NCBI GenBank assembly: GCA_002011745.1
Contig: MTOU01000042.1
Location: forward strand, 1 to 52,857
DNA length: 52,857 nucleotides
DNA from: Nitrospirae bacterium JdFR-85
GTDB lineage: Bacteria > Nitrospirota > Thermodesulfovibrionia > Thermodesulfovibrionales > JdFR-85
Reading direction: 5' to 3'
Below are positions 1 through 52,857 of the stretch, one piece after another. A program made the position numbers and the translations under genes. The first letter of the stretch is position 1. Each line of letters begins with the position of its first letter. The notes beneath the pieces are model-generated. The model did not search any database and was not told the DNA's origin. It saw nothing but the letters and a program-made list of their open reading frames with translations.

Positions 1-3000
1 CTTCCGTCAGGCTCCACCCAGGCCACGGCCCCTGCCATCTCAGGGGCACTACGGGTCTCATAGGTGCCGTCTCCTCGTGGAGAAAGGATGTACCTCCAGC
101 CTATGGGATGTATGTAGACGAGGGCATTGCCCTGCTGAAGCAGGAAGTGGTTGAGACTTATTGAGGTTCCCCATCCAAAGGGTCCCAGATCTGTGTTCAT
201 TGAGCGGTAATACCGCCTTATCTCTACTGGATAGGGGAGGTCAACCACACTGTGAAGATACATCCCTGTAGAAAGGTCCACAGGATCACCACCAGTAGTG
301 AGTGCACCAAATCCATCTCCTCCTCCACCTCCACCGCCACCGCCCCCTCCACCACCAGCACCTCCACCACCACAGCAACCATTGTCACATCCACCACCAG
401 GGCTGTTGTTTCCCTGACCACCACTGTCAACAAATGTGGCCCCGCAGCAGAACTTGGGTATTCCCACTCCGGGGTCGGGTATAATCTGCCTGCCGTCCTC
501 ACTCACAGTGCCCCAGCCGAAGACCTTCCACTTATTGGTGTCAGGCCCTGGCTCAGGTGACTCGTCGTAGTACCAGAGTTGTACCCTTGTGCCAGGAGAC
601 AGTTTCAGGGTGTTGGGCATCTTCACAGGTATTGGTTCTGAGGGATAACCTCCACCCGGTTTGAAGAAGTAATACATAAAGACCTCGGTTGTGTACACCC
701 CCTCTGGTGGAGGACTCACAGGCAGCCGGTCTGTGGGTATTCTCGTCACAGAAACCCTTTCGTTTGGCTGCCCATCCCAGCCTATAATGGTTACCCCTGC
801 AGGTATGAGCATCTCATAGTCAGGGATATCAGGGTCTGTGACCACGGTATTCTGAGAGGAGTCTATGATTGTATAATATTTTGTGTTTACCTCATGTAGA
901 TAAATAGGATAGGGCAGATGATTATCCTGTCCACCTGTAATAATAACAGGCACAGGTAGCCTTGAAGGATAGGTTACTCCGTCACGGCTGGCCGTCTCTC
1001 CATCAACCAGAAGGACCTGCTCTCCTACGGGTGGATCAATGAAAAGGAAATTACCTGCCTCATCAGTGAAAGTTACCTGAGTGCCAAGCCTTAGCCTTAC
1101 GCCTTCTATGGGCATCCCGTCCTTTGATGCCAGTATCTGACCACTCAGGGTGGTAATACCCTCAGGCAGGCCCTCCACCCTGAGGGTGGCCTCTGCCTGA
1201 AGCAGGGTGCCTGAGGAGGTGGCAGTACCACGGATGACAACCTCTGCAGGCTGTCCCACAGAGCCGGAAAGCCTCAGGAGGGTGTGCTGCTCCCTTGTGA
1301 GATACTCTCTGTCAAGAGAAACCTCAAGACCTACTCCTGTGGTACTTACAGAAAGGTGTACAAGCCCGTTGAATGGTCTCTGACCCCTGTCCTTTATGCT
1401 CACCACCACAGTGGCACTGCCTCCAGAAGGAAGCCTCACCAGGGAAGGACTCACCTGGAGCTCAAACTCCTCAGGGGACACCACTGCAAAGGGACTGCTG
1501 CTTTCTGTAGAGCCCTTTGAAGTGGTAACCCTTATGGGGCCTGTGGTAGCACCTGCGGGCACGGTAGTCTTTATCTCGGTGGCACCAAGGGCCTGAATCA
1601 CTGAGGCCACGCCGTTGAACTCCACCCTTACAGGTGGATAATTAAAGTTTCTGCCCGTTATTGTTACCAAGGTGCCTGGCGAACCTTCCCGTGGCGTAAA
1701 GTCCTCTATCTGTGGCAGGGGAGGTTTTACAATGAGAAACAGAACATTTGACATCTGCCCGTCAGGATTCCTCACAAGCACGGGATACTTACCCTCTGTC
1801 TCCACCATACTGGAAGGCACCGCAGCCTGAAGCTCCTGAGAACTCACAAATGTGCTCAATAGGTCTTCTCCGTTGAGGTTCACCACAGAGTGCTCTTCAA
1901 AGTGCTCTCCCCTTACAGTAAGAACAAACCCCTCTATGCCTGCCTCAACCTCTGAAGGGTCTATGGAGTGAATTTGAGGGGGGTAGCCTTTTATCTCAAA
2001 CATGTAGGGGGCTGATTCTCCTCCCTCAGGTGGTGGATTAAACACTCTGACAGGCACGGTGCCTGGCTCAGAGACCAGTTCTTCCGGTACCTCTGCCCCC
2101 AGGGTCTCGTTGTCACGAAAGGTGGTTGGGACATCCTTCTGGTTAAACCTCACCTGAGAGTCCATAATGAATCTTCTGCCTTCCACCCTCAGGCTTACTC
2201 CCTCACCAGGTCTCGTTGCTTCAGGTATCAGACGGGTTATCTCCGGCAGAGGGTTGGGTAGCTGAAGCTCCAGAAGCAGAGAGGACCGCCTTAACTTCTT
2301 CCTGTGTTCTTTATGCTTATAATTAAATAATTTTGCCTTTACCACTAAAGCAGCACTGTTGCGATAGGGGTCTATGGATACAAGGGGTTTGAGCTTTGGT
2401 AATTTACCATGCCTTTCCACGGGTATGGGTATCTCAATCGGTCTGAATCGTAACGACTCCAGATCCACCGCGAGAAGCCCTCTATTTGTAGTCACTAAGG
2501 CTATGTGTGTTGAGGGGTTGATGTCAACAGAATAGGAACCTCTGGTTCTGTAAGAACTGAGAATACTGCCACTGTTTATGTCTGCTACCGTTACCCTGTT
2601 TTTACCTACCACAGTGGCCCTGTCCAAGGAAGGATCTACTGCTACAGCCCTCGCACTGCCAGCAAGAGGCACCTCTCTTAAAACCTCTCCTGTGTCAAGA
2701 TTCAACACTACGAGCAGGTACCCATTGTCTTCATTGTCTTCCTCATTGTCTCCTTCTGCTACAAACACTAGTCTTGAGGAGTCACCGTCAACTGCAAGGG
2801 TAATGGGTTTGTAGGGAAGGGTAATACTGCTGAGCATGCTTATACTATCAGCAGAAAATACCAGTATCCTTCCAGGACCCTTTATGCCGACGATTATCCT
2901 GCCACCTTCTGAATCTACTGCTATGTCAACAGGTTTGCCCCTGAATACAACCCTTCCTACCAGTTCACCCTCTGAAGAGAAGTGGTACAGGATTCCATTT

Positions 3001-3302
3001 TTGCCCTTTTTGCCTACTACAAACACTTTTTCCTGAGAAGACTCCACTGCAAGGGCGACAGGTGAAGAGTCGAGCCTTATGGTTTTAATAATACGATACT
3101 TCAGGATATCAATCTGCTGAAGGGCCTTAATCCTCTTTTTGCTTATAGTCCATACATAAGGTACACCCTTTGCCCTGTCAATGTCTCTTACTGGTTGCTC
3201 AAGCCAGAGATGTCCTTTAATTACTACACCTGCGGCGGCTACTGTAGGGAAGAGAAGAGTTAGACAGAGCAAAATCGTTACTGTCTGCTTTAGCTGCCTC
3301 AT
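1..3302 (-). CDS. Very large exported propeller/TIG/RHS-type surface protein, C-terminal part beyond window
   Basis: Open frame of about 1100 codons from ATG at 3302 to the window edge, with no stop. An N-terminal signal peptide (MRQLKQ, then a Leu/Val-rich core ending near TVAAAG) predicts export. It is followed by a repetitive YVTN-like beta-propeller region (about residues 30-300), three TIG/IPT Ig-like domains starting near residues 350, 440 and 530, an Ig-like region, and a carboxypeptidase-regulatory-like domain near 717 (LSGQILASKDGMPIEGVRL). A Gly/Cys-rich linker (about 960-1000) leads into a DUF6531-type module (GDPVDLSTG near 1005, then GPFGWGTSISLNHF). In known proteins DUF6531 precedes RHS/YD repeats, so the missing part is probably an RHS barrel, perhaps with a variable tip. 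The start lies 5 bases after the preceding gene's stop. A toxin role cannot be judged without the C-terminus. Confidence 0.85.
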   Translation of the reverse strand, partial: MRQLKQTVTILLCLTLLFPTVAAAGVVIKGHLWLEQPVRDIDRAKGVPYVWTISKKRIKALQQIDILKYRIIKTIRLDSSPVALAVESSQEKVFVVGKKGKNGILYHFSSEGELVGRVVFRGKPVDIAVDSEGGRIIVGIKGPGRILVFSADSISMLSSITLPYKPITLAVDGDSSRLVFVAEGDNEEDNEDNGYLLVVLNLDTGEVLREVPLAGSARAVAVDPSLDRATVVGKNRVTVADINSGSILSSYRTRGSYSVDINPSTHIALVTTNRGLLAVDLESLRFRPIEIPIPVERHGKLPKLKPLVSIDPYRNSAALVVKAKLFNYKHKEHRKKLRRSSLLLELQLPNPLPEITRLIPEATRPGEGVSLRVEGRRFIMDSQVRFNQKDVPTTFRDNETLGAEVPEELVSEPGTVPVRVFNPPPEGGESAPYMFEIKGYPPQIHSIDPSEVEAGIEGFVLTVRGEHFEEHSVVNLNGEDLLSTFVSSQELQAAVPSSMVETEGKYPVLVRNPDGQMSNVLFLIVKPPLPQIEDFTPREGSPGTLVTITGRNFNYPPVRVEFNGVASVIQALGATEIKTTVPAGATTGPIRVTTSKGSTESSSPFAVVSPEEFELQVSPSLVRLPSGGSATVVVSIKDRGQRPFNGLVHLSVSTTGVGLEVSLDREYLTREQHTLLRLSGSVGQPAEVVIRGTATSSGTLLQAEATLRVEGLPEGITTLSGQILASKDGMPIEGVRLRLGTQVTFTDEAGNFLFIDPPVGEQVLLVDGETASRDGVTYPSRLPVPVIITGGQDNHLPYPIYLHEVNTKYYTIIDSSQNTVVTDPDIPDYEMLIPAGVTIIGWDGQPNERVSVTRIPTDRLPVSPPPEGVYTTEVFMYYFFKPGGGYPSEPIPVKMPNTLKLSPGTRVQLWYYDESPEPGPDTNKWKVFGWGTVSEDGRQIIPDPGVGIPKFCCGATFVDSGGQGNNSPGGGCDNGCCGGGGAGGGGGGGGGGGGGDGFGALTTGGDPVDLSTGMYLHSVVDLPYPVEIRRYYRSMNTDLGPFGWGTSISLNHFLLQQGNALVYIHPIGWRYILSPRGDGTYETRSAPEMAGAVAWVEPDG

Positions 3303-3307
3303 TTTTA

Positions 3308-4690
3308 CTACCTCATACTCACCTTTGCAAGAAACTCTCTCAGAGGAACCTCTCTGCCTGACTCTGTAACATATACCACCTCAGTGGAGTTGCCCATTTT
3401 TGATGCCACGCGGACTCTGTCTATCTTTTCTCCATCAAAATACAGGGTGGTCTGCATCGTAAAGGTGGCCTCTGCAGTGAGGATACATTGGTATTCAGTG
3501 GAAAGGTTTATGTCTATGGTCACGGAGGAGGAGTCAAAGGTGCCCGTAAGGGTGCCTGTAGCTGTTTCAACTGGTCCGTGCTCAGGAGTGGAGGTGAGTT
3601 TTACTACCGTGCCTGTGGGTATCTTTGAGGCGACTATCTTCACAGGCACGGGGTTTTGCGTCCCTAAGGGCAGGGTGACATCAGGGGTGCCGAACCTGCC
3701 CGTGGGGTTCTGAGGAACTGCCACACCTGCTACTTCAACGATCCTCAGCTCTGGCACCTCTGCCACGAACACACTGGAAGGACGGCCAGCAATAAATTGG
3801 GGTACTGTCTGAGTTGTCATTTGGAGAGAATATGCCTCTATTCTTATTCGACCCTGACCACCATTACCACCAGCATTTTTATAAGGAGCAGAGGCTCCTT
3901 TACCTCCCACAGCCTTAATGTTTCCATTTATAATGATCTTGTCAGCTATAAGTCGAATTGCACCTCCACTGCCTCCACCTCCTCCTGAACATAGCATTGC
4001 ACCTTTCCCACCATTTGCAGTTAGAGTTCCGCTAATTGTAATTGTTGAAGAAGAGGCTATTACAATAGCTCCACCACCTCCGCCGCCTGCTCCACCAACC
4101 TGATTATCATTATTCTTACAGCCACCGCCCCCACCTCCACCGGAGCCTCCAGTAATTGGAAGAAGTTTTTCGTTTCCATAAGTTGAACCACCTTTTCCAA
4201 CATCACCTGTTCCACCAAAAGACTTCAAACCATTATCACCACTGGTTCCAAAGCCACCACCACCCCCTCCTGAACCTATTCCTTGAGATAATACCTTACC
4301 ACCTTCACCACCACCTGGACCAAGACCATTGCCTCCTGCTGTAAGTGTCGGTCCCCCTGCTCCACCGTCAAACCCTCCAGGGCCACCTTCACCAGGAAAC
4401 TGATTAACAGCATCAGTACCATCTACACTTATGACGCCCTCTATTATCACATCTCCTGTAGCAAGTATGTATACAGGAGTATTGCGAGAATTTTTCTTAA
4501 ATGTTACGGTCACACCTGCAGGGATATTTATGGTTGTGAAATTAAAGATCCCATCTTCAGGCACCTGAAGCACTGTGTCCTCTGTAGGGCTGAAAGGACC
4601 ATCAGCCCCTGTGCTTCCACTATCAAAACCAAAGACTAAAGAAACAGAAATTAAGATTAAAGCTGTTAATAATGAGATCACCCTTCCCAT
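3308..4690 (-). CDS. Exported glycine-rich repeat protein
   Basis: 460-aa protein with a clear signal peptide (MGRVISLLTALILISVSL). The mature N-terminus (about residues 35-100) reads as short beta-helix-like turns, with VPEDGIFNFTTINIPAGV followed by ATGDVIIEGVISVDG. Residues about 100-290 are extremely Gly-rich with GGGGGG and GGAGG runs. The C-terminal third (about 300-460) is a compact beta-rich region without cysteines in recognisable motifs. This layout matches uncharacterised secreted Gly-rich proteins often found beside TIG/RHS proteins in delta-type bacteria. It sits between two exported proteins of the same cluster (18 bases after the upstream gene, 5 before the next), so a shared cell-surface role is inferred. 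No enzymatic motif is visible. Confidence 0.8.
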   Translation of the reverse strand: MGRVISLLTALILISVSLVFGFDSGSTGADGPFSPTEDTVLQVPEDGIFNFTTINIPAGVTVTFKKNSRNTPVYILATGDVIIEGVISVDGTDAVNQFPGEGGPGGFDGGAGGPTLTAGGNGLGPGGGEGGKVLSQGIGSGGGGGGFGTSGDNGLKSFGGTGDVGKGGSTYGNEKLLPITGGSGGGGGGGCKNNDNQVGGAGGGGGGAIVIASSSTITISGTLTANGGKGAMLCSGGGGGSGGAIRLIADKIIINGNIKAVGGKGASAPYKNAGGNGGQGRIRIEAYSLQMTTQTVPQFIAGRPSSVFVAEVPELRIVEVAGVAVPQNPTGRFGTPDVTLPLGTQNPVPVKIVASKIPTGTVVKLTSTPEHGPVETATGTLTGTFDSSSVTIDINLSTEYQCILTAEATFTMQTTLYFDGEKIDRVRVASKMGNSTEVVYVTESGREVPLREFLAKVSMR

Positions 4691-4708
4691 CTTCTACCTC
4701 CATTTATT

Positions 4709-5665
4709 TTATTTTTCTATCTCAATGCATACTCCATCAGATACCACCATGCCTTCAAAGGGCATCTGGACAGAGACTGAATCAGTCAGAATGGATCTTG
4801 GAAAACTCATGTCCACACTTACTTGAGATGAGAGAATCTTTGTATTGTTTCTTATAAGAAGTGACATGCCTACAGACACTGGTCCCGAACTCAGATACAC
4901 CTCTCCCTGAAGTGGCCCTGTTACCCATACAGGCAGCCTCACTCCTCTGATCTTCAAAACTACCGTTGCCTCTTTCAGGGCCACTACCTGAAATATCCCT
5001 ATACCACCCTGGGGTACGGTCACCTCCTGAGGGACATCAAGTGCCTGAGGTTGAGGATTGGAGATAGTGAATGTCTGGTCCCTGTCAACAGGAGGCTCAA
5101 TTGAGACCTCTACAGTGGCTGTATCGCCAACCTTCATAAGGAGTCTGTCAGGATTAAACCGTAGAGTTGCCACAGTAAACCCTATGGATGCCTCTCCATA
5201 GAAGGTCTTCACATAAAACATGAAATCCCCCAGTGGAGCATCGGAATTTATACTCACCTCTGCAGTAATGGTGTCATCTGTGGATTGGAAACTATGGATA
5301 TAAATACCAGGATTGTCAGTGTAGAGCTCTTCAAGAGCTAATAGATTCCTTCCGGTTATGGTTATTATTATGAAAGGAGTACCTCTGAAAAGCAGATCAG
5401 GACTCAGGGAATCAAGCTCTGGTGGGGCATTACTTGTTTGAACATGCTCTATTGAGATGAGATTACCAACCTCATCATAATGATAAATCGCAGCACTACC
5501 ATCCTCTTTTATAACCTTCTGTAGCCTTCCCAAGGAATCATAAAGATATCTCCCCTCATCAGCGCAGGCTACCGCCACTATGAGTAATAATGGGAGTATA
5601 AAAATAATCAGAAGAAATAACTGAAAAAAGCCTTTTGTTTTTCTTTTTCTGCCTCTTCTCCCCAT
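4709..5665 (-). CDS. Exported YD-repeat (RHS-like) plus TIG-like domain protein
   Basis: About 318 aa from ATG at 5665. The frame stays open to a TTG at 5689, but the ATG has an AAAGG ribosome site 5 bases upstream and gives a standard signal peptide: basic RKRKTK, a long Phe/Leu/Ile core, then cleavage near VACADEG. Right after the signal are one or two YD repeats (YLYDSLGRLQKVIKEDGS, then YHYDEVGNLISI), the hallmark of RHS proteins. A TIG-like Ig domain follows (near SLSPDLLFRGTPFIIITITG), then further beta-rich sequence. It is a mini-RHS protein and the first gene of the cluster that ends in the giant RHS protein. It may be a companion or donor fragment for RHS recombination, but function is unknown. 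Confidence 0.75.
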   Translation of the reverse strand: MGRRGRKRKTKGFFQLFLLIIFILPLLLIVAVACADEGRYLYDSLGRLQKVIKEDGSAAIYHYDEVGNLISIEHVQTSNAPPELDSLSPDLLFRGTPFIIITITGRNLLALEELYTDNPGIYIHSFQSTDDTITAEVSINSDAPLGDFMFYVKTFYGEASIGFTVATLRFNPDRLLMKVGDTATVEVSIEPPVDRDQTFTISNPQPQALDVPQEVTVPQGGIGIFQVVALKEATVVLKIRGVRLPVWVTGPLQGEVYLSSGPVSVGMSLLIRNNTKILSSQVSVDMSFPRSILTDSVSVQMPFEGMVVSDGVCIEIEK

Positions 5666-5791
5666 CTCCGCCTTTATCTTATTTATCAAAAATTAAAAAA
5701 CAAATCAAATTAAAAATTATTATGGATTTATAAAATACACAAATGCAATCCGGACTGTCATCGCTAAGATATTTTGGGGTATACTATATCT
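5666..5791. other. Divergent intergenic region
   Basis: AT-rich spacer between the exported cluster (minus) and the SPOR-TPR gene (plus). A TATACT element lies next to the plus-strand start. On the minus strand, several TATAAA/CATAAT-like hexamers in 5715-5745 could serve the exported cluster, but none stands out. No hairpin terminator or RNA gene was seen. Confidence 0.4.
5755..5785 (+). promoter_or_regulatory. Promoter of SPOR-TPR gene, leaderless type
   Basis: -10 TATACT at 5780-5785 ends 6 bases before GTG 5792. A CTGTCA at 5755-5760 is a possible -35 with a 19-base spacer. No conventional ribosome site is well placed, so initiation on the start codon is inferred. Confidence 0.45.
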
Positions 5792-7045
5792 GTGACCAGA
5801 AACAACTGGATAAAAAAGACGCTTGTAATCTTAAGTGTAGGTATAGGATTGATTTTTACATCACCTGCTCCCATTTACTCTAAGGAGGGGTTCTATACAG
5901 TACAGATTGCTACATATAGTCTATCAAAATACAGTTATGCAGAAAGACTGTTTGAATTCCTTATCAATCAGTTAGAGGATCAGGAAAAGGAATCTTTAAG
6001 GATAGAAAAGAGCCAGAAGCACTATATTATAAGGCTGGGAAGATTTAATGACCTTGCCTCTGCAAATAAGGCTCTGAACACAATAAAGGACTTTGTTCCC
6101 GACGCCTTTGTCCTGAAGATTGCCAATCCAGAGGAATTTCAGGTGATGAGAATATACATGTCCAAACATGAACAAGAAACCAAAATAATAACTGAAAAAC
6201 CTTCAGAAAAATTATTTCAGCAGGAAATAAAATCTCAAGTGCCTGAAGTTTATTATACAGTTCAGATAGGGAACTTCCTGAAACTAAAAGAGGCAAAAGA
6301 CGAACTAAGAAGGATTGCAAAGAGCCTATCAAAGGAGGACAGGGATACCCTACGGATAGAGAAGTCCGGTAGGTACTACACCTTGCGAATAGGAAGATTT
6401 AAATCCTACACTGAGGCAAGAGAGTTTTTATCAAGATACAAAGACTCTCTTTTAGGTATTATCGTGGTAGGTTCTACAAAGGAAGAAGAGATTGTCCAGC
6501 TTTACGAAAGGGATTCCTTATACAAAAATAAAGAACCTCCCTTAGGGGAAGAATCTGATAGAAAGAGATATTTACTTGAGAGGCTAATCAGAGATGTAGA
6601 TTCATTGATTGAGGATGAACAATACGGCAAAGCTGCCCAACTTCTGAGAAAAGGACTTTCAGAATGGTCCAACAGTCCTGAACTGTATGCAAGATATGGA
6701 GAGGTTCTACTTTATCTCGGATATCCAGACAAGGCATACAAACAGTACAGAAAGGCTATAGAACTGTCACCAGATGTGCCAGAATTCCATACAGGTTTAG
6801 GATACAGTCTCCTGAACAGCCATATAAACAAAGCAAAAGAGTCTATTGAGGCATTCAAACGGGCGCTTGAGATTTCACCTGATGACACAAGTGCCCTTGA
6901 AGGACTCGGGATTGTATATGTGAGTATTAACAGGACAGACCTGGCTCTACAGATATACAACAGACTGAAGGAACTAGACCGTGAGGCAGCAACAAGGCTC
7001 TATGATGTCATAGTAACCGGTATTGACTGGGGCAAACAGGAATAA
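5792..7045 (+). CDS. SPOR-domain and TPR-repeat envelope protein
   Basis: About 417 aa from GTG 5792; an in-frame TTG at 5774 lies upstream of the likely -10 and is less plausible. An N-terminal hydrophobic stretch (VILSVGIGLIFTSP) is a signal peptide or anchor. Two SPOR-like repeats follow: FYTVQIATYS (residues ~35-110) and YYTVQIGNF (~150-225), each ending in a YIIRLGRF or YTLRIGRF strand. These are the peptidoglycan-binding fold that recognises denuded glycan strands. The C-terminal ~150 residues hold TPR helices (PELYARYGEVLLYLGYPDKA and ALEISPDDTSALEGLGIVYV). A periplasmic cell-envelope role is inferred from the domains. It is 70 bases upstream of hflX, which appears to have its own promoter. 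Confidence 0.8.
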   Translation: MTRNNWIKKTLVILSVGIGLIFTSPAPIYSKEGFYTVQIATYSLSKYSYAERLFEFLINQLEDQEKESLRIEKSQKHYIIRLGRFNDLASANKALNTIKDFVPDAFVLKIANPEEFQVMRIYMSKHEQETKIITEKPSEKLFQQEIKSQVPEVYYTVQIGNFLKLKEAKDELRRIAKSLSKEDRDTLRIEKSGRYYTLRIGRFKSYTEAREFLSRYKDSLLGIIVVGSTKEEEIVQLYERDSLYKNKEPPLGEESDRKRYLLERLIRDVDSLIEDEQYGKAAQLLRKGLSEWSNSPELYARYGEVLLYLGYPDKAYKQYRKAIELSPDVPEFHTGLGYSLLNSHINKAKESIEAFKRALEISPDDTSALEGLGIVYVSINRTDLALQIYNRLKELDREAATRLYDVIVTGIDWGKQE

Positions 7046-7082
7046 GGCTTGCAAGGAAGATAGAGAATTACATAAAATAGAG

Positions 7083-7110
7083 TTAAGATAGTAAGAGAGT
7101 TTCATATAAA
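7083..7110 (+). promoter_or_regulatory. Candidate hflX promoter, leaderless type
   Basis: TTAAGA at 7083-7088 and TATAAA at 7105-7110 with a 16-base spacer. The -10 ends 5 bases before TTG 7116. The only purine tract (AAAGG, 7109-7113) lies 2 bases from the start codon, too close for a ribosome site. Confidence 0.4.
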
Positions 7111-7115
7111 AGGCT

Positions 7116-8753
7116 TTGATTTACGGAAATACATCGGGTCTCAAGAAAAGAGAGATACAACTCCTCGAAAGGCTGTACAGAAGACGTATACCTAAGGAGT
7201 CTGTCTTTACCACTGAGTTTGTAAAGACCCTTATCAACCTCTCGCTGGATATAAATCGCCAAATAGGGGTGCTTATCAATAGAGCAGGAAAGGTTACCCA
7301 TGTAATAGTTGGAGACACAGGAGGGCTTTTTATACCTGAGTTAAGTGATTATCCTCTTGGAAGGAAACCCTTAAGAGGTTTAAGGCTTATTCATACCCAT
7401 CTATACAATGAACCTCTCAGTAAGGATGACCTGACAGATCTTGCCCTTCTGAGATTTGATCTTATAGCTGCAGTGGGTATAAAAAATACCCAGCCTGCAG
7501 ATGTCTTTATTGCCTATCTTCTGCCTGATGGTGAGAGCAGTACAGTAGAGGTGCTTCCTCCGCTTAAGATACATGAAAACAGATTTCAGTTTACTGATTT
7601 TATTGAGGCTCTTGAGGAGCAGATGAAAAGGAGGTATACAATTTCACAGGATGATCCTCGTGAAAGGGCTATACTTATAAGTGTATCAACAAAGCCAAGA
7701 TACGAAATGGAAGAGTCGCTTCAGGAACTGGAAGAATTGGCTGTATCAGCAGATGTCTTGGTTATAGGGAAGGTTTTGCAGAGACTTAAAGAGATCAATC
7801 CCAGGTATCTCATGGGAGTGGGAAAGTTAAAGGAGCTGGTTATTGAAGCAATGAACAAGGGAGCGACCCTTCTGATTTTTGACCAGAATCTTACCCCCTC
7901 TCAGATGAGATCGATCACAGAGATGACAGAACTAAAGGTCATTGATAGGACACAACTGATACTGGATATATTTGCACGGAGGGCACACACACGAGATGGA
8001 AAGGTACAAGTAGAGCTGGCACAACTGAGATACCGTCTTCCAAGGCTTGTGGGAAAGGGAACAGCAATGAGCCGTCTTGCAGGAGGTATTGGTGGCAGAG
8101 GCCCTGGTGAAACAAAACTGGAAGTTGACCGACGCAGGGTAAGAGACAGGATCCATCACTTAGAGAAGGAGTTAGAGAAACTCTCTAAGGCAAGAAAGCA
8201 GAGAAAACAGAAGAGACTGGCAAGAAGATTACCTATCGTCTCTATTATCGGATATACAAATGCAGGCAAATCCACTCTGTTGAATAATTTAACCAATAGC
8301 AGGATATACACAGAGGAGAAGATGTTTGCTACCCTTGATACCACAAGTAGAAGGCTCCGTTTCCCCCGAGAAAGAGAGATTATAATTACTGATACTGTGG
8401 GATTTATCAGAGACCTTCCAAAGGAGCTGATGGCTGCATTCCGTTCCACCCTTGAGGAACTCCAGGATGCAGATCTACTGATACATCTTGTTGATATATC
8501 AAATCCAAGATTTGAACAGCATATTGAATCAGTAGAGAGGATCCTTGAAGAGCTAAGCCTGTCAGACAAGCCCCGCATACTTGTCTTCAATAAAATAGAC
8601 AAACTCTCACCTGAAGAATGCAGGAATATCTGTACCCGGTATGGAGGAATTGGTATCTCTGCCCTTGACAGAGATACTTTCGAACCTCTTCTTCGGGCTA
8701 TAGAATTTCATCTCTGGAAAGAACAGAGCAAGGAAGTGGCTCTATGTCTCTAA
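7116..8753 (+). CDS. hflX: HflX ribosome-associated GTPase
   Basis: 545 aa from TTG. The N-terminal ~180 residues (IYGNTSGLKKREIQLLERLYR) form the extension seen in delta-type and some anaerobe HflX proteins, making it longer than the ~430-aa E. coli protein. The HflX domain (RAILISVSTKP, ELAVSADVLVIG) carries the glycine-rich signature GGIGGRGPGETKLEVDRRR. A G domain follows: P-loop GYTNAGKSTL (~387), switch TLDTT, DTVGFIRDLP, and NKID. HflX binds the 50S subunit and rescues stalled ribosomes, splitting them under stress. The IYGNTSGL opening matches family N-termini, which supports the TTG. surE overlaps its 3' end by 10 bases, so the two are co-transcribed. Confidence 0.93.
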   Translation: MIYGNTSGLKKREIQLLERLYRRRIPKESVFTTEFVKTLINLSLDINRQIGVLINRAGKVTHVIVGDTGGLFIPELSDYPLGRKPLRGLRLIHTHLYNEPLSKDDLTDLALLRFDLIAAVGIKNTQPADVFIAYLLPDGESSTVEVLPPLKIHENRFQFTDFIEALEEQMKRRYTISQDDPRERAILISVSTKPRYEMEESLQELEELAVSADVLVIGKVLQRLKEINPRYLMGVGKLKELVIEAMNKGATLLIFDQNLTPSQMRSITEMTELKVIDRTQLILDIFARRAHTRDGKVQVELAQLRYRLPRLVGKGTAMSRLAGGIGGRGPGETKLEVDRRRVRDRIHHLEKELEKLSKARKQRKQKRLARRLPIVSIIGYTNAGKSTLLNNLTNSRIYTEEKMFATLDTTSRRLRFPREREIIITDTVGFIRDLPKELMAAFRSTLEELQDADLLIHLVDISNPRFEQHIESVERILEELSLSDKPRILVFNKIDKLSPEECRNICTRYGGIGISALDRDTFEPLLRAIEFHLWKEQSKEVALCL

Positions 8754-9499
8754 TACTTATTACAAATGATGATGGAGTATATTCTGAGGGTATAAAGGTA
8801 CTTACAGAGGCAATGAGACAGATAGGTGAGGTGGCAGTTGTTGCTCCTGACAGGGAAAGAAGTGCTGTAAGCCATGCCCTAACAATGCATCGTCCCTTAA
8901 AAGTAGAAAATATAAAGAAGAATATCTATGCTGTTAATGGTACCCCTACAGACTGTGTGGTAGTTGCTATAGAAAAACTACTCACCGAAAGGCCGTCAGT
9001 GCTTGTGTCAGGTATCAACAGAGGAGCGAATCTGGGTGATGATATAGGCTACTCTGGCACTGTTTCAGCAGCAATAGAGGGCACGCTTTTTGGTATTCCA
9101 TCCATTGCAGTATCTGTAATGTTCAATGATAATGAAAAGATACATTACAATACAGCAGCCTTTTTTGCCCAGAAAATAACCCAGTATGTGCTGAAAGAAG
9201 GGCTTCCACCAGATACCCTTCTCAATGTGAATGTACCCAATCTGCCCAGGTCCAGAATAAAAGGCATCAGATTCACAAGACAGGGTAAAAGAACCTATGA
9301 GAATGCTATACATGAGACCTATGACCCCTGGGGTAGAAAACACTTCTGGATAGGTGGAGGGACACCCTCTTGGGAGGACAGAGATGATACAGACATCGTT
9401 GCTGTAATGAAGGGGTATGTTTCTGTCACCCCCCTACACTTAGATATGACAAACTATGAGGCCCTTGAAATACTCCGTAAAAAATGGAGACAGCTCTGA
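8744..9499 (+). CDS. surE: 5'/3'-nucleotidase SurE
   Basis: 251 aa, the family's usual size. The metal-binding N-terminus ILITNDDGVYSEGI contains the conserved Asp-Asp pair, followed by APDRERSAVSHALT and the SGINRGANLGDDIGYSGTV motif, all diagnostic of SurE. The enzyme is a divalent-metal nucleoside monophosphate phosphatase that can also act on polyphosphate and is linked to stress survival. The start has AAGGAA 8 bases upstream, inside hflX. The 10-base overlap with hflX and 16-base overlap with the next gene indicate a three-gene operon. Confidence 0.95.
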   Translation: MSLILITNDDGVYSEGIKVLTEAMRQIGEVAVVAPDRERSAVSHALTMHRPLKVENIKKNIYAVNGTPTDCVVVAIEKLLTERPSVLVSGINRGANLGDDIGYSGTVSAAIEGTLFGIPSIAVSVMFNDNEKIHYNTAAFFAQKITQYVLKEGLPPDTLLNVNVPNLPRSRIKGIRFTRQGKRTYENAIHETYDPWGRKHFWIGGGTPSWEDRDDTDIVAVMKGYVSVTPLHLDMTNYEALEILRKKWRQL

Positions 9500-10878
9500 G
9501 AAAAAGTTATGATATCGTGATTGTAGGAGCAGGCCCAGGGGGAATATTTGCTGTCCTGGAATTCCTCAACAGTACAGAAGACCTGAAGATACTTATAGTA
9601 GACAAGGGAAAAGACATCTCTGAAAGACAGTGTCCTATGAAAAATAGTGAAGCCTCCTGTACAGCATGTCCTTCCTGCAGTCTACTAAGTGGATGGGGAG
9701 GGGCAGGAGCATTCAGTGATGGGAAATTGAGTCTTTCTCCTGATGTGGGTGGCCATCTCACAAAATATATAGACAGAGAGGAAGTAAAGAGGCTTATAGA
9801 TTATGTGGACGGTATATATATCAAATATGGAGCTCCTGAACATATCTATGGAGAAGATATAGAAGAGATTGAGAAACTAAAGAGAATCACCTCAAAAAAT
9901 GACCTCCTTCTTGTACATTCAAGAATAAGACATATCGGAACTGACAGATGTAGAGATGTGCTACAGAATATACGTGAGTTCATCAATAACAAGGTAGACC
10001 TTCTCTTCGGCACAAAGGTGATGAGGCTGGATATAGAAAAGGGCAAACTTCGAGGTGTAGTGCTCACGGGTGGCAGAAGGGTGAAAGCAAAATATGTGAT
10101 AGTAGCACCAGGAAGAGAAGGGTCCAGTTGGTTCGAGAGAGAGGCCAAAAGATTAAAACTTACACTGCTTAACAATCCAGTTGATATCGGCTTGAGGGTC
10201 GAAGTACCTGCATCCGTGCTTGAACCGCTTACCTCTGTTACATATGAGCCTAAACTTATCTATTATTCAAAAAGGTTTGATGATAAGGTGAGGACCTTCT
10301 GTGTGAATCCCCATGGAGAGGTGGTAAAGGAGTATCTGAAAGGAATATGGACTGTGAATGGTCACAGCTATGCAAACAAAAAGACAGAGAATACAAATTT
10401 CGCCCTTCTTGTAAGTACCTATTTTACAGAACCCTTTCATGAACCCATCTCTTATGGAAGATATATTGCGAGATTAGCAAATTTCTTAGCAAAGGGTGTG
10501 CTTGTCCAGAGACTGGGTGATCTAAGAAGAGGTAGACGTTCCACAGAAGAGAGGATCAAAAAGGGGATCGTTGAACCTACTCTGAAGGATGCCACACCTG
10601 GGGACCTCAGTTTTGCCCTACCCTATCGTTACCTTACAGATATACTTGAGATGCTGGAAGCGCTTGACAAGGTCTGTCCTGGAGTAAATTCACGACATAC
10701 ACTTCTTTATGGAATTGAGGTAAAATTCTACTCCATGCAACCAAAGCTGACGAATGAGCTGGAGACAGAAATTGAGAACCTCTTTGCAGTTGGAGATGGG
10801 GCTGGTGTAAGCCGAGGGCTCATCCAAGCCTCTGCCTCAGGCGTGATTGCTGCAAGGGCAATACTCCGTAGGCTGTAG
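9484..10878 (+). CDS. FAD-dependent oxidoreductase of the COG2509 type
   Basis: 464 aa. An N-terminal dinucleotide-binding loop (DIVIVGAGPGGIFAVLEF, residues 10-27) is followed by a cysteine-rich segment, CPMKNSEASCTACPSCSLLS (~50-70), then GWGGAGAFSDGKL. The C-terminal FAD-binding motif is LFAVGDGAGVSRGLIQASAS. This combination is typical of the 'uncharacterised FAD-dependent dehydrogenase' family, whose substrate is unknown. The cluster of four cysteines could hold a metal or redox centre, but that is inference. It overlaps surE by 16 bases and is followed by a possible terminator, so it closes the hflX operon. Confidence 0.85.
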   Translation: METALRKSYDIVIVGAGPGGIFAVLEFLNSTEDLKILIVDKGKDISERQCPMKNSEASCTACPSCSLLSGWGGAGAFSDGKLSLSPDVGGHLTKYIDREEVKRLIDYVDGIYIKYGAPEHIYGEDIEEIEKLKRITSKNDLLLVHSRIRHIGTDRCRDVLQNIREFINNKVDLLFGTKVMRLDIEKGKLRGVVLTGGRRVKAKYVIVAPGREGSSWFEREAKRLKLTLLNNPVDIGLRVEVPASVLEPLTSVTYEPKLIYYSKRFDDKVRTFCVNPHGEVVKEYLKGIWTVNGHSYANKKTENTNFALLVSTYFTEPFHEPISYGRYIARLANFLAKGVLVQRLGDLRRGRRSTEERIKKGIVEPTLKDATPGDLSFALPYRYLTDILEMLEALDKVCPGVNSRHTLLYGIEVKFYSMQPKLTNELETEIENLFAVGDGAGVSRGLIQASASGVIAARAILRRL

Positions 10879-11107
10879 TTATCGTTTCATATCTAAGGTT
10901 TTACGCTACAAGGCGGGCTTGAATTGCTTTGAATAGACTCCTCAAGCCGTGTGGGTCTTTTTTTCAGACTCTCATGCTCTTCCCTTCTGACTATTACCTC
11001 TAAAGAAGGCTTACTACTAAAACAAAAAAGTAAACTTTCCCACATACTTGCCCTTTGTTGCAAAAAAGCTCTGTTATTGGTTAAAATTTAAAATCTTTTA
11101 AATTATT
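10879..11107. other. 229-base intergenic region
   Basis: It contains the candidate terminator at 10935-10964. Toward the next gene there is a weak promoter candidate (TTGCAA 11058-11063, 18-base spacer, TAAAAT 11082-11087), which would leave a leader of about 14 bases without a ribosome site. No ORF or RNA gene was recognised. Confidence 0.35.
10935..10964 (+). terminator. Candidate intrinsic terminator after FAD oxidoreductase gene
   Basis: AGACTC (10935-10940) pairs with GGGTCT (10953-10958), including one G-U pair, and runs straight into seven T's at 10958-10964. An alternative stem, GGCTTGA (10916-10922) with TCAAGCC (10942-10948), overlaps it. The stem is short, so confidence is moderate. 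Confidence 0.4.
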
Positions 11108-12628
11108 ATGCTTCTTCATCAACATTTCATAAAGACTGCCAAGAGTTTTAAAGACAAGGTCGCCTTTGTAGACCGTAACACTAACAAAGAAATCACCTAT
11201 GAAAGGTCCCTAATTGCTTCTTTTATTCTTGCAAAGAGATTCCGGAAACTCAATAAAGGCTTTCTCGGTATAATGCTTCCCACATCAGCAGGGGCTGCTC
11301 TTTCTGTAATTGCCACTCTGCTTTCAGGTAGAGTGCCTGTCATGATCAACTACTCCACAGGTGCAAAAAACAATGTTGAATATGCACAGAGGAAGTGTGA
11401 TTTCAGACATACAATAACTTCAAGGACCCTACTTAAAAGGATCAACTGTCCAGAAATGGAAGGAATGATATTTATTGAGGATATTATGGAATCTATAACC
11501 ACAAGAGAGAAACTTCAGGCAGCTTTGATAGCAAGGATGCCCACCCCTTATCTTATAAAGAGAGCCAAAAATGCTGAAGAAGATGACAATGTAGTAATCC
11601 TCTTTACAAGTGGTAGTGAGAAGGACCCCAAGGCTGTACAACTTACACATAGAAATATCCTCTCTAATATTGAAAGCTTCAGTCAGGTCTTTGAGTTTAC
11701 TTCAGATGACAGAATGCTCGCCATACTGCCTTATTTTCATGTGTTTGGCTTTACAGTAAATCTGTGGACACCTCTGTATCATGGGATGACAATAATCGCA
11801 TATGCAAATCCCTTGGATTTCAAAAAGGTAAGTGAAATAATAAAAGAAGAAAAACCCACACTGTTGGTAGGGACACCAAGTTTTCTATGGGGCTATTTAA
11901 AGAAGTCTGAAGAGGGTGATTTCAAGAGTGTCCGTATTGCAGTAACAGGAGCAGATAAATGTCCGGATGCCTTGAGAGAGGGTTATTTCAAGAAACACGG
12001 AATTATCCTTTATGAGGGATATGGAACCACAGAGACATCGCCAGTAATATCTGTAAATACCCCAGAAGCAAACAGACCCGGAAGTGTTGGCAAGGTGATA
12101 CCAGGTGTTCAGGTAAAGATAGAAAACTATGAGACAGGACAGGAGTGTGCACCAGGAGAGACAGGAAGGGTCCTTGTAAAAGGCGATTGTGTAATGAAAG
12201 GCTATCTTGACGATTTTGAAGAAACCTCAATGAGGATAAGACATGGATGGTATGATACAGGAGACATGGGCTATATTGATGAGGATGGTTTTCTATGGCA
12301 TGCAGGCAGACTTAAGAGGTTTGTAAAGATAGGAGGTGAGATGGTATCACTGGTAAAGGTTGAGGATGTGCTCCAGAGATGTCTACCAGATGGGGTTGAG
12401 TGTTGTGTTGTGGAGGTACCTGACGCAATGAAGGGAGCAAGAATCGTGGCAGCAGTAACATCAAAGATAAATGAAAGAGATATCCTGAAGAGTATGTCAA
12501 AGGAGTTGCCCAATATAGCTCTTCCAAAACAGTTTGTTACAGTAGAAGAACTACCCAAAATGGGCAGTGGAAAGATAGATTTCAGGAAAACTACAGAGAT
12601 AGTACTCAAGTATCTCCATAATAGATAA
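11108..12628 (+). CDS. AMP-binding acyl-ACP/acyl-CoA synthetase, Aas C-domain-like
   Basis: 506-aa adenylate-forming enzyme. The core motifs are in order: ILFTSGSEKDPKAVQLTH (A3 P-loop, ~160), YEGYGTTETSPVIS (A5), WYDTGDMGYIDEDGF (A7) and GRLKRFVKIGGEMVSL (A8), with the A10 lysine in PKMGSGKIDF near the end. The TSGSE...PK form, the GEMVSL segment and the overall length closely resemble the acyl-ACP synthetase half of E. coli Aas, which reactivates free fatty acids for membrane lipid repair. Unlike Aas there is no acyltransferase domain, so it acts alone or with a partner elsewhere. It ends 3 bases from the stop of a convergent gene. Exact substrate is not deducible. Confidence 0.82.
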   Translation: MLLHQHFIKTAKSFKDKVAFVDRNTNKEITYERSLIASFILAKRFRKLNKGFLGIMLPTSAGAALSVIATLLSGRVPVMINYSTGAKNNVEYAQRKCDFRHTITSRTLLKRINCPEMEGMIFIEDIMESITTREKLQAALIARMPTPYLIKRAKNAEEDDNVVILFTSGSEKDPKAVQLTHRNILSNIESFSQVFEFTSDDRMLAILPYFHVFGFTVNLWTPLYHGMTIIAYANPLDFKKVSEIIKEEKPTLLVGTPSFLWGYLKKSEEGDFKSVRIAVTGADKCPDALREGYFKKHGIILYEGYGTTETSPVISVNTPEANRPGSVGKVIPGVQVKIENYETGQECAPGETGRVLVKGDCVMKGYLDDFEETSMRIRHGWYDTGDMGYIDEDGFLWHAGRLKRFVKIGGEMVSLVKVEDVLQRCLPDGVECCVVEVPDAMKGARIVAAVTSKINERDILKSMSKELPNIALPKQFVTVEELPKMGSGKIDFRKTTEIVLKYLHNR

Positions 12629-12631
12629 AAA

Positions 12632-13552
12632 CTATCCTACCATATTATAATGAGGACTTTCAGGATGAACCTCTTCAATAAGACTCCTGTTAAATACTTC
12701 ATCAACAGATACCTCTCTCTGAATATAGCCGAGGCTCCTTAACCGTTTAGCCATCCTCATACTGCAGGCAATATATTCCTCTGTTAAACTGGCACAGTAC
12801 TTGGGAGAGATATTCAGGGTATTGTAAACAAAGTCCTCATCAACAACACCTATATACTCTGCTATAAGTCTTGAGACCTCTGTCTTTCGGGTTCTGAGCA
12901 TTTCAGATGCCCTTTCATGGACAACAAGAAACTCCCTGAGTAATTCTCTACATTGCTGTATTAACTCCTCTTTTACCAGAATACCATAACTTGGATTATG
13001 TGGCCAGAGCAGCTCTGGAGGACATAACACTTTTCCATCAGCAAACTCCACAACAGCCTCTGCGAGCGCAGGAGTACCACACACTGCATCAACCTCTCTT
13101 CTTACAAATGCCTCAAGCACTTCATCAGCCCAAGGAAGATTTACCACCTCTGCCGAGGAATTAAACCTACTTACCATATCTTTAAGAATCAGGTCATGTA
13201 TGGAACCTCTGCCAGGAACTCCTACTCTTCTAAACTGTACAAGGATCTCTTTTAGAGAATTCACCTCTGGGAATCCCTTCTTATCTGCTGATGATGCAAT
13301 TACTGTACCTTCTATGTGACCACCTGCAATACACTTTATTCTTATACCCTTTGCTATTCCAACAATAGCAGGAGGCAATCCAATATATGCCATATTGATC
13401 TCTTCCTTCATGAAACCTTCCACAATGGCTGGTCCTGTACCATAAAGTCTCCACTGGAGCTCTGCCTTAAGAGCACCTCTGAGTTCCTCATGGGCCATTA
13501 TAAGGATGGAGGTGTGATAAAGAGTAGAGAGATGACCAATCCTGAGTTTCAT
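12632..13552 (-). CDS. Cytoplasmic solute-binding-like protein (NMT1/SsuA-type fold)
   Basis: 306 aa resembling periplasmic binding proteins of nitrate/sulfonate/thiamine-precursor ABC systems: KLRIGHLSTLYHTSILIM, a GPAIVEGFMKEEINMAYIGL strand-helix, then VGVPGRGSIHDLILKD and the second lobe VDAVCGTPALAEAVVEF. It has no signal peptide or lipobox, and no permease or ATPase lies nearby, so it probably stays in the cytoplasm as an orphan ligand-binding protein or a repurposed enzyme. It is divergent from the 684-aa unknown gene, with a shared 78-base promoter region containing a perfect palindrome, which suggests coordinated control. Ligand unknown. Confidence 0.72.
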   Translation of the reverse strand: MKLRIGHLSTLYHTSILIMAHEELRGALKAELQWRLYGTGPAIVEGFMKEEINMAYIGLPPAIVGIAKGIRIKCIAGGHIEGTVIASSADKKGFPEVNSLKEILVQFRRVGVPGRGSIHDLILKDMVSRFNSSAEVVNLPWADEVLEAFVRREVDAVCGTPALAEAVVEFADGKVLCPPELLWPHNPSYGILVKEELIQQCRELLREFLVVHERASEMLRTRKTEVSRLIAEYIGVVDEDFVYNTLNISPKYCASLTEEYIACSMRMAKRLRSLGYIQREVSVDEVFNRSLIEEVHPESPHYNMVG

Positions 13553-13559
13553 AGATTAT

Positions 13560-13565
13560 ATTATA
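13560..13565 (-). promoter_or_regulatory. -10 element of solute-binding-like gene, leaderless type
   Basis: TATAAT on the minus strand ends 7 bases before ATG 13552. There is no ribosome site. No good -35 is seen at 16-18 bases; TTGATA (13593 to 13588) lies at 22. Confidence 0.5.
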
Positions 13566-13586
13566 AGTCATTTCTTTAAGTAAAAT

Positions 13587-13601
13587 TTATCAATTTGATA
13601 A
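13587..13601. promoter_or_regulatory. Perfect palindrome in divergent promoter
   Basis: TTATCAA-T-TTGATAA, 7-bp arms around one base. Its right arm contains TTGATA (13595-13600), which serves as -35 of the plus-strand gene. It looks like an operator for a dimeric regulator that could control both divergent genes. Confidence 0.5.
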
Positions 13602-13624
13602 CCTGCCAGCAGTTTTAGTATATT
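13595..13624 (+). promoter_or_regulatory. Strong promoter of 684-aa gene, leaderless type
   Basis: -35 TTGATA (13595-13600), 18-base spacer, -10 TATATT (13619-13624), ending 7 bases before ATG 13632. No ribosome site (AATCCCT precedes the ATG). Confidence 0.6.
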
Positions 13625-13631
13625 AATCCCT

Positions 13632-15686
13632 ATGGTTAAAACACTGGAGACAATAATGAGAGAACTTCTGCTGAAGAATCTGTTTGGACTTAAGGCACTC
13701 ACAGAGGGCCCTATGGAAGAGTGTTCACTTGAAGGAATAAATACATCATTTCTGGTTCTACTTTCAGGAAAAGAACATCCTTTTTATAGGAAGGCATACT
13801 CTGTATTTCAGAAAGCCAAAGAAGGAGAGCTTAAGGAGTTTGTAGATTTCTATGAACAGGCTGCTGAAATCATAAAAAAAGAAACAGAAGAAGCCCTCAA
13901 TAAAAACAGAAGGTTCCAAGAAAAAGTTGCAACCTTGTCTAAATGGCTTTCAAAGGATTTATCCTGTGTATCAACCAGAAAGGCTATTGAAAAAATATGG
14001 GAACTCTTTTTCCCTGAAGGTACTGGTATCTATGAACATAGAGAGGAGATGATCCAGGCACTGAGACAGAAGAGAAAGGTACGGGTAACTCAACTCAATC
14101 ACAACCCAATAAGGATGCCTGACAGAGAGATACTGTTCACTTCAAATATACTTCTAACCCTGCCTTCTCCAGAAATTGATATTAAGAAACTGCCTCTTGC
14201 TCACACTTTAAAAGACAGGATATACGAAGTTCTCAATGAAGAACAACTTTACTGGTATGACCATCCCGTCCAGATAGGGGTAGAACCTGAGAAAAATGAA
14301 ATTATTTATGGATTAAGAGGTCTGTCAGAGGCTTTAAGATTTGAAAAAAAACAGGGCACTGTAGAAAAGGATGCAACCCTCTGCTGCCTTCTTTCCGTGT
14401 CTGTTACACATAAAGGGTTGCAGAGTATGGCAAGAGAATATATCGAAGGGGAGTTGAACAGGGTTGGTGGAATAGAAGGGCTCGATATTTATGTCTTTAC
14501 CGAAGCAGACACAGAAAGAATAATTGAGGAGATAATAAATCCAGCCTCTGAAAAGTATATGGGGACCGAAACAGGTGAACAGATGAGAGAGGTCTTTGGT
14601 GTTGATGGTGAGTATGGACGCCATTACAGTTTTCTAAAGGCAGTTGCTGCCCTGTGGCAGGTGTTTGTAAACCCTGCTTTAAAGGGGACATTCAAGATAG
14701 ACCTCGATCAGGTCTTTCCACAGCAAGAGCTTTTTAGATACACCAGGCAGTCTGCCCTTGAACATCTCAAAACACCTTTATGGGGAGCCTATGGAGTGGA
14801 TAGCAAGGGAGTACCTATAGAGTTAGGAATGATCGCCGGTGCACTGGTGAATCAGAAGGATATTGATAGATCACTCTTTACCCCAGATGTTCCTTTTCCA
14901 GAAAAGGAGATAAAGGCTGATGAAGTTCTCTTCTTCAGTACCCTGCCTCAGGCACTGTCTACAGAGGCAGAGATGATGAGTAGATACAACACTGCTGAAC
15001 TGGATGGAAGAAACAGTTGCATCCAGAGAGTACATGTGACAGGCGGAACAACCGGCATCCTGATAGACTCCCTACGAAAGTACAGACCCTTTACACCTAC
15101 CTTCATAGGCAGGGCAGAAGACCAGGCATATATTATGAGTATTCTCTATGAAGGTGACAGACACCTGAGGTATCTCCATAAGGACGGCCTTATAATGCGA
15201 CACGACAAAGAGGCATTTGCTGAAGAGGCGATCAAAGCTGCTAAGGTTGGTAAGATCGTAGGAGACTACCTGAGGATAATATGGTTCTCCTATTATGCAA
15301 GGGCACTCCCGTGGTCAACAGAAGAGATAAAAGAATTTCTTAATCCCTTTACAGGTTGTTTCATATCACCTATACCATTCACCATAGCTTACCTACGCCT
15401 CTCATTAAAGGTGGCTCGTTTATTTGAAGAAGGCTCTCAAGCAGAGGCAACAGAACTTCTAAATACAGGAAAAAGAAGACTTGGAACAGTAGCAGACAAA
15501 CTCCTGAAAGAACCCGATTTTGTCTTTAGTAGATATAACAAAGAGAAAGATCTCTGGAACCTTTTTTATAATATCCTTGACAGTATAGAAAAAGCCCTTT
15601 CCCGTTCAGACCCCTTTGCAGAAAAACTACAAGACCGTTTTGAAAGGCTTATTAGAGAATGTCGAGTTAACAGAGAACTCCATTAG
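13632..15686 (+). CDS. Conserved-looking 684-aa protein of unknown function with glycosyltransferase-like segment
   Basis: 684 aa, soluble, no signal peptide. The N-terminal ~170 residues are helical and charged (FYEQAAEIIKKETEEALNKN). Residues ~430-580 contain the best motif: HVTGGTTGILIDSLRKYRPF, then FIGRAEDQAYIMSILYEG, then GLIMRHDKEAF. The ED pair after a GRA turn and the later RHDK resemble the acceptor side of GT-A (GT2-like) glycosyltransferases. I could not find a convincing N-terminal nucleotide-sugar DxD, so a glycosyltransferase role is only a hypothesis. It is transcribed alone from a strong promoter divergent from the cytoplasmic solute-binding-like gene. The residual spacer to the kinase operon is 197 bases. 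Confidence 0.6.
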   Translation: MVKTLETIMRELLLKNLFGLKALTEGPMEECSLEGINTSFLVLLSGKEHPFYRKAYSVFQKAKEGELKEFVDFYEQAAEIIKKETEEALNKNRRFQEKVATLSKWLSKDLSCVSTRKAIEKIWELFFPEGTGIYEHREEMIQALRQKRKVRVTQLNHNPIRMPDREILFTSNILLTLPSPEIDIKKLPLAHTLKDRIYEVLNEEQLYWYDHPVQIGVEPEKNEIIYGLRGLSEALRFEKKQGTVEKDATLCCLLSVSVTHKGLQSMAREYIEGELNRVGGIEGLDIYVFTEADTERIIEEIINPASEKYMGTETGEQMREVFGVDGEYGRHYSFLKAVAALWQVFVNPALKGTFKIDLDQVFPQQELFRYTRQSALEHLKTPLWGAYGVDSKGVPIELGMIAGALVNQKDIDRSLFTPDVPFPEKEIKADEVLFFSTLPQALSTEAEMMSRYNTAELDGRNSCIQRVHVTGGTTGILIDSLRKYRPFTPTFIGRAEDQAYIMSILYEGDRHLRYLHKDGLIMRHDKEAFAEEAIKAAKVGKIVGDYLRIIWFSYYARALPWSTEEIKEFLNPFTGCFISPIPFTIAYLRLSLKVARLFEEGSQAEATELLNTGKRRLGTVADKLLKEPDFVFSRYNKEKDLWNLFYNILDSIEKALSRSDPFAEKLQDRFERLIRECRVNRELH

Positions 15687-15790
15687 AACCCATAGTCTTT
15701 TTATATTATTCCACTACTGTCTGGTTAATAGTTGTTTATCAGGTCTCTAATTTTTAAGATTATAATGCCTCAATGAAAGCAAATCAATAA

Positions 15791-15811
15791 GATAACCCCT
15801 TTCCAGTTATC
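15791..15811. repeat. Inverted repeat GATAAC-N9-GTTATC
   Basis: Perfect 6-bp arms, centred about 69 bases upstream of the -10 at 15870. It could be an operator or leader hairpin for the kinase/NtrC operon; no T tract follows, so it is not an intrinsic terminator. Confidence 0.35.
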
Positions 15812-15847
15812 ATTTCAGAGAAGATCATTTGTTTAAAGTGAAGTGTA

Positions 15848-15875
15848 TTGTATATAACTTGCTTGTGAGTATAAA
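15848..15875 (+). promoter_or_regulatory. Promoter of kinase/NtrC operon, near-leaderless
   Basis: TTGTAT (15848-15853), 16-base spacer, TATAAA (15870-15875), ending 8 bases before ATG 15884. The bases before the ATG (ATAAAAGT) hold no ribosome site. Confidence 0.5.
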
Positions 15876-15883
15876 ATAAAAGT

Positions 15884-18361
15884 ATGAATCTGTCTTCTAT
15901 AAAAGATGAAGAAATTAGCCTTCTATGGAAAGTATTTGATTCAATGCGAATGCCTGCCTTCTTTGTAACCTCTGATCTGAAGATTGTCTCAGAAAACACT
16001 TCTGTTAATCAGAAGCTATCCTTTAGCGAAGATGAATTAGAGGGCACATCTATTACAGAGATTCTGAAGACTTCTCCTCCTTTAACTGCAGGGCTAAGAA
16101 TAAAATATGCAGTACTTGAAGGAAACTGTCTCCGGAAAGACAGGGAATCCTTTCCTGCCAAGATAACTATCATCTCAATACCCCAAGGCTATATTATAGT
16201 GGTTGAAGATATAACCAATATATTGAATATTGCTAAAAGGGCAACACAGAGAAGAAGAGAACTGAATACATACAAGGCACTATCAGAAACCCTTAGTAAA
16301 ACTACAGAAATTAAGGAGATGATGAGGTCTGTACTTGATACCCTTGTTAACACTCTCCAGATAGATGCAGCATGGGCATATCTGAGGGATGAAGAGACAG
16401 GAAATCTCAGTCTATGCTGTGCCAAAGGTATAGATGAGAGAGTATTTGAGGATGCAAAGGCGCTTAAGCCCTATGAATGCTTTATAGGAAAGGTTCTTTC
16501 TTCAGAAAAGGCGCTTATTGTAAGAGATGCTCTTGAAGACCCGAGAATAACCCATATAAAGCTCTCAGAGGCCAGACTCAGGAGTATAGCAGGAGTCCCC
16601 CTTAGGGTAAAATCGATTGGTAAAGTGGATGACAGAGTGGTAGGTGTTCTTGGAGTAGCAAGCAGAGAAATAAATAGATTCACATCTTTGGATATGCAGT
16701 TTCTGACCACTGTGGGAAACCATCTCGGTGTAGCAATAGAGAATGCCCGTCTTATAAAGAGCCTCAAAGAGAAGATGCGCCAGATTGAACTCATTAATGA
16801 GATAACTGGAATTGTAAACTCATCTCTAAGTATAGGACATATCTTCAGGATAGTGGTCTCAGAAGTAAAGAAAATGGTTGATTTTGATAGAGCAAGTATC
16901 ACACTGATTGATGAAAACAGACACTGCCTCAGAATATTTGCCGTGGATACAAAGCTTCCCACTGAACTGAAAAAAGACAGAATAGCACCCTTAGAGGGCA
17001 CAAGTGCTGGCTGGGTAGCCCTAAATCAGAAACCATGGATAAATAAAGACCTACAGGAAGAGATATACTTTAAATACGACTCTGTCCTTCTGAAGGAGGG
17101 GATACGTTCCACAATAAGTCTTCCCCTGTACAAGGATAGGCCCATAGGTTCTTTAAATCTTGACAGCATAAGCCCTGAGAAGTACTCAGAAAAGGACCTT
17201 GAGATACTGATGCCTATTGCAAAGCATCTATCTATAGCCCTTGAAAATGCTATGCTCTTTGAAGAGATCTACAGAGAGAAGAGGCAGTGGGAGAAGACAT
17301 TTGATGCAATCACTGATATGGTCTGGATTGAAGACCTTCAGGGCAGGGTATTGAGGGTAAATAGAACTGTGATAGAGAAGACAGGTAAACCAGAGCTTGC
17401 GCTTATACAGAAAGGTTCTGATGAACTCCTCAATCTACTAAAGATAACTCCCCATAGAGAAAGCATTGAAGGGATTTCAGTATCGAAAAAGAGGCTCTAC
17501 AAGGAGTTGGAAGGACTGGATGGTACAATCTACTACCAATGGTCCTATCCACTGCTTGACAGCAATGGCAGAACATTTGGGGTGGTAAATTATCTCAGAG
17601 ATGTGACAGAGGAGAAAAAACTTCAGCAGAAACTCCTGATGGCTGACAAACTCGCCTCCCTTGGTACTCTTGTAGCAGGTATAGCTCACGAGATAAATAA
17701 TCCTCTTGGGATAATAGCCGGTTATGCAGAGGCACTACTGGACAGGGCAAAGGACTCGGAACTAAAGGACAACAGTGAATTCGGTCTCTTTTATGAATAT
17801 CTTGATACCATAAATAGAGAGATCTTCCGTTGTAAGAGTATCCTTAACAGTCTTCTGAATTTTGCAAGACCTTCAACAGGCACATTCAGAATAGTGGATA
17901 TAAATGAAGTGATCAGAGAGGTGGTTATACTCATAGAGCACAGGGCAAGAAGACAGAACAAGAGAATAATACTCGATCTCAACAGTAATCTTCCACAAAT
18001 ATCAGCCGACCCAGGTGCCCTTAAACAACTCTTTCTGAATCTGATAATGAATTCTCTTTATTTCACAGAAGAAGATGGAGTTGTGAGAATATCAACATCA
18101 GAGGAAGTAGATCTATATGGAAAGCGTTCTCTTTATATAAAGATATCTGATAATGGAAGAGGCATTGACAAAGAAATCTTAGATAGGATATTTGATCCCT
18201 TTTTTACTACCAAACCCGTAGGAGAAGGTACAGGGCTTGGGCTTGCTATATGCCATAGGATAGTAACAGAGCATGAGGGCAGTATAGATGTGGAGAGTGC
18301 TCCAGAGCAGGGTACAATATTTCATATAAGAGTTCCTGTAAAGAGGACAGGCATCCATTGA
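15884..18361 (+). CDS. Cytoplasmic PAS-GAF-GAF-PAS histidine kinase
   Basis: 825 aa without transmembrane segments, so it senses an intracellular signal. Domains in order: PAS (~8-110, FDSMRMPAFFVTSDLKIVSE), GAF (~145-295, with CFIGKVLSSEKALIVRD), GAF (~300-465), PAS (~475-580, FDAITDMVWIEDLQGRVL), HisKA with phosphoacceptor His602 in AGIAHEINNPLG, and HATPase (N box LNLIMNSLYF, G1 ISDNGRGID, G2 GEGTGLGLAICH). It is paired with the NtrC-type regulator that starts inside its last codons (TTGA overlap), so the two form one two-component system. The GAF residues give no clue to the ligand. Confidence 0.92.
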   Translation: MNLSSIKDEEISLLWKVFDSMRMPAFFVTSDLKIVSENTSVNQKLSFSEDELEGTSITEILKTSPPLTAGLRIKYAVLEGNCLRKDRESFPAKITIISIPQGYIIVVEDITNILNIAKRATQRRRELNTYKALSETLSKTTEIKEMMRSVLDTLVNTLQIDAAWAYLRDEETGNLSLCCAKGIDERVFEDAKALKPYECFIGKVLSSEKALIVRDALEDPRITHIKLSEARLRSIAGVPLRVKSIGKVDDRVVGVLGVASREINRFTSLDMQFLTTVGNHLGVAIENARLIKSLKEKMRQIELINEITGIVNSSLSIGHIFRIVVSEVKKMVDFDRASITLIDENRHCLRIFAVDTKLPTELKKDRIAPLEGTSAGWVALNQKPWINKDLQEEIYFKYDSVLLKEGIRSTISLPLYKDRPIGSLNLDSISPEKYSEKDLEILMPIAKHLSIALENAMLFEEIYREKRQWEKTFDAITDMVWIEDLQGRVLRVNRTVIEKTGKPELALIQKGSDELLNLLKITPHRESIEGISVSKKRLYKELEGLDGTIYYQWSYPLLDSNGRTFGVVNYLRDVTEEKKLQQKLLMADKLASLGTLVAGIAHEINNPLGIIAGYAEALLDRAKDSELKDNSEFGLFYEYLDTINREIFRCKSILNSLLNFARPSTGTFRIVDINEVIREVVILIEHRARRQNKRIILDLNSNLPQISADPGALKQLFLNLIMNSLYFTEEDGVVRISTSEEVDLYGKRSLYIKISDNGRGIDKEILDRIFDPFFTTKPVGEGTGLGLAICHRIVTEHEGSIDVESAPEQGTIFHIRVPVKRTGIH

Positions 18362-19698
18362 ACAATATAAAAGTCCTTATAGTTGACGATGAAGAGCCTT
18401 TTAGAAGACTTCTGAAGAATGAACTCTCCAGAAAAGGTTTTATTACTGACACTGCTGAAGATGGCAATGTAGCTCTTGATAAAATCACTTCCTCTGATTA
18501 TGATGTGGTGCTACTGGATATAGTAATGCCAGAGCTGGATGGACTGGAATTCCTGAGAAAACTCCGGCCAGACCCATCTTCACCATCAGTGATCGTTCTT
18601 ACTGGTAGAGCCACGATTGACACAGCTGTGGAGGCGATGAAACAAGGTGCCTTTGACTATCTTACAAAACCCTACAGACTGGAAGAACTCGTTGTTGTCA
18701 TAAATAAGGCCTTTGAACAGAGAAAATTAATCAAGGAACATAGATTCCTAAAGGATGAACTTTCAAAAAGGGAACTTCCTGACAGGTTTATTGGTCGAAG
18801 CCCTCATATAAAGGAGATCCTTTCCCTCATAGAGAAGATCTCACCTACTGACTCAACTGTTCTGATAGAAGGAGAAAGTGGTACAGGAAAGGAACTCATA
18901 GCAAGATATATTTGGCAGTTGAGTAAAAGAAACTCCAAACCCCTTATCGCACTTAATAGCTCCACTTTGTCTGAACATCTTATAGAGAGTGAGCTTTTTG
19001 GTCATGAAAAAGGTGCCTTCACAAATGCCTTCCAGGTCAAACATGGACTTGTGGAGATTGCAGATGGTGGAACCCTGTTTCTGGATGAGATTGGAGATAT
19101 GCCTCTGCAGGTTCAGGCAAAACTGCTAAGATTTCTCGATTCAGGTGAATTCCGACGTGTAGGTAGTAATAAGACACTTATGGCAGATGTCCGGATAATT
19201 GCTGCTACAAATAAAACTCTTGAGCTTGAAGTAGAAAGAGGCTCCTTTAGAGAAGACCTTTTCTATAGACTGAATGTGATAAGAATACATATACCTCCTC
19301 TGAGAGACAGAAAAGAGGATATTCTGCCACTGGCAGAGTATTTTCTTGAGAAGTATTCAAGAAAGTTATCAAAAAAAGTGCATACCCTACACAGTGTTGT
19401 AAAAGAGAGATTTTTGGAATACCACTGGCCTGGGAATGTAAGAGAACTGGAGAATGTGATAGAAAGAGGTGTGATCCTCTGTGATACAGAAGAACTTGGC
19501 CCTGAGCATATCTCAATACCTGAGATTCCTCACTCTGCATCAAAAAAGCCTCTGCTGTCCCTGGATGAACTGGAAAGAGAGTATATACTCCAGGTCCTTA
19601 AACACACTCAATGGAACCAGACACAGGCGAGCCGGATACTCGGTATAGATAGAAAGACTCTCTATCTGAAACTCAAACGGTATGGATTAAAAAAATAA
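18358..19698 (+). CDS. NtrC-family sigma-54-dependent response regulator
   Basis: 446 aa from a TTG that overlaps the kinase stop (TTGA). The receiver domain has the acidic pair VDDEEPFR and phosphoacceptor Asp54 in VLLDIVMPELDG. The AAA+ domain has Walker A GESGTGKE, Walker B GGTLFLDEIGD and the sensor/arginine region RLNVIRIHIPPLRDRKED. The sigma-54 contact loop reads GAFTNA (residues 219-224) where the classic form is GAFTGA. A Fis-type helix-turn-helix ends the protein (TQASRILGIDRKTLYLKLKR). It should activate sigma-54 promoters when phosphorylated by the upstream kinase. No -24/-12 promoter was recognised nearby, so targets are probably elsewhere. Confidence 0.93.
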   Translation: MNNIKVLIVDDEEPFRRLLKNELSRKGFITDTAEDGNVALDKITSSDYDVVLLDIVMPELDGLEFLRKLRPDPSSPSVIVLTGRATIDTAVEAMKQGAFDYLTKPYRLEELVVVINKAFEQRKLIKEHRFLKDELSKRELPDRFIGRSPHIKEILSLIEKISPTDSTVLIEGESGTGKELIARYIWQLSKRNSKPLIALNSSTLSEHLIESELFGHEKGAFTNAFQVKHGLVEIADGGTLFLDEIGDMPLQVQAKLLRFLDSGEFRRVGSNKTLMADVRIIAATNKTLELEVERGSFREDLFYRLNVIRIHIPPLRDRKEDILPLAEYFLEKYSRKLSKKVHTLHSVVKERFLEYHWPGNVRELENVIERGVILCDTEELGPEHISIPEIPHSASKKPLLSLDELEREYILQVLKHTQWNQTQASRILGIDRKTLYLKLKRYGLKK

Positions 19699-19770
19699 GT
19701 TTCCAGAGCCTGAGCTGGCTCCAGTCAAAATCGATGTAAGTCAGTGTTTAATTTTGTATTAACTTCTTCT

Positions 19771-19776
19771 TATAAT
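19771..19776 (+). promoter_or_regulatory. -10 element of trmJ operon, leaderless type
   Basis: Perfect TATAAT ending 8 bases before ATG 19785. No ribosome site; the -35 is weak (TTTAAT 19748-19753 at 17 bases). Confidence 0.5.
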
Positions 19777-19784
19777 AAAATTCC

Positions 19785-20528
19785 ATGCATGAATGGAAGA
19801 ATAATATCTATTTTACCCTTGTAAATCCTCGTGAGCCCGGTAATATCGGGGCATCAGCACGGGCGATAAAGAATATGGGATTTAATAACTTAGAACTTAT
19901 AGACCCTCCAGAGAATTTTATTGAGGGGCATGACTTCTGGCTCGCCTGTCATGCCACTGATTTACTTAAAAATGCCAAGGTTTATAAACACTTAAAGGAT
20001 GCTTTAAAAGACAAAGCCCTTGTTGTGGGCACATCAAGAAGGAGAGGTAAAAAAAGGGGACTTATACTTCCATTAAAAGAAGCTGTTGAAGAGATTATAA
20101 AAACAGCCCAGAACAACAGAGTGGCAATACTTTTTGGAAGGGAAGACAGGGGTCTCACAAATGAAGAGGTACTTGAGTGTGGACTGTTGATCCATATTCC
20201 TACATCAGAGGAGGCGCCTTCTCTCAATCTCGCCCAAGCAGTGCTTCTTGTTGCATACGAGCTCGCACAGGGCACACTGAAAACAGAGTCTCCAGAGTTT
20301 GCTCCCTACAGTGAGCTAGAATCCCTCTATGGCCACCTCAGAAAGACCTTGAAGCTTCTCGGATACATTCCAAGGGGGGATAAGAATATGGAGGAAAGAA
20401 TCATGAGAAATCTGAAACATCTGTTTGGAAGGGCGGGCCTTACCCCCTGGGAGGTAAGAATGTTACACGGTATATGTAGTCAGATTGAAAGGGCACTCAG
20501 TAATTGTGAAGATAAAGGTCAGACCTGA
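19785..20528 (+). CDS. trmJ: tRNA/rRNA 2'-O-methyltransferase, TrmJ-like SPOUT enzyme
   Basis: 247 aa. The SpoU/TrmH superfamily N-terminal motif FTLVNPREPGNIGASARAIK carries the conserved Asn and Arg. Motif 2 is ILFGREDRGLTNEEV and motif 3 is IPTSEEAPSLNLAQAV; together they form the SAM-binding trefoil knot. Length and the C-terminal helical extension (LFGRAGLTPWEVRMLHGI) match TrmJ/LasT proteins, which methylate the ribose of tRNA position 32. The C-terminal GRAGLT region is shared with TrmJ. It is the first gene of a trmJ-truD pair; truD starts inside its end. The specific tRNA target is inferred from family only. Confidence 0.88.
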   Translation: MHEWKNNIYFTLVNPREPGNIGASARAIKNMGFNNLELIDPPENFIEGHDFWLACHATDLLKNAKVYKHLKDALKDKALVVGTSRRRGKKRGLILPLKEAVEEIIKTAQNNRVAILFGREDRGLTNEEVLECGLLIHIPTSEEAPSLNLAQAVLLVAYELAQGTLKTESPEFAPYSELESLYGHLRKTLKLLGYIPRGDKNMEERIMRNLKHLFGRAGLTPWEVRMLHGICSQIERALSNCEDKGQT

Positions 20529-21672
20529 GGATTTTCAGGTTGAAGAACTCGCCTATCTGCCCCTGTCCCGTGGAGGCCCCTACAGAGTCTATCTCTTAAA
20601 AAAATGGGGATGGAATACAGTTGATCTTCTCCGAAGACTCTCAAAGAGCCTTGGTGTCCCCTTTAAAAACTTCTCCTATGGAGGCAAAAAGGACCGCTAT
20701 GCCCTTACCACACAGTATATCACCATCAAAGACAGGAGAGAATTTAATATAAGGGAGAAGCACTACAGCCTCACGCCTGTTGGCAGTATGTATAGACCTA
20801 TGGGACCAGACCTTCTCATGGGAAACCGCTTTGATATAACAGTGAGAAAATTAGACAAAGATAAGCTCCAGCATGCAAAAGAATCATTGAAAGAGGTTTC
20901 TGGATGGGGATATATAAACTATTTCGACGACCAGAGATTCGGTAGCTTTGCCCCTCTGCAAGGATTTATAGCAGAGAAACTACTGCTTGAAGACTACTAT
21001 TCTGCCCTTAAGATAATCCTTACTCATATATATCCTGAAGACAAAAAACCTGCCAGGCAGAGGAAAAGACTACTGAAAGCCCATTGGGGAGACTGGCACA
21101 GATGTCTTGAGCTTGCAGAAACAGTACTTGAGAAGTATGTGTTCAGAGAACTCTCAAAGTCATCTACTCCAGAGAAGATTATTAAAAAACTGTCCAAAGA
21201 AGAAATCTCAATGTATGTGGCAGCCTTCCAGTCATTCCTATGGAATGAGACAGCAAGAAGAATCCTGAGGATATATGAAGACAGCCCGCTCAGATATAAG
21301 GGCATTGCAGGAGATTACCTCTTTTACCAAGTGCCTGAGAAAGATGCCTTCCAATATATGAAAACACTCTCCATTCCAGTAGCCTCTGACAGAATGACCT
21401 TTGAAGAGGAGTTGAGCAAGAATGTATTTAAAGAAATACTTGAAGAAAGAGGTCTTAATAACATAAATTTTATAATAAAACCCTTAAAATATTCTTTTCC
21501 TTCCTTCAGTAGACAGATGGTGGTATTTCCTGAGGAGATAGAATATGAAGACAGGGAGGATAAAGTCTACATAGGATACAGGTGTCTAAGAGTCTGTTTC
21601 AGACTTCCAAAGGGCTCCTATGCAACAATGCTTCTTAAGAGAATATTTGCCTTTGAAAGGTCAAAGGTTTAA
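20506..21672 (+). CDS. truD: tRNA pseudouridine synthase TruD
   Basis: About 388 aa if started at GTG 20506, giving MKIKVRPEDFQVEE, which matches the family N-terminus; an in-frame TTG at 20485 would add seven residues. The catalytic Asp sits in GGKKDRYALTTQ (Asp63 from the GTG). Other TruD features are NRFDITVRKL, GYINYFDDQRFGSF and the C-terminal LPKGSYATMLLKRIF. The enzyme isomerises U13 of tRNA. The TRUD insertion region (~150-310) is present, giving near-usual length. The start lies 23 bases inside trmJ, so translation is coupled and both products modify tRNA. Confidence 0.93.
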   Translation: MKIKVRPEDFQVEELAYLPLSRGGPYRVYLLKKWGWNTVDLLRRLSKSLGVPFKNFSYGGKKDRYALTTQYITIKDRREFNIREKHYSLTPVGSMYRPMGPDLLMGNRFDITVRKLDKDKLQHAKESLKEVSGWGYINYFDDQRFGSFAPLQGFIAEKLLLEDYYSALKIILTHIYPEDKKPARQRKRLLKAHWGDWHRCLELAETVLEKYVFRELSKSSTPEKIIKKLSKEEISMYVAAFQSFLWNETARRILRIYEDSPLRYKGIAGDYLFYQVPEKDAFQYMKTLSIPVASDRMTFEEELSKNVFKEILEERGLNNINFIIKPLKYSFPSFSRQMVVFPEEIEYEDREDKVYIGYRCLRVCFRLPKGSYATMLLKRIFAFERSKV

Positions 21673-21689
21673 AACAGTTAACACTATGA

Positions 21690-21695
21690 TATAAT
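21690..21695 (+). promoter_or_regulatory. -10 element of ruvAB, leaderless type
   Basis: Perfect TATAAT ending 7 bases before ATG 21703 (4 before an alternative GTG at 21700). No ribosome site and no good -35 (GTTTAA at 17 bases). Confidence 0.5.
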
Positions 21696-21702
21696 AGACG
21701 TG

Positions 21703-22266
21703 ATGATTTCAACTCTCAGGGGAAGGCTTATCCAGAAACATGCCAGTGCGATTGTGGTTGAGACAGCAGGAGTGGGGTATGAGGTTTTGGTGCCTTTGAG
21801 GATTCTGGGAGAGTTACCTGATGAAGGGAGAGAGGTCTTTTTATATATTCATTCATATATGAGAGAGGGCCTGATAAGCCTTTATGGTTTTCTAAGACAG
21901 GATGAAAGAGCTGTCTTCAGAACTCTGCTTAATGTAAGTGGGATAGGTCCCAGGATAGCCCTTAATATACTGTCAGGTGCCACTGTTGAGGATTTCTACA
22001 GTGCTGTAGAGAGGGAGGATACCAGTTTTCTAACAAGGCTTCCAGGTATTGGAAAAAAAACTGCACGGAGAATCATCTTTGAACTGAAACAGACCCTTCC
22101 ATCTGTTGATACCCGAAAAGACTCTCTCTACGAGGATGCCCTCTCTGCCTTGGTGAATCTCGGTTATAAGAAGACAGATGCCAGAGAGGCCCTTGAAAGG
22201 GTATACAACAAAGAGGATGATATTGAGAAAATAATAAAAAATGCCTTGAGATACCTGAATAAATAG
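21703..22266 (+). CDS. ruvA: Holliday junction DNA helicase subunit RuvA
   Basis: 187 aa from ATG 21703 (MISTLRGRLIQ, matching the family start; the GTG one codon upstream is unlikely). An N-terminal OB fold is followed by the helix-hairpin-helix pair LNVSGIGPRIALNIL and LPGIGKKTARRIIFELK, then the C-terminal domain III (ALVNLGYKKTDAREAL) that contacts RuvB. RuvA tetramers hold the Holliday junction square while RuvB hexamers drive branch migration. ruvB follows after 18 bases with its own ribosome site. No ruvC lies in the window. Confidence 0.96.
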   Translation: MISTLRGRLIQKHASAIVVETAGVGYEVLVPLRILGELPDEGREVFLYIHSYMREGLISLYGFLRQDERAVFRTLLNVSGIGPRIALNILSGATVEDFYSAVEREDTSFLTRLPGIGKKTARRIIFELKQTLPSVDTRKDSLYEDALSALVNLGYKKTDAREALERVYNKEDDIEKIIKNALRYLNK

Positions 22267-22284
22267 GCTCAGGAGTATCTCATT

Positions 22285-23280
22285 ATGCTGAGGGAGTATA
22301 TGTTTGAGGAAGAACAGGCAGTAGAGAAACAACTGAGACCAAGGAGTCTTGAAGAGTTTATTGGTCAGGAACGTCTTAAAGACAACTTAGGAGTATTTAT
22401 CACTGCTGCAAGAAAGAGGGGGGAAGCACTGGACCACGTCCTCTTTTACGGACCTCCAGGGCTCGGGAAGACCACCTTGGCCCATGTTATATCCCATGAA
22501 CTGGGGGTCAATATAAAGTCAACCTCAGGACCGATGCTTGAAAGGGCAGGAGACCTTGCTGCAATCTTAACAAATCTGAATGAACATGACATTCTCTTCA
22601 TAGATGAGATACATAGGCTTCCAAGGACAGTGGAAGAGGTGCTGTATCCTGCGATGGAGGATTACCGGCTTGATATAATAATCGGTCAGGGGCCTAATGC
22701 AAGAACCCTTAAAGTGAATCTTCCGAAATTCACCCTTATTGGTGCCACCACCAGGACAGGGCTACTCACCTCACCCCTGAGAGACCGTTTTGGTGTGATA
22801 ATGAGACTGGAGTACTACAGTGCCGAAGACCTTCTAAAAATTATAAAGAGATCTGCATCAATTATGAAGATACAGATAGATGAAGATGCAGCCTTTGAGA
22901 TCGCCCGTCGTTCAAGGGGGACACCCCGTATAGCAAACAGACTACTAAGAAGGGTAAGAGATTTTGCCCAGGTGAAGGGAGATGGAACCATAGATATGAA
23001 GATTACAAAGATTGCATTGAAAGCACTTGATGTGGATGAAAGAGGGCTCGATGAGATGGACAGGAGGCTACTTAGAACAATAATCGAAAAATATGGAGGA
23101 GGTCCTGTAGGAGTAGATACCCTTGCCGCCTCCCTCCGGGAAGACAAGGATACAATAGAGGACGTCTATGAACCCTATCTACTGCAGGAGGGATTCTTAG
23201 AAAGGACCCCTCGGGGAAGGCTTGCCACAAAGGCTGCCTATGAACACCTTAATATCACCCTGCCGGAGACTCTTTTCTAA
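22285..23280 (+). CDS. ruvB: Holliday junction branch migration ATPase RuvB
   Basis: 331 aa, standard length. N-terminal [18 protein letters not shown], Walker [15 protein letters not shown], Walker B FIDEIHRL, sensor 1 [18 protein letters not shown] with the arginine finger region, and a C-terminal winged helix ([17 protein letters not shown]). It is the AAA+ motor of the RuvAB complex. AGGAG 9 bases before the ATG is a normal ribosome site, in contrast to ruvA. Its 3' end overlaps the convergent membrane-protein gene by 26 bases. Confidence 0.97.
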
Positions 23281-23923
23281 AGGCATCATAAACCTTCAGT
23301 AGAACTATAGAGACAAAGGCCATAAAACCTCCAAGGAGAATAAGTCCAAAGATTGGGCCTAAAACAGGCATAGAAACAATTATCAATCTCAGAAAAGAGA
23401 CAAAAAATGCTATCAGAAGGAGGTTTACAAAAACCAGAAATGTAGCTTTCAGATTCTCCTTAACCATATTTACACTTGTGATAAGAGATGACAAAGCTCC
23501 ACTGTCTTCTCTCATAATAATAACAAAGGTAAACATGAATAGATACATAACCACAAGTGCTGGGAAAACCATAAGCTCCCGTCCAATTGCTATCAGACCA
23601 CCTACAATTATTCCTGCCACTGTCAGAGGCCATAGCCTTGAGAATGTCTCCCTGAGCCCTTTTATAAAAGAAACTCTTTCTCCCTTTATTGCATCTGAAG
23701 CCATGGATATGGTGACACCCTGTGTTAAGGCATAAACCAGAAAGTTTAACAGAAGGACTCCAAACCCTACTGCAGGTATGTCTTCATCTGTCTGAACACC
23801 CTTTACTACAAAAAAGAAGATTATAGTTGATATAAGTAAAGAAGCAAAAATTGATGGAAATATTATTTTCAGATTACCTGTAAGTACCTCAAAACTCCTT
23901 TTAAATGTCTCCCCTATCTTCAT
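23255..23923 (-). CDS. Polytopic membrane protein of unknown function
   Basis: 222 aa from ATG 23923, which has AGAGGT 7 bases upstream; the frame is open further upstream to about 24013, but that part is Cys/Lys-rich and overlaps comF. Five or six hydrophobic segments are visible, for example [47 protein letters not shown] and [20 protein letters not shown] short amphipathic N-terminus ([19 protein letters not shown]) resembles YciC/DUF4013-like proteins. No catalytic motif. It is the last gene of the aminotransferase-serA-hisZ-purA-PilZ-comF string and overlaps convergent ruvB. Confidence 0.72.
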
Positions 23924-23943
23924 AAACAAACCTCTCTTAATTA

Positions 23944-24690
23944 TCAATTTGTTCTTGCAATTGCAAAGGCATAAACACTTCTCACCCCTGCGGATTTCAA
24001 TACCCTTGCACATTCATTCAATGTGGCACCTGTGGTTATCACATCATCTATCAGAAGGACACTTTCAGGAATCCCCTTGTCCTTGAGTACATCAAATGCA
24101 CCCTTTGGATTCCTGAGCCTTTCTTTTCCTGAAAGAAGACTCTGAGGCAATGTGTCCCTTCTCTTCACAAGCAGACATTCATTAATAGGAATCCCCGCCT
24201 TTTCAGACAACCCCTTTCCTATCCACAGACTCTGGTTAAATCCCCTCTTCAGCAGTCTTTCTCTGCTTAGAGGAACAGGTACAATACAGTCCACAGGAGG
24301 TATCTCTGGATATACCAGTAGCCTACCAAGTCTTTCTGCCAGTCTGCAGAGACCCTCAAACTTCACTGTATGTATAACCTTCTTCAGAACCCCTTCATAC
24401 TCACCATACACAAAAACTACATCAAAAAATTGCTGTGTTTTCAAACAGCTAATACACTTTCCCTCATTAATTCCTTGAAGAAGCTTTCCACAGCCTCTAC
24501 ATCTTTTTTTCGGTGAAATACCCTTTAATTTATCCCAGCATCTGGTGCAGAAGGGACTCACTGAGAGACTGTCACTGAGTAGACCACACTCAGGACATCT
24601 TGCAGGAAATAGAAAATAAAAGAACCTTCTTAATAGATATCTTGAATTACTTGGAAACATTCTGTCCCTTAGCTTAACAATGTCCCACAT
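23944..24690 (-). CDS. comF: ComF family phosphoribosyltransferase-like protein
   Basis: 248 aa. Two N-terminal zinc-ribbon pairs (CPECG with CTRCW, then CRGCG with CISC; residues ~32-85) precede a type I PRTase fold whose PRPP loop is VLLIDDVITTGATLNECA (~212-229). The upstream segment VPVPLSRERLLKRGFNQS is also typical. ComF is needed for DNA uptake and recombination in naturally competent bacteria; its enzymatic substrate is unknown. It overlaps the 3' end of the PilZ gene by 22 bases. No comE/pil genes lie nearby, so competence is only a possibility. Confidence 0.88.
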   Translation of the reverse strand: MWDIVKLRDRMFPSNSRYLLRRFFYFLFPARCPECGLLSDSLSVSPFCTRCWDKLKGISPKKRCRGCGKLLQGINEGKCISCLKTQQFFDVVFVYGEYEGVLKKVIHTVKFEGLCRLAERLGRLLVYPEIPPVDCIVPVPLSRERLLKRGFNQSLWIGKGLSEKAGIPINECLLVKRRDTLPQSLLSGKERLRNPKGAFDVLKDKGIPESVLLIDDVITTGATLNECARVLKSAGVRSVYAFAIARTN

Positions 24691-25139
24691 TTACCACACT
24701 TTGGTCCCATTGATAGCCTGTCTCTTCTTACCCGATTCTTAACAGAACAACTGGGACAAAGGATAATAATGTATTCAGGAGTCTCTTTCTGAAGATTTTC
24801 AGCTCCAATCTGTTCTTTTCTTTCATAATCGATTAATTCTTCATATAAAAAATTTTCATAGTTTTTGTCTATCTCTATAAGTTCTACACCCATACCGTTT
24901 TTTACAAAGTTGAAAGAAGTCTTAAGAGAGTGTCTCACAATCCCCTTTACATTGGCCACATTCCCATTTGGTAAGTAGAGCTTAATGCTTATCTCTGTAC
25001 CTGGAACTAAGGCATATCTGGTACGGATAAACAGCCCCCTTTCAGACAGATCAGATGAGATACCTTTATAAGTGGTATCTCCTGCAGTAAACTCTATCTC
25101 AACCCTCCTTTTGTATCTCTTATACCTCCTCTTTGACAA
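24669..25139 (-). CDS. PilZ-domain protein with C-terminal zinc ribbon
   Basis: 156 aa from TTG, preceded by a GGGGGG purine run. The PilZ c-di-GMP motifs are both present: an Arg-rich RxxxR stretch in RRYKRYKRRVEIEF and DLSERGLFIRT (the D/N-x-S-x-x-G motif). The last ~30 residues are a separate small module, CPSCSVKNRVRR then KCGKCGTLLS, a four-cysteine zinc ribbon resembling MJ0042-type fingers. It is likely a c-di-GMP-responsive adaptor, and the ribbon could mediate protein or nucleic-acid contact (inference). It lies between purA (17 bases upstream) and comF. Confidence 0.82.
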   Translation of the reverse strand: MSKRRYKRYKRRVEIEFTAGDTTYKGISSDLSERGLFIRTRYALVPGTEISIKLYLPNGNVANVKGIVRHSLKTSFNFVKNGMGVELIEIDKNYENFLYEELIDYERKEQIGAENLQKETPEYIIILCPSCSVKNRVRRDRLSMGPKCGKCGTLLS

Positions 25140-25156
25140 AGAATCCCCCCTTACTA

Positions 25157-27693
<2,537 letters not shown>

Positions 27694-27694
27694 C

Positions 27695-29272
27695 TTAAAG
27701 TTTTACCAGTCTTACTGACAGAATATTGGGCAGAGCCTTTATGTCTTCGAGAAGTTCTGCATTTATATCTGAATCAACACTTACCACTGATATAGCCATA
27801 CCTCCAGGCTTCTCCCTGCCAAAATGCATCCTTGCAATGTTAATATTGTTTTTACCAAGAAGTGTTCCTATATTCCCAATTACCCCTGGACGATCATTGT
27901 TATACATGAACAACATTATACCCTCAGGAATTATCTCTACAGGAAACTGGTCAACCCTTACAATCCTTGGATATTTCTTTCCATAAAAGGTGCCATAAAC
28001 CTCTCTGACTTTTCCATCTGCCTTTATTTTGAGTACAAGCATACTATGATAATCTCCAGCCTCTGGGCTCTTTGTCTCCTTAACCTCTATACCCCTCTCT
28101 TTTGCTATGAGCGGGGCATTCACGAAATTCACTGTCTCAGTCAGTATTGGCTCAAGCAGTCCTTTAAGGGCAGCAATGGTAACCGGTTTGGTATTGATCT
28201 CTTCAGCCTCTCCCCTGTACTCGACTGTAACCTCTGTAATACCACCCTCATAGACCTGTGCAGTAAACTTTCCAAGCAATTCTGCCAGCTCAATATACGG
28301 CATTAACAGAGGCACCTGTTCCGCAGGTATTGACGGAAAATTCACTGCATTTCTTATTGTACCATTTATAAGGTAATCTATCACCTGTTCTGCAATTGCC
28401 ACAGCAACATTCTCCTGAGCCTCTTTTGTTGAGGCACCCAGATGGGGAGTACATATTACATTGGGTAGCTTTATAAGGCTCAGGTCTTCTGGAGGTTCCT
28501 TCTCAAACACATCCAGTGCAGCTGCAGCCACCTTACCTGACTGAAGCGCCTCATACAGATCCTTCTCATTCACAATCCCACCTCTTGCGCAGTTGATAAT
28601 CCTTACCCCATCCTTCATCTTCTTTATAGAATCCTTATTAATAAGATTTCTCGTCTCTTCTGTAAGAGGTGTATGGATGGTTATAAAATCAGACCTCTCA
28701 AAGAGTTCATCAAGAGAGACCTTCTCTACCCCAATCTCTCTCGCCCTTTCATCGCTGAGAAAAGGATCATATCCGATCACATTCATTTCAAGTGCTAAGG
28801 CCCTTTTTGCTACTTGAGAACCTATATTACCAAGACCTATTACCCCAAGTGTCTTGTTAAAAAGCTCCACCCCCATAAACTTCTTCTTTTCCCATTTACC
28901 TTCCTTCATAGACACTGTAGCCTGGGGGATATTCCTTGCCATTGCGAAAAGCAGAGCAATGGTGTGTTCAGCAGTGGTTATTGTATTACCCCCTGGGGTA
29001 TTCATTACCACTATCCCCTTCTTCGTGGCAGCCACTTTATCCACATTATCAAGACCTGAACCTGCCCGCCCAATAACCCGCAGGTTTACTGCTGCCTCTA
29101 TTATATCTGAGGTCACCTTTGTAGCACTCCTTATTATAAGGGCATGATACTCACTAATACATGCCTTCAGTTCCTCAGGAGACATACCTGGCTTTACATC
29201 TACATGCAGTCCTGCCTTCTTCATCAGTTCTACACCCTTTGGCGAGATGTTGTCACTGACAAGAACCTTCAT
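27695..29272 (-). CDS. serA: D-3-phosphoglycerate dehydrogenase
   Basis: 525 aa, the long form. The substrate-binding N-domain (LVSDNISPKGVELMKKAG) is followed by the NAD domain with GVIGLGNIGSQVAKRALAL (~143). The active-site region has RGGIVNEKDLYEAL and the catalytic His in TPHLGASTKEAQ. An intervening ASB domain (~300-440) and a C-terminal ACT domain (GVIGNIGTLLGKNNINIARM, ~455-525) provide serine feedback control. It oxidises 3-phosphoglycerate to phosphohydroxypyruvate, the first step of serine synthesis. GGGAGG precedes the start, and the upstream aminotransferase probably supplies the next step. Confidence 0.97.
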   Translation of the reverse strand: MKVLVSDNISPKGVELMKKAGLHVDVKPGMSPEELKACISEYHALIIRSATKVTSDIIEAAVNLRVIGRAGSGLDNVDKVAATKKGIVVMNTPGGNTITTAEHTIALLFAMARNIPQATVSMKEGKWEKKKFMGVELFNKTLGVIGLGNIGSQVAKRALALEMNVIGYDPFLSDERAREIGVEKVSLDELFERSDFITIHTPLTEETRNLINKDSIKKMKDGVRIINCARGGIVNEKDLYEALQSGKVAAAALDVFEKEPPEDLSLIKLPNVICTPHLGASTKEAQENVAVAIAEQVIDYLINGTIRNAVNFPSIPAEQVPLLMPYIELAELLGKFTAQVYEGGITEVTVEYRGEAEEINTKPVTIAALKGLLEPILTETVNFVNAPLIAKERGIEVKETKSPEAGDYHSMLVLKIKADGKVREVYGTFYGKKYPRIVRVDQFPVEIIPEGIMLFMYNNDRPGVIGNIGTLLGKNNINIARMHFGREKPGGMAISVVSVDSDINAELLEDIKALPNILSVRLVKL

Positions 29273-29275
29273 CCT

Positions 29276-30421
29276 TTATCCCTCCCCCATTAAGATCTCT
29301 TCTGCTACTGCTACTGCCTTACCCAGTTGCAAAGGATAACCAAGATTCTTCAGGGCCATCTCAACTGCAGTTACAGCCACTATCACATCAAATACATCCG
29401 CATAACCAAGATGTGCTATACGGAATATCTTACCTTTTGCCTTACCCTGTCCACCAGCAGCAGTAACTCCATACTTCTCTCTCAGGGTCTTGTATATCTT
29501 CTGTCCATCAATACCTTCAGGAGCAACAATTGCTGTAACAGAGTTACTCGGAGATTCCTTTGCAAAAAGCTCAAGTCCAATAGCCTTCATCGATTCTCTT
29601 GTGGCATGGGCAAGCTTTTCATGCCTGGCAAAGACATTTTTGAGCCCTTCTTTTTTAAGAAGCTTTATCGCCTCATTCAGACCTATTATAAGAGAGACTG
29701 CAGATGTGAAGTTGGTCTGATTATCCTTCTGTTTCTTTCTCTCTTTCAGGAAATCAAAGTAAAACTTTGGACAATTAGACTTCTCTGCCTTCTTCCATGC
29801 CTTCTCAGAGACACTCACAAAGGCGAGACCTGGAGGAAGCATCACTCCTTTCTGTGAGCCACCCACCATTACATCTATACCCCACTCATCCGTTTTCAGG
29901 TCATGGGCAACCAGTCCACTTATAGCATCCACTATAAACAGGGTGTCCTCATATCTTCCCACTATCTCACCCAGTGTCTTTACATCATGATATACACCTG
30001 TAGAGGTCTCTGAGGCCTGAACAAAGACACCTTTTATATCAGGCTCTTTTTTCAATGCATCTTCTACCTGTTCAGGTTTAACAGCATAGCCCCATTCAAC
30101 CTCTATCTCTCTTACATCAAGTCCGTAGGTTTTGCATATCTCTGTCCATCTCTCACCAAATTTGCCTCCATTCACAGTAAGTACCTTCTCACCCGGTGAG
30201 AAGAAGTTATTAACTGCACCAACCATTCCACCTGTGCCAGTACTGCAGAGGATAAGTACATCATTCTCTGTCTGATAAAGCCATTTCAGCCCCTCACGCA
30301 CCTCTTCAAAGACAGGGATAAAGTCAGGTGCCCTGTGATGGATAATGGGCATCGCCATCTTAAGTAATACTTCTGGTGGTACAGGAGTAGGCCCTGGAGC
30401 AAGAAGATATCTTTTTAACAT
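29276..30421 (-). CDS. Class V aminotransferase, probably phosphoserine or alanine/serine-glyoxylate type
   Basis: 381 aa. It begins LLAPGPTPVPPEVLLKM, typical of the alanine-glyoxylate/serine-pyruvate class V group, with STGTGGMVGAVNNFF (PLP phosphate contacts), FIVDAISGLVAHDL, and the Schiff-base Lys in GGSQKGVMLPPGLAF. It lies 3 bases upstream of serA, so it is likely the aminotransferase that turns phosphohydroxypyruvate into phosphoserine, in place of canonical SerC. This role is inference from context; some thermophiles are known to use such enzymes. AGGAGGT sits 8 bases before the ATG. It is the first gene of a seven-gene string and is divergent from htrA. Confidence 0.88.
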   Translation of the reverse strand: MLKRYLLAPGPTPVPPEVLLKMAMPIIHHRAPDFIPVFEEVREGLKWLYQTENDVLILCSTGTGGMVGAVNNFFSPGEKVLTVNGGKFGERWTEICKTYGLDVREIEVEWGYAVKPEQVEDALKKEPDIKGVFVQASETSTGVYHDVKTLGEIVGRYEDTLFIVDAISGLVAHDLKTDEWGIDVMVGGSQKGVMLPPGLAFVSVSEKAWKKAEKSNCPKFYFDFLKERKKQKDNQTNFTSAVSLIIGLNEAIKLLKKEGLKNVFARHEKLAHATRESMKAIGLELFAKESPSNSVTAIVAPEGIDGQKIYKTLREKYGVTAAGGQGKAKGKIFRIAHLGYADVFDVIVAVTAVEMALKNLGYPLQLGKAVAVAEEILMGEG

Positions 30422-30438
30422 TTACCGTTACCTCCTCT

Positions 30439-30468
30439 TTGCATTTATCTAAATCTCACTATTATAAT
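30439..30468 (+). promoter_or_regulatory. htrA promoter, leaderless type
   Basis: TTGCAT (30439-30444), 18-base spacer, perfect TATAAT (30463-30468), ending 7 bases before ATG 30476. No ribosome site (AAAAATA precedes the ATG). Confidence 0.6.
30461..30466 (-). promoter_or_regulatory. -10 element of aminotransferase-serA operon
   Basis: TATAAT on the minus strand, overlapping the htrA -10 within the palindrome ATTATAAT (30461-30468). It would give a leader of about 33 bases containing AGGAGGT at 30430-30436. Confidence 0.45.
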
Positions 30469-30475
30469 AAAAATA

Positions 30476-31933
30476 ATGAAAAAGAATATACTCCTTTCAC
30501 TATTAATTTTATTTATAGGTTTCCTACTTGGTAGTATTACCTATTATACACTATCAGGTAATTCCCACAGGATAGCGAAATATCAACAGCGTCCACCCCA
30601 GATATCCAAAAAGATAGTGGATACCAGCAAGGCCTTCTCAGATATTGTGGAGATCGTTTCTCCGGCAGTTGTGAATATATCTACCACAAGAAGACTCTCT
30701 CCTGATGAAAGGGCATTATTCTATGAACCCTTTTATAATCTCCTTGATCCTTTCAGAGAGAAACACAGAAGATGGACAGAAAAATCTCTCGGTTCAGGAG
30801 TGATAGTCTCAGATGACGGTTATATAATAACAAATTATCATGTTATTGAGGATTCTGAAGAGATAGTTGTCACCCTCTATGACAGAAGGAGTTTCAAGGC
30901 CAAAATAATTGGAGTAGATCCGAAGACAGACCTGGCCCTTATAAAGATCAGGGCAAAGGGGCTTCCTACTATACCGTGGGGAGACTCTGACAGGCTGAAG
31001 GTGGGAGAGTTTGTCCTTGCCATAGGAAATCCTTTTGGTCTAACCCATACTGTTACAATGGGAATAATCAGTGCCCTCGGCAGGGCCAATGTGGGAGTGG
31101 CAGACTATGAGGACTTTATACAGACTGATGCACCTATAAATCCTGGTAACTCAGGCGGTCCCTTGGTGAATATTCATGGAGAGATCGTGGGTATAAATAC
31201 AGCCATATTCTCTCAGAGTGGAGGTTATCAGGGAATCGGCTTTGCTGTGCCAAGCAACATGGTAAAGAAGGTGATGCAACAGCTAAAAGACAAGGGACGA
31301 GTAATAAGAGGATGGATAGGAGTTACTATTCAAGACCTTACCCCAGAATTGGCAGAAGAATTTGGTCTTAAGGGTGTATATGGTGCACTTGTAAGCGATG
31401 TATTTAAGGGTAGTCCTGCAGACAGAGGAGGCATTCAAAGGGGCGATATTATAGTAGAGATTAATGGAAGAAAAATAAAGAATGTCTCTTCACTCCGAAA
31501 TCTTGTGTCCCAGTCTAAGGTCGGCTCTACTGTGAAAATCAAGATACTCAGAGGAGGAAGCATCCATATTGCAAAGATAAAAATAGCTGAGATGCCAAGT
31601 GAGTTCTCTGAGATACCAGAGCTTCCTGAAGTGCGGGAAGACCTCAATACTCCTCTCAGTGGTATTACTGTAACAGAACTTACACCATCAATTGCAAAAC
31701 AGATCGGGGTACCTATAAATGAGAAAGGAGTTATAGTACTTGATGTGGAAAAAGGCACGCCTGCAGAAGACGCAGGACTTAAAAAAGGAGATATAATTCA
31801 GGAGATTGAAGGGAAAAGGATCATCCGTTATGAAGACTGGAGAGAAGCCTTGGATAGGATTAAGCCGGATGACACTGTGGTGTTATTTATAAATAGGCAG
31901 GGGAAAAAGTTCTTTCTTGCCCTAAAACCATAA
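30476..31933 (+). CDS. htrA: HtrA/Deg-family periplasmic serine protease
   Basis: 485 aa. A single N-terminal hydrophobic anchor or signal (LLSLLILFIGFLLGSITYY) exports it. The trypsin-like domain has all three catalytic residues: His122 in ITNYHVIED, Asp152 in KTDLALIKI, and Ser226 in NPGNSGGPLVN. Two PDZ domains follow (starting near RGWIGVTIQDLTPELAEEFG and near GVIVLDVEKGTPAEDAGLKK). This is the DegP/DegQ 'Do' layout of an envelope quality-control protease and chaperone. It has its own leaderless-type promoter and is followed after 19 bases by the PIN-TRAM gene. Confidence 0.94.
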   Translation: MKKNILLSLLILFIGFLLGSITYYTLSGNSHRIAKYQQRPPQISKKIVDTSKAFSDIVEIVSPAVVNISTTRRLSPDERALFYEPFYNLLDPFREKHRRWTEKSLGSGVIVSDDGYIITNYHVIEDSEEIVVTLYDRRSFKAKIIGVDPKTDLALIKIRAKGLPTIPWGDSDRLKVGEFVLAIGNPFGLTHTVTMGIISALGRANVGVADYEDFIQTDAPINPGNSGGPLVNIHGEIVGINTAIFSQSGGYQGIGFAVPSNMVKKVMQQLKDKGRVIRGWIGVTIQDLTPELAEEFGLKGVYGALVSDVFKGSPADRGGIQRGDIIVEINGRKIKNVSSLRNLVSQSKVGSTVKIKILRGGSIHIAKIKIAEMPSEFSEIPELPEVREDLNTPLSGITVTELTPSIAKQIGVPINEKGVIVLDVEKGTPAEDAGLKKGDIIQEIEGKRIIRYEDWREALDRIKPDDTVVLFINRQGKKFFLALKP

Positions 31934-31952
31934 GGGAAAGGAGGTGAAAAGG

Positions 31953-32957
31953 GTGCTAATGGTATTAAGGCTTACAATGGTTGGTCTGTTTCTGGTAGGT
32001 GGTTATCTTCTTGGTACAAGGTATGGTTCCTCTACTTTAGGTGCATTAACAGGTCTTTTTCTGGGAATTTTGACCCTTTTTGTAGAAAGGTTTCTCCAGA
32101 AGATAGTTCTTGGAAGAATTTTTGGGGCATTTTTAGGTTTAATAATAGGCCTGTTATTTGCCAAGGCAATCCTTGTACCACTGAAGCCACTGCTACCAGA
32201 AAAGCTGACCATTGTATACTTTGCCCTAAGTGCATTCTTAGGCTACAGTGGAATGCTTATTGGAGCCACGAGAGGAAAAAATCTTACCATCTCTGGAATT
32301 GTCCGGATCCTTAGAGGACAGACAATGGAAACAAACCAGAAGATCCTGGACACAAGCGTGATTATCGATGGTAGAATTGCTGACGTCTGTGAAACTGGTT
32401 TTATAGAGGGCACTTTGGTGGTACCACAGTTTATACTGAGAGAACTCCAGCACATAGCAGACTCTGCAGACCATCTAAGAAGGGCAAGAGGTAGAAGAGG
32501 ACTCGATATACTACACAGAATGCAGAAAATGTCCAACATCTCTGTGAAGATTGTGGAAGAAGAACTTCCCCATATTAAAGAGGTGGATTCAAAACTTGTA
32601 GCCCTTGCTAAGATACTGGATGCCAAAATTCTTACTAATGACTTTAATCTGAATAAGGTTGCAGAACTGCAGGGTGTTCCTGTACTAAATATCAATGAAC
32701 TTGCTAATGCTCTGAAGCCGGTGGTTCTGCCAGGGGAGTCTATGAATGTCTTTGTTCTGAAAGAAGGTAAAGAACCAAATCAGGGTGTGGCTTATATGGA
32801 CGATGGAACAATGGTTGTGGTAGAGAATGGAAGGAAATATATTGGACAGAATATCAATGTAACTGTAACAAGTGTTCTACAGACAACTGCAGGGAGGATG
32901 ATCTTCACAAGGGTAAAGGAGGAGCTTGAAAAAGAAGAGGTGAGGACAAGAAGATAA
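31953..32957 (+). CDS. Membrane-anchored PIN-TRAM domain protein (YacL-like)
   Basis: About 334 aa. A GTG at 31944 overlaps the ribosome site AGGAGG, so the in-frame GTG at 31953, 8 bases after it, is preferred. Three or four N-terminal membrane segments (VGLFLVGGYLLG, LGALTGLFLGILTLFVE, IFGAFLGLIIGLLFAK, FALSAFLGYSGMLIG) precede a PIN nuclease domain, with acidic residues in LDTSVIIDGRIADV, LRELQHIAD and LTNDFNLNKVA. A C-terminal TRAM RNA-binding domain begins near GESMNVFVLKEGKE. YacL homologues are often next to ispD, as here. It is probably a membrane-tethered ribonuclease; the target is unknown. Confidence 0.88.
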   Translation: MLMVLRLTMVGLFLVGGYLLGTRYGSSTLGALTGLFLGILTLFVERFLQKIVLGRIFGAFLGLIIGLLFAKAILVPLKPLLPEKLTIVYFALSAFLGYSGMLIGATRGKNLTISGIVRILRGQTMETNQKILDTSVIIDGRIADVCETGFIEGTLVVPQFILRELQHIADSADHLRRARGRRGLDILHRMQKMSNISVKIVEEELPHIKEVDSKLVALAKILDAKILTNDFNLNKVAELQGVPVLNINELANALKPVVLPGESMNVFVLKEGKEPNQGVAYMDDGTMVVVENGRKYIGQNINVTVTSVLQTTAGRMIFTRVKEELEKEEVRTRR

Positions 32958-33655
32958 TGAAACCAGTAGTAGCTGTAGTACCTGCAGCTGGCAAAGGCAA
33001 GAGGTTTGGAAGAGAGAAGACATTTATAAGCCTAAAAGGTGAACCACTACTGTACTGGTCATTGCTGGCACTTCAGAATGTGGATGAGGTGGTAGAGATA
33101 ATTCCCGTAGTTGACGAAGCATGGCTTGAAAAAACGAGAGAGTTGGTCGAAGACAAGGGATTCACCAAAGTAAAAAAGATCGCACCAGGTGGAGCAGAAA
33201 GACAAGAGTCGGTTTATAATGGACTAAAACTGATAGAAAAACAGGACTGTCTTGTATTAATACACGATGGAGCAAGACCCCTCGTCTCTGTGGAGCTTAT
33301 AAAAAGGGTTATATATGCTCTTGATAGAGAAGTTGATGGAGTTGTACCAGCAGTAGCAGTGAAAGATACGATAAAGGAAGTGAAAGACAGAATAGTACTG
33401 AGAACACTCAGAAGAGAGGATCTAAGAAGTATACAAACTCCTCAGGTCTTTTTTTATAATACTCTAATTAATGCCTATGGCAAATACTCTGAAGAGTTCT
33501 TTACTGACGATGCTACAGTTGTTGAAAAAAACGGTGGTAGAATCAAGACAGTTCCAGGGGACTACAGGAATATAAAGATCACCACTGCAGAAGACCTTAT
33601 TATTGCAGAAGCGCTACTTAATATGGTAATCATGAATAAGGGCGATGAAATTTAG
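32957..33655 (+). CDS. ispD: 2-C-methyl-D-erythritol 4-phosphate cytidylyltransferase
   Basis: 232 aa. The nucleotidyltransferase signature VPAAGKGKRFGREKTFISLK includes the CTP-binding Arg and Lys. Also present are GGAERQESVYNGL, the metal-binding LIHDGARPLVS, and TPQVF near the C-terminal third. The enzyme couples CTP to MEP in the non-mevalonate isoprenoid pathway. The ATG touches the stop of the PIN-TRAM gene. IspF, often fused or adjacent, is not here, so the pathway is completed elsewhere. Confidence 0.95.
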   Translation: MKPVVAVVPAAGKGKRFGREKTFISLKGEPLLYWSLLALQNVDEVVEIIPVVDEAWLEKTRELVEDKGFTKVKKIAPGGAERQESVYNGLKLIEKQDCLVLIHDGARPLVSVELIKRVIYALDREVDGVVPAVAVKDTIKEVKDRIVLRTLRREDLRSIQTPQVFFYNTLINAYGKYSEEFFTDDATVVEKNGGRIKTVPGDYRNIKITTAEDLIIAEALLNMVIMNKGDEI

Positions 33656-33675
33656 TATATTTTGAGGAGGAATCT

Positions 33676-34674
33676 ATGCCAGAGTTGAGAAAAGACCCTA
33701 TAGTAGGCCGATGGGTGATCATCTCTGTTGAGAGAGGAAAGAGACCTTCTGATTTTGCCTCTCCATCTCATAAACGAAAAGTTTCAGGTTTCTGTCCCTT
33801 CTGCCCTGGTAACGAATACACCACACCAGAGGAGATATTTGCAGTGAGGCAGAATGGAACTGAACCTAATTCACCAGGATGGTCACTACGGGTAGTACCC
33901 AATAAGTTTCCAGCCCTCAGGATAGAGGGAGAACTTGAAAAGACTGCTGAGGGCATATTTGATAAAATGTCAGGTATTGGTGCCCATGAAGTGATAATTG
34001 AGACGCCTGATCATCTTGGCTCTCTCTCAAACATACCAAGAAGAGATGTGGAAAATGTTCTATGGGCATACTATTATAGAATAAATGACCTCAAGAGAGA
34101 CCCAAGACTGAAATATGTTCTTGTATTTAAAAATGAGGGTGAGGCAGCAGGAGCCTCCTTAGAACACACCCATAGTCAGTTAATTGCTCTTCCCATAGTG
34201 CCAAAACTCGTAAGGGAAGAAATCAACTCTTCAAGGAAATACTATGATATGAAAGAGAGATGTATATTTTGTGATTTAATCGCTCAAGAACGAGAAGATG
34301 CAAGAAGGGTGGTATGCGAGAATGAAAATTATATCGCTATTGCACCATTTGCTCCAAGGGCCCCTTTTGAGACATGGATTCTTCCTAAAAAACATCAGTC
34401 AAGCTTCAAACCACCTGATGGGAGTTTCTCTTTGCTCGCAGAAGTTCTACAGAGGGTCCTCAAGCAGCTTGATAAATTACTTGACATACCACCATACAAC
34501 TATATACTCCATACTTCCCCTTTTACAGATGAAGAAAATGAATACTATCACTGGCATATTGAGATAATGCCAAAGCTGACCAAAATAGCAGGATTTGAGT
34601 GGGGAACAGGATTCTATATAAATCCAACTCCACCAGAGGTAGCAGCAAAGTATATGAGAGAAGTAGAAATATAA
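33676..34674 (+). CDS. galT: Galactose-1-phosphate uridylyltransferase
   Basis: 332 aa. It begins with PELRKDPIVGRWVIIS and a zinc-type Cys pair (FCPFCPG), then carries the active-site HIT-like motif EHTHSQLIALP with the nucleophilic His. A second Cys pair, CIFCDLI, and the C-terminal YYHWHIEIMPKLT complete the family pattern. It exchanges UMP between UDP-glucose and galactose-1-phosphate. In this organism's class galT often sits beside glgA, and here glgA follows after 4 bases; alternative uridylyl- or adenylyltransferase activity feeding glycogen is conceivable. GAGGAGG is a good ribosome site. Confidence 0.9.
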   Translation: MPELRKDPIVGRWVIISVERGKRPSDFASPSHKRKVSGFCPFCPGNEYTTPEEIFAVRQNGTEPNSPGWSLRVVPNKFPALRIEGELEKTAEGIFDKMSGIGAHEVIIETPDHLGSLSNIPRRDVENVLWAYYYRINDLKRDPRLKYVLVFKNEGEAAGASLEHTHSQLIALPIVPKLVREEINSSRKYYDMKERCIFCDLIAQEREDARRVVCENENYIAIAPFAPRAPFETWILPKKHQSSFKPPDGSFSLLAEVLQRVLKQLDKLLDIPPYNYILHTSPFTDEENEYYHWHIEIMPKLTKIAGFEWGTGFYINPTPPEVAAKYMREVEI

Positions 34675-34678
34675 TTTA

Positions 34679-36127
34679 ATGAAAATAGTTCTCGTTTCAG
34701 TAGAGGCTGTACCCTATTGTAAGGTCGGCGGACTGGCCGATGTGGTGGGAGCCCTTTTTGAAGAACTCTCCTTAAGAAAAACAGAGGTAATCCTTACCCT
34801 ACCCTATTATAGAAAAATCATAAAACCCGAAGGCATTTATGATACAGGAATCAGATTTAACCTCCGTATGGGAAATGTATCTTATGATTTTAGTGTATTT
34901 AAAAAGGAGAATGTATACTTCTTTGCATCTGAGAAACTCTTTGACAGAGAAGGAATATATGGAGACAGAGAAGGCTATTATGAGGACAATGCCCTGAGGT
35001 TTGCATTCTTCTCAAGGGCAGTACTTGAATATTTCAACAAAACAGGTTACCAGCCTGATGTCTTTCATCTACACGATTGGCAGACTTCGTTAATTCCACT
35101 GTATATTGAGATTTATTATAAGGACAGCCCTTCATATAAAAAGACCGTAACTGTACTTACTATACATAATGCAGGCTATCAAGGAATTTTCCCATCCTAT
35201 CTATTAAAAGATCTTGGTATTCCAGAAGGTCTTTTCACACCAGAAGGGATAGAATTCTATGGCAATATAAACTTTCTTAAAGCTGGAATCCTGTACAGTG
35301 ATATAATAACCACAGTAAGCAGGAGATATGCAGAAGAGATAACAACCCCTGAGTATGGTGGAGGATTAGAAGGTGTATTAAAAAGAAGAACCAATGATTT
35401 GTACGGTATCCTTAATGGAATAGACTACAGTAAATGGTCACCTGAAAATGACCCATTAATCTATTCAAAATACAGTTATGATAATCTCAGAGGAAAGGCA
35501 CTGTGTAAGTATCAATTACTGAAAGAATGTTCCTTAGAGTATGAGAAGGGTAAACCTCTTGTTGCCTATATAGGAAGGCTTGATGCACAAAAAGGTATTG
35601 AACTGATTATAGCTGTATTAAAAAAGATTCTTGATTATGGAGTCCCTTTGGTTATCCTTGGAGAAGGGAACCCTTATGATGAGGATTCTCTTATGAAAAT
35701 AAAAAGGTCAAGGGATAAGAGGCTGTTTCTTAATATAGGATTTAATGATACACTTGCTCATAGGATATATGCAGGTGCAGATATCATAATGATGCCATCA
35801 AGATATGAACCTTGTGGGCTTGTACAGATGATTTCTCTCAGATATGGAACTATTCCTGTAGCGAGAAATACAGGAGGACTTTCAGATACAATTCTGGACT
35901 ATAATCCCTTTACAGGCAAAGGCACAGGTTTCTTATTTGAAGAATACACAACCGGTGCATTCCTTGAGTCTCTAAAAAGGGCTTTCACTGTATATATGAA
36001 CAGAGGCAGATGGCGGAAAATCATGAGAGCTGCTATGCAGATGGATTTCTCCTGGTCTTCATCAGTATCAGAGTATATCAGAATTTACAAAAAGGCAAAA
36101 GACAAGAAAAATGAGCATTCGAGTTAA
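34679..36127 (+). CDS. glgA: Glycogen synthase (ADP-glucose)
   Basis: 482 aa, GT5/GT-B. The N-terminal sugar-nucleotide loop is PYCKVGGLADVVGALFEEL; other motifs are HLHDWQTSLIPLY, TIHNAGYQGIF, YSDIITTVSRRYAEEI and the C-terminal GRLDAQKGIELI and PSRYEPCGLVQMISLRYG. It extends alpha-1,4-glucan from ADP-glucose. It is tightly linked to galT (4 bases) and to the 1392-aa kinase, whose ATG lies 17 bases inside its end, so glycogen synthesis and the kinase are co-expressed. Confidence 0.95.
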   Translation: MKIVLVSVEAVPYCKVGGLADVVGALFEELSLRKTEVILTLPYYRKIIKPEGIYDTGIRFNLRMGNVSYDFSVFKKENVYFFASEKLFDREGIYGDREGYYEDNALRFAFFSRAVLEYFNKTGYQPDVFHLHDWQTSLIPLYIEIYYKDSPSYKKTVTVLTIHNAGYQGIFPSYLLKDLGIPEGLFTPEGIEFYGNINFLKAGILYSDIITTVSRRYAEEITTPEYGGGLEGVLKRRTNDLYGILNGIDYSKWSPENDPLIYSKYSYDNLRGKALCKYQLLKECSLEYEKGKPLVAYIGRLDAQKGIELIIAVLKKILDYGVPLVILGEGNPYDEDSLMKIKRSRDKRLFLNIGFNDTLAHRIYAGADIIMMPSRYEPCGLVQMISLRYGTIPVARNTGGLSDTILDYNPFTGKGTGFLFEEYTTGAFLESLKRAFTVYMNRGRWRKIMRAAMQMDFSWSSSVSEYIRIYKKAKDKKNEHSS

Positions 36128-39100
36128 GCTTTTGGTATTTCTCTTCATGTTTTTGAGCATTGTAGGCCTGTTCAGTTTTGGAAGCCTCCATGTCTTCAAC
36201 AGGCTTTCTGAAAGTCTTGATCTCCTAAATTCTGCTTCCAATATACATATGAAAAACGAAGAATTAAAGCAGGCAATACTGAATTATTCTAATCTCATAA
36301 AGGACTGGGCCTTCACAGGTGACAAAAAATATCTCAGCAGATATGAGAGAACCCTTGCAGAGGTCTACAAGAGCTTTGGCTCCTTAGAAGAACTACTCTC
36401 CCATGAGTCTCTCACAAAAGTGGGCAGAGAATTTGAGAAATTAAAAGGCATAGGAGAGAGTATCCTATCCTATGATGAACCAAAGGGGAATCCTGAGGTT
36501 TTTTACCTTCTGAGAGATTTTGACTCTGTAGAGGTCGACCTTCTTGCAGCAATCGAGGAACTGGGCACACAATCTATTAACAACCTCTCAAAAGTAAGCA
36601 AAGATACAGAGAAACTAAAGCTTCATCTTACAAGTTATTTGAGCATACTTCTGGGAATAACCCTATTCTCTACACTCTTTCTTATCCTTCTGATTACACG
36701 TTCTATAAGTCTACCTTTCCGCCAGATCCTTCGCATGACAGACTCTCTAATGTCTGACAAACCTACAGATGCATTTATGGTTATACGAAAGGACGAGTTT
36801 GGAATACTGGCAAACAGGTTCTACAAGGTTTATAACAAGCTGAGAAGTTCCGAGGAAGATCTAAAGAGAAAGTTGGCAGAGATAGAGATGCTCTACGAAA
36901 TCAGTAAAATAGCCAGTACCACCCTTGACCTCCAAGAATCATTACGTTTAATCACCACCACAGTTGCTCAAAAGATGGAAATCGATTACATGGGCATTTA
37001 TCTATTCAATGTGAATAATCAGAAGTTCTACCTGAATGCCTCAAACAAAAGAGATATATTCAAAGAATCATTCAGTATGTCTCAGGGAGATCTCTGTAGC
37101 AGAGTTGTATCCACCCTTAAGATGTGTATAAAAGAGAAACCCTCTGCTGAAGAAATACCCTTTATTAATGAACCAGTCGCCTCTGTAATGCTTATGCCTA
37201 TTATTAAAGAGGGAACATGTGCTGGAGTGTTGGTCTTTGTCTCAAAAGAATCGGATAGAATAAGTGAATATGAAAGAAATATAGCAAATGTTTTATCTAA
37301 TACTATAACAACTATTCTAACAAATTCAGAACTATACCATTCTACACTTAAACAGCTAAAGAAGATCAGTGTATTATATGAACTTTCAGAGGCGATCACC
37401 ACTGTTGTAGAACTTGATGAACTCCTTTATAAAGTAGCAAAAGAGGTTACTGATCTGTTCAATGCAAAAGGATGCGTTATCAGGTTAAAAGAGGATGGAA
37501 TTCTGAAAGTAAAGGCATCTTTTGGACTACCTGAAGGGTTTGCTGAAAAGATGGAAGTCCGGATTGGGGAAACGATTGCTGGAAAGGTAGCAGAATCAGG
37601 TGCCCCTCTGCTTGTAGAAGATGTATCCCAGATGCCTCCCGAGATGAGAGTACCTCTGCTAAAGGTAAAATCTGTAGTCTGTGTCCCAATCAAGATAGGC
37701 AATGAGATAATCGGCACCATAGGCCTATATGACAAGATGGATGAAAAAGGCAATCTCGTCTCTTTTGATTATGATGATATGACCACTGCTGAAGGGATCG
37801 CCTATATCACATCCTTGGCCATTGAGAAGGCAAGGCTGTTTGAACAACATGTAAAGAAAGAGAAGGAGGCATTAGAGGCGAAAAAGAGACTTGATCTGCT
37901 TTTTGAGACTGTCCAGACAGGTATTGTAAGTCTTGACAGAGAGTATAGAATCCTCTCCTATAACAACTATATCCGTGAATTTTTACATCTTGAGGATGAA
38001 GATATTACAGGCAAAAATGCATTAAATATATTCCATGAAAAAGGAGGAATCTGCCCTCATTGTGTTGCAAAACTTACCTTTGAGACAGGAGATATGAACA
38101 TTATAACACAATCAAAGGGGGCAAACTATGCAGAGCTTAGCTCTTATCCAGTAAGAGACGAAGAGGGAAACGTAATCGAAGCTGTTGTACTAATTCGTGA
38201 TATAACTGATAGAGTCCTGTACCAGGAAGAGATACTCTCTTTATATAAAGAAGTGGCCCAGACCAAAGATTATCTTGAGAGTTTGATTGACAACTCTGCT
38301 GATGCAATAGTCACCACTGATCTGAATGGTATTGTCAAATCCTGGAATAAAGGTGCGGAGAGGATATATGGCTTCACAGAGGATGAGGTAAAGGGGAAGT
38401 TTCTACCCTTTATACCTGACTTTCTCCTTGAAACAGAGATGCAGTACATTGAAAGGATTAAAAAAGGGGAAACCATAAAGGATATAGAAACTCTAAGAAA
38501 ACGCAAGGATGGCACCATAATAGAGGTGAGTCTTACCCTGTCTCCAATAAAGGATGCCTCAGGTGAGGTTATCGGCATAAGCGGTATATCGAGGGATATT
38601 TCTGAGAAGAAGAGAGTGGAGAAAGAGCTTGTAAGAAGAAATCAGGAACTCTCAAGACTATTCTTTATAAGCTCTGCAATGAGAGGAACCCTTGAGCTGG
38701 ATCGCCTTCTCAGAATGGTCCTGACTGCTGTAACCATGAGTGATGGCCTTGGGTTTAACAGGGCTCTGCTGTTTCTTGTAGATGAGGAGAGGAATGTACT
38801 TAAAGGACAGATGGGGGTTGGACCATCATCTGCTGAGGAGGCATGGCAGATATGGCAACAACTTTCTCTGGAGAAGAAGACCCTACCAGAGATTATGAAA
38901 GAGATAGAGGAGAGCCCTCTCAGAAAAGACTCCTTTCTCGACAGGCTCTGTACAGGGATCGAGATTGATCTTACAAATGGAAACAGGGCCATGATAAAGG
39001 CTGTAAAAGAGAAAAAGAGTATTATTGTACATGACGCAAAGAACAATCCTATTGCAGATCCTGAAATAATTCAACAACTGGGTTCAGAGACATATGCTAT

Positions 39101-40289
39101 TGTACCCCTTATAGTAAGAGACAGGGTAATAGGAGTAATATGGGTGGATAACTATTTCAATAGAAAGCCTATCACAGAGGAAGATATGAGATTCCTCACA
39201 GGTTTTTCCAACCAAGTGGCTTCTGCTATTGAGAGTGCAAGACTCTTTGAACAGGTTAAACTTGCAGAGGCAGAGCTGGAGAATATCTTTGAATCTATAT
39301 CAGATCTCCTTTATATAACCACCGAGGATTATACTATACGAAATATAAACAAAGCTGTGGTGGAGAAGGTTGGTCTTTCCAAGGATGAGATTATAGGTAG
39401 GAAGTGCTATGAAGTATTCCACGGAATGGACAAACCCTATGAGCAGTGTCCGCATCATAAGACTGTAGAAACCAAAAGGGCCCATATTGAGGAGTTTGAA
39501 GACCCTTACAGAGGTGGCACCTTCCTTACATCAACCTCTCCACTTTTTGATTCATCAGGTAAATTTCTCGGCACAGTCCATATAGTCAGAGATATCTCAG
39601 AACTAAAAAAACTCCGTGAGAAACTTGCCCAGGCAGAAAGGATGGCCGCTCTTGGAGAAGTAGCAGCAAAAGTAGCCCATGAGATCAGAAATCCTCTTGT
39701 ATCTATTGGAGGATTCTCAAGGAGGCTGGAGAAAAAACTGGATGGAAAACTGAAAGAGTATGCCTCTATAATTACAAGAGAAGTGAACAGGTTAGAGGTA
39801 ATTCTAAAAGAGATCCTGAGCTTTGTTAAAGAAGCAAGAATACACAGGCAAGAAGTTGATGTCGCCAGTATAATAAATGATATAATTTCACTGTACTCTC
39901 AAGAGATAAAACAGAAGGGTATTAATGTTGAGATAGAAACCACAGAGGTATTGAAGATAAATGTAGATCCAAACAGAATAAAGGAGGCCCTTATCAATAT
40001 AATAAGCAATGCAATACAGGCACTTGATAAAGAAGGCAGACTTTGTATCAAAACTTATAAAACTGCTGATTATGGAGTAATAGAGATCAGTGACAATGGT
40101 CCTGGAATCAAAGATAATGACCTACCCTATATATTCGATCCTTTCTTTACCACAAAGATAGAAGGTACAGGACTTGGGCTTGCAATAACTCACAGAATTG
40201 TGGAAGAACACAATGGTAAAATAGAGGTAGAAAGCCACGAGGGTGAAGGCACGACCTTCAAGGTCTATCTCCCTTTGATAACCACATAA
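36111..40289 (+). CDS. Membrane-bound multi-sensor histidine kinase with GAF and PAS arrays
   Basis: 1392 aa. A TM helix (LLVFLFMFLSIVGLFSFGSL), a ~140-residue helical periplasmic domain, a second TM (YLSILLGITLFSTLFLILLI, ~173-195), HAMP (~197-250), two GAF (~265-570), PAS (~585-700, with CPHCVAKLTF), PAS (~725-845), a long GAF (~855-1045), and PAS (~1050-1165, ending CPHHK). HisKA follows with His1190 in KVAHEIRNPLVSIGG, then HATPase (N box INIISNAIQAL, G1 ISDNGPGIKD, G2 EGTGLGLAITH). It starts inside glgA and is followed after 18 bases by a receiver protein, its probable partner. The signal sensed is unknown. Confidence 0.93.
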   Translation: MSIRVKLLVFLFMFLSIVGLFSFGSLHVFNRLSESLDLLNSASNIHMKNEELKQAILNYSNLIKDWAFTGDKKYLSRYERTLAEVYKSFGSLEELLSHESLTKVGREFEKLKGIGESILSYDEPKGNPEVFYLLRDFDSVEVDLLAAIEELGTQSINNLSKVSKDTEKLKLHLTSYLSILLGITLFSTLFLILLITRSISLPFRQILRMTDSLMSDKPTDAFMVIRKDEFGILANRFYKVYNKLRSSEEDLKRKLAEIEMLYEISKIASTTLDLQESLRLITTTVAQKMEIDYMGIYLFNVNNQKFYLNASNKRDIFKESFSMSQGDLCSRVVSTLKMCIKEKPSAEEIPFINEPVASVMLMPIIKEGTCAGVLVFVSKESDRISEYERNIANVLSNTITTILTNSELYHSTLKQLKKISVLYELSEAITTVVELDELLYKVAKEVTDLFNAKGCVIRLKEDGILKVKASFGLPEGFAEKMEVRIGETIAGKVAESGAPLLVEDVSQMPPEMRVPLLKVKSVVCVPIKIGNEIIGTIGLYDKMDEKGNLVSFDYDDMTTAEGIAYITSLAIEKARLFEQHVKKEKEALEAKKRLDLLFETVQTGIVSLDREYRILSYNNYIREFLHLEDEDITGKNALNIFHEKGGICPHCVAKLTFETGDMNIITQSKGANYAELSSYPVRDEEGNVIEAVVLIRDITDRVLYQEEILSLYKEVAQTKDYLESLIDNSADAIVTTDLNGIVKSWNKGAERIYGFTEDEVKGKFLPFIPDFLLETEMQYIERIKKGETIKDIETLRKRKDGTIIEVSLTLSPIKDASGEVIGISGISRDISEKKRVEKELVRRNQELSRLFFISSAMRGTLELDRLLRMVLTAVTMSDGLGFNRALLFLVDEERNVLKGQMGVGPSSAEEAWQIWQQLSLEKKTLPEIMKEIEESPLRKDSFLDRLCTGIEIDLTNGNRAMIKAVKEKKSIIVHDAKNNPIADPEIIQQLGSETYAIVPLIVRDRVIGVIWVDNYFNRKPITEEDMRFLTGFSNQVASAIESARLFEQVKLAEAELENIFESISDLLYITTEDYTIRNINKAVVEKVGLSKDEIIGRKCYEVFHGMDKPYEQCPHHKTVETKRAHIEEFEDPYRGGTFLTSTSPLFDSSGKFLGTVHIVRDISELKKLREKLAQAERMAALGEVAAKVAHEIRNPLVSIGGFSRRLEKKLDGKLKEYASIITREVNRLEVILKEILSFVKEARIHRQEVDVASIINDIISLYSQEIKQKGINVEIETTEVLKINVDPNRIKEALINIISNAIQALDKEGRLCIKTYKTADYGVIEISDNGPGIKDNDLPYIFDPFFTTKIEGTGLGLAITHRIVEEHNGKIEVESHEGEGTTFKVYLPLITT

Positions 40290-40307
40290 AAAAACAAGGG
40301 GGTACAT

Positions 40308-40661
40308 ATGAAGATACTGGTTGTAGACGATGATCCAGCCATAAGGCTCCTTTATAAGGAAGAACTGGAAGATGAGGGATATGAAGTAATTGTTGCTTCT
40401 TCAGGAGAGGAGGCATTAAAACTATTTGATGAGGAGAATCCTGACCTCGTAACACTTGATATCCTTATGCCTGATATGGATGGGATTCAGGTCTTGAGGA
40501 AGATGAAAGAAAAAAAGCCACGAGTGCCTATCATCATGTCCACTGCCTATGACTACAGAGATGACTTTGCGGTCTGGGCATCAGAGGCATATGTGGTTAA
40601 ATCTTCAGATACAACAGAACTGAAAAATACAATCAAAAAGCTTCTCAGCAAGCAATCATGA
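40308..40661 (+). CDS. Single-domain response regulator (CheY-like)
   Basis: 117 aa, a receiver domain only. Acidic pair VDDDPAIR, phosphoacceptor Asp51 in VTLDILMPDMDG, Thr/Ser in IIMSTAYDY, and the conserved Lys in AYVVKSSD. With no output domain, it should act by protein contact or relay phosphate. It has an AAGGGGG ribosome site and lies 18 bases after the large kinase. The next gene starts in its stop codon (ATGA). Confidence 0.93.
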   Translation: MKILVVDDDPAIRLLYKEELEDEGYEVIVASSGEEALKLFDEENPDLVTLDILMPDMDGIQVLRKMKEKKPRVPIIMSTAYDYRDDFAVWASEAYVVKSSDTTELKNTIKKLLSKQS

Positions 40662-41881
40662 CCTTTGAGGCAAAGGTTCCCCTATATGGAGGATATACCT
40701 TAAGCAGAGCTGAAGGTGTGGTCTTTCTCCAAGGTACTATACCAGGAGAGATTGTAGAGGCGGAAGTAATCCAAAAAAGGAAGGACTACTCTGTAGCTAT
40801 TGTCACAAATGTATTGGAGCCTTCACCAGACAGAGTAGAACCTTTATGTAGTGTCTATGGTATCTGTGGAGGATGCCATTACCAGCATATCTCCTATCAG
40901 AGACAGTTGAAGATAAAAGAAGAAGTACTCCTTGACTGTCTAAGGAGAATTGGCAAGCTTGAGATTTCACTGGATGCTCCACTGTATGATAGACCCTTCC
41001 ATTATAGAAAAAGGGTGCAATTGAAAGTATCTAAGGATGGGAAGATAGGGTTTTATCGTCCCCTTTCACATGAAGTTATAGAATTTAAAGAATGTCTGTT
41101 ACTGGAACCAGAGCTCAATTATACAATTAAAAGGTTAAAAGAGATTGGGGTCTCAAAGGGGGTAAGAGAGATATATCTGAGTTCAGGTGATATAATAGTT
41201 GCCTCTATAAGAGGTGATGATTTTAAAGTAGAAGATGTTATTGGCTGTCTCAAAGAGGCAGGGATAGGTGGATTAAGCATCAATGGTCAGCTCTTATACG
41301 GTGAAAAAAGGACATGTCTTCATCTGAATGAGTATCTATATTTTGTGTCTCCCGAAACCTTTTTCCAAAGCAACTGGTCACTGAACAGGTCTCTCACCTC
41401 AATGATTACTAAATTTGTTTTAAATATTAAGCCTTTAAGGATAGTAGATTTTTATGCAGGTGGTGGAAATTTTTCAATACCTGTAGCCGGTTATGTAAAG
41501 GATGTTCTTGCTGTGGAGGAGAATCCTCTAAGCTGTGAAGATGGCATCTTCAATTGTGAGGCAAACTCTATCAAAAATGTAAGATTCTATAATAAAAAGA
41601 CAGAAGACTTTAGAGAGGCAAAAAAGACCGATCTCTTAATAGTAGACCCCCCACGTATAGGAATAAGTAAAAAGACCCTGGATAAAATCAAGAACTTAGC
41701 ACCTTCGTGGATAGTGTATCTCTCTTGTAATCCTTCAACATTTGCAAGGGATCTGAGCAGACTACAGGAACTGTACCAGATTGAATCAATAAGACTTGTG
41801 GATATGTTCTGCCAGACATATCATATAGAAGCACTGGGTATACTAAAAAGAAAGGAAGAAGGTCAGCCAAAGAAAGCTTAA
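40658..41881 (+). CDS. rlmD: 23S rRNA uracil-C5 methyltransferase, RlmD/TrmA family
   Basis: 407 aa. An N-terminal TRAM domain (FLQGTIPGEIVEAEV) is followed by a Cys cluster (CSVYGICGGCHYQH) that in RlmD ligates a 4Fe-4S cluster. The SAM-dependent domain has VDFYAGGGNFSIPVAG, DPPRIGISKKTLDKI, and the catalytic Cys in LSCNPSTFARDL. The family methylates U1939 or U747 of 23S rRNA; which one is not determinable here. The ATG overlaps the stop of the response regulator, tying rRNA modification to the sensory cluster. Confidence 0.88.
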   Translation: MTFEAKVPLYGGYTLSRAEGVVFLQGTIPGEIVEAEVIQKRKDYSVAIVTNVLEPSPDRVEPLCSVYGICGGCHYQHISYQRQLKIKEEVLLDCLRRIGKLEISLDAPLYDRPFHYRKRVQLKVSKDGKIGFYRPLSHEVIEFKECLLLEPELNYTIKRLKEIGVSKGVREIYLSSGDIIVASIRGDDFKVEDVIGCLKEAGIGGLSINGQLLYGEKRTCLHLNEYLYFVSPETFFQSNWSLNRSLTSMITKFVLNIKPLRIVDFYAGGGNFSIPVAGYVKDVLAVEENPLSCEDGIFNCEANSIKNVRFYNKKTEDFREAKKTDLLIVDPPRIGISKKTLDKIKNLAPSWIVYLSCNPSTFARDLSRLQELYQIESIRLVDMFCQTYHIEALGILKRKEEGQPKKA

Positions 41882-41885
41882 GAAG

Positions 41886-42344
41886 ATGTATAGGGAGATA
41901 GTTCTTACAGAAGACCATATATGTGGGGAGATACATAGATTGCTATTCAAACTGCCTAAGGAGAGGTACCAGACAGTAGGAGAAGGTATTCATAGAGCAA
42001 TATTTCATCATGCAGACAACAATACCGATAGAATACACCTTGTAGGAGGATGGGAATGGATGCTTCATATAGCTCTGTGGAAGAAAGACATTCCTTCTGA
42101 AGCTGAAGTATTCTATTTTCTAAGGAATCTCGGGTTGGAGGAAGATTTCTTTATCCCTTTCAGAGGCACAGGTATAGAGCCTATATTTCATAGTCTTTAC
42201 TATGGGAAGAGGCTTGATATTCTTAGGAGAGTATGTCATTATGCCAAAAAAAAGGCTGAAGAGAGTGTAAAAAGAAACATTATCAGATTTGACTGTCATA
42301 TGGTGGCAAAGGATACAGGACAGATAATAGCAAGCAGTCTCTGA
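41886..42344 (+). CDS. Uncharacterised 152-aa protein
   Basis: A soluble protein with no recognised domain. Notable features are a His-rich segment, HRAIFHHADNNTDRIH (~45-60), the Trp pair in GGWEWMLHIALW, and Arg/Lys-rich helices near the C-terminus (KRLDILRRVCHYAKKKAEES). It lies 4 bases after rlmD and upstream of purN in a run of RNA and purine genes, so it is likely expressed with them. Function unknown; the histidines could suggest metal binding, but this is speculation. Confidence 0.65.
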   Translation: MYREIVLTEDHICGEIHRLLFKLPKERYQTVGEGIHRAIFHHADNNTDRIHLVGGWEWMLHIALWKKDIPSEAEVFYFLRNLGLEEDFFIPFRGTGIEPIFHSLYYGKRLDILRRVCHYAKKKAEESVKRNIIRFDCHMVAKDTGQIIASSL

Positions 42345-42388
42345 AGGTGTTAATACCACCCTCGTTGAGGGAGAAGGGAGGTTATAAA
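42345..42388 (+). promoter_or_regulatory. purN ribosome site with upstream stem-loops
   Basis: AGGGAGG sits 7 bases before ATG 42389 and rejects the more upstream TTG 42347 as start. Just before it are two small inverted repeats, GGT-N6-ACC (42346-42357) and CCCTC-GTT-GAGGG (42359-42371). They could affect access to the ribosome site; there is no T tract. Confidence 0.35.
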
Positions 42389-43036
42389 ATGCTTAAACTC
42401 GGAGTACTTGCATCAGGCAGGGGTTCAAATTTTCAAGCCATAATTGACTCTATTGAATCAGGATATCTGGATGCAGAAGTGGCTGTGTTGATTACTGACA
42501 ATCCTGATGCCTATGCAATAAAAAGGGCCGAAAAACACGGGATACCTCACCTGGTTATGCTACCCAAGGAGCATCCCTCAAAGGATGCCTATTATGAAGC
42601 AATAGCCCAAGAGCTTAAGAAGAGAGAGGTTGAATTGGTTATACTCGCAGGATTTATGAGAGTGGTAAAGAAACCTCTAATAGATGCCTATCCTATGAGA
42701 ATAATGAATATCCACCCAGCACTGCTTCCATCCTTCCCTGGACTTCATGGCCAGAGGCAGGCTGTAGAGTATGGTGTAAAGGTTTCAGGCTGTACAGTCC
42801 ATTTTGTGGATGAAGGGGTTGACACAGGACCTATTATAATTCAAGCAGCCGTTCCAGTGTATGACGATGATACTGAAGAGTCTTTGTCTGAAAGGATACT
42901 TCGTCAGGAACACAGGATATTTCCCTATGCCATAAAACTCTTTGCAGAAGGCAGACTCTCGGTAGAAGGTAGAGTTGTTAGAATAGAAGGACATAAAAAA
43001 GAAGACTTCTTCTTTACAAATCCACCCTTAGAGTGA
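42389..43036 (+). CDS. purN: Phosphoribosylglycinamide formyltransferase
   Basis: 215 aa. It begins KLGVLASGRGSNFQAIID, the phosphate-binding loop of GAR transformylase. The catalytic region has Asn and His in MNIHPALLPSFPGLHGQRQA and the active Asp in GCTVHFVDEGVDTGPIIIQ. It transfers a formyl group from 10-formyl-THF to GAR in purine synthesis. The ATG at 42389 is chosen for its strong ribosome site. rsmD starts inside its stop (GTGA). Confidence 0.96.
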   Translation: MLKLGVLASGRGSNFQAIIDSIESGYLDAEVAVLITDNPDAYAIKRAEKHGIPHLVMLPKEHPSKDAYYEAIAQELKKREVELVILAGFMRVVKKPLIDAYPMRIMNIHPALLPSFPGLHGQRQAVEYGVKVSGCTVHFVDEGVDTGPIIIQAAVPVYDDDTEESLSERILRQEHRIFPYAIKLFAEGRLSVEGRVVRIEGHKKEDFFFTNPPLE

Positions 43037-43551
43037 GAAAAAGAAAACAACAAGAGGGTTTTAGACAGACTACATCCAAAGTCTGTGCAGCTATATTCAA
43101 TATCCTGAAAGAAAGAGTCCATAATGTAGTATTCCTTGACCTTTATGCAGGAGAAGGAACAGTTGGTTTAGAGGCTTTAAGAAAAGGAGCAAAAGAGGCA
43201 ATATTTGTAGAAAACAATCCTCAGAGGTGTGAGGCTATCAGAAAAAAGGCAGAAAAATACAGATTTCTGAGTAGGAGTAAGATTTACTGTATGGATGTAT
43301 ATAGATTCATATTAAAGACAAAAAAGATCAACATGAAATTTGATATTGTCTTCCTTGACCCTCCATACCAATCCGACGAGGCAATGAAGGTCCTACATCT
43401 GTTTGATGAAAGAATTCTTAAAGGAGATTCGCTGGTTATTGTAGAACACTTCTTTAAGATACCTCTTCCTGAGAAGATAGGAGTCCTCCGTCTGAGCAAA
43501 AAATATACATATGGAGACACTATCCTGAGTCTTTATATTCTGAATCTGTAA
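43033..43551 (+). CDS. rsmD: 16S rRNA (guanine966-N2)-methyltransferase RsmD
   Basis: 172 aa. RsmD features are LDLYAGEGTVGLEALRKGAK (SAM loop), VENNPQRCEAIRKKAE, and the catalytic DPPYQSDEAMKVL (DPPY). The N-terminus is about ten residues shorter than usual: the R-I-x-G basic strand that opens most RsmD proteins is absent, and an in-frame stop at 42994-42996 with no other start prevents extension. The GTG start overlaps the purN stop. It methylates G966 in the 30S head. Confidence 0.92.
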   Translation: MRKRKQQEGFRQTTSKVCAAIFNILKERVHNVVFLDLYAGEGTVGLEALRKGAKEAIFVENNPQRCEAIRKKAEKYRFLSRSKIYCMDVYRFILKTKKINMKFDIVFLDPPYQSDEAMKVLHLFDERILKGDSLVIVEHFFKIPLPEKIGVLRLSKKYTYGDTILSLYILNL

Positions 43552-43590
43552 AAGAACGTTGGTATAAATATTGCAATTCTAAATCTACAG

Positions 43591-44337
43591 ATGGAGGAGA
43601 AAGTTCTTTTCATTGGAAATAAAAAGGCATTAGAACTCTACGGGAATATTAAGTTAAAAACCTCACGAGTCAAGAAGTGCCTTTTTAGTGAAGCTCTCTC
43701 AAATATCAGAGACACAGAAATAGATATTATTGTGCTTGACTGTGGGTTCAGAACAAGAGAAGGTATAGAACTACTAAAAAGAATCAAGTTACTTTCACCA
43801 AGCACAATAGTAATCTTTGTCTCTGAGGCAAGTATAAAGAATACCATCTTGGAGGCATTCAGAGCAGGAGCTCGAGAATATCTCACAACTCCTGTAGACA
43901 TAAATAGATTAAAAGAAGTGATAGAAAATTTCATTGATATAAAAAAGACTACCAGAGAAAGACGGGTACCTTACTTTCTTGAACATGACGATACAGTATT
44001 AACACATGTTCCTTCAGATAGTATCTCCAAAGCAATAAAATACATAGAGTTAAACCTCTCGGAAGATCTCTCTCTTTCAGTACTCTCCCGCATAGCAAAT
44101 CTCAGCAAATATCATTTCTGCAGGCTTTTCAAAAAAAAGACAGGTCTTACCCCTATGAAGTTTGTATCAAAGAAGAGAATTGAAAGGGCAAAAGAACTCC
44201 TACAAAGAGAGGATATTACTATATCTACGATAGCCTTTGAGGTAGGATTTAACGATATAGGCCACTTTGTAAAAAAGTTTAAGGCCTATACAGGACTTAC
44301 CCCCACCTCTTATAGAAAACTATTCCAAAAAGACTAA
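43591..44337 (+). CDS. Pseudo-receiver fused to AraC-type DNA-binding domain
   Basis: 248 aa. The N-terminal ~120 residues have a receiver fold with an aspartate (VLDCGFRTREGIELLKRIK) and LTTPVDINRLKEVI, but the opening strand LFIGNKKALEL lacks the acidic Asp pair needed to bind magnesium. It is therefore a degenerate receiver, likely phosphorylation-independent. The C-terminal AraC domain has both helix-turn-helices: LSVLSRIANLSKYHFCRLFK and ISTIAFEVGFNDIGHFVKKF. It lies upstream of the Bax-like gene, next to paired operator-like repeats. No good ribosome site or -10 is seen before the ATG. Confidence 0.85.
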   Translation: MEEKVLFIGNKKALELYGNIKLKTSRVKKCLFSEALSNIRDTEIDIIVLDCGFRTREGIELLKRIKLLSPSTIVIFVSEASIKNTILEAFRAGAREYLTTPVDINRLKEVIENFIDIKKTTRERRVPYFLEHDDTVLTHVPSDSISKAIKYIELNLSEDLSLSVLSRIANLSKYHFCRLFKKKTGLTPMKFVSKKRIERAKELLQREDITISTIAFEVGFNDIGHFVKKFKAYTGLTPTSYRKLFQKD

Positions 44338-44352
44338 ATCATCTTATGAGTG

Positions 44353-44385
44353 TGTGATTTTTCACATTATGCGTGATATAGCACA
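44353..44385. promoter_or_regulatory. Tandem operator-like inverted repeats
   Basis: TGTGA-TTTT-TCACA (44353-44366) is a perfect 5-bp inverted repeat. 19 bases further, CGTGA-TATA-GCACA (44372-44385) matches it at 8 of 10 arm positions. The form resembles CRP/FNR-superfamily sites with a 4-base spacer. Candidate regulators are the adjacent AraC-type protein or a CRP/FNR protein not in the window. Confidence 0.5.
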
Positions 44386-44447
44386 TACAGAGCATTCTTA
44401 TTAAGCAATTTTTCCCAAACTCTAAAACTAAAATTTGATAAATCTGT

Positions 44448-44453
44448 TATAAT
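44448..44453 (+). promoter_or_regulatory. -10 element of Bax-like gene, leaderless type
   Basis: Perfect TATAAT ending 7 bases before ATG 44461. No ribosome site (AAAAATT). A weak or absent -35 is consistent with activator dependence on the upstream repeats. Confidence 0.5.
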
Positions 44454-44460
44454 AAAAATT

Positions 44461-45288
44461 ATGAAAAATGTCATAATTACAGGTGTAACACTGCTCAGTG
44501 TGGGAGCACTGCTGTTAGGCTCTTATGTTCTGGTAGAAGATCTATCAAAGGAAGACACTATTTACAAAGAAGTGGTTTCAGTAGAAGATATATTAAAGGA
44601 AGAGTTCAACTGTGAAGCCGTTATACCTGTAGTTTATAAAAATTTACCTTCTCTGAAGAACCTTCCAGTGGAAACAAGAAAAGAGGTATTTATAAGAGCA
44701 CTACTTCCATCTATTCTTATTGCAGAAGACAAGATAAAAAAGGAAAGAGAGAAAGTCTTGGAGATTCTGGACAAATTTAAAAAGGAGAAGATTATAACCA
44801 AGAAAGATCTTTCATTTCTCAATATGGTTTTAAAGAAATATAAAACCACCAGTACCGATGAGCTCTTGGCACGCATGAATGTGAATCCACCGAGTGTCGT
44901 TCTGGCACAAGCGGCTATCGAGAGTGGATGGGGCACATCCAGATTCTTTGAAGAAGGAAACAATATCTTTGGAATTTGGACATTTAAGGACAGAGGAATT
45001 CAGGCAGCATCCTCAGAAGCCAGGTTAAGAAAATACGATACAATACTGGATGCAGTGGAAGACTACCTTTACAATCTAAATGTAGGATGGGCATATAAGA
45101 GATACAGGTTAATCAGGCTATCCACTTCTGATCCTATTATGTTGATTAACTATCTTGATAACTATTCCATCCTCGGGAAGGAATATGTGAGAAGACTTAA
45201 TGAGGTGATAAAAACAAATCACCTCGAAAAATATGATGCCTGTCGTCTATTAGACACCAATAGAAAACCTTACTGGAGTTTTAACTAA
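44461..45288 (+). CDS. Bax-like glucosaminidase-domain protein
   Basis: 275 aa. One N-terminal TM segment or signal (TGVTLLSVGALLLGSYVLV) precedes a lysozyme/glucosaminidase domain of the Bax/FlgJ type: the catalytic Glu lies in LAQAAIESGWGTSRFFEEGN, followed by NIFGIWTF and the YDTILDAVEDYLYNLN segment. Such enzymes cut peptidoglycan glycan strands in the periplasm. It is followed after 34 bases by a polysaccharide deacetylase, so the pair looks like an envelope-glycan unit, possibly controlled by the AraC-type protein upstream. Confidence 0.85.
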   Translation: MKNVIITGVTLLSVGALLLGSYVLVEDLSKEDTIYKEVVSVEDILKEEFNCEAVIPVVYKNLPSLKNLPVETRKEVFIRALLPSILIAEDKIKKEREKVLEILDKFKKEKIITKKDLSFLNMVLKKYKTTSTDELLARMNVNPPSVVLAQAAIESGWGTSRFFEEGNNIFGIWTFKDRGIQAASSEARLRKYDTILDAVEDYLYNLNVGWAYKRYRLIRLSTSDPIMLINYLDNYSILGKEYVRRLNEVIKTNHLEKYDACRLLDTNRKPYWSFN

Positions 45289-45322
45289 TAAAAAGCCTTT
45301 TTCAGAAATCCTCTGGGCAGAG

Positions 45323-46381
45323 ATGAAGAGAAAATTTATCATATACCTATTCTTTCTATGTCTTTTCCTATCCCTTCCTGTCTCCACAATAGGCTCAGAG
45401 TGGGAATGTATAAAAAAAGGAGCTCATGCTACAGTGCTACTGTATCACAAGTTCGGTGAATCCAGTTCTCCAAGCACATCAATCCCTGTAGATACCTTCG
45501 AGAATCAATTAGCCTATTTGAAGGACAACAACTACAATGTAATCTCACTTGACAGACTTGTAGAACTCATAAGAAAACATCGTCCAATACCACCTAAAAC
45601 TGTAGTGATTACCATTGACGATGGTTACCGTTCAGTTTATACCAAGGCCTTTCCTTTACTCAAAAAATACGGATTCCCTTTCACAGTATTCCTCTACATG
45701 GAAGCAACAGACAGGTATCCTGATTATATGACAAAGGAGCAGCTTCTTGATATGGCAGAGTATGAAGGAGTAACCTTTGGTAATCACTCATACTCCCACC
45801 AAAGGTTCGGAAGAATGAAGAACAGAATGCTTAGAGAAAAGCTATCAGAAGACTTAGACAAGAGTGAGAAGAGATTCAATAAAATTCTTGGCCATAATCC
45901 CCTCTACTATGCCTATCCCTATGGAGAATATAACATAGCCTATGTTAAAACAATTAAAAAGAGAGGATACAATGCTGCCTTTACACAAGACCCCTTTACA
46001 GCAGGCTGTTTCTCAGATCCCTATCTCATTCCGAGAGTACCTCTTGTGGGGTCGTGGAGTAGTATTGAGAAATTGAAAGCCTTCCTTGATAGGGAACCTC
46101 TGCCAGTAAAAGGATTCAAACCTGCATTTGGGCTTTTGAGTGAAAACCCTCTAAGGAGGATATATTTCCAGGTGGAATTTATAGAAAACTATAAAAACTT
46201 CAGGATATATGTAACAGAACACGGATGGTTTAATCCTGTAGTGAATAGAAAAAAAGGAATAGTTTATATAGATAGAGTCCTTCTTCTTCAGAAAGACATT
46301 AATAGAATAGCCCTTCGGGCTGTGAATAAAACTACCGGCAGGAAGGCGTTTTTCTTTTATATGGTTATTAAGGAGTTTTAG
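45323..46381 (+). CDS. Exported polysaccharide deacetylase
   Basis: 352 aa. A signal peptide (IIYLFFLCLFLSLPVSTI) is followed by a NodB-type CE4 domain: VLLYHKFGE, the catalytic Asp pair in VVITIDDGYRSVYTK, the metal His motif TFGNHSYSHQRF, and YYAYPYGEYN. It should remove N-acetyl groups from peptidoglycan or an exopolysaccharide such as PNAG. The C-terminal ~100 residues (FQVEFIENYKNFRIYV) form a separate beta-rich domain. Its stop overlaps that of the convergent small cysteine-protein gene by 4 bases. Confidence 0.9.
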   Translation: MKRKFIIYLFFLCLFLSLPVSTIGSEWECIKKGAHATVLLYHKFGESSSPSTSIPVDTFENQLAYLKDNNYNVISLDRLVELIRKHRPIPPKTVVITIDDGYRSVYTKAFPLLKKYGFPFTVFLYMEATDRYPDYMTKEQLLDMAEYEGVTFGNHSYSHQRFGRMKNRMLREKLSEDLDKSEKRFNKILGHNPLYYAYPYGEYNIAYVKTIKKRGYNAAFTQDPFTAGCFSDPYLIPRVPLVGSWSSIEKLKAFLDREPLPVKGFKPAFGLLSENPLRRIYFQVEFIENYKNFRIYVTEHGWFNPVVNRKKGIVYIDRVLLLQKDINRIALRAVNKTTGRKAFFFYMVIKEF

Positions 46382-46545
46382 TTCTTCTTGTCTGTATCCT
46401 CACCTTCTTCCTTCTTTGTATCACCAATAGTCACATCCCTGACAAAGTCAGGACATCTTATATTTCTGCCAGAAAGGGAAAATTTTTTTTGACAGGTAGC
46501 CCTCCAGGCGCATACAGCACAGACCTCGGGTATCTCCTTGCTCAT
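46378..46545 (-). CDS. Small four-cysteine protein (55 aa)
   Basis: ATG at 46545 with AAGGAGG about 6 bases upstream; stop at 46378. It has a CAVC pair (Cys9, Cys12), WRATC (Cys18) and RCPDF (Cys31), a pattern that could bind zinc or an Fe-S cluster, then an acidic/lysine tail. Its ATG overlaps the stop of the nuclease-like gene (ATGA), so the two are translated together. It overlaps the end of the deacetylase gene by 4 bases. I recall similar small 'CAWRATC' proteins in anaerobic deltaproteobacteria, but this is memory, not a search. Confidence 0.75.
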   Translation of the reverse strand: MSKEIPEVCAVCAWRATCQKKFSLSGRNIRCPDFVRDVTIGDTKKEEGEDTDKKN

Positions 46546-47372
46546 TTACACCTCCTTCTTAAATAGTAGCTCAACACAGAGGATATATTACCCTCAATTG
46601 AGGGCTTGGAGTTTAGTATGAACAACCAATCCCGGAGTGAAAACAACTCTGCCTTTATTCTATAAAGCTCACCTTCAAAAATGCTTTCTTTTATCGCATC
46701 TTCAAAAAAAGGCACTATCTTGTCCTTCATCCTGAGATGGGTATCCACAAGAAATATTGCCATATCAGGACAGAGGTCTTCAACCCTTCTCAAGAAGGCA
46801 TCAATATCTCTGTCATATATCTGTCTTGGAGGAGAGGACTTGATCTCAACATATAAAATCCCACCATCCAGTTTAGCAAGCACATCGTAATCTCCGCCCA
46901 CGCTTCTGCCTCTAAATCTCACATTCCACATACTCTCCATCTGAAACTCTCTTTTGAGAACCTCTGATATAAACCACTCTAAGGTCTCACCAAAGCTTAT
47001 TAATCCTTCTTTCTGAAGGCGATACTTCTTCCTTTCTTTAACAAGAAGTCCTATCTGCAGGAGATATTCAGTATACTCTGCTGTAACTTCAGAAGTTGCG
47101 TATCTTGTCACATCTTTTAGTCCAAAACCCTCTCTCTGTTTAATCACATCCCGAAGGTATAATCTGAAAGCATACCTCTTCATCATCTCATAAAAAGAGT
47201 CAATAAATCTGTCCTCAGGCAGAAGCAGGTTCTCTATGGATTCTTTTTTAAAGATAGTAAACCCTCTCCTTTTCAACAGTACTTCCAGAGAGGGGGTAAG
47301 CTCATTCAGTCTCCTTCTCAGATAACTCAATTGAAATTTGAGATCATCATTATTTTTTATATCTTCATGCAT
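46542..47372 (-). CDS. Candidate PD-(D/E)XK nuclease-like protein
   Basis: 276 aa, soluble. The N-terminal ~90 residues are helical (FQLSYLRRRLNELTPSLEVL). A winged-helix-like middle (TEYLLQIGLLVKERKKYRL) leads to a restriction-fold core: GGDYDVLAKLDGGILYVEIK, where Asp163, Glu176 and Lys178 fit the D...ExK catalytic set, and Ser/Pro-rich KSSPP follows. The motif supports a DNA- or RNA-cleaving role; the target is unknown. It is co-translated with the downstream 55-aa cysteine protein and divergent from the Sfum_1244-like gene, sharing a 26-base promoter region. It could be an orphan repair nuclease or a defence component. Confidence 0.65.
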   Translation of the reverse strand: MHEDIKNNDDLKFQLSYLRRRLNELTPSLEVLLKRRGFTIFKKESIENLLLPEDRFIDSFYEMMKRYAFRLYLRDVIKQREGFGLKDVTRYATSEVTAEYTEYLLQIGLLVKERKKYRLQKEGLISFGETLEWFISEVLKREFQMESMWNVRFRGRSVGGDYDVLAKLDGGILYVEIKSSPPRQIYDRDIDAFLRRVEDLCPDMAIFLVDTHLRMKDKIVPFFEDAIKESIFEGELYRIKAELFSLRDWLFILNSKPSIEGNISSVLSYYLRRRCK

Positions 47373-47379
47373 ATCTAAA

Positions 47380-47385
47380 AGTATA
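47380..47385 (-). promoter_or_regulatory. -10 element of nuclease-like gene, leaderless type
   Basis: TATACT on the minus strand ends 7 bases before ATG 47372; TTAAGT 17 bases further is a weak -35. It overlaps the plus-strand -10 at 47384-47389. Confidence 0.5.
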
Positions 47386-47389
47386 TAAT
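47384..47389 (+). promoter_or_regulatory. -10 element of Sfum_1244-like gene
   Basis: Perfect TATAAT ending 9 bases before ATG 47399. No ribosome site; overlaps the opposite-strand -10 by two bases. Confidence 0.45.
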
Positions 47390-47398
47390 AATTATGAG

Positions 47399-48448
47399 AT
47401 GAACTTAAACAGTCTCATCCAACAGGTTAAACTCAACTGCAATATCTCAGATGCAAAATACTGGGGATACTATTCCATCTGCGGCATGTTACTCCGCCTC
47501 AGACACCTCTACCGGGTGGAACACTCTCTTAAGCCCTGGGAGAGTATTCCCACAGAGGATATTACTAAATGGATCTCAGAAAGGGAGGCCCTTTGGGAAA
47601 CCCTGCAGGACAAACCTCTTCAACCTATAAGGATTGAGGATAATATTTTCGATCCCTTCAGTTTTGAGGAGATTAATAACATTATTGAAAAAGAAGGGCT
47701 TGTCTATGGAGGAGGATTCGGGATGTTTAACAAGCCCACCTTCTTTCTTGCAAAAATTGAAGAGCTGAAAGAGGTGTATGACTACAAAGTCTACTATGCC
47801 GAGAGGGAACTATGCCGTGATATGTCTTATTCAGCCGCTATGGTGCAGGGTAGATGTATCTATATAAGGTTTGATCCTCTGTTGATCATGCTGTGGGAAA
47901 AACTGCTGGAGATGAGAGCAGGAAGGTCTTCAACACACCTGAAAGAGGCATTTGAGGCATTCGGAGTCTATCTCAACGCAGGACAAGAGCAGGAACTGTA
48001 CAAGAAGCTGGAGAAACTATGCAGAGAACTGTCACCTCTTCTGCTATTTCACGAAATAGGAGAGGTCTATGAGGATGAATCAATAGAACAATGGCTGAGT
48101 ATTCTGCAGAAAGCTAAAAACAGGGAGCAGGAACTGTATCTAAGAGCAATAAAAGACATTATGGCTGATACATCAGAACTTGGGCCTCTGAAATTTATAG
48201 TTGAAGAAAGGGATATCCGTCTGCTCCATTTCTATATAGCCCTGCTTGACAGAGAAAGAAGGGAACTCTTCCCCGAAATACTCACCTCTTATACTCTGTT
48301 CAGAGAAAACAGAAACTGGCAACTAATAGAGGATGCAAGAAAAAAGGGATATGAAAGGGCAAAGGAACTTTATAGAAAGATAATCAGTGTTGCACCAGAA
48401 GGGATAGAGAAGATAATTACTAAAGAGCTTTCCTCTAAACAATATTAA
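47399..48448 (+). CDS. Uncharacterised protein resembling the Sfum_1244 family
   Basis: 349 aa, soluble, mostly helical. The opening NSLIQQVKLNCNISDAKYWG and YYSICGMLLRLRHLYRVE matches my memory of the family named for Syntrophobacter fumaroxidans Sfum_1244, which has no known function. Other points are GLVYGGGFGMFNKPTFFLAK, LLFHEIGEVYEDESIEQWL and three or so conserved-looking Cys. It is divergent from the nuclease-like gene with overlapping promoters, which suggests related roles. Its TAA shares the TTAA at 48445-48448 with the stop of the convergent activase gene. Confidence 0.7.
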   Translation: MNLNSLIQQVKLNCNISDAKYWGYYSICGMLLRLRHLYRVEHSLKPWESIPTEDITKWISEREALWETLQDKPLQPIRIEDNIFDPFSFEEINNIIEKEGLVYGGGFGMFNKPTFFLAKIEELKEVYDYKVYYAERELCRDMSYSAAMVQGRCIYIRFDPLLIMLWEKLLEMRAGRSSTHLKEAFEAFGVYLNAGQEQELYKKLEKLCRELSPLLLFHEIGEVYEDESIEQWLSILQKAKNREQELYLRAIKDIMADTSELGPLKFIVEERDIRLLHFYIALLDRERRELFPEILTSYTLFRENRNWQLIEDARKKGYERAKELYRKIISVAPEGIEKIITKELSSKQY

Positions 48449-51400
48449 TAACCTCTGCGGAGTTGCCTCATTTTCTCTCTTGCCTGTTCCATAAAAGCCT
48501 CCATCTGTAATTGGGTAGTGGTTGATGCCGTTCCATCAAAGGGAATACTTATACAGGGAACTCCATATTTTTCGGATATACCTCTCATGATGGCGGTTAC
48601 TATTGTGCCTGGCATACAACCAAAGGGCATTGCATTCACGATCCCTACTGCTCCCCGTTCAATCATATCAATAGATTTCCCTATACTCAGGATAGCCTCT
48701 CCTTCAAAAGACTCATGCATGTACTCTGATGCCTTCCGAAGAATCTCCTTTGTAGTAGGCTCATGAAGCCTCCTTATAACACTCTCAAAAGGTGCTTCAT
48801 ACCTTTTTGCTACTCTGTTCTGATAAAATTGCTTCAGTAAGAACTGGAGTGTTGCTCTTATGTCCCTCTTTTTCAGCGCCTTCTTAAGAGACATGTAGTT
48901 TATATAATAAAGCCACTCATCAACAGGCGACAGATACACCTCTGCACCCAATGCCTCAAGCCTCCGCACAAGATCCTCGTTCGAGAATCTGTTTGACCTT
49001 ACAAATATCTCTCCCACTATTCCTATAAGAGGCTTCTGCTCATCAGTCTTCTCTATCCTGGAGAAATCCCTTGCCATACTGCTCACCAGCTCATCAATTG
49101 TCCCATTCTGTGATGCAAGGGCATCCCTGAGCTTCTGTACATACTCTCTGTACAACTCCTCTGTGACTCCCTTCTCCCTCTCATAAGGCCTTGTCTCATG
49201 CAGACACTTAAGCAGAAGGTCATACAGAACCACTCCCTGCCATGCCCGTTTTATAAAATCATTCCCCACAATACCGAGGTCTTTATAAAGGGTTACATCC
49301 TGTACAGGAGAAAACACAGGCACATCCGATATGCCTACCTTCTTAAGCACCATTCTTTGAAAGAGATTATACTGTCCAAACCTGCATGGACCGGTGCCTG
49401 AAGGCATGAAAAAGGCCGACCTCTCGGGTACAAAGTCAGCAGACAGTGCCTTCTTCAACATATCACCCGTTGTTACTGCACAGGGAAAGCACTCTTTACC
49501 AGAGACATACCTTCTTCCCAGGTCAAGGGCATCCTCAGAACTTTCAGGAAGCACCTCTGCAGGAATACCACAGTAACGGAATGCCGCCTCAATAGCATAG
49601 GCGTGGTCACACATATGGGGTATAAAAATGGTCCTCTTGTTCTTTGAGTCCTTTATCACGGTGTTTATTCTCTTTGGCAGAGGAACCCTCTTTTCTACAA
49701 GTTTTCCAGCTTTGATCTGTGCCTGAATGCTGTCAAGAAAGGCCTCACAGCGGGTTATAACACCCGCATCTGCACTATGCTCATCTATCTCTATATGGAG
49801 ATAGGGCCTACCAGCCAGTTCTGTCTCAAAATACTTCTCTATGAAGGAATCAGGTCCACAGGAGAAATTCCCTATGTATATTGGATAGAGGTTTTTGTAT
49901 TTTTTGATGGTCCTTGCTGCCTTCAGTATCCTCTGGCCAGATCGCCAGTACATATCCGGCCAGTCTTCATAAATATCCTCTTCATCAGGCAGAAAGTCCA
50001 TGGGAACAGAAGGGACATTCAGTGTGGCAAGCTTCTTTGGTATTTCAAGATTCACGCCCATATCAAAGGCATTGTAAGCCCTGCCCACTATAACTACTGC
50101 AGTGGTATTCAGGTCTGCAAGAAACTCTTTACCCTTCTGTTTTATTTTAGTATAGAAGTCCTGTTGAGCCTCCTCAGCCTTCTGCATGGCTCTTTTGAGT
50201 TCAGAGTCCTTAACCCCAAGAGGACCAAACACCCTCTTAAGCTCTTGATACATGTATTTGTCACCCTCTTTCAGTTTCACCACAGGGGCAATCACCTCTG
50301 CATCCTTAAAGGCCACCCTCACCTGATAGGGAAAGCTCTGTGTATAAGGACAGGCATGGCCCTTCTCATAGGGGTCCTCAGGCTGTATCATATTAACAAA
50401 GCTCGGGATAAGGAGCCTCTTTATACCTGCCTCAAGGAGGTACCTCACATGGCCATGGGCGACCTTCACAGGAAAACAACTCTCTGCAAGTACTGTCTCC
50501 ACACCAAGGGTCACAATATGCCTGTTTGTCCGGGGAGACACAACAAGGTCAAAACCGAGCTCCTGAACAAGAGTACTCCAGTATGGCAGAAACTCATGAA
50601 AGAAGAAAACATAAGGGATCCCTATGGGACCTCTCTTGGAATAAGAGGTATCTCGTTTTTTGAGCCACTGTCTGTGTGATTCCCAGAGGGCCTCTTCACG
50701 GAATGCAAAAAGATCGGGAAGGTCTGATTTAACTCTTCTCCGGATATCATACTTCTCACACCTGCCTCCATAGAACAAGAACTCTTTCTCACCTTCTATT
50801 TTTACCTTGTTTATCTCACACAGGTTTTCGCATCCTTTACATTGAAATGAAGACTGCTCATAGGGCCTGTCTGCAAGCTCAAATCCCTTGAACCGGCTCT
50901 TATCTCCGGACCTGTTCTTCATGTAATCCCTTGCAATCAAGGCCATTCCTATAGCACCTGTTACATCATGGTGTGGCGGTACAGTAATCTTCTTACCAAG
51001 AAACTTTTCAAAGGCAGCCACAACAGCCTTATTAAAGGCTGTACCTCCTTGAAAGAATATATATTCACCGATTCTTCTGCCTGAAACCACCCTGTTTATA
51101 TAGTTCTCTACAATTGAGTATGCAAGCCCTGCCAGTAGGTCATCCCTCTTTGCCCCTTTCTGTAGATTCGCCATAAGAGAGTTTTCCATAAAAACCGTGC
51201 ACCTTTCACCCAGTCTGCAAGGACTCTTTGAATGGAAGGCATACTGGGCAAACTCATCCTTTATAGATATATCCAGTTTTTCAGCCTGTTCTTCAAGAAA
51301 ACTTCCTGTGCCAGCAGCGCATGCCTTGTTCATCTCAAAGTCCACTATAACACCCTCTCGTAGACTGATGTATTTTGAATCCTGACCACCTATCTCAAAA

Positions 51401-52638
51401 ATTGTATCAACCTTTGGATCAATAAAGATTGCTGCTGTTGCCTGAGCAGTAATCTCATTCTTCACAATATCAGCACCAACAAAGTCAGCAATCATGTATC
51501 TGCCTGAGCCTGTTGTCCCTACACCCATAATCTCCACCTTATCCCCTATCTCAGCGCCTATCTCTCTAAGACCCTGACGGACAGCCTCTATAGGCCTGCC
51601 TGCAGTCATTAAATAACGTTTCGCAAGAAGTCTGCCTTCTTCATCAATAACAGCCAGATTGGTGCTTATAGAGCCTATATCAATCCCGAGGTATGCCTTG
51701 GTCTTTACTGTAACCTCTGTTAAGGGGAAGGTGGTATCCTTGCGGCTGAGATGCCTTTCTATAAAATCGTCTCCTTCCCCAATCAGTGGCCTGAGTGTAC
51801 CATCAGAAAGGGTTTGAGTATTCAGAGAAGTCCTGAGCCTGTCAATATCAAGCCTTCTGTATAGCCCCTCCTCTTTGGCCTTAAGGACCGCACCTATTGC
51901 ACACAACATCTCAGGATGCTCTGGAATAACCAGCTCATCTAAACCAAAGACCTCCCTGAATGCCCTAACCATCCCTTTATTAAGGGCAACACCACCCATA
52001 AATGCCACCTTAGGAGGAATCGGTCTCCCCCTCACTATCGTGCCCTTGAAGTTTCTTGCAACAGCAAAACAGAGCCCTGCTACAATATCCTCCACAGGAG
52101 TAGCTATCTGTTGGAGATGAATCATATCAGACTTTGCAAAGACACTACATCTACCCGCAATCCTGGGAGGATTCTCTGACCTGAGAGCCATCTCTGCGAA
52201 CTCCTCAATGCTCAGCCTCAGTCTCTCTGCCTGTTGATCTAAGAAACTACCCGTGCCTGCAGCACAGACCGAGTTCAGCGAAAAATCCTTGATAGCACCA
52301 CCCTCAAGTATCAGGAGCTTTGAATCCTCCCCTCCCATCTCAATCACTGTGCTTACCTCAGGATAAAGCCTTTCAGTAGCCTTCTGAAGTGCTATTAGTT
52401 CATTAATATGGGGGGCATCCAAAACAGAGGCTATGGTCTTCCCTGTAGTTCCTGTAAAAGAGACAAAAGGCTCTGGAAAATTTTTTGAAACCTCTCTTAG
52501 TATCTCAAAGGCTGTCTCAAGAGGATGTCCATGGTGCCGGCGATAGAGTGTCTGGATTAATTGACCCTTCTCATTTATGAGAACGAGTTTTATACTTACT
52601 GAACCTCCATCTACTCCTGCAAATACTCTATCACCCAT
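48445..52638 (-). CDS. Giant double acyl-CoA dehydratase activase (BcrAD/BadFG-like) with DUF2229/HgdB-like region
   Basis: 1397 aa. Two complete BadF/BadG/BcrA/BcrD ATPase domains stand in tandem. The first (~1-265) has AGVDGGSVSIKLVLI, EMGGEDSKLL, CAAGTGSFLDQQ and GRCSVFAKSD. The second (~310-570) has GIDIGSISTNLAVI, EIGGQDSKYI, CAAGTGSFLEEQ and GERCTVFMENS. The cysteines in the CAAG and RC motifs bind the 4Fe-4S cluster in known activases. A Cys cluster (CKGCENLCE, ~600), a DUF2229-like part (~665-880) and a C-terminal HgdB/DUF-like part follow. Known activases inject ATP-driven electrons into 2-hydroxyacyl-CoA dehydratases or benzoyl-CoA reductases. This fusion is typical of anaerobes, but its substrate is unknown. 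GGGAGG precedes the ATG. Confidence 0.9.
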   Translation of the reverse strand: MGDRVFAGVDGGSVSIKLVLINEKGQLIQTLYRRHHGHPLETAFEILREVSKNFPEPFVSFTGTTGKTIASVLDAPHINELIALQKATERLYPEVSTVIEMGGEDSKLLILEGGAIKDFSLNSVCAAGTGSFLDQQAERLRLSIEEFAEMALRSENPPRIAGRCSVFAKSDMIHLQQIATPVEDIVAGLCFAVARNFKGTIVRGRPIPPKVAFMGGVALNKGMVRAFREVFGLDELVIPEHPEMLCAIGAVLKAKEEGLYRRLDIDRLRTSLNTQTLSDGTLRPLIGEGDDFIERHLSRKDTTFPLTEVTVKTKAYLGIDIGSISTNLAVIDEEGRLLAKRYLMTAGRPIEAVRQGLREIGAEIGDKVEIMGVGTTGSGRYMIADFVGADIVKNEITAQATAAIFIDPKVDTIFEIGGQDSKYISLREGVIVDFEMNKACAAGTGSFLEEQAEKLDISIKDEFAQYAFHSKSPCRLGERCTVFMENSLMANLQKGAKRDDLLAGLAYSIVENYINRVVSGRRIGEYIFFQGGTAFNKAVVAAFEKFLGKKITVPPHHDVTGAIGMALIARDYMKNRSGDKSRFKGFELADRPYEQSSFQCKGCENLCEINKVKIEGEKEFLFYGGRCEKYDIRRRVKSDLPDLFAFREEALWESHRQWLKKRDTSYSKRGPIGIPYVFFFHEFLPYWSTLVQELGFDLVVSPRTNRHIVTLGVETVLAESCFPVKVAHGHVRYLLEAGIKRLLIPSFVNMIQPEDPYEKGHACPYTQSFPYQVRVAFKDAEVIAPVVKLKEGDKYMYQELKRVFGPLGVKDSELKRAMQKAEEAQQDFYTKIKQKGKEFLADLNTTAVVIVGRAYNAFDMGVNLEIPKKLATLNVPSVPMDFLPDEEDIYEDWPDMYWRSGQRILKAARTIKKYKNLYPIYIGNFSCGPDSFIEKYFETELAGRPYLHIEIDEHSADAGVITRCEAFLDSIQAQIKAGKLVEKRVPLPKRINTVIKDSKNKRTIFIPHMCDHAYAIEAAFRYCGIPAEVLPESSEDALDLGRRYVSGKECFPCAVTTGDMLKKALSADFVPERSAFFMPSGTGPCRFGQYNLFQRMVLKKVGISDVPVFSPVQDVTLYKDLGIVGNDFIKRAWQGVVLYDLLLKCLHETRPYEREKGVTEELYREYVQKLRDALASQNGTIDELVSSMARDFSRIEKTDEQKPLIGIVGEIFVRSNRFSNEDLVRRLEALGAEVYLSPVDEWLYYINYMSLKKALKKRDIRATLQFLLKQFYQNRVAKRYEAPFESVIRRLHEPTTKEILRKASEYMHESFEGEAILSIGKSIDMIERGAVGIVNAMPFGCMPGTIVTAIMRGISEKYGVPCISIPFDGTASTTTQLQMEAFMEQAREKMRQLRRGY

Positions 52639-52857
52639 CTATCCTCCCAGTATTCTAACAATACAAACATCCTCTACACTCTTATATTAAATAAATATTA
52701 CAATCAGATAATTATAAGAATCAAGCTCTCAGATATCTCCCAAATCCCTAAAAACAACGGTAATGTAAAATCTTCTGTGTAAAATTGAAATTCAAAGAAA
52801 AGAGGGTGTATCCTCCATATAATTTATAGGTTTTAAAACTTTAAGGAAGGAGGAATA
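52639..52857. other. Divergent intergenic region at right edge
   Basis: AT-rich, about 219 bases. On the minus strand, the activase gene has GGGAGG 6 bases before its ATG and a possible promoter (TTGATT, 18-base spacer, TAATAT) near 52690-52730. On the plus strand, TATAAT at 52818-52823 and AAGGAGG at 52847-52853 point to a gene that begins just beyond the window. Confidence 0.5.
52847..52853 (+). promoter_or_regulatory. Ribosome binding site of a gene beyond the window
   Basis: AAGGAGG four bases from the window end, with a start codon expected at about 52858-52862. Confidence 0.5.

Follow-up and report, generated by a model that had tools for sequence, protein, structure and literature searches.

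A predicted PD-(D/E)XK nuclease with a Can2/Card1-like fold and its small four-cysteine partner in Nitrospirota

INTRODUCTION

The DNA analyzed in this study, referred to as the window, is a stretch of 52,857 nucleotides from Nitrospirae bacterium JdFR-85. A compact region within it encodes a candidate nuclease, a protein of only 55 amino acids with four cysteines and, divergently, a protein of 349 amino acids. An earlier note on this DNA had interpreted the three genes as one functional unit under a common promoter, which could act in repair, RNA processing, or defense. The locus thus raises the questions of what kind of nuclease is encoded, which of the three genes belong together, and which process they most probably serve.

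RESULTS

Gene layout of the locus

All three open reading frames described earlier (276, 55, and 349 amino acids) exist, with the following positions and strands.

46542-47372, minus strand: 276-aa nuclease, comprising an N-terminal helix (residues 2-25), a winged-helix domain (~54-119), and a nuclease domain (~128-276)
46378-46545, minus strand: 55-aa four-cysteine (Cys) protein, C-x2-C-AWR-x2-C-x12-C-x2-F, then a tail rich in lysine and acidic residues; site probably for Zn or Fe-S
46551-46556, minus strand: Shine-Dalgarno sequence AGGAGG of the Cys gene, read within the last nuclease codons (part of the terminal RRR)
47399-48448, plus strand: 349-aa Sfum_1244/DUF6866 protein, a divergent neighbor judged to lie outside the nuclease/Cys unit

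The stop codon of the nuclease and the start codon of the Cys gene share the sequence ATGA, and the AGGAGG motif was read 5 nt ahead of the Cys ATG. With this overlap and a ribosome binding site of its own for the second gene, the pair is laid out for coupled translation, as had been proposed. The start codons of the nuclease and the 349-aa gene are divergent and 26 nt apart, which confirms the compact spacing noted before. Three promoter-like matches were found compared to 5.3 expected in shuffled sequence, which is chance level; a shared promoter is therefore possible only, and does not serve as evidence for a unit.

The locus is embedded between convergent genes. A polysaccharide deacetylase gene (45323-46381, plus strand) shares its last 4 nt with the end of the Cys gene, and a Bax-like glucosaminidase gene lies upstream of it; both hold the same place in three related loci (L062, L091, and L117). 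On the other side, a gene for a 1397-aa protein (48445-52638, minus strand) with two BcrAD/BadFG activase domains and DUF2229, of the CoA dehydratase activase type, converges on the Sfum_1244 gene, and the ends of the two frames overlap by 4 nt. Farther away, positions 43591-44337 (plus strand) encode a 248-aa protein that, as judged by eye from the translation, resembles a receiver domain at its start and ends in an AraC-type helix-turn-helix.

Sequence and predicted fold of the nuclease

An alignment of 26 orthologues that share 49-62% identity with the window protein, and a structural model, delimited the following features of the nuclease.

47298-47369, minus strand: long N-terminal helix with the pattern LxxEIxRLRKxLxEL in relatives (alignment and model), at the position of the CARF domain of Can2
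47016-47213, minus strand: winged-helix-like domain, built in the model from four helices and a two-stranded hairpin, comparable to that of Can2 and VC1899
46545-46991, minus strand: PD-(D/E)XK nuclease domain, matching the fold of Can2/Card1 nuclease domains
46977-46979, minus strand: E132, proposed active site, at least 90% conserved in the orthologues
46884-46886, minus strand: D163, proposed active site, invariant in all 26
46845-46847, minus strand: E176, proposed active site, invariant in all 26
46839-46841, minus strand: K178, proposed active site, invariant in all 26

The alignment thus bears out the D163...E176-x-K178 core recognized in the earlier note. The same alignment contains no conserved cysteine. 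The AlphaFold2 model (mean pLDDT 88.3, pTM 0.87, from 26 sequences) runs from the long N-terminal helix through the winged-helix-type domain to a PD-(D/E)XK domain, so that the restriction fold set out beforehand as a check was indeed found; the region ahead of the winged helix consists of short helices only. Among PDB structures (Foldseek, VIA-align), the closest folds were Can2 (Z 14.5), Cdn1 (13.4), and VC1899 (12.8), with Card1 in the same group (Z 14.5-10.1) and Foldseek E-values of about 1e-6 toward these CARF nuclease structures. The next unrelated fold scored Z 7.9. In the best alignment, Can2 is matched from residue 135 onward, close to where its CARF domain (residues 3-151) ends and hence with essentially none of that domain.

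Sequence-based searches gave no family for the nuclease in Pfam, NCBIfam, or PADLOC and no significant match in PHROGs, and a search of PDB sequences returned chance-level matches only. Card1_endonuc (PF09002) did not match the window nuclease at E<=1, was absent among the families matched by its orthologues, and had no match anywhere in the window's genome. When the nuclease was compared with Card1-type proteins of the same phylum by hhalign, the D...E-x-K motif fell in register at a probability of about 1%, which leaves sequence homology to the CARF nucleases unsupported.

The 276-aa protein is, on the strength of the model, strongly predicted to be a nuclease of PD-(D/E)XK fold. It is folded like the effector half of Can2/Card1 and, by the tests made, stands outside that family; it may also work like this effector half. 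The N-terminal helix is a possible coiled coil for dimerization. Taken as a whole, the protein appears to represent a new family, unnamed in the libraries, within a known superfamily. A distant homologue (L245, positions 1253-2146) carries E-x-T in place of E-x-K and is possibly inactive or altered in its chemistry.

The best fold match, to the effector half of type III CRISPR nucleases, speaks for a defense effector, i.e., a Can2/Card1-type nuclease that has lost its CARF domain and is triggered at phage infection by the Cys protein, sensing metal or redox state, or by a different signal. The missing CARF region and the lack of a PF09002 match count against such an effector, and its genomic setting is considered below.

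The four-cysteine protein and its pairing with the nuclease

In an alignment of 25 Cys proteins, C9, C12, C18, and C31 are invariant, and so are A13, W14, R15, K20, F22, F34, and D37. From their spacing, the four cysteines are probably ligands of Zn2+ or an Fe-S cluster. The protein has no family in Pfam, NCBIfam, PADLOC, or PHROGs, and a plasmid search with it found nothing. A weak match of two Cys sequences to MRNIP (E 0.005) was judged to be low-complexity, and this identity was rejected.

The Cys domain was found in 71 of 198 Nitrospirota genomes. Nuclease and Cys gene are adjacent in 34 of the 35 Nitrospirota genomes that have both; in the exception, the two are split between contig fragments. 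Named genomes gave 76 readable loci. At 56 of them, the Cys gene lies within about 230 nt downstream of the nuclease, and at 25 of the 76 the overlap is exactly 4 nt; one of the other 20 loci is a nuclease-Cys fusion (L108). Single-chain fusions of the two proteins occur in two genomes (L222/L243, 338 aa; L227, 328 aa). In the model of a fusion chain, the Cys part reached a pLDDT of 44-51. This low value supports neither docking nor a fold; it would be compatible with metal-dependent folding and proves nothing.

Co-occurrence is strong across the phylum and absent within the window's order for every pair of genes (nuclease and Cys, p = 1.0), and therefore reflects phylogeny, so that the argument for pairing is carried by linkage and fusion. 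Because the ATGA coupling is conserved, the genes are adjacent almost throughout, and two gene fusions exist, the nuclease and the Cys protein form a true unit in Nitrospirota, and the 55-aa protein holds its place as the partner of the nuclease. The Cys domain is not dedicated to the nuclease, since 36 of the 71 Cys-bearing Nitrospirota genomes are without the nuclease. For example, L174, L175, and L180 have YjbQ-Cys at the site where relatives have YjbQ-nuclease-Cys.

The Sfum_1244 gene

The assignment of the 349-aa protein as Sfum_1244-like was confirmed by its match to NCBIfam NF045620 ('Sfum_1244 family', 349.8 bits against a cut-off of 150); it also matches Pfam DUF6866_N/C. No papers on the Sfum_1244/DUF6866 family were found in the library searched.

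The earlier note had joined this gene with the other two in one functional module. Besides the 26-nt gap, the divergent nuclease/Sfum_1244 pair recurs in L062, L091, and L117, and 25 of 48 nuclease-bearing genomes of the phylum also contain Sfum_1244 (p 4e-8, uncorrected), in favor of the proposed co-occurrence. The three relatives belong to the window's group in the nuclease tree, to which the divergent pair is confined, and the deacetylase and Bax-like genes accompany the pair there; as neighboring genes travel along in these relatives, the divergent pair represents local synteny. Within the order, the presence of nuclease and Sfum_1244 is unassociated (16/15/11/18, p = 0.31), so the co-occurrence did not hold at this level. 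Overall, 43 of the 198 Nitrospirota genomes contain Sfum_1244. Among the 25 genomes of this sample that have both genes, it is linked to the nuclease in two (G000 and G001) and located elsewhere in 23, where its neighbors are various, unrelated, and never constant. With promoter matches at chance level in addition, a single module of all three genes under a shared divergent promoter is very improbable. The three-gene unit was rejected, and the part of the claim that stands is the nuclease/Cys pair with its adjacency and fusions.

The Cys domain on THEP1-type proteins

In twelve genomes of the Nitrospirota families f18 and f19, the Cys domain is in frame with an NTPase_1/THEP1 domain in a protein of roughly 220 aa. 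It forms the N-terminus of these fusions (L235:3206-3871, L237:4328-4987, L238:4226-4879, and similar), which span L235-L242. The NTPase part gave E-values of 1.5e-47 to 9e-50, and PF03266 scored above its gathering score in L235, L237, and L238 (162-169 bits). In three genomes (L234, L238, and L241), the Cys-NTPase_1 gene lies directly downstream of the nuclease. None of the window proteins (nuclease, Cys, and 349-aa protein) matched PF03266; in the window's genome, an unlinked NTPase_1 gene occupies a 213-aa frame on another contig.

These fusions in two families bring in a further alternative, namely that structured RNA or tRNA is the substrate of the nuclease/Cys pair. THEP1 has been suggested to take part in tRNA/RNA work and was proposed to be an RNA/DNA modifying enzyme (PMC1079890), and Can2 cuts RNA as well as DNA (PMC7969007). 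Against a role in RNA metabolism, the genes that recur beside the nuclease across arrangements are DNA polymerase X (PolX) and, once, a RarA-like ATPase (see below), and RNA genes do not recur. We regard this alternative as unlikely.

Distribution and phylogeny of the nuclease

Of the 198 Nitrospirota genomes, 48 carry the nuclease, as do 36 of 148 genomes of a second phylum, that of L116's genome (titled uncultured Desulfobulbaceae bacterium); the names of the phyla are taken from record titles. The carriers are for the most part uncultured bacteria. In the second phylum, the matches do not reach into the Cys part of the model, and the loci examined there showed the nuclease with no Cys gene next to it. 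The Cys protein is therefore inessential to the nuclease. In the nuclease tree (77 rows), the Nitrospirota sequences form one clade apart from the second phylum (support 99). Such a phylum-wise structure is as expected for a resident gene. Within the window's order, presence is patchy (31 of 60 genomes); as about half of the genomes lack it, the nuclease is dispensable. A search of a phage collection and of viral contigs with the nuclease gave no match.

Genomic neighborhood

Genes resembling YjbQ, LpxK, or phosphofructokinase, together with other housekeeping genes, are the commonest neighbors of the nuclease; they keep fixed orders, which mainly reflect descent. At a minority of loci, PolX is encoded within 700 bp of the nuclease, in far-apart clades of two phyla and in three arrangements: downstream and convergent on the opposite strand (L069, L077, L081, and L118), upstream and co-directional (L115 and L119), and, in the second phylum, downstream and co-directional (L275, L279, and L283, overlapping in the latter two). 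PolX is also found just upstream of a nuclease-less Cys gene (L246). Furthermore, a RarA-like ATPase gene overlaps the nuclease start once (L263), and genes recognized by eye as RecO-like (L181), RecN-like (L174 and L180), and RecJ-like (L005) are nearby in single lineages.

The window's genome contains two Cas10-palm matches (128-132 bits) on contigs C13 and C17 (L198 and L199). The matching proteins are Cas10-palm-like, with large frames and GGDD motifs, and probably mark type III CRISPR loci of the host. Type III CRISPR-Cas was not found beside the nuclease, where the recurrent neighbors are housekeeping genes. The Cas10-like genes of the host and the patchy presence within the order add to the case for a defense effector; their location on other contigs, the conserved chromosomal surroundings of the nuclease, clades that follow phylum, and the absence of the nuclease from PADLOC and from the phages and viral contigs searched argue against it. 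Defense is thus weakened by the lack of a CARF domain, of a defense-system neighbor, and of any mobile-element occurrence, and we consider it improbable. Repair or maintenance is favored over defense by PolX in three arrangements and two phyla, the single RarA-like ATPase, and the chromosomal setting. As PolX is found at a minority of loci and YjbQ-, LpxK-, and phosphofructokinase-like genes are commoner, the repair assignment rests on weak context.

DISCUSSION

Proposed function of the nuclease/Cys pair

According to our proposal, the nuclease would be a metal-dependent PD-(D/E)XK enzyme that binds nucleic acid via its winged-helix domain. Its N-terminal helix would probably dimerize it, bringing two catalytic domains together in a Can2-like cleft, and the enzyme would work without a CARF second-messenger switch. 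The Cys domain, co-translated with the nuclease in Nitrospirota and fused to it in two genomes, would most likely bind the nuclease or its substrate, thereby tuning or targeting the enzyme. The likeliest role would be that of a chromosomal DNA repair or recombination nuclease working near PolX/RarA-type enzymes. We consider this whole explanation, a repair nuclease with a Cys partner in which metal binding, dimerization, DNA as substrate, and the repair role are inferred, somewhat probable. A bolder version, in which a resident repair nuclease is gated by a tiny separable Fe-S/Zn domain, an exchangeable module shared with THEP1-type NTPases, and in which the winged-helix/PD-(D/E)XK body of the nuclease represents the CARF-free stock that gave rise to CRISPR effectors like Can2/Card1, is distinctly doubtful.

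The results define an unnamed nuclease family in two phyla that has the fold of a CRISPR effector and no signal sensor, and that bears on the origin of the CARF nucleases. They also introduce an undescribed four-cysteine domain tied by fusion to both this nuclease and the THEP1 NTPase. Thanks to the nuclease-Cys fusions, a physical link can be tested using two small proteins.

Comparison with known systems

In Can2, four helices flanking two antiparallel strands accompany the nuclease core, and the same addition is found in VC1899 (PMC7969007). The active site of Tsu Can2 uses E302/K304, and Can2 is active as a DNase and as an RNase (PMC7969007). The window nuclease shares with Can2/Card1/Cdn1 (DUF1887) and VC1899 the winged-helix-like addition followed by a PD-(D/E)XK domain with a D...E-x-K site, and the similarity to Can2/Card1/Cdn1 extends over both domains (Z 10-14.5, about 180-230 residues). 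Unlike these enzymes, it has an N-terminal helix in place of CARF, no Card1_endonuc match, and an insignificant profile comparison apart from the aligned catalytic motif; it is located outside CRISPR loci and is paired with a Cys protein. Membership of the Can2/Card1 family was rejected for want of CARF, PF09002 match, and CRISPR-locus setting.

The combination of a PD-(D/E)XK domain with four cysteines, placed C-terminally in the fusions, resembles the iron-sulfur nucleases Cas4/AddB/Dna2. In Cas4/AddB, the cysteines belong to the same chain, one of them located toward the N-terminus and three toward the C-terminus (PMC3466216), whereas all four cysteines of the window pair are in a separate small domain that also occurs without the nuclease. 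As the nuclease itself has no conserved cysteine, an iron-staple nuclease of the Cas4/AddB type was rejected.

THEP1/NTPase_1 proteins (PF03266, COG1618) are linked to the window's Cys gene by carrying the same Cys domain as an N-terminal fusion in two families. The THEP1 protein aaTHEP1 hydrolyzes ATP and GTP slowly and has a positively charged surface; a role with DNA or RNA was suggested for it (PMC1079890). THEP1 has a human homologue, and its function was still unknown when the structure was published (PMC1079890). The Cys domain on THEP1-type proteins is possibly a clue to this function.
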